In this document: one piece after another, positions 1 through 42,017 of the stretch
How the letters are laid out: each line of letters begins with the position of its first letter
How positions within the stretch are numbered: position 1 is the first letter of the stretch
Origin: Rhodoferax sp.
Lineage (GTDB): Bacteria; Pseudomonadota; Gammaproteobacteria; Burkholderiales; Burkholderiaceae_C
Reading direction: 5' to 3'
Length of the DNA stretch: 42,017 nt
NCBI GenBank assembly: GCA_013791765.1
Contig: VMTC01000042.1
Coordinates: 1 to 42,017 of the forward strand
Notes under the pieces: model-generated
Databases searched by the model: none
The model's input: the letters and a program-made list of their open reading frames with translations, nothing else
Told to the model about the DNA's origin: nothing
Made by a program: the position numbers and the translations under genes

Positions 1-494
1 CCGTCCAGACCCTGCACTTTCTCGAGCATGCTCACCATGGAGCTCATGGCCGTCTTTTGCGCCGTAATCACCGCACCGAGCGTTTGTTCGCTGCGGGCGA
101 ACACCGCCACCAGGCCGTTGTCGCCGCTGTCAATGTTTTGGGTCTCCAGGTTGGCGGTGTGCACGGCTTCATCGAGCTTGTCGACAATGCCGGCAAAGCG
201 CTCGGACAGCGCAGAAATCGCACTTTCCATTTGCGCGCGAGACGACTCAATGTGCCCGCTCCACACCGGTGCCACCTGTGCGCCAAAGTCTTGTTGCGCG
301 GCCAGGTAGCGCTCAATGGACTGAGCCCAGGCGCGTTGCTGGGCGGCATGTCTGAGCCCCAGCGCCAGGCCAGCGAGCGCCAGCAACAGCGCCAGGCCAG
401 CGCCGAGCCAACTCAAACCGCCCGCCAGCAGCACGGCCAAGGCGCCCGCCAGCCCCAAGGCGGCGGGCAGAAGCAGGGGGCGTGGGCGGTTCAT
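1..494 (-). CDS. Methyl-accepting chemotaxis-like protein, N-terminal part (cut by window edge)
   Basis: The minus frame is open from an ATG at 494 to the window edge, giving the first 164 residues. It begins MNRPRPLLLPAALGLAG, and roughly residues 8-47 form two closely spaced hydrophobic stretches that look like a membrane hairpin with no periplasmic sensor domain. The rest is a helical, Ser/Thr/Gln-rich cytoplasmic segment (SRAQMESAISALSERF) of the kind found in chemoreceptor coiled coils. The conserved receptor hairpin tip would lie beyond the window, so the assignment rests on architecture and on the neighbouring gene. The start overlaps the stop of the response regulator by four bases (ATGA), which implies translational coupling and a shared pathway. 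Another membrane-anchored coiled-coil signalling protein is possible. Confidence 0.7.
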   Translation of the reverse strand, partial: MNRPRPLLLPAALGLAGALAVLLAGGLSWLGAGLALLLALAGLALGLRHAAQQRAWAQSIERYLAAQQDFGAQVAPVWSGHIESSRAQMESAISALSERFAGIVDKLDEAVHTANLETQNIDSGDNGLVAVFARSEQTLGAVITAQKTAMSSMVSMLEKVQGLD

Positions 495-886
495 GCTTTT
501 TCTCCGGTGCTTTGGGCGCCGCCAGCGGCGACCAGGCGGGCAATGAGCGGCAGCAAGTCAAGCACAAAGTTGGTTTTTGAGACAAAGCCCAAAACGCCCA
601 GTTCCTGAGCCGCCAGGCGGTACGCCGCGGTGTCGTGCATGGACAAGAAAACAATTTGCGGTGGCTGCGGCCAGCTTTGCATGACCGTGGCCACCTCCAG
701 CCCGTTCATTCCGGGCATCATGATGTCCAGCAACACCAGGTCGGGCTGGCATTGGGTCGCCTGCGCCAGCGCCTCGTGGCCGTCATGCGCCTGGGCCACC
801 ACCTGGGCGTCTGGCAGCATGGCCAGGTACTTTATGACTGCCGCCAGAAAGGTCGGGTTGTCGTCCACCAGCAGTATCTTGATCAT
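491..886 (-). CDS. Single-domain response regulator (CheY-like receiver)
   Basis: A 131-residue protein made almost only of a receiver domain. It starts MIKILLVDDNPTF with the acidic pair at D8/D9. The phosphoacceptor aspartate is in LVLLDIMMPGMNG (about residue 54), the conserved Ser/Thr region is VFLSMHD, and the lysine is in GFVSKTN near residue 104. There is no output domain, so it should act by protein contact or as a phosphate carrier. It overlaps the downstream chemoreceptor-like gene by four bases. A 41-bp element at 923-963, also found in front of the REC-PAS-GGDEF-EAL gene, lies just upstream. The cognate kinase is not certain; the large kinase at 3686-6559 on the same strand is a candidate, separated now by a toxin-antitoxin island. 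Confidence 0.9.
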   Translation of the reverse strand: MIKILLVDDNPTFLAAVIKYLAMLPDAQVVAQAHDGHEALAQATQCQPDLVLLDIMMPGMNGLEVATVMQSWPQPPQIVFLSMHDTAAYRLAAQELGVLGFVSKTNFVLDLLPLIARLVAAGGAQSTGEKA

Positions 887-922
887 GAGCCCGACTCTAG
901 GCGCAAGAGCTCGCCCGTGACA

Positions 923-963
923 TCAGGCTGATACCCTAGTGCGGCGGGGGAAACACCTGAGAG
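923..963 (-). promoter_or_regulatory. 41-bp upstream element, copy 1
   Basis: This stretch matches 9047-9087 at 37 of 41 positions, including the shared core ATACCCTAGTGCGG and the tail AAACACCTGAGAG. Both copies have the same orientation and lie upstream of minus-strand genes that begin with a receiver domain. It is not coding in either place. It may be a promoter or activator site; the function is inferred from placement only. Confidence 0.5.
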
Positions 964-992
964 GCTTGTGCGCGCAGTCCTGATGACAAGCT

Positions 993-1165
993 AACTTAGG
1001 ACCTGTCCCCAAATAACATGCACATTTGGCTCACCACCTTTGGGCGCACTGCGTCGTTGCAAATCGTTTGTGCAGCAGAGCTGCACGGCACGCTTTGCTG
1101 CCGTAGCATTGCATCCCAAATCCGGCGGCCAAATGCACAGCTTATTCATGGACAGGCCCTTAGTT
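993..1165. mobile_element. MITE-like 173-bp imperfect palindrome
   Basis: The two ends are inverted repeats: AACTTAGGACCTGTCC at 993-1008 matches the reverse complement of 1150-1165 at 14 of 16 positions. The similarity continues inward (CATTTGG on each arm, Ala/Gly-type GCA-rich blocks) to a perfect centre GTGCAGC-AGA-GCTGCAC at 1070-1086. The whole element can fold into one long hairpin and contains no credible ORF. This is the form of a miniature inverted-repeat element. No clear target-site duplication is visible. The right end abuts a vapC remnant that has lost its N-terminus, so the insertion may be linked to that loss. Confidence 0.6.
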
Positions 1166-1351
1166 GTTGATGCATGGCCAGGTCATGGCCCACCCGTTTG
1201 TGACGGGTGAGGTGGCCTTGGCATTGGCTACGTTGACGCGCACCTGCTGGCCGGCGTTCGCTTGGCGCCGGGCTCCCTGCTCTGGACCCGTGACAAGCGC
1301 TTGGCTGACGCAAGCGCGCGACAAGGCATCGCCTTCAATACAGTGCATTAG
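1164..1351 (+). pseudogene. vapC: vapC remnant (PIN-domain toxin), N-terminus lost and internally deleted
   Basis: Two VapC-like fragments lie in different frames. From 1167 the frame reads HGQVMAHPFVTGEVALA, matching the middle of VapC family toxins. From 1229 another frame reads YVDAHLLAGVRLAPGSLLW and continues TRDKRLADASARQGIAF to a stop at 1349-1351, matching the C-terminal third including the conserved Asp residues of VDAHLL and TRDKRL. The segment between them is missing and the first part of the gene is replaced by the palindromic element ending at 1165. An intact toxin cannot be made. No vapB antitoxin gene is seen beside it. The ORF that runs through both parts in one frame is not a real protein. 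Confidence 0.8.
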
Positions 1352-1417
1352 GATGCTGGTTGGCTTAGGGTCATGGCGCGCCTGATACCTTTTTTTGACG
1401 TCACCATTGAGGCGTGA

Positions 1418-2047
1418 TTAGCGGGCAAAGTGACTTCGTGGGTCTTGCGCACTGTCTTGCAGTTTGGTTTGTGGCAGGTCGAAAGCGCGGCAAGCTGTTT
1501 GCCAATCCTGTTCATCCTGGGCGGTGATCTCCGACCACTCGATGTCATCGGGCCAAAGGCCGCAATCGCCCCAGCTTTGATCTTGCAGCATGTCTGCCAG
1601 CGCCCAAGCTGGTTTGAGCACCGGCAAACCATCGGCGCGCTCGCCGACGATGCCTGCGCTTGCCGCCTCAAACCACTTGGAGTCGCGTTCCATGACCTCG
1701 TAGGGGTCGATGTTGAAAACCGGTTGTTTGGCGTTGATTGCCACGGCGGGGCGGTGGGGCACCTGGGTTGTCCATCCTGCCTGTCTTAGCGCCTCGACCC
1801 CGACGACTATCGCTGAGGGCATGGCTGCCAATAGGGCTTTCGCCCAGTTTGGATTCGGGTCCATGAGCAGGTTGGCGTACACATCGCTGTGCCCGCCGAG
1901 TCCGCGAACGAGGCCTCGGCGCTTCCACAGGTACAGGTATTGCGACGCGGCCTTCGATGTCCACTGAAAGCGAACGGTCAGGTCCGCTCCACGAAACACG
2001 GGCGGTAGGCTCTGCAATCGCACGATGGCCGAGGTCTGCTGTCTCAT
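1418..2047 (-). CDS. AbiEi-like antitoxin / winged-helix regulator of a type IV-like TA pair
   Basis: A 209-residue protein with an N-terminal region that fits a winged helix (FQWTSKAASQYLYLWKRRG, residues about 27-46), typical of AbiEi-type transcriptional antitoxins, followed by a longer domain with the family-like segment VGVEALRQAGWTTQVP. I do not see catalytic motifs. Its ATG overlaps the stop of the nucleotidyltransferase gene by four bases, so the two are one operon. In the classical abiE operon the antitoxin gene comes first; here it is second. By analogy it would repress the operon promoter and counteract the partner enzyme. The family name depends heavily on the partner gene. Confidence 0.65.
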   Translation of the reverse strand: MRQQTSAIVRLQSLPPVFRGADLTVRFQWTSKAASQYLYLWKRRGLVRGLGGHSDVYANLLMDPNPNWAKALLAAMPSAIVVGVEALRQAGWTTQVPHRPAVAINAKQPVFNIDPYEVMERDSKWFEAASAGIVGERADGLPVLKPAWALADMLQDQSWGDCGLWPDDIEWSEITAQDEQDWQTACRAFDLPQTKLQDSAQDPRSHFAR

Positions 2048-2913
2048 GCGCCGGGGCTTTCGTCATCGTCGCGGTACTCGGCGTCAATTTCTCGCATCAT
2101 GTTGATGCCCTGTTCAAGCGAATGTACTGCGGTGGCGACCATCTCTTTGACGCTGGTCTCGTTCAAAGGCCAGGACGAGGGGAGCCAACGCTTGAGGTCG
2201 TTGGTGATGGCTGTGGTGGATTTTTGAAGTTCCACTCGGCGTGCAAGTGCCTTGTTCAGCCACGCAGCGGGTGTCTCATTGGGGTAGGTTGCCAGCCTTA
2301 CGCGCAGGTCATCAACCGAGCACTCGTGCAGGCTACTGTGCTTGTCGAGCCAATGCAGATCAAACACGTCACGGGGTTTGAGGTAGGGGCGTGCTGCCAG
2401 TGCGAACACTTTGTCTGCATAGATTTCAGGTAGATCGGCTGTTGGGACGAAAGCTTGCATCCCGGCTGCTGGACCACGGGCCAGCTTGACGGGTGCCACG
2501 ACAGCCTTGATAGCCGATAGCGCCACCTCGTCTGTCTGCCACAGCTCGACCTTGACCCGAACGGCTCCAATGACTTCGGGGCCACCAATGGTCACAACGA
2601 AAGCGTGAGGGTTACGACCGTCCTTCGCCTTGCTCACGGACAAACTCGTGCCAGCCGGGAGCCAGTTGGTGCCTTCGAGTCGGGTTTTGATCGCTTCGCT
2701 GATGGAATCGAGCTTGAGCGTAGCGTTGACGAGGAAGTCCAAGTCCTCGCTGAATCGAGGCGAGCCGTGGGCAAGGTGCAGGCTTGTGCCACCTTGAAAC
2801 ACGATGTCGCCCGGCTCCCAGCGGCGAGATGTCATGAGCGCGTCAAGCGTGGCGACGTGTAGCGCTTGCCGCAGATCGAACGCCTGGGCTGCGGTGAGTT
2901 GCCTTTTTGCCAT
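2044..2913 (-). CDS. AbiEii/AbiGii-type nucleotidyltransferase toxin
   Basis: A 289-residue protein. The nucleotidyltransferase signature is clear near residues 40-62: FQGGTSLHLAHGSPRFSEDL followed by DF, that is the GGT..L motif and the S-x-D-x-D metal-binding motif. The second family motif KVFALAARPYLKPRDVFDLH lies about residues 167-186. These are the hallmarks of the AbiEii (type IV toxin) family, which transfers nucleotides to target RNAs such as tRNA. The ATG at 2913 has a GGAG ribosome site nine bases upstream, inside the perfect palindrome 2918-2932. It forms an operon with the AbiEi-like gene downstream and appears intact. Anti-phage activity is possible for this family but cannot be shown here. 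Confidence 0.85.
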   Translation of the reverse strand: MAKRQLTAAQAFDLRQALHVATLDALMTSRRWEPGDIVFQGGTSLHLAHGSPRFSEDLDFLVNATLKLDSISEAIKTRLEGTNWLPAGTSLSVSKAKDGRNPHAFVVTIGGPEVIGAVRVKVELWQTDEVALSAIKAVVAPVKLARGPAAGMQAFVPTADLPEIYADKVFALAARPYLKPRDVFDLHWLDKHSSLHECSVDDLRVRLATYPNETPAAWLNKALARRVELQKSTTAITNDLKRWLPSSWPLNETSVKEMVATAVHSLEQGINMMREIDAEYRDDDESPGA

Positions 2914-2917
2914 ACTG

Positions 2918-2965
2918 GAATTCTCCGAATTCGTATAATTATCTACTGAACTTTAGAGAAGTAAA
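2918..2965 (-). promoter_or_regulatory. Promoter and operator-like palindrome of the AbiE-like operon
   Basis: On the minus strand a -35 candidate TTTACT (complement of 2960-2965) and a -10 candidate GATAAT (complement of 2938-2943) are 16 bp apart. Between the -10 box and the start codon lies the perfect palindrome GAATTC-TCC-GAATTC (2918-2932), whose centre provides the GGAG ribosome site. A repressor bound here would block early transcription. Binding by the AbiEi-like protein is an inference. Confidence 0.6.
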
Positions 2966-3028
2966 GTGACTGGATTGCTTTGCCGCGCATTCTGGTGGCT
3001 TAAAAAAAGCATGGGCAAGCGAAGCCGG

Positions 3029-3118
3029 TCAGGCCGCAGGCGCAATTTTTTGGGGAGGGTGGCGGGCTAGGTCGGCCACCAGTTGCAGGCCAAGCGCCTC
3101 GTTTTGCCGCAACTCAAA
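3029..3118 (-). pseudogene. Histidine kinase 3'-end remnant
   Basis: The minus frame ending at a TGA at 3029-3031 reads FELRQNEALGLQLVADLAR from about 3118. The large kinase at 3686 ends with FESRRSQSLGLQLVADLTR in the matching part of its ATPase domain, and the DNA is nearly identical over the LGLQLVADL codons. After that the frame diverges (HPPQKIAPAA) and stops. It begins exactly where higA ends: the higA stop codon overlaps the first codons. It is a broken end of a second kinase, or a duplicated end of the same one, left behind by the insertion of the higBA segment. Confidence 0.65.
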
Positions 3119-3479
3119 CCACTTCCCGAATCAAACACTCCGCAGAAATGCCCAGCGATGAATTCAACCGACGAACCATGGCAAGGCTCAAAGGCCGCTT
3201 GCGGTTCAGCACTTCATAGACACGATTCAAGCCACCAATCATGGGTTGGAGGTCTTTGGGGCTCATACCCTGCTGACCCATGCGAAATTTGATGGCCTCA
3301 ATCGGGTCCGGTAGCTCTATCGGGTAATGCTTCGCTTCGTAAGCCTCCAGCAGCGTCCCCAGCACTTCAAGGTGATCGCCCTCTGGCGAGCCGCGTTTTG
3401 GGTCAGCATCCACCAAAGCAGAAACGAGCTTGAGAGCGGCTTTGTAGTCGGCTTTGGTGCGGATAGGGCGAATGTCCAT
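3114..3479 (-). CDS. higA: HigA-type antitoxin (COG5499-like, Xre HTH)
   Basis: A 121-residue protein with the order typical of HigA antitoxins of the HigB-first type: an N-terminal segment MDIRPIRTKADYKAALKLV, an acidic helical middle with KHYPIELPDPIEAIKFRM, and a C-terminal HTH with MSPKDLQPMIGGLNRVYEVL then NRKRPLSLAMVRRLN. An AAGGA ribosome site precedes the ATG at 3479. It would bind and neutralise the HigB RNase and repress its own operon. Its partner just upstream (3491-3616) is only a C-terminal fragment, so this is a solitary antitoxin, and its native promoter in front of higB is lost. It may now be transcribed from the upstream kinase gene. Confidence 0.85.
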   Translation of the reverse strand: MDIRPIRTKADYKAALKLVSALVDADPKRGSPEGDHLEVLGTLLEAYEAKHYPIELPDPIEAIKFRMGQQGMSPKDLQPMIGGLNRVYEVLNRKRPLSLAMVRRLNSSLGISAECLIREVV

Positions 3480-3490
3480 TGGTTAATCCT

Positions 3491-3616
3491 TCAGAATTGT
3501 TCGACAGTATTGGCATCAACAGCGTCATATTCCCCATGAGTGCCGATGAACTTCACGTACACGAAACCCATGTTGTAAGCCGCAGCAACTATCAGCCGGT
3601 AATCAAGCATTGGCAT
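3491..3616 (-). pseudogene. higB: higB remnant (RelE-superfamily mRNA interferase), C-terminal part only
   Basis: The minus frame reads DYRLIVAAAYNMGFVYVKFI, then GTHGEYDAVDANTVEQF and a TGA at 3491-3493, 11 bases before higA. This is the last two beta strands and the C-terminal tail of HigB, with the conserved YRLIVA and F-I-G-T-H-x-E-Y-D blocks. The first half of the toxin is missing: upstream the frame runs into the end of the kinase gene. An ATG at 3616 could give about 41 residues, but without the N-terminal helices and early catalytic residues it should not be an active RNase. Confidence 0.8.
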
Positions 3617-3685
3617 TGAGCCCTTTTTGCCAATTTCGCAGTGCTGGTTTACTTTTTTCGAAAGAATCCAGGCGTCCTCTCCTGG

Positions 3686-6559
3686 TCAGATCACCAGCGA
3701 CTCGACTGGCGCAATGCCGAAGGTGACTGCAAATGCCGCACCTGGGCCGGGCTCGATTTGCAGGGTGGCGTCGATCTGGCGCGTCAGGTCAGCCACCAGT
3801 TGCAGGCCCAAGGACTGGCTGCGGCGGGATTCAAAGTCTGCGGGTAAGCCGACACCGGTGTCGCTCACGCGCAAGAGCCATTGATCCCCAAGCCCGAGTG
3901 CGCGCAATTCAATGCGAATGTCGCCACCGCGCCCCTCGGGGAAACCGTGCTTGAGGCAGTTGCTCAGGAGCTCGTTGGCCAGCAGGCCGCAGGGCGTGGC
4001 CTGGTCCAGGCTGACCTGCACGCTGGCCAGCTCCAACTGCAGCCGCACTACGCCGCTGCTTTGCGCCCTAAAGGCCTGGCGGGCCAGGTGGCCCAGGTAA
4101 GCCCCGAGGTCCACCGACGCAAAGGTGCCAGAGCGGTACAGCGACTCGTGCAACAGCGCCATGGCGCGAATGCGGCCCTGCATCTCAGTGAGCACGGACC
4201 GGGTGTCGCCCTCGCGGCTGCGCCCGGCCTCCAGGCGCAACAGGCTGGTGATGACCTGCAGGTTGTTTTTAACGCGGTGGTGCACTTCGTTGAGCAGCGC
4301 AACTTTGTCACGCAAGGAGTCTTGCAGCGCTTGCTCGGTGCGCTTGCGCTCGGTGATGTCTTGCTTGAGCGCCACGTAGTGCAGGGTGTTGTCGGCACAT
4401 AGCACCGGCGCCACCACAGCTTGTTCAATGTACAAGTCGCCATTTTTCTTCTTGTTGTTAAATTCGCCGCGCCACACATCGCCTGCGGTCAGCGTTTGCC
4501 ACAGGCCCTGGTAGACCTCGGGCGCGGTCAGGCCGGAATTGAGCAGGCGCAGGTTCTGGCCATGGAGTTCCTCTTGGGTGTAACCGCTGCTCTGCGTGGT
4601 CCAGGGGTTGGCGTACTCGATGCTGCCAGCCAGGTCGGTGATGACAATCGTCATCGGTGCCTGCTCGACAATGCGCGAGAAGGTGTGCAACTGGTCTTCG
4701 GCGAGCTTGCGCTCGGTGATGTCTTTGATGAGGCCGTGCCACAGCACGGCACCATCGGCCAGCCGTTCAGGCAAGGCGTCTCCCAACAGCCAGCGCACCG
4801 TGCCATCGGCAAATTTAACGCGGTACTCCTGCTGCCAGGGCGTCAGCGTGCGCGCCGACGCTTCGATGGAGGCGCCCACACGGTCAAGATCGTCCGGATG
4901 AAGAATGGCCAGTACGCAGGAGGCGTCACTGCTGACATCTTGCGGGCTGAGCCGGTAGATTTGGCGGATTCCTTCACTGGCAAACGGAAAGCAGGAGCTG
5001 CCATCCGGGCGCAACAGGTATTGGTACACCACGCCCGGCACCCGGTCAGCAATTTTTTGCAAGCGAGACAGCGCCTCGTCGCGGGCCAATTGCAGATGCT
5101 TGCGCTCCGTGATGTCACGCATCAGCACCTGAATAGCCTTGTGGCCACCATAGTTGATGACGATGCGCGTGGCCTCAACGTCGATCACGCGGCCATCGAG
5201 GCGCATGACTTTTTCTTCGAGCGTGGGCAGTTGGGCGCCTTCTTCGTCGCCGTGCCCTTCCTGCTCTAGAAATGCTGCGTGGCAGTCCGGGTGAATCAGC
5301 GCCAGCAGTGGCTTGCCTACCAGTTCTTCTTTGGACTTCGCGCCAAACAGCTCGATGGCAGCCGGGTTGACGTAGAGCATGAGTCCGTCGCGGTGCACCG
5401 CCACGGGCTCGGGCGTCCTTTCAATCAGGGTGCGAAAGCGAGTCTGGCTCTCCTGCAGCGCGGCGTCACGTTGCTGCAGCGAGGTCAGCAGATGGTTGAA
5501 CGCCTTGATGAGGTAGCCCACTTCGTCATCGCGTGCAACCGGCAGGGGCGGCGGGAACGGGGCTCCAACGTCGAGCTTGTGCAGGGTGGTGGCCGCGGCC
5601 AGCAATGGGGCCAGTTGGCGGCGCAGCAGCCACCAGGTGAGCAGGCCCGCAAGCAGTGTCAGCACGGCAGCAGCGGTGAGCATGCGCTGCTGCAATGCAT
5701 GGACCGGGGCAAAGGCTTCTTGAGTTGGCATCGTGATGGCCACGTACCAGCCCGCAGCCGGGATGCGCTTGGCTGAGGCCAGCACCTGCACGCCCAGTGG
5801 GTTGATGAAAATGTCGCTGGCTTCGTGCCCTTGTGCGTAGCGGTCCAGCGCCGGGTTGACGCCGGGCGCGGGCAGCGTGGCCATGATTCGGCTCTTGTTG
5901 GAGCTGGTGACGTTGAGCCGATGCTGCGGCGCCACCACAAAATAGTCGCCGTATTGGCCATTGGGGCCCCTGGTCACCCGGTCCAGAAAGTTGGGCTGAT
6001 TCAAATTCACAACACCGGCCAACATGCCAATCACGGCGCCCGCTGCATCCTTGATCGGCACGGCCATGACGAAGATTGGGTTCTGCGTCAGCTTGCTGCG
6101 CACCGGCTTGCCAAGGATGGCTTTGCCGCCTTTGAGTGCGCCAATGGCGAAATCGCGTTCGCTGAGATTGAGGCCAATGCGACCTGGTACCTGCGGAAAA
6201 TCGGCCAGCACGGTGCCATCAAGCCCGGCGCTGATCACACCATTGTTGAACAGGCGCGCCAGCACCAGGCGCTGCTCCAGCAGGTTTTGCAAGGACTCTG
6301 GATGCTGCAGTATGGCCGGGGTGATTTTTTTGCCGATGAGCTCCAGCGCCTGCAAGCGGTCGGCCAGTTCCTGGTCAATTTCTTCGGCCAGCAAAGACGC
6401 GGTCGAGAGCTGCTGCTCACTGACTATTTTTTGTAAGTCCTCATGCAGTTCGCCGCTGACAAAAAACGTGAGCGACCAGATGCCGATCAAAAAGATGCCC
6501 AAGGTGATCAGCGTGACACGGGTTTTGAGCGAGTTCCACTCCAATTTGAATTTCTTCAT
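3686..6559 (-). CDS. Membrane sensor histidine kinase, dCache-HAMP-like linker-PAS x3-HisKA_2-HATPase
   Basis: 957 residues. TM1 is about residues 13-33, followed by a periplasmic region of about 250 residues of the dCache type, then TM2 at about 293-313 (MLTAAAVLTLLAGLLTWWLL). After a linker come three PAS domains (about 370-485, 500-617, 625-738), each closed by the ITERK motif typical of PAS-PAC junctions. The kinase core is HisKA_2: LLNEVHHRVKNNLQ with the likely phosphohistidine at 761, the N box at LLANELLSN (about 859-867) and DTGVGLP at about 900. It should autophosphorylate on binding a small ligand outside and pass phosphate to a separate regulator. Candidates are the single-domain regulator at 491-886 or the REC proteins upstream. 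The C-terminus looks complete. A repeat copy lies 26 bases upstream of the start. Confidence 0.9.
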   Translation of the reverse strand: MKKFKLEWNSLKTRVTLITLGIFLIGIWSLTFFVSGELHEDLQKIVSEQQLSTASLLAEEIDQELADRLQALELIGKKITPAILQHPESLQNLLEQRLVLARLFNNGVISAGLDGTVLADFPQVPGRIGLNLSERDFAIGALKGGKAILGKPVRSKLTQNPIFVMAVPIKDAAGAVIGMLAGVVNLNQPNFLDRVTRGPNGQYGDYFVVAPQHRLNVTSSNKSRIMATLPAPGVNPALDRYAQGHEASDIFINPLGVQVLASAKRIPAAGWYVAITMPTQEAFAPVHALQQRMLTAAAVLTLLAGLLTWWLLRRQLAPLLAAATTLHKLDVGAPFPPPLPVARDDEVGYLIKAFNHLLTSLQQRDAALQESQTRFRTLIERTPEPVAVHRDGLMLYVNPAAIELFGAKSKEELVGKPLLALIHPDCHAAFLEQEGHGDEEGAQLPTLEEKVMRLDGRVIDVEATRIVINYGGHKAIQVLMRDITERKHLQLARDEALSRLQKIADRVPGVVYQYLLRPDGSSCFPFASEGIRQIYRLSPQDVSSDASCVLAILHPDDLDRVGASIEASARTLTPWQQEYRVKFADGTVRWLLGDALPERLADGAVLWHGLIKDITERKLAEDQLHTFSRIVEQAPMTIVITDLAGSIEYANPWTTQSSGYTQEELHGQNLRLLNSGLTAPEVYQGLWQTLTAGDVWRGEFNNKKKNGDLYIEQAVVAPVLCADNTLHYVALKQDITERKRTEQALQDSLRDKVALLNEVHHRVKNNLQVITSLLRLEAGRSREGDTRSVLTEMQGRIRAMALLHESLYRSGTFASVDLGAYLGHLARQAFRAQSSGVVRLQLELASVQVSLDQATPCGLLANELLSNCLKHGFPEGRGGDIRIELRALGLGDQWLLRVSDTGVGLPADFESRRSQSLGLQLVADLTRQIDATLQIEPGPGAAFAVTFGIAPVESLVI

Positions 6560-6584
6560 CGGCTGTTGGCTGGTTATTTACTGC

Positions 6585-6646
6585 AAAAATAATAGCTGCT
6601 CACGCTTATAGTACGTGGGCTGGAGGCTGATTTGATCTAAATTTTT
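6585..6646 (+). repeat. Dispersed ~55-60-bp repeat, copy A
   Basis: One of at least five related sequences in the window, with the core TAGCTGCTCACGC, then ACGTGGGCT, then GGAGGCTGATTT and a final TAAATT. This copy is intergenic, just upstream of the kinase gene that starts at 6559. The imperfectly complementary AGC/GCT blocks allow a weak hairpin. See the other copies at 6844, 17606, 34101 and 41829. Confidence 0.75.
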
Positions 6647-6687
6647 GCAAGAACTGAGTACCAAGGCATTTTGCAGCCCCAGCGCCG

Positions 6688-6804
6688 CTATTGCAGTTTG
6701 ATGTAAGCGGCCAGGAAGGTGTTGACCAGGGCGAATAAATTTTGGTGCTGCGCATCAATGTCAGCATCGCCAATTTTGTTGCTGTCTTGCCAGTGGAGCG
6801 TCAT
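6688..6804 (-). pseudogene. Bacteriohemerythrin N-terminal fragment
   Basis: A short minus-strand frame from an ATG at 6804 to a TAG at 6688-6690 encodes 38 residues: MTLHWQDSNKIGDADIDAQH followed by QNLFALVNTFLAAYIKLQ. The pattern W-x(6)-G-x(3)-I-D-x-Q-H-x-x-L-F-x-L-x-N is the start of the bacterial hemerythrin fold, including the first metal-binding His. A full protein needs about 130 residues with several more His and Glu ligands, and none follow in any frame. It is best read as a truncated gene. It lies between two signalling genes, where hemerythrins often occur as oxygen sensors. Confidence 0.7.
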
Positions 6805-6843
6805 GGTGGACTTTCAACAAAGAGAGAACGGGTAAATAAATTC

Positions 6844-6902
6844 AAAAAAAGTAGCGCTCTGCGCTTTAACGACGCGGGCTACAGCCTGATTTTGTGTAAA
6901 TC
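6844..6902 (+). repeat. Dispersed ~55-60-bp repeat, copy B (overlaps a gene end)
   Basis: Same family as copy A: GTAGCGCTCTGCGC, then GACGCGGGCT, then ACAGCCTGATTTT and TGTAAATC. It overlaps the 3' end of the REC-PAS-GGDEF-EAL gene: on the minus strand it encodes the last residues DLHKIRL and the stop codon at 6879-6881. Confidence 0.7.
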
Positions 6903-8984
6903 AGTAGCCAGTTCAGCCACCGCCACGGGGCGCCCAAAATAATAACCCTGAAAGGCATCACAGCCGATGCTGGCCAAAAAATCGCGCTGGCCCGGCGTCT
7001 CCACGCCTTCGGCGATGACCTTGAGCCCCAGGTTGTGGCCCAGCGCGACGATGGTGCGGGCGATCACCGCGTCATTGGGGTCGGTCAATAGGTCTCGCAC
7101 AAAGGACTGGTCAATCTTGAGCTGGTGCAGCGGCAGGCGCTTGAGGTAAGAAAGGGACGAGTAGCCGGTGCCAAAGTCGTCAAGCGAGAAGCTCACACCC
7201 AGGGCCTTGATGGCGTTCATTTTGGCGATCACGTCCTGCACATCGCCCACCAGCATGCTCTCGGTCAGCTCCAGCTTGAGCCGGGCCGGGTTGGCGCCGG
7301 TGGCCTGCAAAGCGCTGGTGACATGCGCCACAAAGTCGCGTTGGGCAAACTGCAGCGCGCTCACGTTCACGGCCAGGGTCCAACTGGCGCGCTCGCTGTG
7401 ATCGGACCACGCCCGCAGCTGGCGGCACGCTTGCGCCAGCACCCACTGGCCCAGCGGCAGGATCAGGCCGGTTTCTTCGGCCAGGGGGATGAACTGGCCC
7501 GGTGGCACCAAGCCGCGCAGCGGGTGCTGCCAGCGCACCAGCGCTTCGGCGCCGCTGGGGCGGCCCTGGCTGTCAACCTGAATCTGGTAGTGCAGCACAA
7601 ACTCTTGCTGCGTCAGACCCCGCTGCAGGTCTTTTTCCAGGGCGGTGCGTGCCAGCGCCAGTGCTTGCAGGTCGGCGTCAAAAAAGCGCAAGGTGTTGCG
7701 CCCGGCGGCCTTGGCCTGGTACATGGCGGCGTCAGCCATTTTGAGAAGCGTGGCGGTGCTCTCTTGCTCCTGCAGAAACATCACCAGGCCAATGCTGGGT
7801 GTGTTGAGCTGGGTGCGCCCGAGCAAGCGGTAGGGCTGCTGCAGGCTCAGCAGGATTTTTTGGGCGATGGCTTCGGCCTGAAAGGCTGCTTCCTGCGCCT
7901 GGCTGCCCAGTGCCTCTAGCATGACCATGAACTCGTCGCCTCCCAGGTGGGCGACCGTGTCTTGTTCACGCACGCAGGCTTGCAGGCGCTGGCCCACCTG
8001 CTGCAACAACTCGTCGCCCGCGTCGAGCCCGAGGGTTTCATTGATCTGCTTGAAGTGGTCCAGGTCCAGCAAAATCAGCGCGCCATGCTGGCCCGAGCGG
8101 TTGGAGGTGATGAGCGCCTGCTTGAGCCGGTCCATCAGCAGGCGGCGGTTGGGCAGGCCCGTGAGTTCGTCGTAAAAGGCCAGGCGGTGAATGCTGTCTT
8201 CGCTGAGGCGACGCTCGGTAATGTCGCGCACCAAGCCAATGAACTGCGTTTGCCCGTTGTGCGTGAGTTCGGATACCGACACGCTGATGGGAAAGACACT
8301 GCCGTCGCGGCGCTGGCCCTGAACTTCGCGGGTCTGGCCGACGGCGCAGCCCTTGCTGTGGGGCTGGTGCTGCGGTAGGTAGGTGTCATGCTGGCTGCGG
8401 TGCGGCTCGGGCATCAGCAGCGCCACGTTGCGCCCCAGAAGTTCGCTGCTGTCATAGCCGAACAGCGTGCCAACCGCGTGGTTGACCGAGGTTATGAGGC
8501 CCTGCGCATTGAGGGTGATCAGGCCGTCGAGCATGCTGTCCAGAATGGACTGCGTGTGGCGGGCGGCGTCGCAGGCATCGCGTTCAGTCTTGTGTTTGTA
8601 CAGGGCCATCGCCAGCACGGTGCGCAGTTCGCGCTCGGAAAAAGGCTTGAGGATGTAGCCAAAAGGCTCGGTCAGCTTGGCGCGCGCCAGCACCTCGTCG
8701 GCGTCAAAAGCGGTGACAAACACCACCGGCAGCGCATAGCGCTGGCGAATCGCCTGGGCGGCGGCAATGCCGTCCATGGCGCCGGCCAATTGAATGTCCA
8801 TGAGTACAAGCTGCGGCTGCAAGGAGCCCGCCAGCGCAATCGCTTCGTCGCCCCGGGTGGCGTGGCCCACCACCTGATAGCCCAGCGCCACCAGTTGCAG
8901 CGCGATGTCGCGCGCGACGATCAGCTCGTCTTCGACGACCAAAATGCGTGCCTTGCCCAGGGTAGGCGAGGCAGGGGAGTTCAT
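6879..8984 (-). CDS. Response regulator with PAS, GGDEF and EAL domains (c-di-GMP turnover)
   Basis: 701 residues from the ATG at 8984; a TTG at 9032 in the same frame would add 16 residues. The receiver domain covers about 10-125 (VVEDE near the start, phosphoacceptor in LVLMDIQLAG about residue 63, lysine in YILKPFSE). A PAS domain follows at about 145-265. The GGDEF domain has the intact motif LGGDEF at about 348-352, so it may make c-di-GMP. The EAL domain has AEALVRW, DDFGTGYSSLSYLK, IAEGVE and QGYYFGRP, so the phosphodiesterase residues look present. The receiver is a close paralogue of that in the REC-kinase at 9747-10826. The last residues and stop are supplied by repeat copy B. The 41-bp element copy 2 lies upstream. 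Confidence 0.93.
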   Translation of the reverse strand: MNSPASPTLGKARILVVEDELIVARDIALQLVALGYQVVGHATRGDEAIALAGSLQPQLVLMDIQLAGAMDGIAAAQAIRQRYALPVVFVTAFDADEVLARAKLTEPFGYILKPFSERELRTVLAMALYKHKTERDACDAARHTQSILDSMLDGLITLNAQGLITSVNHAVGTLFGYDSSELLGRNVALLMPEPHRSQHDTYLPQHQPHSKGCAVGQTREVQGQRRDGSVFPISVSVSELTHNGQTQFIGLVRDITERRLSEDSIHRLAFYDELTGLPNRRLLMDRLKQALITSNRSGQHGALILLDLDHFKQINETLGLDAGDELLQQVGQRLQACVREQDTVAHLGGDEFMVMLEALGSQAQEAAFQAEAIAQKILLSLQQPYRLLGRTQLNTPSIGLVMFLQEQESTATLLKMADAAMYQAKAAGRNTLRFFDADLQALALARTALEKDLQRGLTQQEFVLHYQIQVDSQGRPSGAEALVRWQHPLRGLVPPGQFIPLAEETGLILPLGQWVLAQACRQLRAWSDHSERASWTLAVNVSALQFAQRDFVAHVTSALQATGANPARLKLELTESMLVGDVQDVIAKMNAIKALGVSFSLDDFGTGYSSLSYLKRLPLHQLKIDQSFVRDLLTDPNDAVIARTIVALGHNLGLKVIAEGVETPGQRDFLASIGCDAFQGYYFGRPVAVAELATDLHKIRL

Positions 8985-9046
8985 GGCACAAGGCCTGGAT
9001 GGCGCAGCATGGTTGTGACCATAACCGCTCAAGCCGGCGTGTGGAA

Positions 9047-9087
9047 TCAGGCCGATACCCTAGTGCGGGCGGGAAAACACCTGAGAG
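9047..9087 (-). promoter_or_regulatory. 41-bp upstream element, copy 2
   Basis: The partner of 923-963, differing at four positions. It sits in the gap between the NarL-type regulator stop (9097) and the REC-PAS-GGDEF-EAL gene (ATG at 8984). If the TTG at 9032 is used, the element is 15 bases upstream of the start. A site for a regulator of this cluster is a reasonable inference. Confidence 0.5.
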
Positions 9088-9096
9088 ATTGGACAC

Positions 9097-9750
9097 CTAC
9101 AGACCGGAGCTCACCAGGCCCATGTGCATGGCGTAGCGCACCAGGCCGGCGACCTCATGAATGTCGAGCTGCTTCATGAGCCCGCTGCGGTGCGACTCAA
9201 CCGTTTTGACCGACAGGTCCAGGCGCCGCGCGATCTCCTTGGTGCTGTGGCCTTCGGCGATCAGCTGCAACACCTCGCGCTGGCGCGGTGTCAGCTGCGC
9301 GCCGGGCTGTACGTCACCGCGCAGGCGTTGCACGTAGTCACTCACCACGCCTTTTGACACCGCCGGGCTCAGGTAAGTTTCGCCGCGCAACACCGCTTTG
9401 AGGGCCAGTTCGAGCTCCAGCGGGGCGCAGTCTTTCAGCAAATAAGCGGCGGCTCCGTTGCGCAGCGCCTGGCGCACGTATTCTTCGTTTTGATGCATTG
9501 AAAGAATGAGAACGCGGATACGAGGCCAGCTCTTGGTCAGCCGGGCGGTCGCCTCCAGCCCGTTCAAGCCTGGCATGGCGACGTCCATCAGCACCAGATG
9601 CGGCTGCAGCTGCTCAACCAGCGTCAGCAGCGCCAGACCATCGGCGGCCTCGCCCACCACCGAGACATCGGGCATGGATTCAAGCAGCTTGCGCAAGCCG
9701 GCGCGCACCAGCGTGTGATCGTCAGCCAGCAGCACCCGAACGGTGCTCAT
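9097..9750 (-). CDS. NarL/FixJ-family response regulator
   Basis: 217 residues. The N-terminal receiver has VLLADDHTLVRAGL at the start, the phosphoacceptor in LVLMDVAMPGLNG (about residue 56) and the lysine in AYLLKDCAP. The C-terminal LuxR-type HTH (about 150-210) reads LTPRQREVLQLIAEGHSTKE then IARRLDLSVKTVESHRSGLM, the standard GerE pattern. It should bind DNA as a dimer when phosphorylated. Its start overlaps the stop of the REC-kinase gene upstream by four bases, so that protein is the most likely phosphate donor. Its targets are unknown; the CCCTAGT-containing elements near 930, 9060 and 11735 are candidates. Confidence 0.94.
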   Translation of the reverse strand: MSTVRVLLADDHTLVRAGLRKLLESMPDVSVVGEAADGLALLTLVEQLQPHLVLMDVAMPGLNGLEATARLTKSWPRIRVLILSMHQNEEYVRQALRNGAAAYLLKDCAPLELELALKAVLRGETYLSPAVSKGVVSDYVQRLRGDVQPGAQLTPRQREVLQLIAEGHSTKEIARRLDLSVKTVESHRSGLMKQLDIHEVAGLVRYAMHMGLVSSGL

Positions 9751-10826
9751 GCGCTTGGCGCCAGGGCGCGCCAGGGGCAGGTTAATTGCACCTGGCTGCC
9801 TTGGCCCGGTGCCGATTCAATGTCGAGCTGCCCGCCGATCAGGCTGGCGCGCTCTTGCATGCCAAGCACCCCGACACTGCCCCCGAGCATGGCGCGCTGG
9901 CGCATGGCCGCGAGATCAAAGCCCAAACCGTCGTCTTGCACGCACAGCACCAGGGCATTGTTCTCATGGCACAGCGTGATCGTGACTTGTGTGGCCTGGG
10001 CGTGGCGCGAGATGTTGGTGAGCGCCTCCTGAACAATGCGAAAGCAGGCGGTTTCGATGTCGGGGGCGAGCCGCTGGGGCATCTCTTGCGGGCAAAAATG
10101 AACGCTAAAGCTGCTGCGCGCCGCGATGATTTCGGCGATCCACTGCAAGGCCGGGCTCAGCCCCAAGTCATCAAGCAGGGCGGGGCGCAGCCCGGTGGCC
10201 AGGCGCCGCACCTGATTGAGCGCGTCGTCAACAATGCGGATGTTTTCAGTGTTGAGTTCGCTCGGTGCGCAGTCCTTGAGTCGTTCACCCAACTGCAGGT
10301 TGATTTTGATGGCGGTGAGTAATTGCCCGAGTTCGTCATGCAGCTCGACCGCCACCCGGCGGCGCTCAAATTCCTGGGCTTCGAGCACGCGCCTTGAGAG
10401 CGCCTGCAACTGGCAGGTGCTGCTGATCAACTTGGCTTCTGCCTGGTGCTTGTACAGCGCCATCGTCACCACCGTGCGCAGTTCGCGCGCAGAAAATGGC
10501 TTTAGCAGGTAGCCAAAGGGCTCGGTCAGCTTGGCACGCTCGAGAATCTGGTCGGCGTCAAAGGCGGTCAAAAAAACCACGGGCAGGGCGAACTGGGTGC
10601 GAATGGCTTGGGCTGCGGCAATGCCGTCCATGACGCTGGCGAGTTGAATGTCCATCAGCACCAGGTCCGGGCGCAGGTCGCCGGTCAGGGCAATGGCCTC
10701 TTCACCGCGGGTGGCGTGGCCCACTGGTTCATAGCCCAGTTCAATCAGCTGGTTGCGGATGTCGCGGGCGACGATGGTCTCGTCTTCGACGATAAGTATT
10801 CGGCTAGGTTGTAGGGCTAGGGGCAT
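9747..10826 (-). CDS. REC-HisKA_3 histidine kinase (NarX/DegS-type, cytoplasmic)
   Basis: 359 residues with no membrane segment. An N-terminal receiver (residues 9-125: ILIVEDETIVARDI, phosphoacceptor D59 in LVLMDIQL, lysine K109 in YLLKPFS) is followed by a HisKA_3 dimerisation domain, EFERRRVAVELHDELGQLL, with the phosphohistidine at about 163, and a HATPase domain with DDGLGFD. Receiver-first kinases get their input by phosphorylation of the receiver rather than from a ligand, so this protein probably relays from another kinase to the NarL-type regulator encoded next in the operon (four-base overlap). Its receiver is about three quarters identical by eye to that of the GGDEF-EAL protein downstream. 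Confidence 0.92.
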   Translation of the reverse strand: MPLALQPSRILIVEDETIVARDIRNQLIELGYEPVGHATRGEEAIALTGDLRPDLVLMDIQLASVMDGIAAAQAIRTQFALPVVFLTAFDADQILERAKLTEPFGYLLKPFSARELRTVVTMALYKHQAEAKLISSTCQLQALSRRVLEAQEFERRRVAVELHDELGQLLTAIKINLQLGERLKDCAPSELNTENIRIVDDALNQVRRLATGLRPALLDDLGLSPALQWIAEIIAARSSFSVHFCPQEMPQRLAPDIETACFRIVQEALTNISRHAQATQVTITLCHENNALVLCVQDDGLGFDLAAMRQRAMLGGSVGVLGMQERASLIGGQLDIESAPGQGSQVQLTCPWRALAPSA

Positions 10827-10936
10827 TCGTCACTCCACGGGGAAAGGCTGCGAGGCTCGCAGTTCAGGCCGGGTTGGTGGGTGGCCCTGGCACATCATCG
10901 CAGCAGATGACGGCTAAGGCGGCATCTGGCCCGGCG

Positions 10937-11000
10937 CTGATTTCTTAGTGTAATGCCGAGCCAGTAGATGATTCAATGCGCACAATCCCTTAGAAATCAG
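10937..11000 (-). promoter_or_regulatory. Possible promoter and inverted repeat upstream of the REC-kinase operon
   Basis: On the minus strand TTGAAT (complement of 10971-10976) and TACACT (complement of 10947-10952) are 18 bp apart and could be a sigma-70 promoter for the operon starting at 10826. The region is bracketed by CTGATTTCTTAG (10937-10948) and CTTAGAAATCAG (10989-11000), an inverted repeat with one mismatch that could be an operator. Confidence 0.35.
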
Positions 11001-11066
11001 CCTGAACGGGGAAACACGTTGGGGTCGATGTCGGCGCTCGCCCGGGGCCCGGGGGCCGCTCAGGCT

Positions 11067-11639
11067 TTAGAGTGCTTGCCCTTTGCGTGCGCGCGGCTGT
11101 GGTGCAGCTTCTTGCTGGAACGCTTTGCCGGCCGCCTCAATCGTTTGGGTGGTCACGCGAGTCAGGCTGGATTCGGTCTGCTGCAAAGCCTGACTGGCCG
11201 AATGCTGGGCGGATTGGATGGCGTTTTGACTGGCAGTCAACGCGTTTTTCAAAAAGGCTGAAGCGGCCTGCGTACCCACTGGCGCCGCGCTCGACACGTT
11301 ATCCACCAGGGTGGAGATGTTTTTTTGCGCCTGCATCAGCTTGGACTGGAACATTTTGTTGAGTTTGGCGCTGGAGTCCTCAGCCAGCAACTGGTAATGC
11401 TGACTTTCTGCGGCGTATTTGTTCGGCAAGGGCGCCAACAGTTCCGTTTGCAGTTCGCGCAGACTCTGTGCGTTCTTGGCGCCCATCAGCGCCTGAAATG
11501 GACCAAAAAAAGCCTGAGTGGCTGCCATGTTGAGTTGCAGCAGCTTCTCAAAGCCTTGCGTGGAGTTTTTTGTCAGCTCTTGCAGAGTGGCTGAGCCGCT
11601 CAGCTTGGGTGCCGCGTGGGAGGTGGTGCTGTGTGTCAT
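11067..11639 (-). CDS. Phasin-family protein (PHA granule-associated)
   Basis: 190 residues, no signal peptide, rich in Ala, Gln, Ser and Leu and almost wholly helical. It has the phasin pattern: FEKLLQLNMAATQAFFGPFQ near residue 30, LRELQTELLAPLPNKYAAES near 62, and a long amphipathic coil (TASQNAIQSAQHSASQAL). Phasins coat polyhydroxyalkanoate granules and control their number and surface. The ATG at 11639 follows AAGGAAATCAAC, a good ribosome site. A near-palindrome TGTTGC-AGT-GCAGCA lies at 11698-11712 upstream, where a PhaR-type repressor could bind. The C-terminal tail PRARKGQAL is basic. It is monocistronic. Confidence 0.85.
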   Translation of the reverse strand: MTHSTTSHAAPKLSGSATLQELTKNSTQGFEKLLQLNMAATQAFFGPFQALMGAKNAQSLRELQTELLAPLPNKYAAESQHYQLLAEDSSAKLNKMFQSKLMQAQKNISTLVDNVSSAAPVGTQAASAFLKNALTASQNAIQSAQHSASQALQQTESSLTRVTTQTIEAAGKAFQQEAAPQPRARKGQAL

Positions 11640-11697
11640 GTTGATTTCCTTGAAGATTTAAGTACCCGTGAGGTCGGAATTGATGAAAATCAATTTA

Positions 11698-11712
11698 TGT
11701 TGCAGTGCAGCA
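11698..11712. promoter_or_regulatory. Near-palindrome upstream of phasin, candidate PhaR-type site
   Basis: TGTTGC-AGT-GCAGCA is an inverted repeat with one mismatch per half site, 59 bp before the phasin start codon. PhaR repressors of PHA metabolism recognise TGC/GCA-type dyads in phasin promoters of related bacteria. The assignment is by position and shape only. Confidence 0.4.
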
Positions 11713-11730
11713 TAATGCATTTATCGGGGT

Positions 11731-11760
11731 AAACCCTAGTATCTTTAGGTTTATTTAGGG
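11731..11760. promoter_or_regulatory. Cluster of CCCTA/TAGG half sites
   Basis: AAACCCTAGT, TTTAGGTTT and ATTTAGGG follow each other within 30 bp in the space between the phasin and DUF2059 starts. ACCCTAGT is also the core of the two 41-bp elements at 923 and 9047. A binding site for a regulator of the neighbouring cluster is possible but unproven. Confidence 0.3.
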
Positions 11761-11785
11761 TCTTGCGAACTTGGACAGCGTTCTC

Positions 11786-11820
11786 AAAAAGCCTTGGCCC
11801 ACGGCCTGGCCAGCTTTTTT
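11786..11820. terminator. Bidirectional terminator-like hairpin between divergent genes
   Basis: AAAAAGC-CT-TGGCC, a loop of about eight bases, then GGCCA-GCTTTTTT. The stem is G+C-rich and has a T-run on each strand. It lies between the starts of two divergent genes, where no annotated transcript needs to end, which suggests a short unannotated transcript. The 357 bases 11640-11997 hold this hairpin and the two sites listed above and otherwise no recognisable gene. Confidence 0.45.
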
Positions 11821-11997
11821 GCAGGGCCTTGCGAAGCTTGGCCAGATGCCTTCGAATTTCAACGCCTGGGGCGCTGGGCCCTCATATGGCTATGATCCAC
11901 CCGCATGCGGCAGATGATTTGCTTGTTCCGGCTTACTGGCGGACTCGAAAATTCTTCGTTCAGCCCGAGCCGTCAATCCCTTTAAGGAATATTTGGT

Positions 11998-12579
11998 ATG
12001 AAAAAATTTGTAGTGATCGCTTTGTTGGCACTGGCCAGTGGCGCGCAGGCCGAGTCCACGGCGGCCAAGAAAGAACTGGTCAACAAGGTCTTGCTGTTGC
12101 AGCAACCGGCCATTGAGCAGGCCGCGCAAGCCCTGGCAGAGCGGCCGGCGGCGCAAATGATGCAGCAGGCCGGTATGGTGTTGCAGTCCAAGGTGGCTGC
12201 GGACAAGCGCGAGGCCGTGGCCAAGCAGATTCAGGCCGACGTGAAACAGTATGTCGATGAGGTCGTGCCCCTGGTGCGCGCGCGTTCCGTCAGTCTGGCA
12301 CCGTCCACCGTGGGCACGCTGCTGGACGAGAAATTTACCGAAGATGAGCTCAAGCAGCTCATTGCCATCATCGAGTCACCGGTCAATCGCAAGTTTTTGC
12401 AAATGGGCGGCGACATGCAAAAGGCCTTGCTGGACAAGCTGATCGAGACGACCCAATCGACCATTGAGCCCAAGATCAAGGCATTGGAGCAGGCCATCAG
12501 CAAGCATCTGGGTCTGCCAGCGCCATCAAACGCCGCTGCTAGCGCCAAGCCAGCGCCCGCCAAGGCCACCAGCAAGTAG
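11998..12579 (+). CDS. DUF2059-domain exported protein
   Basis: 193 residues with a clear signal peptide, MKKFVVIALLALASGAQA, cleaved before ESTAAKK. The mature part is helical and matches the DUF2059 pattern: a C-terminal block with VGTLLDEKFTEDELKQLIAI then IESPVNRKFLQMGGDMQKAL, that is the family's F-T-x-x-E-L-x-x-L-x-x-F/I-x-x-S/P-x-G/N-x-K motif. The tail is Ala/Pro/Lys-rich (SAKPAPAKATSK). An AAGGA site lies nine bases before the ATG. The molecular function of this periplasmic family is not known. The gene converges with the GGDEF-EAL gene, with only four bases between the stops. Confidence 0.9.
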   Translation: MKKFVVIALLALASGAQAESTAAKKELVNKVLLLQQPAIEQAAQALAERPAAQMMQQAGMVLQSKVAADKREAVAKQIQADVKQYVDEVVPLVRARSVSLAPSTVGTLLDEKFTEDELKQLIAIIESPVNRKFLQMGGDMQKALLDKLIETTQSTIEPKIKALEQAISKHLGLPAPSNAAASAKPAPAKATSK

Positions 12580-12583
12580 GGGC

Positions 12584-14818
12584 TCAGCTCGGCGCGCAGG
12601 TTGGCGCCTGTTGCTCGCGCACGAAGTCTTCAAAGGCCTGCGCCGTCAACGGTCGGCTGAAATAGTAGCCTTGCGCCTCATGGCAGCCCTGGGCGCGCAA
12701 ATACTCAAGCTGGCCCTCGGTCTCGACACCTTCAGCGATGGTTTGCAGCCCCAGGCTGCTGGCCATGCTGATGATTGCGCCGACGATGGCTTTGTCGTCA
12801 GTGTCTTCGGTGATGTCGCGCACGAAGGACTGATCGATCTTGAGCTTGTAGACCTGAAATGCCTTCAGGTAGCTCAGTGACGAATAACCGGTGCCGAAAT
12901 CATCAATTGCCATGCGCACACCGCGTTGGTGCAGCTCGTTCATAACAGCCACGGCTTCCAGCGGATGGGTCATGGCCACGCCTTCGGTCAGTTCGATCTC
13001 CAGCAACTCGGGTGGCAGCGCCGCGTCAAGCAGGATGCGGCTGACCAGTTGGGGCATGTTGGGAAGGCGGAACTGAAGCGCTGACAAGTTGACCGCCATG
13101 GTGATGGGCGCCATGCCGCGCGCGATCCAGTTTGAGAGTTGCTGGGTGGCGGTGCGCATGACCCATTCGCCAATTGGCAGGATCAGGCCATTGGCTTCGG
13201 CAATTGGAATAAATTCAGAGGGTGAGACTGCGCCCAACTCGGGGTGGGTCCAGCGCAGCAAGGCTTCGGCGCCTATGATTTGACCGCTGATCAGTGAGAT
13301 TTGCGGCTGGAAATGCAGCGCCAGCTGATGGCGCTCCAGCGCGCGGCGCAAGGCGTTGTCGAGCAGCAGGATGCGATCGGAATCGGCCTGGATCTGCGCG
13401 GTGTAAAAGCGGTAACCGTTGCGTCCGTCGGCTTTGGCCCGGTACATGGCGGCGTCGGCAGACTTCGACAGGGCATCAAGGTCTGCGCCATCCTGGGGGT
13501 ACAGCGCAATGCCGATTGAGGGCGTGACGGTCAGCTCGTGCTGTTCAATCAGGATCGGCTGCAGGGCTATTTCTAGCAGCTTTTGCGCCAAATGAGAGGC
13601 GCCGGTTTCATCGGTGTCGGGCAGCAGCAAGATGAATTCGTCGCCGCCCAGGCGTGAGACGGTGTCTTGCTCGCGCACCGCCCCTTTGAGGCGGGTGGCG
13701 AGTTCAACCAGCACTTCATCGCCGACTCGGTGGCCCAGGGAATCATTGACGTTTTTGAAGTGATCAAGGTCCAGAAACATCAGGGCCACGCTCTTCTTGC
13801 TGCGTTGCGCTACGCTCAAAGCATGGTGGCAACGGTCATTGAGCAGCAAACGGTTGGGCAGGCCGGTGAGCGCATCAAAATGGGCCAAGCGCTGAATGTA
13901 GGCTTCGGCGATCTTTTGTTCAGCGGCCTTGTTCTTGAGCGCCAGCACCGTGCGGCTGAGCTCCTGGGTGCGAACTTCAACCAATTCTTCCAGGTCGGCG
14001 CGGGCTTGCAACAACTCGTTTTCGGCTTTTTTGCGTGCCGTGATGTCCATGCCGATCCAGATCGAGCCCAGGCTCAGGTCGTTGGAATCGATCGCTTTGG
14101 CGTGCACGTCGCAATGCACGGGGGAGCCGTCTTTCTTGCGCAGCACCATTTCTTCTTCAAAGGTCTTGCCGGCTTTGAGCGGGTCGTAGCAGCGGTAAGT
14201 GGCGTCGATCCAGTCCTGCTCTGTCAAGTACCAGACCCGCGAAGACGCGCCGTGCAGCTCGCCGGGTTTGTAGCCCAGCAGGGTCTCGAAACGCTGGTTG
14301 CAACGCGTGGCGATGCGCTCGCGCAAAAAGACGATGCCTACCATGGCATTGTCAAGAATCAAGGTCTGCTCATGCAAGAGTGAGTCAAGCTGCGCTTGCG
14401 CCACTTTCTTCTCGTGGATGTCATCAATGATCCAGATCGAACCCTCGTTGGGGTCTGCCGGGTTGACGAGCTTGCCTGTCATATGCGCCCAGAACAGGGC
14501 GCCTAGGTGTCGCTTCATCAGTACCTCTGATTTGAAGCTCAGACCTCGCGCCATCATCGGGTAGGCAGCTTCAGCCAGTTTGCGCGCAGACGCCTCATCC
14601 GGGTACAACGAGCGGCTGCTGCTGCCCACCATGGCGGCCACATCGTCATGACCAAAAATTTGCCCGAAGCGTTGATTGCAGCGCACCAGCACGCGATTCT
14701 TGATGAACACGATACCCACCCCCGCGGTGTCCAAAATGACCTGCTGCTCGCGCAGCGCAAGTTGCAGTTCTTCCAGCGTGTCACGCGGCGCTGCGGTGAG
14801 TTGGGTGAGGTCGGGCAT
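12584..14818 (-). CDS. PAS-PAS-GGDEF-EAL protein (c-di-GMP turnover)
   Basis: 744 residues from the ATG at 14818 (MPDLTQLTAAP); a TTG at 14860 in frame would add 14. There is no membrane segment. Two similar PAS domains (about 15-145 and 150-270) both contain GIVF followed by a TRCNQRF or VRCNQRF pattern and look like a tandem duplication. A short coiled coil (ENELLQARADLEELVEVRTQ) leads to GGDEF (LGGDEF intact, with DALTGLPNR in front) and EAL (AEALLRW, DDFGTGYSSLSYLK, IAEGVE, QGYYFSRP). Both enzymatic motifs look intact, so it may switch between making and degrading c-di-GMP according to PAS input. It is monocistronic and separate from the 3.7-10.8 kb signalling cluster. Confidence 0.92.
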   Translation of the reverse strand: MPDLTQLTAAPRDTLEELQLALREQQVILDTAGVGIVFIKNRVLVRCNQRFGQIFGHDDVAAMVGSSSRSLYPDEASARKLAEAAYPMMARGLSFKSEVLMKRHLGALFWAHMTGKLVNPADPNEGSIWIIDDIHEKKVAQAQLDSLLHEQTLILDNAMVGIVFLRERIATRCNQRFETLLGYKPGELHGASSRVWYLTEQDWIDATYRCYDPLKAGKTFEEEMVLRKKDGSPVHCDVHAKAIDSNDLSLGSIWIGMDITARKKAENELLQARADLEELVEVRTQELSRTVLALKNKAAEQKIAEAYIQRLAHFDALTGLPNRLLLNDRCHHALSVAQRSKKSVALMFLDLDHFKNVNDSLGHRVGDEVLVELATRLKGAVREQDTVSRLGGDEFILLLPDTDETGASHLAQKLLEIALQPILIEQHELTVTPSIGIALYPQDGADLDALSKSADAAMYRAKADGRNGYRFYTAQIQADSDRILLLDNALRRALERHQLALHFQPQISLISGQIIGAEALLRWTHPELGAVSPSEFIPIAEANGLILPIGEWVMRTATQQLSNWIARGMAPITMAVNLSALQFRLPNMPQLVSRILLDAALPPELLEIELTEGVAMTHPLEAVAVMNELHQRGVRMAIDDFGTGYSSLSYLKAFQVYKLKIDQSFVRDITEDTDDKAIVGAIISMASSLGLQTIAEGVETEGQLEYLRAQGCHEAQGYYFSRPLTAQAFEDFVREQQAPTCAPS

Positions 14819-14918
14819 GGGGTCAGGTTCTGGCGGCAAAGCCAGCGCATTGTTGCGCAATTAGACTGACACCACCATAGGGATTGACCATAGGTCTGGC
14901 GAGTCATTCCATTTCCAT

Positions 14919-14995
14919 ATCAATCCGACACGTTGTTGCTTCGCCTTGCCGGACGTCTGTACTGTCTGCGGCTTCGCGCCTAGTGTCGTATCGAT
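14919..14995. repeat. 77-bp imperfect inverted repeat
   Basis: Ends ATCAATCCGACAC (14919-14931) and GTGTCGTATCGAT (14983-14995) are inverted copies with two mismatches in 13. An inner hairpin can form between GCCG..GAC and GTC..CGGC. It is noncoding and lies in the 294-base gap between the GGDEF-EAL and cytochrome genes. It could be a small mobile or REP-like element; a second copy is not seen in the window. Confidence 0.45.
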
Positions 14996-15027
14996 CTGAA
15001 AACGGAGTCAGAGGGCAGAAGGGGTCG

Positions 15028-15060
15028 AAAAAAAAGCAAATTCATGTCCCATGAATCTGC
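15028..15060 (-). terminator. Rho-independent terminator of the cytochrome c4 gene
   Basis: On the minus strand the stem ATTCATG-GGA-CATGAAT, extended by GCA/TGC around a mismatch, is followed by TTTTTTTT (complement of 15028-15035). It lies about 100 bases downstream of the cytochrome gene's stop at 15155. Confidence 0.7.
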
Positions 15061-15154
15061 CGGTCTTGAGTAGTAATACTGCTAGCAAATGCAACAGGTA
15101 CTCAGAAATTGTCGCGCCAAGGGCAAAACAGCCCCCTACGGCAGCATTGCGTAT

Positions 15155-15811
15155 TTACCGCAGGCCAGCGATGTAGTCGGCCACGGCCTTGATTTCACGG
15201 TCGTTCATCTTGGCGGCGATCTGCGTCATTTGCAGGCTGTTGTTGCGTACGCCATCGCGAAAGCCGGTCAGTTGCGCGACCCCGTATTCTGCGTGCTGGC
15301 CGCTCAAACGCGGGTACTGTGCTGGAATGCCGGCACCGTTGGGGCCATGGCAGCCGGCGCAAGCGGGCACTTGACGGTCGGCGATGCCGCCGCGGTAAAT
15401 GCGCTCGCCCAGCAGCACCAGATCTTTCTCTTTGGCAAACCCTGGCTTGGCCGGCTTGGCCGCCACCCAGTAGGCGATGTTTTTCATGTCCGCATCGCTC
15501 AGCAGGGCTGAAAAGCCCACCATGATGGCGTTGGCGCGCTTGCCGGATTTGAACTCCTGCAATTGCTTGATCAGGTACTCGGGGTGTTGCTGCGCCAGTT
15601 TGGGTTGGGTCGGAATGACTGAGTTGCCATCCGCTGCGTGGCAGGCGGCACAGATGGTGGCATAGCTGGCTTCGCCTTTGGCCAGATCGGGCTTGGCAGC
15701 TGTGACGGGCTCGAGCGCAGCGGCAGGCGCAGGCGTGGCTTCTTGTGCCAAGGTGGAGAAAGCAGGCGCTGTCAGGGCAGCAGCAAACAAGAGGGAGGCA
15801 AGCAGCTTCAT
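15155..15811 (-). CDS. Dihaem cytochrome c4-type protein
   Basis: 218 residues with a signal peptide (MKLLASLLFAAALTAPAFST, cleavage near AQE). Two haem c sites are present, CAACH at about 54-58 and CAGCH at about 151-155, each followed by a similar cytochrome c class I fold with distal Met candidates (NAIMVGFS and NSLQMTQIA). Two tandem domains of about 90 residues are the form of cytochrome c4, a periplasmic electron carrier to terminal oxidases. The divergent neighbour engB is the usual partner of this gene in Burkholderiales. A terminator lies at 15028-15060. Confidence 0.93.
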   Translation of the reverse strand: MKLLASLLFAAALTAPAFSTLAQEATPAPAAALEPVTAAKPDLAKGEASYATICAACHAADGNSVIPTQPKLAQQHPEYLIKQLQEFKSGKRANAIMVGFSALLSDADMKNIAYWVAAKPAKPGFAKEKDLVLLGERIYRGGIADRQVPACAGCHGPNGAGIPAQYPRLSGQHAEYGVAQLTGFRDGVRNNSLQMTQIAAKMNDREIKAVADYIAGLR

Positions 15812-15886
15812 AGGGGTATCGAGTCAGGTGAGGGGCAGGAATCGCTTGATTCTACAATGTGAGTCCGGGTTTTCTCCCGTCTACCA

Positions 15887-16585
15887 ATGACTACCAATTC
15901 AAAGCTACCCCCTCCAGCCACCCAAAAACCTGCGCCAGACCCGCAAGCTTCAGCCGCGGCCGTCGTGGCCTTGGGTTGGCTGCACACCGCCAAGTTCCTC
16001 ACCACTGCGCCTCAGTTGCATTTTTTGCCGGCCCTGGATGTGCCCGAAATTGCCTTTGTGGGTCGTTCCAACGCGGGTAAATCGACTTGCATCAACACGC
16101 TCACGCAGCAAAAGCAGTTGGCGTTTGCCTCCAAAAAGCCCGGGCGCACCCAGAACATCAACTTGTTTTCTTTAGGTAAGCAAGGCGTCACCGACGCGGT
16201 GTTTGCTGACTTGCCCGGCTACGGTTACGCGGCGGTGCCCAAACAGGACAAGATTCGCTGGCAGCAGGTGATGGCCAACTACCTGGTGACGCGGGAGAAC
16301 CTCAAGGCCATTGTGCTGATGTGCGATCCGCGCCACGGGCTCACCGAACTGGACGAAATTTTGCTCGACATCGTGCGTCCCCGGGTGGAAGAAGGGCTGA
16401 AATTTTTGGTCGTGCTGACCAAGGCCGACAAACTGACGCGCAGCGAGCAAACCAAGGCGCTGTCGATCATGAAGCTGCAGGCCGGTGGCGGCGAAGTGCG
16501 GCTGTTTTCGGCCACCAAGCGCCAGGGTATCGAAGAGGTCGCCACGCTCTTGTGGCAATGGGCGCACCCCAGCGCCGCTGCCTGA
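15887..16585 (+). CDS. engB: Ribosome biogenesis GTPase EngB/YsxC
   Basis: 232 residues. GTPase motifs are in order: G1 GRSNAGKST at about 64-72, G2 region GRTQNINLF, G3 DLPGYGYA at about 107-114, G4 TKAD in VVLTKADKL at about 184-187, and G5 FSATKRQG. EngB binds the large ribosomal subunit precursor and is essential in many bacteria. The N-terminus has a short Pro/Ala-rich extension (PPPATQKPAPDPQASAAA), as is common in Burkholderiales. The ATG at 15887 is divergent from cytochrome c4 with 75 bases between the starts. TACAAT at 15852-15857 is a plausible -10 box for this gene. Confidence 0.97.
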   Translation: MTTNSKLPPPATQKPAPDPQASAAAVVALGWLHTAKFLTTAPQLHFLPALDVPEIAFVGRSNAGKSTCINTLTQQKQLAFASKKPGRTQNINLFSLGKQGVTDAVFADLPGYGYAAVPKQDKIRWQQVMANYLVTRENLKAIVLMCDPRHGLTELDEILLDIVRPRVEEGLKFLVVLTKADKLTRSEQTKALSIMKLQAGGGEVRLFSATKRQGIEEVATLLWQWAHPSAAA

Positions 16586-16686
16586 GCGCATCCAAAAGGG
16601 GCAGCGCCCCCGCAGCAGCGGTCCCACAGGCGACGGCGCAAGGCGGTTCGGCATCGTAGTCTCAGGCTCCCAAAGGAGACACCACC

Positions 16687-17643
16687 ATGATCGAGACTTA
16701 CCTCGCGCCTTTGCCCCATGGCATCACCTTGAGTTGCCGCGCCGCTGGCGCGCGCGGTCGCCCGGTGCTGATGTTCCTGCATGGTTTTCCTGAAGCCGCT
16801 TTTGTCTGGGACTTCATGCTGGCGCATTTTTCACGCGCCGAAAACGGGGGCTACCGCTGCGTGGCACCCAATCTACGTGGCTTTGAGCGCTCCAGCGCAC
16901 CGCTTGAGGTGAATGCCTACCGACCCAAACACCTGGTGCAAGACATCGCCGCCTTGATTGCAATCGAGGCGACAGAGCAGGGCGGCCAGCTCGCCGCGCT
17001 GGTGGCGCACGACTGGGGTGGCGCGGTGGCCTGGAACCTGGCCAACCAGTTGCCCGAGCTGGCACGCCAGTTGGTCATCATCAACTCACCCCATCCCGGC
17101 ACGTTCTTGCGTGAGCTCAAGAACAGCCCGGCGCAGCAAGCCGCCAGCGCCTACATGAATTTTTTGGTTCGCCCGGATGCGCAAGATTTGCTGGCGCAGG
17201 ACGATTACCGTCGCCTCTGGGCGTTCTTGACCGACCAGTTTGGCGCGCACCCGGCGACCTGGCTCACTGAAGACCTCAAGGGCCAGTACCGTGAGGTTTG
17301 GGCCAGCGGATTGACCGGCGGCTGCAACCTCTACCGGGCCTCACCGCTGCGTCCGCCGCGGGCCGGCGATCCTGGCGCTGCCGGCGTTGACCTGCCGCAC
17401 GCCATGCTGACGGTGAAGCTGCCCACGCTGGTGATCTGGGGGCTGGGCGACAAAGCGCTGCCGCCCGCCTTGCTCGATGGCCTGGGCGACTTTGTTGAGC
17501 AGCTGACGGTCATCCCCGTGGCCGACGCCACCCACTGGATCGTGCATGAGCAACCGGCGCTGATTGCGCAAATGATCAGCGATTTTTTGCCGTCGTCGAC
17601 TCAAAAAAACAATAGCTACTCACGCATACTAGACGCGGGCTAG
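16687..17643 (+). CDS. Alpha/beta hydrolase (epoxide hydrolase / dehalogenase-like)
   Basis: 318 residues. The oxyanion motif HGFPE is at about 33-37, the nucleophile elbow is AHDWGG (Asp nucleophile at about 108), the acid is probably the Asp in WGLGDKAL, and the base is the His in DATHWIVHEQP. An Asp nucleophile with HGFPE is typical of soluble epoxide hydrolases and haloalkane dehalogenases; the substrate cannot be told. A strong AAAGGAG site precedes the ATG at 16687. The last 13 residues, QKNNSYSRILDAG, are encoded by a copy of the dispersed repeat (17606-17663), which also supplies the stop codon, so the native C-terminus has been replaced or extended. It converges with the acyltransferase gene. 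Confidence 0.9.
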   Translation: MIETYLAPLPHGITLSCRAAGARGRPVLMFLHGFPEAAFVWDFMLAHFSRAENGGYRCVAPNLRGFERSSAPLEVNAYRPKHLVQDIAALIAIEATEQGGQLAALVAHDWGGAVAWNLANQLPELARQLVIINSPHPGTFLRELKNSPAQQAASAYMNFLVRPDAQDLLAQDDYRRLWAFLTDQFGAHPATWLTEDLKGQYREVWASGLTGGCNLYRASPLRPPRAGDPGAAGVDLPHAMLTVKLPTLVIWGLGDKALPPALLDGLGDFVEQLTVIPVADATHWIVHEQPALIAQMISDFLPSSTQKNNSYSRILDAG

Positions 17644-17663
17644 AGGCTAAAATCGTATAAATT
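17606..17663 (+). repeat. Dispersed ~55-60-bp repeat, copy C (encodes a protein tail)
   Basis: AACAATAGCTACTCACGCAT, then AGACGCGGGCTAGAGGCTAA and GTATAAATTC. It is the copy closest to A. It encodes the C-terminal tail and stop of the alpha/beta hydrolase and ends two bases before the stop codon of the convergent acyltransferase gene. Confidence 0.75.
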
Positions 17664-17664
17664 C

Positions 17665-18531
17665 TTAGTAAACCGAGGGAGCGCCAGGCGGGCGGTCCTT
17701 GAAGCGCTTGTGGACCCAGAAATACTGATCCGGCATGCTGTCAATGTACGACTGCAGGCGCTGGTTCATGAGGGCTGTATCGGCCAGCGCATCGTCAGAC
17801 GGGAAGTTCAGCCAGGCTGGCATAACCTCGACTTCATAGCCCTGGCGCGTCATGCGGGTCACCACCGGCACCACCTTGGCGCGGCCCAACTTGGCAAAGC
17901 GCGACAGTGACGGCACCGTCGCAGCCAGGACACCATAGAACGGCACGAAAACAGAGTTTTCCTTACCAAAACTCATGTCGGGCAGCAAATAAAGCGGATC
18001 GCCTGAGCGCAAGGCTGCCACGATGGTTTTGACGCCATCGACCCGGCCAAACAAGCGCACCGACCCAAAGCGCTGGCGCCCCGCCAGAATCCAGGCGTCA
18101 ACAGTCCTGTTGGCCTGAGTCGTGTAAATGGTCGTGAACTGGCGCGGTAACTGCTGCGTCAGCGCCGTCCAGCCCGCATCCAGTCCGACAAAATGCGGGG
18201 CAAAAATGACGACCGGTTCAGTGCCTTGCAGTTCACTCAGCGCCCCGGTCAGCGTCAAGCGCTGGCGCGTCAGCTCGGGTGGGCCATGCCACAGCCAGCC
18301 GCGGTCCAGCCAGGCTTGGGCAAAGTGTATGAAGGTGCGGCGCGCCAGCAGCCGACGCTGCGCTGGAGATTGATCCGGAAAGCACAAACGCAAGTTCGTC
18401 AGGGCCACCCGCCGCCGTGGCACGATCAGAAAGTACAGCGCCCAGCCCAGCCCGTGGCCCAGCACGCGCACCCAGGCCAGCGGCAGACGCCCCAGCAGTT
18501 GCATGAACACAATACCCATGCGACTCAGCAT
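17665..18531 (-). CDS. Lipid A biosynthesis acyltransferase (LpxL/HtrB family)
   Basis: 288 residues from the ATG at 18531 (MLSRMGIVFMQLLGRLPLAW); a GTG at 18579 would add 16 less conserved residues. An N-terminal hydrophobic helix anchors it to the inner membrane (about 5-40). The acyltransferase motif H-x4-D appears in IFAPHFVGLDAG, with DMSFGKENSVFVPFYG (the usual substrate-binding block) further on. The family transfers a secondary acyl chain to Kdo-lipid A. The exact position specificity cannot be read from the sequence. It is convergent with the hydrolase; only repeat copy C lies between them. Confidence 0.9.
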   Translation of the reverse strand: MLSRMGIVFMQLLGRLPLAWVRVLGHGLGWALYFLIVPRRRVALTNLRLCFPDQSPAQRRLLARRTFIHFAQAWLDRGWLWHGPPELTRQRLTLTGALSELQGTEPVVIFAPHFVGLDAGWTALTQQLPRQFTTIYTTQANRTVDAWILAGRQRFGSVRLFGRVDGVKTIVAALRSGDPLYLLPDMSFGKENSVFVPFYGVLAATVPSLSRFAKLGRAKVVPVVTRMTRQGYEVEVMPAWLNFPSDDALADTALMNQRLQSYIDSMPDQYFWVHKRFKDRPPGAPSVY

Positions 18532-18803
18532 GAGGGCGTCTCTTTGATCATGGGGCTTGCTTGAATGTTCATCAGGCACCTGCGCTTAGGGGTGCGGGAA
18601 AGAGATTCTGCTTGAATTGACATAGGGGGCTATCTTAGGTTGCCTGCGCAGCTTGTTCGGCTCGAGTTTGATGTGAAGCCAAAATTGACAGCATTTCTTG
18701 CCCGCAAGGGGAGCGGTTTCCAGGATAATTGGGGCGCTTATTGTTGGCTGCAGCCTGGTGTCAGTAAGTGAATTTTTTTAACGCTTAATGGACTTCCTGA
18801 CAC

Positions 18804-19394
18804 ATGCACCGCACTGTTTTTTCAACTCCCGTCATCAACACCCTGCTGCGCACTTTTTCGGTTCTTTTTCTACGCCTGACCGGCTGGAAAGTGCAGGGCA
18901 GCTTGCCAGTCGGCGTACAAAAAAGTGTGCTGATTGCCGCCCCGCACACCAGCAACTGGGATTTGCCCTACACCCTGATGGTGGCTTTCGCCTTGCGGCT
19001 CAATATCTACTGGATGGGCAAGGAGCAGTTGTTCAAGCCGCCGTTTCGCGGCCTGATGATGTGGTTGGGGGGCATCCCGGTGGCGCGCGAGAAGTCCAGC
19101 AACGTGGTGGCGGACTCCGTCCTTGCGATCGGGCAGGTCGATGGGCCGGTACAACTGATCGTGCCCCCTGAGGGCACGCGCGGCAAGACCCGCTACTGGA
19201 AAACCGGCTTTTATTACATTGCTTTGGGCGCTCAGGTGCCGATTGTGATGGCCTACATGGACTACCAAAAAAAGATCAGTGGCCTCGGTCCGGTGTTCGC
19301 GCCCACAGGCGATCTTGAGGCAGACATGGCGGCGATCAAAGCCTTTTATGCGCCGTTCAAGGGTAAAAATGCCGATCAATTTCATGCGGAATGA
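18804..19394 (+). CDS. Lysophospholipid acyltransferase family protein (PlsC-like)
   Basis: 196 residues. The H-x4-D catalytic motif is in APHTSNWDLP (about 47-56), the second motif is GGIPVARE (about 89-96), and the third is VPPEGTRGK (about 119-127). This is the PlsC fold, short version without a strong N-terminal anchor, seen in proteins that acylate 1-acylglycerol phosphate or related lipids. The ATG at 18804 has no strong ribosome site. The 224 bases upstream contain TTGACA at 18688 but no convincing -10 box. The specific substrate is unknown. Confidence 0.88.
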   Translation: MHRTVFSTPVINTLLRTFSVLFLRLTGWKVQGSLPVGVQKSVLIAAPHTSNWDLPYTLMVAFALRLNIYWMGKEQLFKPPFRGLMMWLGGIPVAREKSSNVVADSVLAIGQVDGPVQLIVPPEGTRGKTRYWKTGFYYIALGAQVPIVMAYMDYQKKISGLGPVFAPTGDLEADMAAIKAFYAPFKGKNADQFHAE

Positions 19395-19444
19395 ACCAGC
19401 TTGGCAGCTTGCCACTGGCGGCTTGTCTCCAAGCTGAGAGCTAC

Positions 19445-19474
19445 AAAAAAGCCGCAGTGTGATCACACTGCGGC
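19445..19474 (-). terminator. Terminator of the intron-containing tRNA gene
   Basis: GCCGCAGTGTGA and TCACACTGCGGC form a perfect 24-base palindrome at 19451-19474, and six T follow on the minus strand (complement of 19445-19450). It begins nine bases past the CCA end of the tRNA. Confidence 0.85.
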
Positions 19475-19483
19475 CAGCTTGTT

Positions 19484-19816
19484 TGGTGGGCCTCCCGTGA
19501 GTCGAACACGGCACCAACGGATTATGCTTACCAACTACGACTTTCGTCGCCCCTTTCGGGTTTGTGGTCTGGACTGTCTCTTGTCTTTACGACCTGCCCG
19601 TACAGTCTCTACACGGTCTCCTCCAAAGAAGAGCTTCGCTCGGGATTGCCACGGCAATTTCTCACCAGAGGTTTCCCCGACTTTGAGCAGTTCTACCAAG
19701 GCGCAGAGTCAACTTGCGCCAGGGCAACCCAATTTGTTGATTCCACTCTCAGTGACTGAGGCTAAGGAAAAAACCACTTTAAGTCCGCTGCTCTAACCAA
19801 CATGAGCTAGAGGCCC
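19484..19816 (-). tRNA. tRNA with CAU anticodon (Ile2 or elongator Met), interrupted by a group I intron
   Basis: Exon 1 (19782-19816) begins GGGCCTCTAGCTCATG and ends GCAGCGGACT. Exon 2 (19484-19526) begins CATAATCCGTTGG and ends GGGAGGCCCACCA. Joined, they give a full cloverleaf: acceptor GGGCCTC/GAGGCCC, D stem GCTC/GAGC, anticodon stem GCGGA/TCCGT, T stem CCGTG/CACGG with TTCGACT loop, and encoded CCA. The loop becomes CT-CAT-AA, so the anticodon is CAU, with the intron between positions 33 and 34. CAU serves elongator Met or, after lysidine modification, the Ile AUA codon; I cannot decide. It is not tRNA-Leu because there is no long variable arm. The tRNA lies 20 bases after hrcA. Confidence 0.9.
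19527..19781 (-). ncRNA. Group I self-splicing intron (255 nt) in the CAU tRNA
   Basis: Core elements are present in order: a P3/P4-type block TCGGGGAAACC, a Q-like block AATCCCGAGCGAAG, R element GTGTAGAGACTGTACGG (complement of 19598-19614) and S element AGAGACAGTCC (complement of 19571-19581). R and S can pair as P7. A GAAA-loop hairpin GACGAAAGTC follows, as in P9. The 5' site fits P1: exon GGACU pairs with GGUUU inside the intron through the required U-G at the splice site. The last intron base is G. The layout resembles the known Azoarcus tRNA-Ile ribozyme, but that intron follows the anticodon. No homing endonuclease is encoded. Confidence 0.88.
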
Positions 19817-19825
19817 GAAGCGCAG

Positions 19826-19831
19826 ATTGTA
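19826..19831 (-). promoter_or_regulatory. Candidate -10 box of the intron-containing tRNA
   Basis: TACAAT on the minus strand lies nine bases before the first tRNA base and is followed by the G+C-rich discriminator CTGCGC, as in stable RNA promoters. A good -35 box is not evident; it would lie inside the end of hrcA. Confidence 0.4.
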
Positions 19832-19836
19832 AGGGC

Positions 19837-20841
19837 CTACTTGTGGTAGCTCAGCGCGTTACTCACCAATTTTGATGTGATGTCCACAATCTGGATCATC
19901 CGGTCGTAGGCCATGCGCGTGGGGCCGATCACGCCCAGCGTGCCCACCACCTGGCCATCCACCTCGTACGGCGCACTGACGATGGACAGGTCTTCAAACG
20001 GGATCACCTGGCTTTCACCGCCGATGAAAATACGCACCCCTTCGGCCTGACCGGCAATATCAAGCAGGCGCATGAGCTGCGCTTTTTGCTCAAACAGATC
20101 AAAAGCGCGGCGCAGGTGGCCCATGTCATTGGAAAAATCAGTGACGGCCAGCAAGTTGCGTTCACCTGAAATAACCACTTCGTCCTGCGTTTCTGACAGG
20201 GCCTCAGAGCTGACCGTCACGGCAGCCTGCATCAGGCTGGCGATTTCCGAGCGCAGGGACTCCACTTCGCTTTTCAGGCGCTCGCGCACCTGTTCGATGG
20301 CCAGACCGACGTAATGGCTGTTGAGGTAGTTCGCCGCCTCCACCAATTGGGGCTGCGAGTGATCCGTCTCGGTAAAAATAACCCGGTTTTGCACGTCACC
20401 CTCCGGGGAAACGATGATGACCAGCAAGCGCCGCTCCGACAAGCGCAGGAATTCAATATGGCGAAACACGGAGGAGCGCCGCGGTGCGATGACCACGCCG
20501 ACAAACTGGGACAGGCTTGACAGCAGGTTGGCCGCGTTGGAGATTACTTTTTGCGGCTGATCGGGTGCCAGGCTCTGGGTGGCGAACTGCTCCTGGCGCA
20601 CCGTCAGCATGGTGTCAACAAACAGGCGGTAACCGCGCGCCGTCGGGATGCGGCCAGCCGAGGTGTGCGGGCTCACAATCAAGCCTAAATCTTCCAGATC
20701 AGACATCACATTGCGGATGGTGGCGGGCGATAAGTCCAGCCCCGAGGCTTTCGAGAGCGTGCGCGAACCCACCGGTTGTCCATCGGCGATATAGCGCTCA
20801 ACCAGCGCTTTCAATAACAACTTGGCACGGTCATCGAGCAT
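19837..20841 (-). CDS. hrcA: Heat-inducible transcription repressor HrcA
   Basis: 334 residues. The N-terminal winged helix carries the family signature ([20 protein letters not shown], then [20 protein letters not shown] and [11 protein letters not shown]) at about 8-70. The rest is the GAF-like dimerisation domain with an insert, ending [20 protein letters not shown]. HrcA binds CIRCE operators (TTAGCACTC-N9-GAGTGCTAA) to repress groEL and dnaK type genes. No CIRCE element or chaperone gene occurs in this window. Its start is only 28 bases from that of nadK on the other strand, so the two promoters must overlap each other or the coding regions. Confidence 0.96.
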
Positions 20842-20869
20842 GCGGGCATTTTAGTGATGTAATTTGCCA

Positions 20870-21766
20870 ATGAAATCAAAATTCCGCCATGTGGCGCTGA
20901 TCGGCAAATACCAGACACTGGCCTCGGGTGCGTCCAGCGCGTCGGCGCGCCGTGTTCTCGAAGATATTGCCCATTTCTTGCACGCTCAGGGCTGCGAGGT
21001 GGTCTTTGAGCACGACACTGCACGCAACATGGGCATTGTTGGCTACCCGGTCATGGATGTGTCGGCCATCGGTGCCAAATGTGATCTGGGTCTGGTGGTA
21101 GGAGGCGACGGCACCATGCTTGGCATCGGGCGGCTGCTGGCTAAGTTCGGCGTGCCCCTCATCGGCATCAACCAGGGGCGATTGGGGTTCATCACCGACA
21201 TCCCGCTGGAAGGTTACGCCGCAGCACTGGCGCCGATGTTGCGCGGTGAATATGAGGAAGACCATCGCGGCATGATGCACGCCAGGGTGATGCGTGACGG
21301 GCGCTGTGTTTATGACGCACTGGCCATGAATGACGTGGTGGTGAATCGGGCCGCGACCTCGGGCATGGTGGAACTGCGGGTTGAAGTTGATGGTCACTTT
21401 GTAGCGAACCAGCGTGCCGACGGTTTGATCATTGCCACGCCAACTGGCTCCACTGCCTATTCGTTGTCCGCCGGCGGGCCACTGTTGCACCCTTCTATTC
21501 CGGGCTGGGTGCTGGTGCCGATTGCGCCCCATACTTTGTCAAACCGTCCCATTGTCTTGGCCAATATCACCGAGATTGCGATTGAAATAATTTCAGGGCG
21601 TGACGCCAGCGCCAGTTTTGACACGCAGTCGCTGGCCTCCCTGTTGCATGGCGACCGCATCGTGGTGACACGCTCTGAACACAATGTGCGCTTCCTGCAC
21701 CCCAGAGGTTGGTCCTACTTCGACACCTTGCGGCAAAAATTGCACTGGAATGAAGGGGTCGCCTGA
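20870..21766 (+). CDS. nadK: NAD kinase
   Basis: 298 residues from the ATG at 20870 ([14 protein letters not shown]); a TTG two codons earlier is in frame but less likely. The GGDG motif is in [15 protein letters not shown] (about 76-90), the substrate-binding NDVV appears in [10 protein letters not shown], and the conserved Gly-rich strand is [15 protein letters not shown]. The enzyme phosphorylates NAD to NADP in the cytoplasm. Divergent from hrcA and followed after one base by recN, the usual arrangement in Burkholderiales. Confidence 0.97.
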
Positions 21767-21767
21767 A

Positions 21768-23435
21768 GTGAGTCTCAAACGTATCGTTCTGCGCGATTTT
21801 GTGATCGTGCATGAGCTTGACCTTGATCTGGCCGAGGGCTTCACCGTTCTTACCGGAGAAACCGGTGCTGGTAAGTCGATCCTGATTGATGCGCTGCAGC
21901 TGGTCACGGGCGGCCGGGCCGATGTCGGGGTCATTCGTGAAGGCACGAGTCGCACCGATGTCAGCGCGGAGTTTGACGCCACGGCTGATTTGGCGCTGTG
22001 GCTTGAAACGGCGGGCTTTGAGATCGGTGACAGCCTTTTGTTGCGGCGCACGGTAGACACCCAGGGAAAAAGCCGCGCTTGGATCAACGGCAGCCCGGCG
22101 ACCGCCACCCAGTTGCGCGCCGTGGGCGAGCAAATGCTCGATATTCATGGGCAGCATGCGTGGCAAAGCCTGACCAGGCCGGATGCGGTGCGGGGCCTGC
22201 TTGATGCCTACGCGCAGGTCTCGTCGAACGCTTTGGCGGCGCTGTGGCAACAATGGCGCCAGACGCAGAGCGATCTGGCGCAAGCCCATGGCGCGCAAGA
22301 GTCCTTAGAGCGTGAACGCGAACGCCTGGCTTGGCAAATTGGGGAGCTTGAAAAGTTGGCGCCGCAACCCGATGAGTGGCTTGAACTCAACACCGAACAC
22401 GGCCGACTGTCCCATGCTCAGGCCCTGCTCGACGCCGCCCAGGGCGCCCTGCAGACGCTGTCTTCCGATGACGACGGCGGCGCGCTGGTGGCGCTCCATG
22501 GGGCCTGTCAGTTGCTGCAACAACAGGAGCACCTGGAGCCCTATTTCAAAGGGCTGGCGGAGGTTTTGACTTCAAGTCTGGCGCAAGTTGATGACACCGT
22601 TCATTCGCTTCGGGGCTATCTGCGCAAGACCGAGTTGGACCCCCAGCGCCTGGGAGAGCTCGATGAGCGTATGGCCTTGTGGCTGTCCCTTGCCCGGCGC
22701 TATCGCAGAGCCCCGGCGGAGTTGCCCGATCTGCTGGTGTCCTGGAAGCAGGAGTTGATGAAGCTCGAGGCAGCCGCTGATTTGGCAGGGCTGGAAGCGG
22801 CTTGCGCCTTGGCATCTGATGCCTACATGCAGCAGGCCAGGCAGCTCTCCAAGGCGCGCGCTGGCGCGGCACCGCGGCTGGGCGCAGCCATCACCCAAGC
22901 CATGCAGGGGCTGGGGATGCAAGGTGGCCAGTTTGAAGTGGCACTGCAGGCGACGGCGAAGCCGACGCAAAGTGGCCTCGAAGAAGTCGGCTTTCTGGTG
23001 GCAGGTCATGCGGGCAGTACACCCAGAGCGGTGAATAAAGTGGCTTCTGGCGGTGAGCTGTCTCGCATGGCGCTGGCAATCGCCGTCACGACCAGTCGGC
23101 TCGGCACCGCGCCAACGCTGATTTTTGATGAGGTGGACGCGGGTGTGGGCGGCGCGGTGGCCGAGACCGTCGGGCGCCTCATGCAACAGTTGGGGGTGGA
23201 CCGGCAGGTGTTGGCCGTGACCCATTTGCCCCAGGTGGCTGCCTGTGCGGACCACCATCTGGTAGTAGCCAAACAGTTGCAGGATCATTCGATTACGAGC
23301 TCAGTCCTGGTGGTGCAGGGCGAACAGCGGGTGGCCGAAGTGGCGCGCATGCTGGGGGGTGAGCGCCTCTCCGATACAACATTGGCGCATGCACGCGAGA
23401 TGCTGCAGACAGGAGAATTTTTTGATGAAGTCTGA
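21768..23435 (+). CDS. recN: DNA repair protein RecN
   Basis: 555 residues from a GTG at 21768 ([19 protein letters not shown]). The open frame extends further upstream into nadK, but those residues are unlike the family. SMC-like ATPase: Walker [11 protein letters not shown] near residue 30, a central coiled coil with [16 protein letters not shown], the signature segment [14 protein letters not shown] at about 430 and Walker [13 protein letters not shown] at about 455. Length and order match RecN, which acts in double-strand break repair. Its GTG lies one base after the nadK stop, and its end overlaps rapZ by 11 bases. No LexA box is visible because the start lies inside an operon. Confidence 0.97.
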
Positions 23436-24330
23436 AGCGGATGACCTGCAGATCGTCCTGATCACCGGTATGTCGGGCTCGGGCAAGTCGGTTGCTTTGC
23501 ATGCCCTGGAAGACGCTGGTTTTTTCTGCGTTGACAACTTGCCGCCCGAACTGTTGTTGCCCTTTGTTGCGCTGCAAAAAATGCAGCAGACCAAGCGGGT
23601 CGCCATTGCGATGGACGTTCGCACGGCTTGGTCATTGCCCTTGGTGCCCGAGCAACTTGCCACCTTGCGCGAACAGGGTGTCATGGTCAAGTCGCTTTTT
23701 CTCGATGCCACGACTGGTACCTTGGTGCGCCGCTATTCAGAAACCCGGCGCAAGCACCCCCTGTCTCAGTTCGCCTCTCACCCCGAGCCGCAGGACCAGC
23801 GACGGGCGCTGGTGGATGCGATTGAATTGGAGCGGGAACTGCTGGCTGATCTTCGGGAAAGCGCCCATGTCATTGACACCAGCATCATCCGGCCCTCGCA
23901 GTTGCAGGGCTACGTCAAGTCCTTGATCTCCGTATCCGGTGAGCAGCTGACCTTGGTGTTCGAGTCCTTTTCCTTCAAGCGCGGTGTGCCAGGGGACGCC
24001 GACTATGTGTTCGATGTGCGCATGTTGCCCAATCCGCACTATGAGACCGAATTGCGCCATTTGACCGGGCGGGACCAGCCTGTGGCTGATTTTCTGCAGG
24101 CACAGGCCGATGTGGCGCTCATGTTGGCGCATATTGAAGGGTTTTTGAACCATTGGCTGGCGGCGCTGGCGCGCGATCATCGCAGCTATGTCACGGTCGC
24201 CATTGGCTGCACGGGCGGCCAGCACCGCTCGGTTTATCTTGTGGAAAGATTGGTTGGTCTGTTTGGCGACAAGTGGGTTACCTTGAAGCGCCACCGCGAA
24301 CTCGAAGCCCACCCCTTAGCCCTGGAGTAG
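23425..24330 (+). CDS. rapZ: RNase adapter protein RapZ (YvcJ/YhbJ family nucleotide-binding protein)
   Basis: 301 residues from the ATG at 23425 ([13 protein letters not shown]), chosen because AGGAG precedes it by nine bases and because the longer frame overlaps recN. Walker A is GMSGSGKS at about 15-22, followed by [15 protein letters not shown]. The C-terminal domain has the family hallmarks [17 protein letters not shown], a run of [13 protein letters not shown], and [17 protein letters not shown]. In enterobacteria RapZ guides RNase E to GlmZ; in betaproteobacteria the role is less clear. The end overlaps the convergent mutY gene by 15 bases. Confidence 0.95.
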
Positions 24331-25371
24331 CAATTTTCTGACGGGGGCCGGCAAACCCATGCGCGGCCACTCCTGTGCATTGATCCAGCGCCCCTGTGTT
24401 GACGCCACCGCAGTACATGGCATTTGCACTTGAACCGGATGCAGATGCAGATCCTTGTGCGTGAGTACGTGGGTAAAAGGCGGCGAGTCCTGCAATGCGG
24501 CGCGGTAGCGCTCGGGTACCGCTTCTTCCAGGGCCTCGCGCTGGTCGAACCATGGCAGGCAGTAAAGTCCCGCCCAGACCCCGGGGGTGGGGCGCTGGCT
24601 TAGCCACACGCTGTCGGCTTCTGCGCGCGCCCAAAGCAGCCAGATAGACTGTGAACTGCGTTTGAGCTTGCGTGTTTTCACCGGGTAGTTATGCGGCTGA
24701 CCCAAACGCTTTGCCACACAGGAGCGAGCGAGTGGGCAGACCGCACAGCTTGGATTCTTGGCTGTGCACAGGGTGGCGCCCAGGTCCATCAAGCCCTGCG
24801 TGTAGCGCGGCATCGTCTGCATCAGATCATTGAGTGGCAGCAAGCGCGTGGCCTCGTCCCAAAGCCGGCGCTCATTGGCAACTGACGCCAAGTCACCGCC
24901 GAATCCCAAGGCACGTGTGAGCACGCGTTTGACGTTGCCATCCAGAATGGCAACCCGCTCAGAAAAGCACAAGGAGGCAATCGCGGCTGCCGTCGAACGG
25001 CCAATACCCGGCAACGTCTGGAGAACAAGGGCGGTTTGTGGGAACAGACCACCATGCAGTTCCATGACCGTCTGAGCACACACATGAAGGTTGCGCGCCC
25101 GGCTGTAATAGCCCAGGCCACTCCACAGGCCCAATACCTCATCAAGCGCGGCACCGGCCAGCGATTCAACGTCAGGAAATCGCGCCAGAAAACGCGGGAA
25201 ATAGTCAAGTACGGTGGCGACCTGCGTCTGCTGCAACATGATTTCAGACAACCAGACCCGGTAAGGGTCGCGGCTGTTCTGCCATGGCAAATCATGGCGA
25301 CCATGGGCTTCTTGCCAACGCACCACTTGGGTGGCGAAGTCCCGCACCCTGCATTCACTCAAGTCTGTCAA
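24316..25371 (-). CDS. mutY: A/G-specific adenine DNA glycosylase MutY
   Basis: 351 residues. The catalytic region has [20 protein letters not shown] followed by QTQV (catalytic Glu in SEIM), the helix-hairpin-helix is [14 protein letters not shown], and the catalytic Asp is in [10 protein letters not shown]. The 4Fe-4S site is C-x6-C-x2-C-x5-C ([17 protein letters not shown], about 198-214). The C-terminal NUDIX-like domain has the conserved W-x-G-L-Y-C-L-P-W and [14 protein letters not shown]. It removes A paired with 8-oxoG. The start is a TTG at 25371 overlapping the stop of the dynamin-like gene (TTGA), so the two are translationally coupled; another TTG is three codons later. Confidence 0.96.
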
Positions 25372-27344
25372 ACCAGTTCAATGTCGGGAAATGAATCGGC
25401 AGCAGCCACAACGTGTCGATCGGGATCGGTCACCGTGATCAGATAGTCGGTCAATTCGGACAGCTTGTCATTGAGTTGATTCAAGTTGTCTTTTTGTTCC
25501 TCAATCTCGTCAATGCGCTCACCGAGGCCGCCAGAGGCCTGCTGTATTCGGTCGATGGCTTCGAGCCGTCGGCTGAAATTGCGCCGCCGTTCGCGCAACT
25601 GAACGTCGAGCTGCGCCGCAGCTGCTTTGCTCCACAACTCAATATCACTCAAGGCCGCTTCATGGACGGTGCGCAGACGGGTGGACAGCGCCCGCACCAG
25701 TCGATCTGCAAACTCAGGCTGCGCCAGCCTGAGCGTGTTACCCAGGCTCAGGTACTGGAGATGGCTGCGTTCCACCAGATCAAGATCGTGCAAATAGTCG
25801 ACCAAACTGGGCTCTGTGGGTGTCAGTAAAGAAAAACCATGTTCGCCGTTCAACTGGCGAAACGTGGCTGCGAGCATGACCTGGATTTCTGCACTAATGG
25901 ATTGCACCTGCTGCAGATTTTTGCGCAGATGCTCGAAGGTGTCACCATAGGCGCGCCTCACGCCCATCTTGATGCCCTTTTGTTGCAGCACCTTGGTCAA
26001 CTCCATCATTTCCTTCTTCAGCGCCGTTGGCCCCAGCAGGCTGAACACTTCGCGCAGCAGTTTGAGGTGGACCGAACGCACGGCATGAATTTTCGCGCCG
26101 CCCAGATCAAACTCGGCCTGTTCCTGAGAAATGCGCGAGCGCATGTTCTTGATGACGGCTGAATTCTTGCCCTGAAGGCCTTCAAGTTCCATCAGTTGCT
26201 CGGCCAGGTCACGCCTGCGAATATGGATGACGCGGCCGGTTTCGGCCTGCAAGTCTGCAATGCCGCTGAAGATGGCTGCTCCCAGCATTTTTTGCCGTTG
26301 GCCCATGATGCCCTGGCTGAGTGCATCTTCAAGCGTGGACAAGCAGCTCTGTTTCAGCAATGCCGCATCGTCGGTCACCTTGGCTACCAAGCCTTTTTGG
26401 GCGGATATCGGGATCACCTGCTCCCTGGGGACTCCCAGTATCTCGGCGGTCGAGGCCTGTTGGCGCTCGATCTGCGCTTGCACCTGGGCGGGAGAACTCA
26501 GCGCGTCCCACAAGGTGTCAATCTTGTTCAGTACCACGAGCCTTGAGCTCATGTCCCTGGATTCATTGACCAGGTGTTCGCGCCAGATGGCCAGATCGGA
26601 CTTTGTGACGCCTGTGTCTGCGCCCAAAATGAAAACGACCGCATGCGCCTGCGGAATCAGGCTGACTGTCAGCTCCGGTTCAGCGCCGATGGCGTTCAGG
26701 CCTGGCGTATCCAGAATGACCAAGCCCTGCTTTAGTAAAGGATGAGCTATGTTGATCAATGCATGACGCCAGCGGGGGATTTCCACCAGGCCTTGCGCAT
26801 TGACCGTCGGGTTGTCTTCGGGTGTTTCGGTCTGCCAAAAACCAAGCGCGTTGGCTTCGGCTTGCGTGACATGACGCGTTTCAGCCACTTTCTCAAGCGC
26901 CTCGGACAGTTGCTTGGGATCATGCACATTTAGATCAATGCGCGTCCACTTCTCCGGCGCCATGCGCCATTCCATCAAGGCCTGCGGCTGCAGCCGTGAT
27001 TCAATCGGCAGCAGACGCAGACACGGGGGCACTTGTACGTCATAGCTCATCTCGGTCGGGCACATCGTGGTTCGCCCGGCGCTGGCGGGCATGATGCGCC
27101 GCCCGTAGCCGGCAAAAAAAATGGCATTGATCAACTCGGATTTGCCGCGCGAGAATTCCCCGACAAACGCGACCATGACTTTGTCCACGCGCACGCGGGC
27201 TTCCAGGCGACGCAAACGCTCTTCTACCGCGGCGTCCAGCAATTCGTGATCTTTCAGCCATTCCGCCAGCAGTTTGAGCCGCAGGGCCAACTCACGGCGC
27301 CAGGCGCCGTGCTGATCAAATTGTTCGTTGAATGAAATAGCCAA
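25368..27344 (-). CDS. Dynamin-like large GTPase
   Basis: 658 residues from a TTG at 27344, chosen because a perfect GGAGG (complement of 27349-27353) lies four bases upstream; the frame extends into mutM but that part is not real. The GTPase domain has G1 VAFVGEFSRGKSELINAI (about 59-76), G3 ILDTPGLN and G4 VVLNKID. The C-terminal half is long helical coil (EIEEQKDNLNQLNDKLSELT near the end), with no clear membrane segment. Bacterial dynamin-like proteins remodel or protect membranes. The gene lies between mutM and mutY, two parts of the 8-oxoguanine repair system, and is coupled to mutY. A role in that repair is not established. Confidence 0.88.
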   Translation of the reverse strand: MAISFNEQFDQHGAWRRELALRLKLLAEWLKDHELLDAAVEERLRRLEARVRVDKVMVAFVGEFSRGKSELINAIFFAGYGRRIMPASAGRTTMCPTEMSYDVQVPPCLRLLPIESRLQPQALMEWRMAPEKWTRIDLNVHDPKQLSEALEKVAETRHVTQAEANALGFWQTETPEDNPTVNAQGLVEIPRWRHALINIAHPLLKQGLVILDTPGLNAIGAEPELTVSLIPQAHAVVFILGADTGVTKSDLAIWREHLVNESRDMSSRLVVLNKIDTLWDALSSPAQVQAQIERQQASTAEILGVPREQVIPISAQKGLVAKVTDDAALLKQSCLSTLEDALSQGIMGQRQKMLGAAIFSGIADLQAETGRVIHIRRRDLAEQLMELEGLQGKNSAVIKNMRSRISQEQAEFDLGGAKIHAVRSVHLKLLREVFSLLGPTALKKEMMELTKVLQQKGIKMGVRRAYGDTFEHLRKNLQQVQSISAEIQVMLAATFRQLNGEHGFSLLTPTEPSLVDYLHDLDLVERSHLQYLSLGNTLRLAQPEFADRLVRALSTRLRTVHEAALSDIELWSKAAAAQLDVQLRERRRNFSRRLEAIDRIQQASGGLGERIDEIEEQKDNLNQLNDKLSELTDYLITVTDPDRHVVAAADSFPDIELV

Positions 27345-27393
27345 ATTGCCTCCGTGCAATGTTTCAATATAGCACCCTGCGGCGCTGCAGCGC

Positions 27394-28209
27394 CTAAGCT
27401 TTTTGACAGTGCGGGCAGTAAAAGGTAGAGCGCTGTCCTTGTCGCATGGTTTTGATCGGTGCGGAGCAGACCCGGCAGGGCTGGCCTTGCCGGGCGTAAA
27501 CCATGGCGTCCAACTGGAAATGCCCGCTGTCGCCGTTGGCGCTGGAAAAATTTCGCAGCGTGCTGCCGCCTTTGGCGACTGCTCGGGCGAGTACATCCTG
27601 AATCGCCGCGTGCAGTCTGGCGCAGCGCGGCCGACTTAAGCGCGATGCGCTGAGCGTTGGCCGGATTCCCGCCAGGAACAGCGCCTCTGACGCGTAAATA
27701 TTGCCCACGCCAACGACCACAACACCGGCCAGCAAAACCTGTTTGATGCTGGCTTTGCGGCCTTTCAATTCGAAGTGGAAGCGATCGACATCAAAATCAT
27801 CCGACAAAGGTTCCACACCAAGCTTCCCTAATAGTTTGCGCGCTTGTGGCGCATCCTGGCTGTCAGCGTAAACCACCGCCCCAAAACGACGCGGGTCGGT
27901 GAGGCGCAAGGTGCCGCGAGTGGTCACCATTTCAAAATGATCATGAATGTCGGCGGGACGCAGTTGCGGGGCAAAACTCAGGCTGCCGGACATGCCCAAA
28001 TGCACAAGCAGCACGCCGTGATCAAAATCAATCAGCAAGTACTTGCCGCGGCGACGCACATTCTGTACGAGCCGACCCGTCAACAGGGTGGGAGCACACC
28101 CCAATGGCCAGCGGAGCGCTTTGCCCATGTGCACAGAAATGACTTGGGCACCGGCTATTTCAAGGGCAAAACTCAGTCTGGTGACTTCAACTTCAGGCAA
28201 TTCGGGCAT
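27394..28209 (-). CDS. mutM: Formamidopyrimidine-DNA glycosylase MutM/Fpg
   Basis: 271 residues beginning with the required MPELPEVE (Pro-1 after Met removal is the nucleophile, Glu-2 the acid). Lys in [14 protein letters not shown] (about 57) and the helix-two-turn-helix ([18 protein letters not shown]) follow. The C-terminal zinc finger is C-x2-C-x16-C-x2-C: CRVC, then CPHC near the end. It removes 8-oxoG and opened purines. Divergent from the TPR gene with 20 bases between starts. It is followed by the dynamin-like gene 49 bases later and then mutY, forming a repair cluster. Confidence 0.97.
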
Positions 28210-28229
28210 GGCAAAGCAATTCGGTTGGC

Positions 28230-29984
28230 ATGGATTATTATTGTCTTATGTTGCATTTTTACCGTTTGCCCCTGCTTGCTGTCCTTGTTTGTGCCTTGAG
28301 CGTGAATGCGCAGACGCCGCCTGCCAGCGTGGCTGAGCCCAAGAGTTCAGCGCTGAGCAGCGAGCTCTTTTATCAATTGTTGCTGGGGGAGCTCAATGCA
28401 CGCGGGGGTGAACCTGGCGCCGCTTATTCGTTGATGCTTGATGCGGCGCGTAAAACGAATGATCCGAGACTTTACCAACGTGCTGTTGACATCGCACTGC
28501 AGGCCCGCTCGGGCGACTCGGCCTTGCTGGCGGCGCGCGCCTGGAAGCAAGCGCTGCCCGCATCACCTGAGGCCAATCGCTATGTTCTGCAGATATTGAT
28601 TGGCCTGAACCGTATTGGCGAGGCACTTGAGCCGCTCAAGCGCGAGGTGGCGACGGCCGATGCGAAAGACCGGCTCGCCACTATATTGGGTTTGCCGCGC
28701 TACTTTGCCCGCGCGAGCGACAAAAAAATGGCCGCCACCACGGTTGAGCAGGCCTTGGCAGGCTACAAGAGCATGCCAGGCGTCGGCGTTGCTGCGTGGA
28801 CTGCTATCGGGCGCATGCGTCTTGATGCGAACGACACCAGCGGTGCCTTGAATGCGGTACGCATCGCTCAGTCTCTGGACGTGGGATCAGAGCATCCGGT
28901 GTTGCTTGCCGTGCTCATGATGAACGCGAAGGTGCCGCAGGCTGAGGCGATTGTGGAAAAATACCTTGAAGACAAGCCAAAGCCCGAGGTGCGAATGGAA
29001 TATGCCCGTGCCTTGCTTGATGCTCAGCGCTACCCACAGGCACTCATTCAGCTGAAGTTTGTCACCTCGGACAAGCCTGACTATGCCGACGCCTGGCTGA
29101 TTCGCGGTGTGCTCGAACTGGAGGCGGGTCATTCCGTGGTCGCCGAACGTTCGCTGCAGCACTATGTGGAACTGGCCTTGGCCAAGCGCGACAGCACAGC
29201 GCGTCCGGAACTAAGCCGTGGGTTGACGCAAGCCTATCTTTCCTTGGCCCAAATTGCCGAACAACGCAAAGATTTTCCGGCAGCAGATGCATGGCTGCAA
29301 AGTATTGACAGCAAAGACGGCCTGCTCAACGCCCAGCTGCGCCGGGCCGCTCTGTTGGCGCGGCAAGGCAAGCTCGAAGCCGCACGCGAGCTGATTCACA
29401 GTCAACCTGAGTTGTCTCCTGCAGACGTTCGCTTGAAGATAGTCGCTGAAGTGCAACTGTTGCGAGACAGCAAGCAGTACCAGGGCGCCTATGAAGTCTT
29501 GGTCCAGGCGATTGCAGACAATCCCGATGATTTTGATCTCAGGTATGACCTGGCGATGGTGGCCGAGAAGCTGGGCAGGCTCGATGAGATGGAGCAGCTG
29601 CTGCGCAGCGTGATCGCTGCCAAGCCCGAAGATGCGCAGTCCTATAACGCATTGGGTTATTCGTTGGCAGAGCGCGGTATTCGCTTGGTCGAGGCCAAAC
29701 AGCTCATTTTGAAGGCGCTGGACTATGCGCCCAATGATCCTTTCATCAGCGACAGCCTGGCTTGGGTTGAATTTCGCAGCGGCAATCTCGCCGAGGCCCA
29801 GCGAATTCTGGAGGCGGCATTCAAGGCCCGCCCGGATGCGGAAATCGCAGCCCACCTGGGTGAGGTCTTATGGACTCAGGGTCAGCGCGAGCCGGCGCTG
29901 AGCATCTGGAAACAGGGATTGCAACTCAATGCAGAGAACGAAACTTTGCTTCAAACGCTGAAGCGCCTGGGTGTGACCTTGTGA
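28230..29984 (+). CDS. TPR-repeat exported protein upstream of lolB
   Basis: 584 residues with an N-terminal signal peptide ([18 protein letters not shown]); a second in-frame ATG at 28248 is an equally good start. The mature part is tandem TPR-like helices from about residue 45 to the end, with canonical repeats near the C-terminus ([15 protein letters not shown] and [20 protein letters not shown]). This protein is regularly found next to lolB in Burkholderiales. It may be a periplasmic or outer-membrane scaffold linked to lipoprotein traffic, but no function is proven. Its TGA overlaps the lolB ATG by one base (TGATG). Confidence 0.88.
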
Positions 29985-30493
29985 TGCAACGCGCAGTGAG
30001 ATGTTTTGCAGCTTGCTTTTTGATTGTTATTTTTGTAGCTGGCTGTGCAGTGCCGACGCGGGTTAGCGTCTCAGATCAGTCCGAGCACACAATTTGGCGC
30101 GGACGCTTGTCGGTTCGCGTCGAGTCCGACCGGGCAGAGACTCCACCGCAGGCCTTTGCGGCCGGTTTTGAACTCACCGGCAACGCGCAGACCGGTGAGT
30201 TGACGCTGTACACGCCTCTGGGGACGACCGCAGCAGCGCTCTCTTGGTCGGCCCAGACAGCGTTGATGCGCACCAATGGCGACGTTCGTTCCTTTGCCTC
30301 GCTGGACGCCTTGATTGAGCAGGCGGTCGGTACCGAGATACCGGTGGCGGCGCTCTTTGCCTGGCTGGCGGGAGACGATATGCGTGCGGCGGGCTGGAGT
30401 GCCGACTTGTCGCAACGGGCTGACGGTCGGCTAACGGCACGCCGCACCGAGCCCCCTCCGATCACGGAACTGCGGCTGGTACTAGAAAAGTGA
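29984..30493 (+). CDS. lolB: Outer-membrane lipoprotein insertion protein LolB
   Basis: 169 residues from the ATG at 29984, which overlaps the TPR stop; longer frames upstream are inside the TPR gene. The signal peptide ends in a lipobox, FVAGC, with Cys-20 as the lipidated residue. The mature part has the LolB features IWRGRLSVRVESD, FELTGNAQTGELTLYTPLG and the C-terminal PITELRLVLEK. LolB receives lipoproteins from LolA and inserts them in the outer membrane. A stretch around the lipobox (about 30030-30075) weakly resembles the dispersed repeat family. ispE starts inside the stop (GTGA). Confidence 0.93.
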   Translation: MQRAVRCFAACFLIVIFVAGCAVPTRVSVSDQSEHTIWRGRLSVRVESDRAETPPQAFAAGFELTGNAQTGELTLYTPLGTTAAALSWSAQTALMRTNGDVRSFASLDALIEQAVGTEIPVAALFAWLAGDDMRAAGWSADLSQRADGRLTARRTEPPPITELRLVLEK

Positions 30494-31353
30494 AGGCACT
30501 CTACGATATTTGTGCGCCCGCCAAGCTCAATCTGTTCTTGCACATCACCGGCAGGCGAAGCGATGGTTATCACTTGCTCCAGTCGGTCTTCATGCTGATT
30601 GACTGGTGTGACACGCTGCATTTTGATTTGCGTGCCGATGGACAAATCAGCCGCGAAGACCTGACAACAACCTTGCCCGACCAAGACCTGGTGATCCGCG
30701 CAGCGCGCGCACTGAAGCTCGCCAGCAGCACTGCGCTTGGCGTTCATATTGGCATTGAAAAGCGCATTCCTGCGCAAGCCGGTATGGGCGGTGGATCGTC
30801 TGATGCGGCCTCGACTCTGTTGGCCTTAAACCGCCTCTGGCGGCTCAATTATTCGCTTGAAAGGCTCGGTCAAATCGGGCTTCAGCTGGGCGCCGATGTT
30901 CCATTTTTTTTGGCTGGACGCAACGCCTGGGTGGAAGGTGTTGGTGAAAAAATAGTTCCCGTTGATCTTCCGCCGGGCCGATTTGCAGTGCTCAAGCCCA
31001 CCCAGGGCTTGGAGACAAGATTAATTTTCTCGGACGCAGGTCTGAAAAGAGACAGTGAAACAGCTATAATTTCAGGCTTCGCTGCAAACGCATTCGGTTT
31101 TGGCCGAAACGACTTGCAGCCTGTTGCCCAAAGACTATGCCCGGGCGTGAGCCAAGCCCTTGAGTGGCTAGCAGCGCAAGGGCTTAGTGGTCGGATGACG
31201 GGCTCAGGAAGTGCGGTGTTTGCACAGGTATCGCAGGATATTGAGTTGTTAACTGCGCCAAGTGGTTGCCGACTCAGGTTGTGTCATAGTCTGTTGGCTC
31301 ATCCTCTTGTGGAGTGGGCAGTCAGCGAAAGTTTATCGGTTGGCAGCATTTAG
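30490..31353 (+). CDS. ispE: 4-diphosphocytidyl-2-C-methyl-D-erythritol kinase IspE
   Basis: 287 residues from a GTG at 30490 overlapping the lolB stop. GHMP kinase: N-terminal CAPAKLNLFLHITGRRSDGY with the substrate-binding K and the HxL motif, the ATP-binding Gly loop PAQAGMGGGSSDAAS at about 94-108 and the third motif SGRMTGSGSAVFAQ near 234. It phosphorylates CDP-methylerythritol in the non-mevalonate isoprenoid pathway. The gene ends 14 bases before tRNA-Gln, so the tRNA is probably co-transcribed and cut out. Confidence 0.97.
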   Translation: MKALYDICAPAKLNLFLHITGRRSDGYHLLQSVFMLIDWCDTLHFDLRADGQISREDLTTTLPDQDLVIRAARALKLASSTALGVHIGIEKRIPAQAGMGGGSSDAASTLLALNRLWRLNYSLERLGQIGLQLGADVPFFLAGRNAWVEGVGEKIVPVDLPPGRFAVLKPTQGLETRLIFSDAGLKRDSETAIISGFAANAFGFGRNDLQPVAQRLCPGVSQALEWLAAQGLSGRMTGSGSAVFAQVSQDIELLTAPSGCRLRLCHSLLAHPLVEWAVSESLSVGSI

Positions 31354-31367
31354 CTGTCAACCCGTGT

Positions 31368-31444
31368 AGGGGAGTCGCCAAGTTGGTTAAGGCACTGGAT
31401 TTTGATTCCAGCATGCGAAGGTTCGAATCCTTCTTCCCCTGCCA
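31368..31444 (+). tRNA. tRNA-Gln (UUG)
   Basis: A 77-base cloverleaf with encoded CCA. The acceptor AGGGGAG pairs with TTCCCCT (one G-T pair), the anticodon stem is CTGGA/TCCAG with loop TTTTGAT, giving anticodon TTG, and the T arm is CGAAGGTTCGAATCCTTC. It sits between ispE and prs, the usual place in Burkholderiales. Confidence 0.96.
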
Positions 31445-31512
31445 AAAATTTTGTCGTATGGACCGGCCGCCGGTCATTCTGACGCAAACGCTACTCAATC
31501 GCCGAGATACTC

Positions 31513-32490
31513 ATGCTGGCTCCTCCCCTCCCTGATTTCATGGTTTTTACCGGCAATGCCAATCCGGCGATGGCGGCGGACATCGCCAGCTACCTGGGCA
31601 TCCGGCTCGGCGATGCGACGGTGGGCCGCTTCTCTGACGGTGAAGTCACGGTCGAAGTCAATCAGAACGTGCGGGCGCGCGACGTTTTTGTGGTTCAGTC
31701 CACGTGCGCACCCACCAACGAAAACCTGATGGAACTGCTCATCATGGTCGACGCCCTCAAACGGGCCTCAGCTGAACGCATCAGTGCCGTGATTCCCTAT
31801 TTCGGTTACGCGCGGCAAGACCGTCGCCCGCGCTCAAGCCGGGTGCCCATTACCGCCAAGGTCGTGGCCAATATGCTGCAGACCGTTGGCGTGGCGCGTG
31901 TATTGACCATGGATTTGCACGCAGATCAGATCCAGGGTTTTTTTGATATCCCAGTAGATAACATCTTTGCATCGCCCGTTTTACTCGGCGATTTGCGGCA
32001 AAAAAATTACGAAGACCTGATTGTGGTGTCTCCCGACGTGGGCGGTGTGGTGCGTGCCCGCGCGCTGGCCAAGCAGCTCAACTGTGACCTCGCGATTATT
32101 GACAAACGCCGCCCCAAGGCGAATGTGAGTGAGGTGATGCACGTGATCGGCGAGATCGACGGACGCAATTGCGTCATCATGGATGACATGATTGATACCG
32201 CCGGCACGCTGGTTAAAGCCGCTGAAGTCTTGAAGACACGCGGTGCGAAAAAGGTCTATGCCTACTGCACGCACCCCATTTTTTCGGGTCCTGCCATTGA
32301 GCGCATCACCAATGGCGATGCACTTGATGAGGTCGTGGTGACCAACACCATTCCCTTGAATCAGGCGGCTCTTGCCTGCAAGAAGATTCGACAATTGTCC
32401 GTGGCCCCGTTGATCGCTGAGACGATCCAGCGTATTGCCAAAGGCGAGTCGGTGATGAGTTTGTTCGCGGACCAGGAAAACCTGTTCTGA
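31513..32490 (+). CDS. prs: Ribose-phosphate pyrophosphokinase (PRPP synthetase)
   Basis: 325 residues from the ATG at 31513; a second ATG at 31540 (MVFTGNANP) is also close to the family start. The ATP site region [18 protein letters not shown] (catalytic flexible loop), the metal and ribose-5-phosphate region [19 protein letters not shown] and the PRPP motif [17 protein letters not shown] are all intact. It makes PRPP for nucleotide, His and Trp synthesis. It is followed by a strong terminator at 32505-32542, so the downstream rplY has its own signal or relies on read-through. Confidence 0.98.
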
Positions 32491-32504
32491 TCTGAGCAAA
32501 AGTG

Positions 32505-32542
32505 GGCTCAAGCACGAGTCAAATCGTGCGTGAGCCTTTTTT
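32505..32542 (+). terminator. Rho-independent terminator after prs
   Basis: GGCTCA-A-GCACGA and TCGTGC-G-TGAGCC form a 12-bp stem with a single mismatch and a six-base loop, followed by TTTTTT. Confidence 0.85.
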
Positions 32543-32591
32543 AAAGTCGGAGTCACACTGGTCGCGGTGGACTCATTCTGGAGTAGAGATT

Positions 32592-33275
32592 ATGAAATTC
32601 GTCGCTTTTGAGCGCGCCATGCAGGGCACGGGTGCGAGCCGCCGTCTCCGCATCACCGGTCGCACACCGGGTATTGTTTACGGCGGTGACGCTGAGCCGC
32701 AGCAGATCGAGATTGATCACAATGCACTTTGGCACGCCTTGAAGAAAGAGGCCTTTCACGCCACGGTTCTGAACATGGAACTGAACGGTGCTGAAAACAA
32801 AGTGTTGCTGCGTGATGTGCAGATGCACCCGTTCAAGCAACTGGTATTGCACGTTGACTTTCAGCGCGTTGATGCCAAGACTCGCTTGCACATGAAAGTG
32901 CCATTGCACTACAGCGGCGATGAGAACTCGGCCGCCATCAAGACCGAAGGTTGTATTGCGAATCACGTGATCACCGAAATCGAAGTGTTATGTCTGCCCA
33001 AAGACCTGCCTGAATTCATTGCCGTTGATTTGAGCGGTCTGAAAAAGGGCAGCTCATTGCATCTGGCCGACGTCACACTGCCCAAGGGTGTGAGCGCTGT
33101 GACACACGGCAACAAGAACCCGGTTCTGGTCTCGGTGGTGGTGATTGCCGCAGCAGCGCCCGTGGCTGCCGCTGACGACGCAGCCGTACCCGCTGCAGGC
33201 GGCAAAGCACCGGCTGGCAAAGCGCCAGCAGCCAAAGCGCCAGCAGCCAAAGCACCGGCTGCCAAGAAGAAGTAA
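32592..33275 (+). CDS. rplY: 50S ribosomal protein L25 (CTC/TL5-type long form)
   Basis: 227 residues from the ATG at 32592 ([20 protein letters not shown]), with GGAG nearby upstream; the frame extends upstream through the terminator, which is not coding. The N-terminal 5S rRNA-binding domain (to about 95: [20 protein letters not shown]) is followed by the C-terminal TL5/CTC domain ([20 protein letters not shown]). The tail is a low-complexity Ala/Pro/Lys run ([18 protein letters not shown]) encoded by four 15-bp tandem units at 33204-33263. Confidence 0.96.
33204..33263 (+). repeat. Four 15-bp tandem units in the 3' end of rplY
   Basis: Units are AAAGCACCGGCTGGC, AAAGCGCCAGCAGCC twice and AAAGCACCGGCTGCC. 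They encode KAP(A/A)(G/A) repeats. Copy number may vary between strains by slippage. Confidence 0.85.
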
Positions 33276-33364
33276 GACTCGCAGTGGAGAGACAACGCTG
33301 ACTTGCCGGGCAGGAAGCGTTTGTTTTGCTTCAACTGCAATGACTGGCTACCCACAGTCCATGC

Positions 33365-33394
33365 ATGGCCCACTTGTGGGCCATTTTGTTTTTT
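33365..33394 (+). terminator. Rho-independent terminator between rplY and pth
   Basis: ATGGCCCAC-TT-GTGGGCCAT, a 9-bp perfect stem with a two-base loop, followed by TTTGTTTTTT. Confidence 0.8.
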
Positions 33395-33418
33395 GACTCA
33401 TGCTCTGGTAATTTGCAC

Positions 33419-34033
33419 ATGATCAAACTGTTTGTTGGTCTTGGCAACCCCGGCCCCGACTATGAATCCACGCGTCACAATGCGGGCTTCTGGTGGCTTG
33501 ATGCGGTTGCCCGCGAGCTCAAGGTCAGTCTGGTAATGGACAAAGCCTACCATGGCTTGGTGGCCCGAGTCAGCGTCAATGGGCAGGCGGTCTGGCTGCT
33601 AAAACCGCAAACCTTCATGAACCTAAGCGGCAAATCGGTCGCTACACTGGCGCGTTTTTTCAAGATCGACCCGTGTGAAATACTGGTTGCACACGACGAA
33701 CTCGATATCTCGCCCGGTGAGGCCAAGCTCAAGTTGGGCGGCAGCCATGCCGGACACAATGGTCTGCGCGACATTCATGCCCAGCTGGGTACTGACGACT
33801 ATTGGCGTTTGCGCCTGGGTGTCGGTCATCCGGGTGTCAAGTCGGAGGTCATCAACTGGGTTTTGAAAAAACCGTCGCTGGATCACCGAATCGCGATCGA
33901 TCAGTGCATTGCCCGCGCCATCACCGCCTTGCCGCACTTGTTGGCGGGCGACATGGACAAAGCCATGCTGCTGATCCATACCAGCAAACCGCCCCGACCC
34001 AAGCCGCCCAGGCTTGAGACGCCATTACCCTGA
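33419..34033 (+). CDS. pth: Peptidyl-tRNA hydrolase
   Basis: 204 residues from the ATG at 33419 ([20 protein letters not shown]); the frame upstream passes through the terminator. Asn-10 and catalytic His-20 are in that first block, Asp of [10 protein letters not shown] is near 93, and [13 protein letters not shown] carries the conserved Asn near 117. It releases peptides from peptidyl-tRNA that has dropped off ribosomes. The tail is Pro/Lys-rich. It follows rplY, the common order in this group. Confidence 0.97.
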
Positions 34034-34072
34034 TTCAGCGGTGGTTCTATGCCATTCAATTGGAACGACACG

Positions 34073-34522
34073 ATGCAAAGCCAGAAATTTATAGCTATAT
34101 TATTTGTAGCTGCTAACGCTTTTTCGACGGGGGCTAGAGCTCAAAATGTCTATAAATGTGGGAATGTTTACAGCCAAATGTCTTGCCCCGGTTCGCAAGT
34201 CATTGACGCGGCGGATGAGCGCACGCTGGCACAAAAAAAGCAAGCTGATCTAAACAGCACCCGAGATGCCCGTCTGGCCGATGCAATGGAGATGGCGCGG
34301 CTGAAACAAGAGAAGAAAGACCTGGCCGCGAACACGCCGGCGAAAAGACGGTCGGAGCAGCCGACCAGCACCAAGACTGCTAAAAGGGCGAGCGCCCAGT
34401 CGGTGAAGGCGAAGAAAAAAGAGGTGCTGCCTGAGTATTTTGTGGCGCAACGTCCCGGCTACAAGAAGAAAAAAACGACCGCAAGCAAGACCAAGGCCGC
34501 AAAGGACTTGAACCAGCATTGA
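34073..34522 (+). CDS. DUF4124-like exported basic protein with a repeat-derived signal peptide
   Basis: 149 residues from the ATG at 34073 (MQSQKFIAILFVAANAFSTG); an ATG at 34049 in frame would add eight. The signal peptide ends at about ARAQ. The next block, NVYKCGNVYSQMSCPGSQVI, fits the start of the DUF4124 fold (a Y-K-C...Y-x-x-x-x-C pair of Cys). The remainder is Lys/Ala-rich and probably disordered (KKKEVLPEYFVAQ, then YKKKKTTASKTKAAK). The part coding for the second half of the signal peptide is a copy of the dispersed repeat (34101-34157). Function unknown. Confidence 0.75.
   Translation: MQSQKFIAILFVAANAFSTGARAQNVYKCGNVYSQMSCPGSQVIDAADERTLAQKKQADLNSTRDARLADAMEMARLKQEKKDLAANTPAKRRSEQPTSTKTAKRASAQSVKAKKKEVLPEYFVAQRPGYKKKKTTASKTKAAKDLNQH
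34101..34157 (+). repeat. Dispersed ~55-60-bp repeat, copy D (encodes signal peptide)
   Basis: TATTTGTAGCTGCTAACGCT, then TCGACGGGGGCTAGAGCTCA and CTATAAATG. It lies wholly inside the DUF4124-like gene and encodes VAANAFSTGARAQ, the hydrophobic part and cleavage region. The frame is the same as that used in copy E. Confidence 0.7.
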
Positions 34523-34546
34523 CAGTATTCCCCCGTCGGGAGTCAA

Positions 34547-34852
<306 letters not shown>

Positions 34853-34914
34853 TTAACTGGCATGGTTCGAATTATCGGCGCTACCATGCCGGCGGAGCCA
34901 ATTCCCTATTGACG

Positions 34915-37575
34915 TCATGTCTGCGGTGAGGCAAGAGCCGCGCGTCGGCGGCGCAGCCAAAGCTTCTCGAACTCGACCGCGAAAAAGACCACGCTCGATG
35001 CAGCCAGGCACAGTGTCAACTCCGCCAGACTCAAGGCTTGGGTCCTAAAAATCGGGTTCAGTACGGGCACGTAAATCGTCGCCATCTGCAGTCCAAAGGT
35101 GAGCAGCACGGCGCCGAGCAAGGGCCGGTTGGACCCCAGGCCAAGGCTGAACAAAGACTCGGATTCCGAACGGATGGCCAGCACATGCGCCATCTGTCCC
35201 AATGTCAATACGGTAAACACCATGGTTTGCCAATGCGCATGGTCCGTGGACAAGGCCCAGGCCTGCACCAACAAACACAAACCGCCGAGCAGCAAACCAA
35301 CCCAAAGTATGTGCTGCCACATGCCCTGGGCGAACAAGTTCTCTTGTGGTGGGCGCGGCGGGCGCTGCATGACGCCGCGCTCAGCAGGTTCGGCTGCGAG
35401 CGCCAGGCCTGGCAGCCCGTCTGTGACCAGGTTGATCCACAGGATGTGGATCGGCAACAAGGGAATGGGCAGGGCCAGCAGCGGCGCCAAAAAAATCGTC
35501 CAGATCTCACCCGAATTGCTGGTCATCGTGTAACGGACAAATTTACGGATGTTGTCGTAAATGCGCCGGCCTTCACGCACCGCCGCCACAATGGTGGCAA
35601 AGTTGTCATCCAGCAGCACCAGGCTGGCTGCCTCGCGGGCTACGTCGGTGCCGCCGCGGCCCATGGCCACGCCAATATCAGCCTGCCTGAGAGCCGGTGC
35701 GTCGTTCACGCCATCCCCGGTCATTGCCACAAACTCGCCCCGCGCCTGCAAGGCCTGGACGATGCGAATCTTTTGCGCCGGGTCAACCCTTGCATAAACC
35801 CGCACGCTTGCTGCGCGCTCGCGCAGCGCCGAATCTGCCATCGCCGCCAGCGCCAAACCGGTCAGCACGTCGACGTCACCGTCTGCCACGATGCCCAGTC
35901 GCCGGGCGATCGCCAGCGCCGTAGCTGGATGGTCGCCGGTGATCATCACCGGTATGATGCCCGCTTGTTTGCAGTCGCGCACCGCCGCCATGGCTTCGGG
36001 GCGGGGCGGATCAATCAGGCCGATCAAGCCGATCAGACGCATATCGGACTCCAGCGCCGCAACGTCGCCAGGCACGGGCAGCGTTGTATGGGACCGGCTG
36101 GCCAAAGCCAGCACCCGCATGCCCTGCGCCGCCATGGCCTCTGCGGCTGCCAGCACCGCCTCCTGCTGCAGCGGCACCGGGCCATCCGAGCGCCATTGGG
36201 CACTGCACAAGGGAATCACCGATTCTGGCGCGCCCTTGGTGTACGCGATGAAACCACTGCCATCACGGTGCACGGTGCTCATGCGTTTGCGCTCTGAGTC
36301 AAAGGGCAGCTCTTGCAGCCGCTCAGACTCCTGCTCCAGCAGCGACTTGTCCAGGCCGGCCTGCAGCGCTACTTCTGTCAGCGCGGTCTCGGTCGGGTCG
36401 CCCTGCCACACCCCTTTGGCGTTGCGGCTGGCGTCATTGCACAGCGCTGCTGCGCGCAACAATTCCAGGTGGAGCGCTCCCGCCGCCTCGTCGCCTGGCA
36501 CCCACTGCTGGCCATCAGCCAGCAGCAACTCCGCGTGCATGCGGTTTTGCGTCAGGGTGCCGGTCTTGTCTGAACAGATATACGTGACCGAGCCGAGTGT
36601 TTCCACGGATGGCAGGCGGCGAATCAAGGCGTTGAGCGTCACCATGCGCCGTGCGCCCAGTGCCAGCAGCACCGTGACCACCACCGGCAAGGCCTCGGGG
36701 ATGGCGGCCACAGCCAGACTCACCGCGGTCAGGAGCATCAGGACCGGCTCTTCCCCGCGCAACACCCCGACCAGAAAAATGACAACACAAATGGCGAGCA
36801 CCACCAGCGCCAGCCGTTTGCCAAATGCTGCCAGGCGCCGCTGCAAGGGCGTGCTACGGTCACTGCCTTGGTCCAGCAGTCCGGCGACCTTGCCCAGTTC
36901 GGTGGCCATGCCGGTGGCCACCACCAGCCCGCGGCCGCGCCCGTGGGTGGCGGTGGTGCCTTTGAACGCCATGTTGAGCCGGTCGCCCAGCGCGTGAACC
37001 AGGCCGGTGAGTACCCGGGTGTGCTTTTCGACGTTGACGGATTCGCCTGTGAGCGCCGACTCGTCGACCCTGAGCTGAGCAATCTTTATCAAGCGCAGAT
37101 CCGCTGGAATCTTGTTGCCGGCCTCCAGCAACACAATATCCCCTGGCACCAACTCAGTCGCTGCCACCGTTTGCGCCTGCCCATCGCGCAGCACCGTGGC
37201 CTGGGCGGCGGCCAGTTGCTGCAATGCCGCCATGGCTTGATTGGCGCGCCAGATCTGAATAAAACCGATAACAGCGTTGAGCAGCACGATCACCAGAATG
37301 GCGAGCGTGTCAACCAAAGAACCCATGAAGCCAGAGATCACCGCGGCGCCGATCAGCACCAGAATCATGAAGTCCTTGAACTGATCGATGAACTGACCCA
37401 GCAGGCTGCGCCCCGGCAGGCTCCGGATTTCATTGGCGCCATGCTGCGCGGCCCGAAGACCCGCTTCAATAGCTGGCAAGCCTTGCTGTGGGTCTACCCC
37501 GTGCTCACGCGCCAGCTCCTGCGCCTCATGCAGGTGCCAGTTGTCTTTGGTCACCGGGGAGGCTTCTTGCGTCAT
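34915..37575 (-). CDS. P-type cation-transporting ATPase (P2, Ca2+-ATPase-like)
   Basis: 886 residues from the ATG at 37575 (MTQEASPVTKDN); a TTG two codons upstream is in frame. Domain order: N-terminal cation ATPase domain, TM1-2 (about 65-110), actuator with TGES at about 176, TM3-4 with PEALP at about 293, phosphorylation site CSDKTGTLTQN (Asp at about 336), the nucleotide-binding loop with KGAPESV, the hinge TGDGVNDAPALRQAD and six C-terminal TM helices. The PEALP motif in place of PEGLP and the overall length fit the P2A/P2B group; the ion (Ca2+ or Mn2+ most likely) cannot be fixed. It follows a universal stress protein by 28 bases. Confidence 0.92.
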   Translation of the reverse strand: MTQEASPVTKDNWHLHEAQELAREHGVDPQQGLPAIEAGLRAAQHGANEIRSLPGRSLLGQFIDQFKDFMILVLIGAAVISGFMGSLVDTLAILVIVLLNAVIGFIQIWRANQAMAALQQLAAAQATVLRDGQAQTVAATELVPGDIVLLEAGNKIPADLRLIKIAQLRVDESALTGESVNVEKHTRVLTGLVHALGDRLNMAFKGTTATHGRGRGLVVATGMATELGKVAGLLDQGSDRSTPLQRRLAAFGKRLALVVLAICVVIFLVGVLRGEEPVLMLLTAVSLAVAAIPEALPVVVTVLLALGARRMVTLNALIRRLPSVETLGSVTYICSDKTGTLTQNRMHAELLLADGQQWVPGDEAAGALHLELLRAAALCNDASRNAKGVWQGDPTETALTEVALQAGLDKSLLEQESERLQELPFDSERKRMSTVHRDGSGFIAYTKGAPESVIPLCSAQWRSDGPVPLQQEAVLAAAEAMAAQGMRVLALASRSHTTLPVPGDVAALESDMRLIGLIGLIDPPRPEAMAAVRDCKQAGIIPVMITGDHPATALAIARRLGIVADGDVDVLTGLALAAMADSALRERAASVRVYARVDPAQKIRIVQALQARGEFVAMTGDGVNDAPALRQADIGVAMGRGGTDVAREAASLVLLDDNFATIVAAVREGRRIYDNIRKFVRYTMTSNSGEIWTIFLAPLLALPIPLLPIHILWINLVTDGLPGLALAAEPAERGVMQRPPRPPQENLFAQGMWQHILWVGLLLGGLCLLVQAWALSTDHAHWQTMVFTVLTLGQMAHVLAIRSESESLFSLGLGSNRPLLGAVLLTFGLQMATIYVPVLNPIFRTQALSLAELTLCLAASSVVFFAVEFEKLWLRRRRAALASPQT

Positions 37576-37603
37576 TGTCAATTCAATCGGGGCTCAAGCC
37601 TTG

Positions 37604-38074
37604 TCATTGAGTCTCGTCAAGATCAGCATCTTCAACGTCAGGCTCTTGCGCCGCCTTGACAATCATGACTGGAACGTTTGCAGAATGAAGCACTTCATTT
37701 GACACAGAGCCCAGCAGCGCACTGCGCAAGGGACTCATGCCGCTGGCACCCATCACCACCAGATCGCAGCCAAAACGTTCCAGAATATCGATCAGGGTAT
37801 GGGCCGGGTCGCCCGTGGCCACTTCTGACTCGAAAGAAATGTTGGCCTGTTGCAAAAGTGCCTGAGCTGGCGCCAGCGTGTTGGCGCCGGCTGCGGCGCT
37901 GACCTCTTCAATCACTTGCGGGTCGTGTGCCACCATCAGTTCGTACAAGGTGGCAGGCTCCTGGACATTGGCCAGCACCATGCTGTTGGCCAAGCCGTCT
38001 TGTGCCATGCGAATGGCAAAGCGTACAGCGTCCAAAGAGACGGCAGAGCCGTCAACGGGTAAGAGTATTTTCAT
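37604..38074 (-). CDS. Universal stress protein (UspA family, ATP-binding type)
   Basis: 156 residues from the ATG at 38074 (MKILLPVDGSAVSLDAV), chosen because GGAG lies six bases upstream. The fold is a single Usp domain. The nucleotide-binding motif G-x2-G-x9-G-(S/T) is present in GASGMSPLRSALLGS. The tail is acidic (EPDVEDADLDETQ). It forms a probable operon with the P-type ATPase, so the two may respond together to stress or ion imbalance; that link is inferred from position. Confidence 0.93.
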   Translation of the reverse strand: MKILLPVDGSAVSLDAVRFAIRMAQDGLANSMVLANVQEPATLYELMVAHDPQVIEEVSAAAGANTLAPAQALLQQANISFESEVATGDPAHTLIDILERFGCDLVVMGASGMSPLRSALLGSVSNEVLHSANVPVMIVKAAQEPDVEDADLDETQ

Positions 38075-38203
38075 AATTTCTCCAATTTCATTTCTTAAGG
38101 GGTCTTGAGGATCAAAACAGGCAAAATTCAAGCGGGAGGCACGTGTTCGATTGCTCTTGTGCGGTGAACCAATATACGCCAGTCATGGAAAGCGAGCCAG
38201 ACG

Positions 38204-38704
38204 CTAGCTTTGGACCAGACTGCGAACCTTTTCAATCAACCGCTGGTTCACGTTGGGCGACACAAATTTGTCCACCTCACCCCCGAGCGCAGCGATTTCG
38301 CGCACGAAGGTGCTGGAGATGAACTGATACCTGTCGCTTGGCGTCAGGAAAACGGTTTCCACGTCAGGCATCAGGCTGCGGTTCATGCCAGCGAGCTGAA
38401 ATTCGTAGTCAAAGTCGGTCACGGCGCGCAGGCCGCGCACCATCGCCTTGGCGTTCTGCGACACCACAAAATCACGCAGCAAGCCCGAAAAACTGGCGAC
38501 CTGCACTTGGGGGTAGTCCTTGACCGCCTCGCGCGTCATGGCCATGCGCTCGTCCAGCGAGAACATCGCTTTTTTGTGGTGTCCGGCAGCCACGGCCACG
38601 ATGACACGGTCAAACAACTGGGTTGCGCGGCGCACCACATCTTCATGCCCCAGGGTAATCGGGTCAAAAGTGCCGGGATAAACAGCAATCACGTCGTTGG
38701 CCAT
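38204..38704 (-). CDS. coaD: Phosphopantetheine adenylyltransferase
   Basis: 166 residues from the ATG at 38704 ([20 protein letters not shown]), which includes the nucleotidyltransferase T-x-G-H motif; the frame upstream is longer but not family-like. [14 protein letters not shown] is the second conserved site, and [20 protein letters not shown] the substrate region. It makes dephospho-CoA in CoA synthesis. rsmD lies upstream on the same strand with 84 bases between. Confidence 0.97.
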
Positions 38705-38788
38705 GGTTTGCCTTTCAATGGGGTGAGGAAATAGCACATCGATTCATTGAGCCTCAAGGCCCGGCTCAAATGCATGAGACGGCGCCCG

Positions 38789-39451
38789 TCAAGCGCTCGC
38801 TTGCAGGCGCTTGAGCAGGTGAGCGTGAACCGCGCCGGCTTTCAGATGCCGGTGCACGTGCAGCTCGGCGCCCGCCAGTTGGGCGTCTGTCCACAAGATC
38901 GGTGCCTCGAGATAAACAAAGCCACCATTGGCCACGGCGCGACCAGCAGCTTGCAGCGCAGCTTCAAACAGCACGGAGTCAAACGGCGGATCCAGAAAAA
39001 TGGCGTCCATGCTGGCTGGGTCCAGGTGTTTGAGGGCGGCCACACCATCGCCGCGCACGATTTGCGTGGCGCTGGCCTGTAATTGCGTCTGAACGCGCTT
39101 GAGTTGCGCCACCAGGCCCGTGTCCTGCTCCACCAGCAAAACTTCCTTGGCGCCGCGCGAAGCAGCCTCGAAGCCCAGTACCCCGGTACCGGCGAAGGCA
39201 TCGATGCAACGCCAGCCGCTCAAGTCCTGGCCCAGCCAGTTGAACAGGGTCTCGCGCACGCGGTCCGGTGTGGGGCGCAGGCCTGGGTGCTCGACGACGG
39301 CGAGTTTGGTGCGTTTCCACAGGCCGCCGATGATGCGCACCTCATGGGTTTGCGGGGTACGGGGTCGGATTGGTCGGGCTGGTCTTTGGGATGCTGCAGG
39401 TTTGTCTTGTTTCATCAGGGATTTGGGGTGTAGAGAAGATTCTTGCGCCAT
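38789..39451 (-). CDS. rsmD: 16S rRNA (guanine966-N2)-methyltransferase RsmD
   Basis: 220 residues from the ATG at 39451; an ATG at 39415 gives a start closer to short homologues. The N-terminal RIIGGLWKRTKLAV, then RPTPDRVRETLFNWL, is the family signature. SAM-binding motif I is DAFAGTGVLGFEAASRGA, and the catalytic DPPF is in AIFLDPPFDS. It methylates G966 in 16S rRNA. The pair rsmD-coaD is conserved widely. Confidence 0.95.
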   Translation of the reverse strand: MAQESSLHPKSLMKQDKPAASQRPARPIRPRTPQTHEVRIIGGLWKRTKLAVVEHPGLRPTPDRVRETLFNWLGQDLSGWRCIDAFAGTGVLGFEAASRGAKEVLLVEQDTGLVAQLKRVQTQLQASATQIVRGDGVAALKHLDPASMDAIFLDPPFDSVLFEAALQAAGRAVANGGFVYLEAPILWTDAQLAGAELHVHRHLKAGAVHAHLLKRLQASA

Positions 39452-39464
39452 GGTAGCGCGCCCA

Positions 39465-40436
39465 CTAGTGCTCTGGCTCAGATGAGTTGTGATCTGCTAT
39501 GTGCAGGTCCTGGCTCTTGGTGTCGGCCGTTGAGTTTGGCCCACCCAGGCGACTGGGCACGATGGCGGCAGATTTGTGCGCGGGTTCCTTTGATTTTGAG
39601 CCGTATTCGTGCGAGTACACCCAGGTGAATTCAGCGCCGAGCAGAAAAATTTGCGCCGAAAAATAGACCCACAGCAACAACAGCACCAGGGAGCCGGCGG
39701 CACCAAAACCGGATGCGACGCCGGTGGTGCCCAGATACAGGCCGATCAGGAATTTGCCAATTTCGAACAACAGCGAGGTCACTGCCGCGCCCACCCACAC
39801 ATCGCGCCAGGCAATGCTGGCGCGCGGCATCAGCTTGTAAATCATGGCAAACAAGAAAGTGGAAATGGCAAATGAGACACCGAAGCTGAGCAGGTTCAGC
39901 ACGGTCTCCCATCCCAGAAAAAGGCCATTGCTCCATTTGCCCAGGGCGGCAATCACGGCGCTGACGACCAGTGACACCAGCAACAGAAACACCAGGCCAA
40001 GTACCAGACCAAAAGACAGCAGGCGCGTGCGTAAGAGCGCCCACAGGCTGTTTTCTTTGAGCGGGGCGGGAACACGCCAGATACGGTCAAGATCGCTCTG
40101 CAACTCCGCGAACACGGTGGTCGCACCAATCAGCAGCGTCACGATACTGATGACCGCTGCCAAAACCCCCTTGGCCGGTTCGCTGGCGCTCTTGAGCAGT
40201 CCTTGCACCGCGATGGCACCTTCCCAGCCGATGACACCCTGAATCTGCGCGACGATTTCACCGCGCGCGGCTTCCGGGCCAAACACCAGTCCGGCCACCG
40301 CGATCACGATGAGCAGCAGGGGTGCCATCGAAAACAGCGTGTAGTAGGCTAGCGCGGCGCCCATGCTCGGGGCGTAATCGTTGAGCCACGCCGCGACTGA
40401 TTTGTTGATCAGGTTCCAGATTTGCTTGAGGTACAT
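39465..40436 (-). CDS. YihY/BrkB-family inner membrane protein
   Basis: 323 residues from the ATG at 40436 (MYLKQIWNLINKSVAAWLND); the frame is open for another 116 codons but that part overlaps no homologous sequence. Family signature APSMGAALAYYTLFSMAPLL, then six predicted membrane helices ending near VLLLLWVYFSAQIFLLGAEF followed by TWVYSHEYG. The tail is polar. The family was once labelled RNase BN in error; the function is unclear and may be transport. It is placed between rsmD and the M16 pair, which in many relatives are adjacent. Confidence 0.92.
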   Translation of the reverse strand: MYLKQIWNLINKSVAAWLNDYAPSMGAALAYYTLFSMAPLLLIVIAVAGLVFGPEAARGEIVAQIQGVIGWEGAIAVQGLLKSASEPAKGVLAAVISIVTLLIGATTVFAELQSDLDRIWRVPAPLKENSLWALLRTRLLSFGLVLGLVFLLLVSLVVSAVIAALGKWSNGLFLGWETVLNLLSFGVSFAISTFLFAMIYKLMPRASIAWRDVWVGAAVTSLLFEIGKFLIGLYLGTTGVASGFGAAGSLVLLLLWVYFSAQIFLLGAEFTWVYSHEYGSKSKEPAHKSAAIVPSRLGGPNSTADTKSQDLHIADHNSSEPEH

Positions 40437-40515
40437 GGCGGGCCTTTGATGTGGCGAACTCCCCGTTGACAAGGGCCGCGCTGAATGGAGGCAGGAGTGT
40501 AAAGCGCCGGCTCCC

Positions 40516-41898
40516 TCATGGCTTGGCGTTGGCCCCACCCACGACCACCGTGACCATCGTGTTGGGCTGCAATTTGCGTTTGAACGCGGCCTTGATGTCT
40601 TGGACCGTGACTTGGCCCACTTGTTGCGTCCAGGTCTCCAGATAGTCCAGCGCCAGCCCATGCCAGGCGATGTTGGCCACGTTGCCCAGCAGCTTGGCGT
40701 TGCTGTCAATGCGCAGGGCAAAGCCACCGACGAGATTGTCTTTGGCGGCCTGGAGTTCAGCCTCGGTTGGGCCATCGGCAACAAAACGGCTTAACACCTC
40801 GCGTGCCACCTGCACCGCCTGCTCGGCCTGGTCGGGCCGGGTTTGCAGGCCCAGCGTGAACGCGCCGGCATGCAAGCCAGGTGCAAAGTAGCTGTAAACG
40901 CTGTAGCTCAAACCGCGCTTTTCTCGCACCTCGTTCGTCAGGCGCGACACAAAACCGCCTCCACCCAGGCTGTAGTTACCCACCGTCAGCGCAAAATAGT
41001 CCGGATCATGGCGCTTGAAGCCGGGTTGCCCGATCAGCACATGGGCCTGCGCTGAGTCAAAGGGCATCTGCTTGACGACCGGCTCTTGCAGCGCCGCCAC
41101 TTCTGGCACGTTGGGGAGCGCCGGGCAGGGGACATTGGCCGCTGGCAGACGCGCCAGTAACTGCGTCACCAAGGCCTCGGCTTGCGCCCGGTTGACAGCG
41201 CCCACCAGCGTCACCTTGGCCCGGCAGGGCAGAATCAGGCGGCCATGCAGTGAGCTCATGTCGGCCACTTTGACGCGCGCCAGCGTGTCCTCGGTCATCT
41301 CGTAACCATAGGGATGTTGCCCATAAACCGCCGTCCCAAAGGCGCGATCTGCCCATGTCGCCGGGCGTGTGTTTGCTTCTTTGAGGGCAGCGTTGAGGGT
41401 TTCACGCTCGCGCTGCCATATCAACTCAGGGAAGGCGGGTTCGCCGAGTTGGCGGGCCGCGAGTTGCACCGCTTGGCTCAGGAGTTCAGGGTAGCTTAGC
41501 GAACGCAGTGAAAAACTCATGCGGTCGCTGCCAGCGCTGGCGTGAAAGGAGGCGCCCAAATCAGCCCAGGCCTCACTCAAGGCGTTTTCGTCCAATGCGG
41601 GCTCAGGGGTGCTGCCACCTGCAACCTTGTTGGCAGTGGCCAATACGCCCTTGCCCGTCATGCTGGCGGTCACGCTGGCCAGCCCGGCCTGGTCGGGCGG
41701 GTCGCGGCGACTGCCGGCGTCAAAGTCAATTTGCACGTCCAGCATCGGGATGCCGGGGCTCTGCACCAGATAGACCTGCGCGCCGGAGGCTTGCGTCCAG
41801 TGCTCAATGGGAATGCCTGCTTGCGCAGGATTTATAAGAAATAGGGCTGTAGCCCACGTCCTTAATGCGTGAGTTGCTATCTTTTTAATATTAATCAT
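40516..41898 (-). CDS. M16-family peptidase subunit lacking the zinc motif (inactive partner)
   Basis: 460 residues from the ATG at 41898 (MINIKKIATHALRTW). The signal peptide ends at PAQA. M16 N- and C-terminal domains are recognisable (QIDFDAGSRRDPPDQAGLAS, later GGGGFVSRLTNEVREKRGLS and YSVYSYFAPG). Where the active enzyme has H-x-x-E-H, this protein has ASVTASMTGKG, so it cannot bind zinc and is the non-catalytic member of the pair. The catalytic partner is the gene cut by the window end just upstream. The signal peptide is encoded by repeat copy E. A TTG at 41934 in frame overlaps the partner's stop. Confidence 0.9.
   Translation of the reverse strand: MINIKKIATHALRTWATALFLINPAQAGIPIEHWTQASGAQVYLVQSPGIPMLDVQIDFDAGSRRDPPDQAGLASVTASMTGKGVLATANKVAGGSTPEPALDENALSEAWADLGASFHASAGSDRMSFSLRSLSYPELLSQAVQLAARQLGEPAFPELIWQRERETLNAALKEANTRPATWADRAFGTAVYGQHPYGYEMTEDTLARVKVADMSSLHGRLILPCRAKVTLVGAVNRAQAEALVTQLLARLPAANVPCPALPNVPEVAALQEPVVKQMPFDSAQAHVLIGQPGFKRHDPDYFALTVGNYSLGGGGFVSRLTNEVREKRGLSYSVYSYFAPGLHAGAFTLGLQTRPDQAEQAVQVAREVLSRFVADGPTEAELQAAKDNLVGGFALRIDSNAKLLGNVANIAWHGLALDYLETWTQQVGQVTVQDIKAAFKRKLQPNTMVTVVVGGANAKP
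41829..41888 (-). repeat. Dispersed ~55-60-bp repeat, copy E (encodes signal peptide)
   Basis: Read on the minus strand: GATAGCAACTCACGCATTAA, then GGACGTGGGCTACAGCCCTA and CTTATAAATCC. It encodes IATHALRTWATALFLINP of the M16 subunit. Its frame (ATA-GCA-ACT-CAC-GCA) matches copy D (GTA-GCT-GCT-AAC-GCT). Confidence 0.7.
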
Positions 41899-41930
41899 GA
41901 GGTGTACTTGGGTCAGTGGCAGTTGCCGCG

Positions 41931-42017
41931 TCAATGGCGTGTGCCCGCCGGGGGTGTGCGTGGTGTGCGGGTCTTGTCCAGTGGCTGCGGCAGCAGGACA
42001 GCCACCGTCAGCTGGTC
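41931..42017 (-). CDS. M16-family peptidase, C-terminal end (cut by window edge)
   Basis: The minus frame enters at the window edge and reads DQLTVAVLLPQPLDKTRTPR, then TPPAGTRH and a TGA at 41931-41933. LTVAVLLPQP resembles the end of M16 zinc peptidases. It should be the catalytic partner of the subunit encoded next. Only 28 residues are visible. Confidence 0.65.
   Translation of the reverse strand, partial: DQLTVAVLLPQPLDKTRTPRTPPAGTRH

Follow-up and report, generated by a model that had tools for sequence, protein, structure and literature searches.

The window, that is the whole stretch of 42,017 nucleotides of Rhodoferax sp. DNA analysed here, carries on its minus strand (19816-19484) a split tRNA gene with a CAU anticodon, which is broken after U33 by an intron of 255 nt and sits between hrcA and an acyltransferase gene. 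The preliminary description of this tRNA gave no strand, and the minus strand was established here. The features of the locus are the following.

19837..20841, minus strand: hrcA, the upstream neighbour and marker of the orthologous locus (PF01628, E 1.4e-65; synteny)
19782..19816, minus strand: 5' exon of tRNA-Ile2(CAU) with U33 at its end, identical in genomes G044, G047 and G460
19782..19785, minus strand: 5' strand of P1, exon G30-A31-C32-U33, with U33.G as the predicted 5' splice-site wobble (RNAalifold; paired in 46/46 sequences preselected for the guide motif, window included)
19527..19781, minus strand: group I intron of 255 nt with terminal G at 19527 (174.8 bits with R1, a covariance model built from 26 sequences of which the window is one)
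19736..19774, minus strand: hairpin within the P1 loop, with a CCUUAG..GUGG element (covarying hairpin in RNAalifold)
19726..19730, minus strand: internal guide sequence GGGUU, of which GGUU is predicted to pair with the 5' exon (comparison across loci and RNAalifold)
19695..19725, minus strand: P2 stem-loop (RNAalifold)
19594..19690, minus strand: P3-P4-P5-P6-P7(5')-P3' core with R motif GUGUAGAGACUGUACGG (stretch matched by RF00028; core alignment)
19571..19607, minus strand: P7 (GACUG 19607-19603 with CAGUC 19576-19572), enclosing P3' and P8 (19594-19583); 5 pairs, 100% paired
19538..19560, minus strand: P9 and a second P9 hairpin with a GAAA loop on each (core alignment, helices 9 and 10)
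19484..19526, minus strand: 3' exon of tRNA-Ile2, with anticodon CAU (19526-19524), anticodon 3' stem, variable loop, T arm, acceptor 3' strand and encoded CCA
19450..19475, minus strand: intrinsic-terminator-like hairpin 3' of the tRNA, 11 pairs and a T run
18804..19394, plus strand: acyltransferase gene, downstream and convergent (PF01553, E 5.5e-12; downstream in G044 too)

When the exons were joined, ARAGORN folded them into a complete cloverleaf with the loop CU-CAU-AA and labelled it tRNA-Met(cat), a label in which the tool makes no Ile2 distinction. This agrees with the two halves, 255 nt apart, of the preliminary description, as do the terminal G and a 3' exon that holds all of the anticodon. 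Any shift of the junction would alter the product, because the first base of the intron is U and that of the 3' exon C, and the last base of the 5' exon is U and that of the intron G. The 3'-exon pattern CATAATCN(2-3)TTGGT had a single match in the genome, at the split gene. Intrinsic-terminator-like sites numbered 2 in the region against a shuffle average of 0.9, and a consensus scan found no promoter of the split tRNA gene.

A U-G P1 pair at the 5' splice site had been proposed. The U33.G pair exists, but the splice-site-adjacent GGUUUU pairing is not conserved, and the guide is GGGUU, 51 nt into the intron and behind a hairpin. A P1 of GGACU with GGUUU beside the splice site was dropped because the tract is changed in G047, which reads GUAGUUU there, and the pairing is absent in other families; the inward guide is conserved instead. 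Among 74 parsed loci (five from the genome search, window included, and 69 of the first 80 listed junction stretches, with the near-duplicates L073/L161 included), 67 had GGGTTGC, usually 42-60 nt from the intron start and in a few much deeper, and the other seven were Opitutia with a compact loop and GGGTC. The 5' exon was located in 101 of the 119 listed junction stretches, and every one of these scorable loci, from four phyla, had a guide: GGGTTGC anywhere in the intron in 90 and GGGTC at the intron start in 11. The 18 unscorable stretches comprised 12 with <300 bases upstream and 6 with more in which the rule used gave no 5' exon.

RNAalifold was run on 46 of 57 eligible 5' domains, eligible meaning a guide motif 38-60 nt in; the 11 omitted were mainly near-copies. 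In addition to the G30-A31-C32-U33 pairing with GGUU in all 46, it gave the first guide G with intron U+1 (a P1 extension), P2 and the covarying hairpin in the P1 loop, whose CCUUAG..GUGG element resembles a GAAA-tetraloop receptor and is a putative one. A switch from P1 extension to P10 is the usual exchange in group I splicing, and the first guide G may alternatively pair with exon C34 as P10; the base preceding it could pair with A35 in 54/67 loci. P1 shows almost no covariation because the exon is invariant, and its support comes from conservation and from comparison with introns of other specificity. Seven Opitutia introns (L085, L086, L102, L105, L111, L123, L126) share the site between U33 and C34 and have a compact P1 (GGGTC) without the P1 hairpin; they possibly arrived independently.

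For the ribozyme core, we aligned P3 to the terminal G in 26 rows, namely 23 U33 introns, window included, hand-picked from 66 with a located core, and 3 Leu introns. The structure of 38 pairs, P3/P7 pseudoknot included, was named by hand and drawn on one of the rows. It paired 99.3% of 988 cells and showed two-sided changes at 23/38 pairs in the 26 rows; drawing it on one row favours the fit somewhat, a bias that cannot account for the two-sided changes. None of 500 shuffles equalled it on any of five measures, and slid partners were 29-47% paired. Pair 7/109 (P3) and pair 102/144 (P7) each occur as four types, and 62/90 (P6) changes from C-G to G-C. The R and S core motifs of the preliminary description are matched by loose R-like and S-like motifs before the junction in 110 and 111 of the 119 listed stretches, where the terminal G is fixed by the search pattern itself. 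The P3-P9 core is conserved together with its P3/P7 pseudoknot, P1/IGS places a U.G wobble at the 5' splice site, and the last intron base is G; as aligned with 25 relatives, the core can hardly be other than that of a group I intron.

The tRNA is intact. All 17 acceptor, anticodon and T-stem pairs were standard in 71/71 readable joined exons of the 74 parsed loci, and the T stem carries many compensated changes. For the acceptor this count is biased, since acceptor pairing was one of the grounds for choosing 5' exons, and some of the anticodon stem was set in advance by the search pattern. Junction, cloverleaf and covarying core agree on a CAU tRNA that a group I intron splits between positions 33 and 34, its anatomy, splice-site signals and tRNA integrity being borne out by sequence and covariation.

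The genome of the window is a draft of 4.17 Mb in 136 contigs, for which the tool gives a completeness of 100%. RF00005 found 41 tRNAs in it, none with UAU and two with CAU, which from established knowledge of their sequences we take to be fMet (L018) and elongator Met (L014). The split gene encodes a CAU tRNA distinct from both, and the search for another CAU tRNA-Ile2 that the preliminary description had suggested found none in the assembly. TilS is present at 154.2 bits against a cut-off of 93.6, and another match elsewhere in the genome, at 70.9 bits, stays below threshold; the profile matched in 14/14 control genomes, above the cut-off in 10. The split gene is thus very probably the AUA-reading tRNA, a possibility raised in the preliminary description, and the only one in the assembly; since it is the sole Ile2 found and TilS is present, AUA decoding probably depends on splicing. 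The assembly being a draft of 136 contigs, a second Ile2 copy could be missing from it. ATA makes up 10/4671 codons in 12 ORFs of the window.

An exact pattern for intact Ile2, which misses more divergent intact copies, was found in 2 (G421, G183) of 22 U33-intron genomes (19 from the order survey and G044, G047 and G460) and in 5/5 control genomes. Matches elsewhere with one mismatch look like eMet (G070), tRNA-Lys(CUU) (G117, G395) and an intron junction (G395). G062 and G060 each have an eMet-type gene alongside an intact Ile2; the pattern for eMet is not universal, as it was not found in four (G056, G048, G052, G038) of 11 genomes examined.

The preliminary description had warned that gene finders can miss this tRNA, and they do. 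Without introns, ARAGORN found only a tRNA-Gln in the window, and with introns allowed it called the split gene tRNA-Leu(UAA). The Rfam group I model, proposed earlier as a check, did match (RF00028, 19690-19594, minus strand, 24.8 bits, E 2e-4 in a 421-base scan), but below its gathering score of 50. At that score it had no match in the whole window, and ten other loci with such introns (eight U33, one U36, one Leu) stayed below it too; the gathering score is a detection cut-off and not a defining trait of group I introns. The Rfam tRNA model at its curated score also left the split tRNA undetected. Default ARAGORN hence overlooks a tRNA expected to be essential, as do both Rfam models, group I and tRNA, when held to their curated scores, so that genomes can appear to lack AUA decoding.

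We searched 89 genomes of the same genus, and 13 had a match: a U33 intron in four (G000, G044, G047, G460), a U36 intron in five (G038, G035, G019, G041, G017), a Leu intron in two (G002, G472) and an intron of another or unclear type in G008 and G043. Within this one genus, three alleles stand beside hrcA, with a U33 intron (L043, L044, L279), with a U36 intron (L054, L057) or intact (L048, L049, L050; among the intact-allele loci, genomes G056 and G052 are incomplete), which makes the locus a natural experiment on how an intron is gained and lost and what it costs. In the four U33 copies of the genus, exons, guide, P3, P4, P7, P8 and P9 are identical, and the differences lie in the P1 loop, P2, P5 and P6 regions.

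The junction pattern occurred in at least 119 stretches in named genomes, those listed comprising 82 from Pseudomonadota, 15 from Planctomycetota, 15 from Verrucomicrobiota and 7 from Acidobacteriota. Among 399 genomes of the order, R1 matched 76 places in 65 genomes, which by host were Leu (27), Ile2-U33 (20, in 19 genomes), Ile2-U36 (12), Arg(CCU) (7), Ser(UGA) (2), Asn(GUU) (2) and partial or unassigned (6, of which two resemble another U36 type and one Asn). With up to 2 mismatches, the junction pattern was found in 12 of 397 genomes drawn from the phylum against 7 for a backward control; G000, G702 and G798 matched exactly and G490 with one mismatch, flanks having been read for the window only.

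In eight loci (L109, L129, L131, L155, L120, L139, L156, L157) the intron gene is preceded, about 140-230 nt upstream, by a truncated 5' half of an intronless tRNA-Ile2 that reaches to CTCATAA. This half looks like the scar of an integrated element; in L109 and L155 it adjoins an rpoD-like ORF (by eye). Integrase attachment was considered as its cause in these two loci and set aside, no integrase being obvious by eye there among the listed ORFs of at least 130 aa. Truncated copies of intron and tRNA 3' half lie beside ordinary genes in L138, from a Polynucleobacter MAG, and in L108, L115 and L135, which resemble it. Among the U33 introns of Acidobacteriota, L159 (1049 nt) holds an ORF (1492-2205) that matches LAGLIDADG_2 (E 1.1e-19), and L101 (5420-5821) and L152 (4554-4922) hold antisense ORFs, alike by eye, that matched only below cut-off, the former AI2M-like_HNH (16.9 of 23 bits) and the latter PLATZ. 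The window's intron is too short for a homing gene, so past homing spread and reverse splicing are both possible.

The search for phage carriers of the intron gave one weak match only, covering 34% of the intron: an unannotated stretch of Bacillus phage BSP7 (MH707430.1:46591-46671) with weak similarity to the intron core. On plasmids, 29 records matched, 17 in the intron core at 60-80% identity and 12 at 90% or more; the three of the latter among the 20 matches listed cover tRNA exons only. Two of the 17 plasmid cores were read, and neither is a U33 intron. Both are tRNA-Leu(UAA) genes with group I introns on predicted conjugative plasmids: L081 (2940-3230) on E. coli plasmid LR890263.1, between mph(A) and aac(3)-II-like genes, where default ARAGORN finds no tRNA, and L082 (2430-2720), unannotated, on Bradyrhizobium plasmid CP094621.1. 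Similar intron cores lie on other plasmids (among the matches listed, H6-H17).

Sorting the introns by host tRNA gave pairs of exon and guide, so that the insertion site moves with the guide. The exon CUU of Leu faces GAG in 23/24 printed introns and GGG in one (L223), three further Leu rows not having been located; CCU of Arg faces GGG (7/7), CAU of Ile2 U36 faces GUG (12/12, order survey) and ACU of Ile2 U33 faces GGU (19/19, L233 being cut by a contig end). By eye, tRNA-Ser(UGA) introns after U34 (CUU, intron, GAAA; L232 and L250, two genomes of the order) have guide GAG, and tRNA-Asn(GUU) introns after U35 (CUGU, intron, UAA; L270, L271, L278) have GCA. Two further tRNA-Ile2 introns after CAU (L273, L276) have a different core, with R motif GTGCAGAGACTAG, and are perhaps another intron class at the CAU site. 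Judged by the letters, the Leu guide GAGU is a partner for ACUU and GGGU for ACU one base earlier, its first G being left for C34. The table of CUU-GAG, CCU-GGG, CAU-GUG, ACU-GGU and UGU-GCA makes natural ribozyme retargeting testable; in the excerpts of PMC6274277, three of these pairs are among the CNU/GMG genotypes used in laboratory work on Azoarcus.

R1 aligned 100 chosen sources, and the second tree, without L289 and two Asn rows, had 97 rows and 164 columns, with long branches and many weak nodes. In it the U36 introns form one clade (100/99), the non-Opitutia U33 introns group with the stray Leu row L082 (98/97), the plasmid Leu intron L081 is sister to this group (94/89), and L223, a possible intermediate with its GGG guide in tRNA-Leu(UAA), falls just outside (98/89). 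L082 lies inside the U33 group in both trees, as do the two Asn rows in the first; two Opitutia rows stand with Leu introns in the free tree. In AU tests, 39 U33 rows as one clade fit better than the free tree (p-AU 0.56), and the values for Opitutia with the other U33 rows, U33 with U36, and Leu as single clades were 0.50, 0.36 and 0.37. The nearest relatives of the U33 introns thus appear to be tRNA-Leu(UAA) introns, and the tree suggests that the former are nested within the latter. Because the AU tests do not reject the joint-clade alternatives, descent from Leu introns is kept as the leading idea and not as a result.

The intron could be taken for an ordinary Azoarcus-type tRNA-Ile intron whose true splice sites lie after CAU (between 36 and 37), which we consider highly improbable. 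The preliminary description had noted a resemblance to the Azoarcus ribozyme, and this stands as far as the shared host tRNA and the p-AU of 0.36 for a joint clade go; kinship looks distant, the U36 introns forming their own clade in the free tree and the nearest rows being tRNA-Leu(UAA). Here CAU follows the terminal G in the 3' exon and is absent from the 5' exon, whereas the U36-intron genes of the genus read GGACTCAT, intron, AATCC; insertion after U36 with guide GUG, constant in the order survey, is not what is found, the guide here being GGGUU. Hardly credible at all is the call of ARAGORN's intron mode, a tRNA-Leu(UAA) with an intron, in spite of the Leu introns nearby in the tree: the variable loop is short, the tRNA body matches the intact tRNA-Ile2 at the same locus, an intact tRNA-Leu(UAA) lies elsewhere in the genome, no arrangement of U.G and terminal G yields such a product (by eye), and the insertion is not after U34 with guide GAG.

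That the gene is a decayed intron or pseudogene which has lost splicing would fit the low RF00028 score and the truncated relatives at other loci, but core and exons are invariant in four genus members while the periphery changes, and no other Ile2 gene was found in the window's genome, nor by pattern in 20/22 U33-intron genomes; we rate decay as very unlikely. The Azoarcus and Anabaena tRNA introns are self-splicing, and this intron is like them in its small complete core, GAAA loops and receptor-like element. That argues against splicing only with a protein helper, a reading which is improbable, if less so than the preceding ones; self-splicing here is predicted, and some group I introns need helpers according to the excerpts of PMC3984707.

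The explanation that fits best, and that we hold with high confidence, is that a group I intron in tRNA-Ile2 would splice out after U33 by means of its GGUU guide, giving the CU-CAU-AA loop for TilS and AUA decoding. Group I introns leave by two transesterifications, in which guanosine cuts at the 5' site and the exon end then attacks after the terminal G. In the transcript, the exons would fold into the anticodon stem, the guide 5'-GGUU-3' would hold exon GACU with the U33.G wobble, and guanosine would attack after U33; the freed U33 would then attack after the terminal G, assisted by a putative P10 in which C34 pairs with the first G of the guide. TilS would convert C34 of the joined loop into lysidine-34, and AUA could be decoded. 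Since C34 lies across the junction, TilS presumably acts after splicing in the cell. Since all of the anticodon lies in the 3' exon, TilS and MetRS should both find it unfinished until splicing has taken place, so the order of maturation is testable.

A wider proposal is tentative, and we regard it as possible but short of probable. Through changes in a guide of 3-4 nt, one small-ribozyme lineage may have been re-aimed within the anticodon loop, to insert after U33 in Ile2, U34 in Leu and Ser, U35 in Asn and U36 in Ile2 and Arg. A shift in the guide that amounts to little more than one A-to-G change may have turned a Leu(UAA) intron into the U33 form, which would then have spread over four phyla, so that AUA decoding would hang on a ribozyme and then TilS.

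Group I introns in tRNA-Ile2 have been found by hand in Acidovorax and Burkholderia (PMC8450103, the tRNAscan-SE 2.0 paper). They are alike in host tRNA, in being self-splicing group I introns and in being missed by a tRNA finder; the excerpts of that paper give no insertion position, guide or phylogeny, and some of these introns may be of the U33 class. The site between U33 and C34 is not mentioned in the excerpts of PMC3984707, PMC11835236 and PMC5733544, and no description was found in a literature search that left most subscription papers outside its scope, which makes this absence weak evidence. A group I intron in tRNA-Ile2 is therefore known, and its position between U33 and C34 is apparently undescribed, widespread and hidden.

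The intron of Azoarcus BH72 pre-tRNA-Ile(CAU), with a group I core in the same host tRNA, is inserted after U36, has the guide GUG and leaves CAU in the 5' exon, and U36 introns form a separate clade in the free tree; the window's intron lies after U33, with CAU in the 3' exon. tRNA-Arg(CCU) introns are known, e.g. from Agrobacterium, and the seven found here share the core type (R1 matches) and an anticodon-loop site, but lie after U36 with guide GGG against exon CCU, unlike the U33 site of the window. Introns of tRNA-Leu(UAA) are known from cyanobacteria, plastids and proteobacteria, proteobacterial ones having been found here. They are nearest in the core tree and similar in anticodon-stem context, GAG against GGG in the guide being the main change; they are inserted after U34 and carry the guide near the splice site without a large hairpin (24 printed), whereas in the window's intron the guide lies behind a hairpin.
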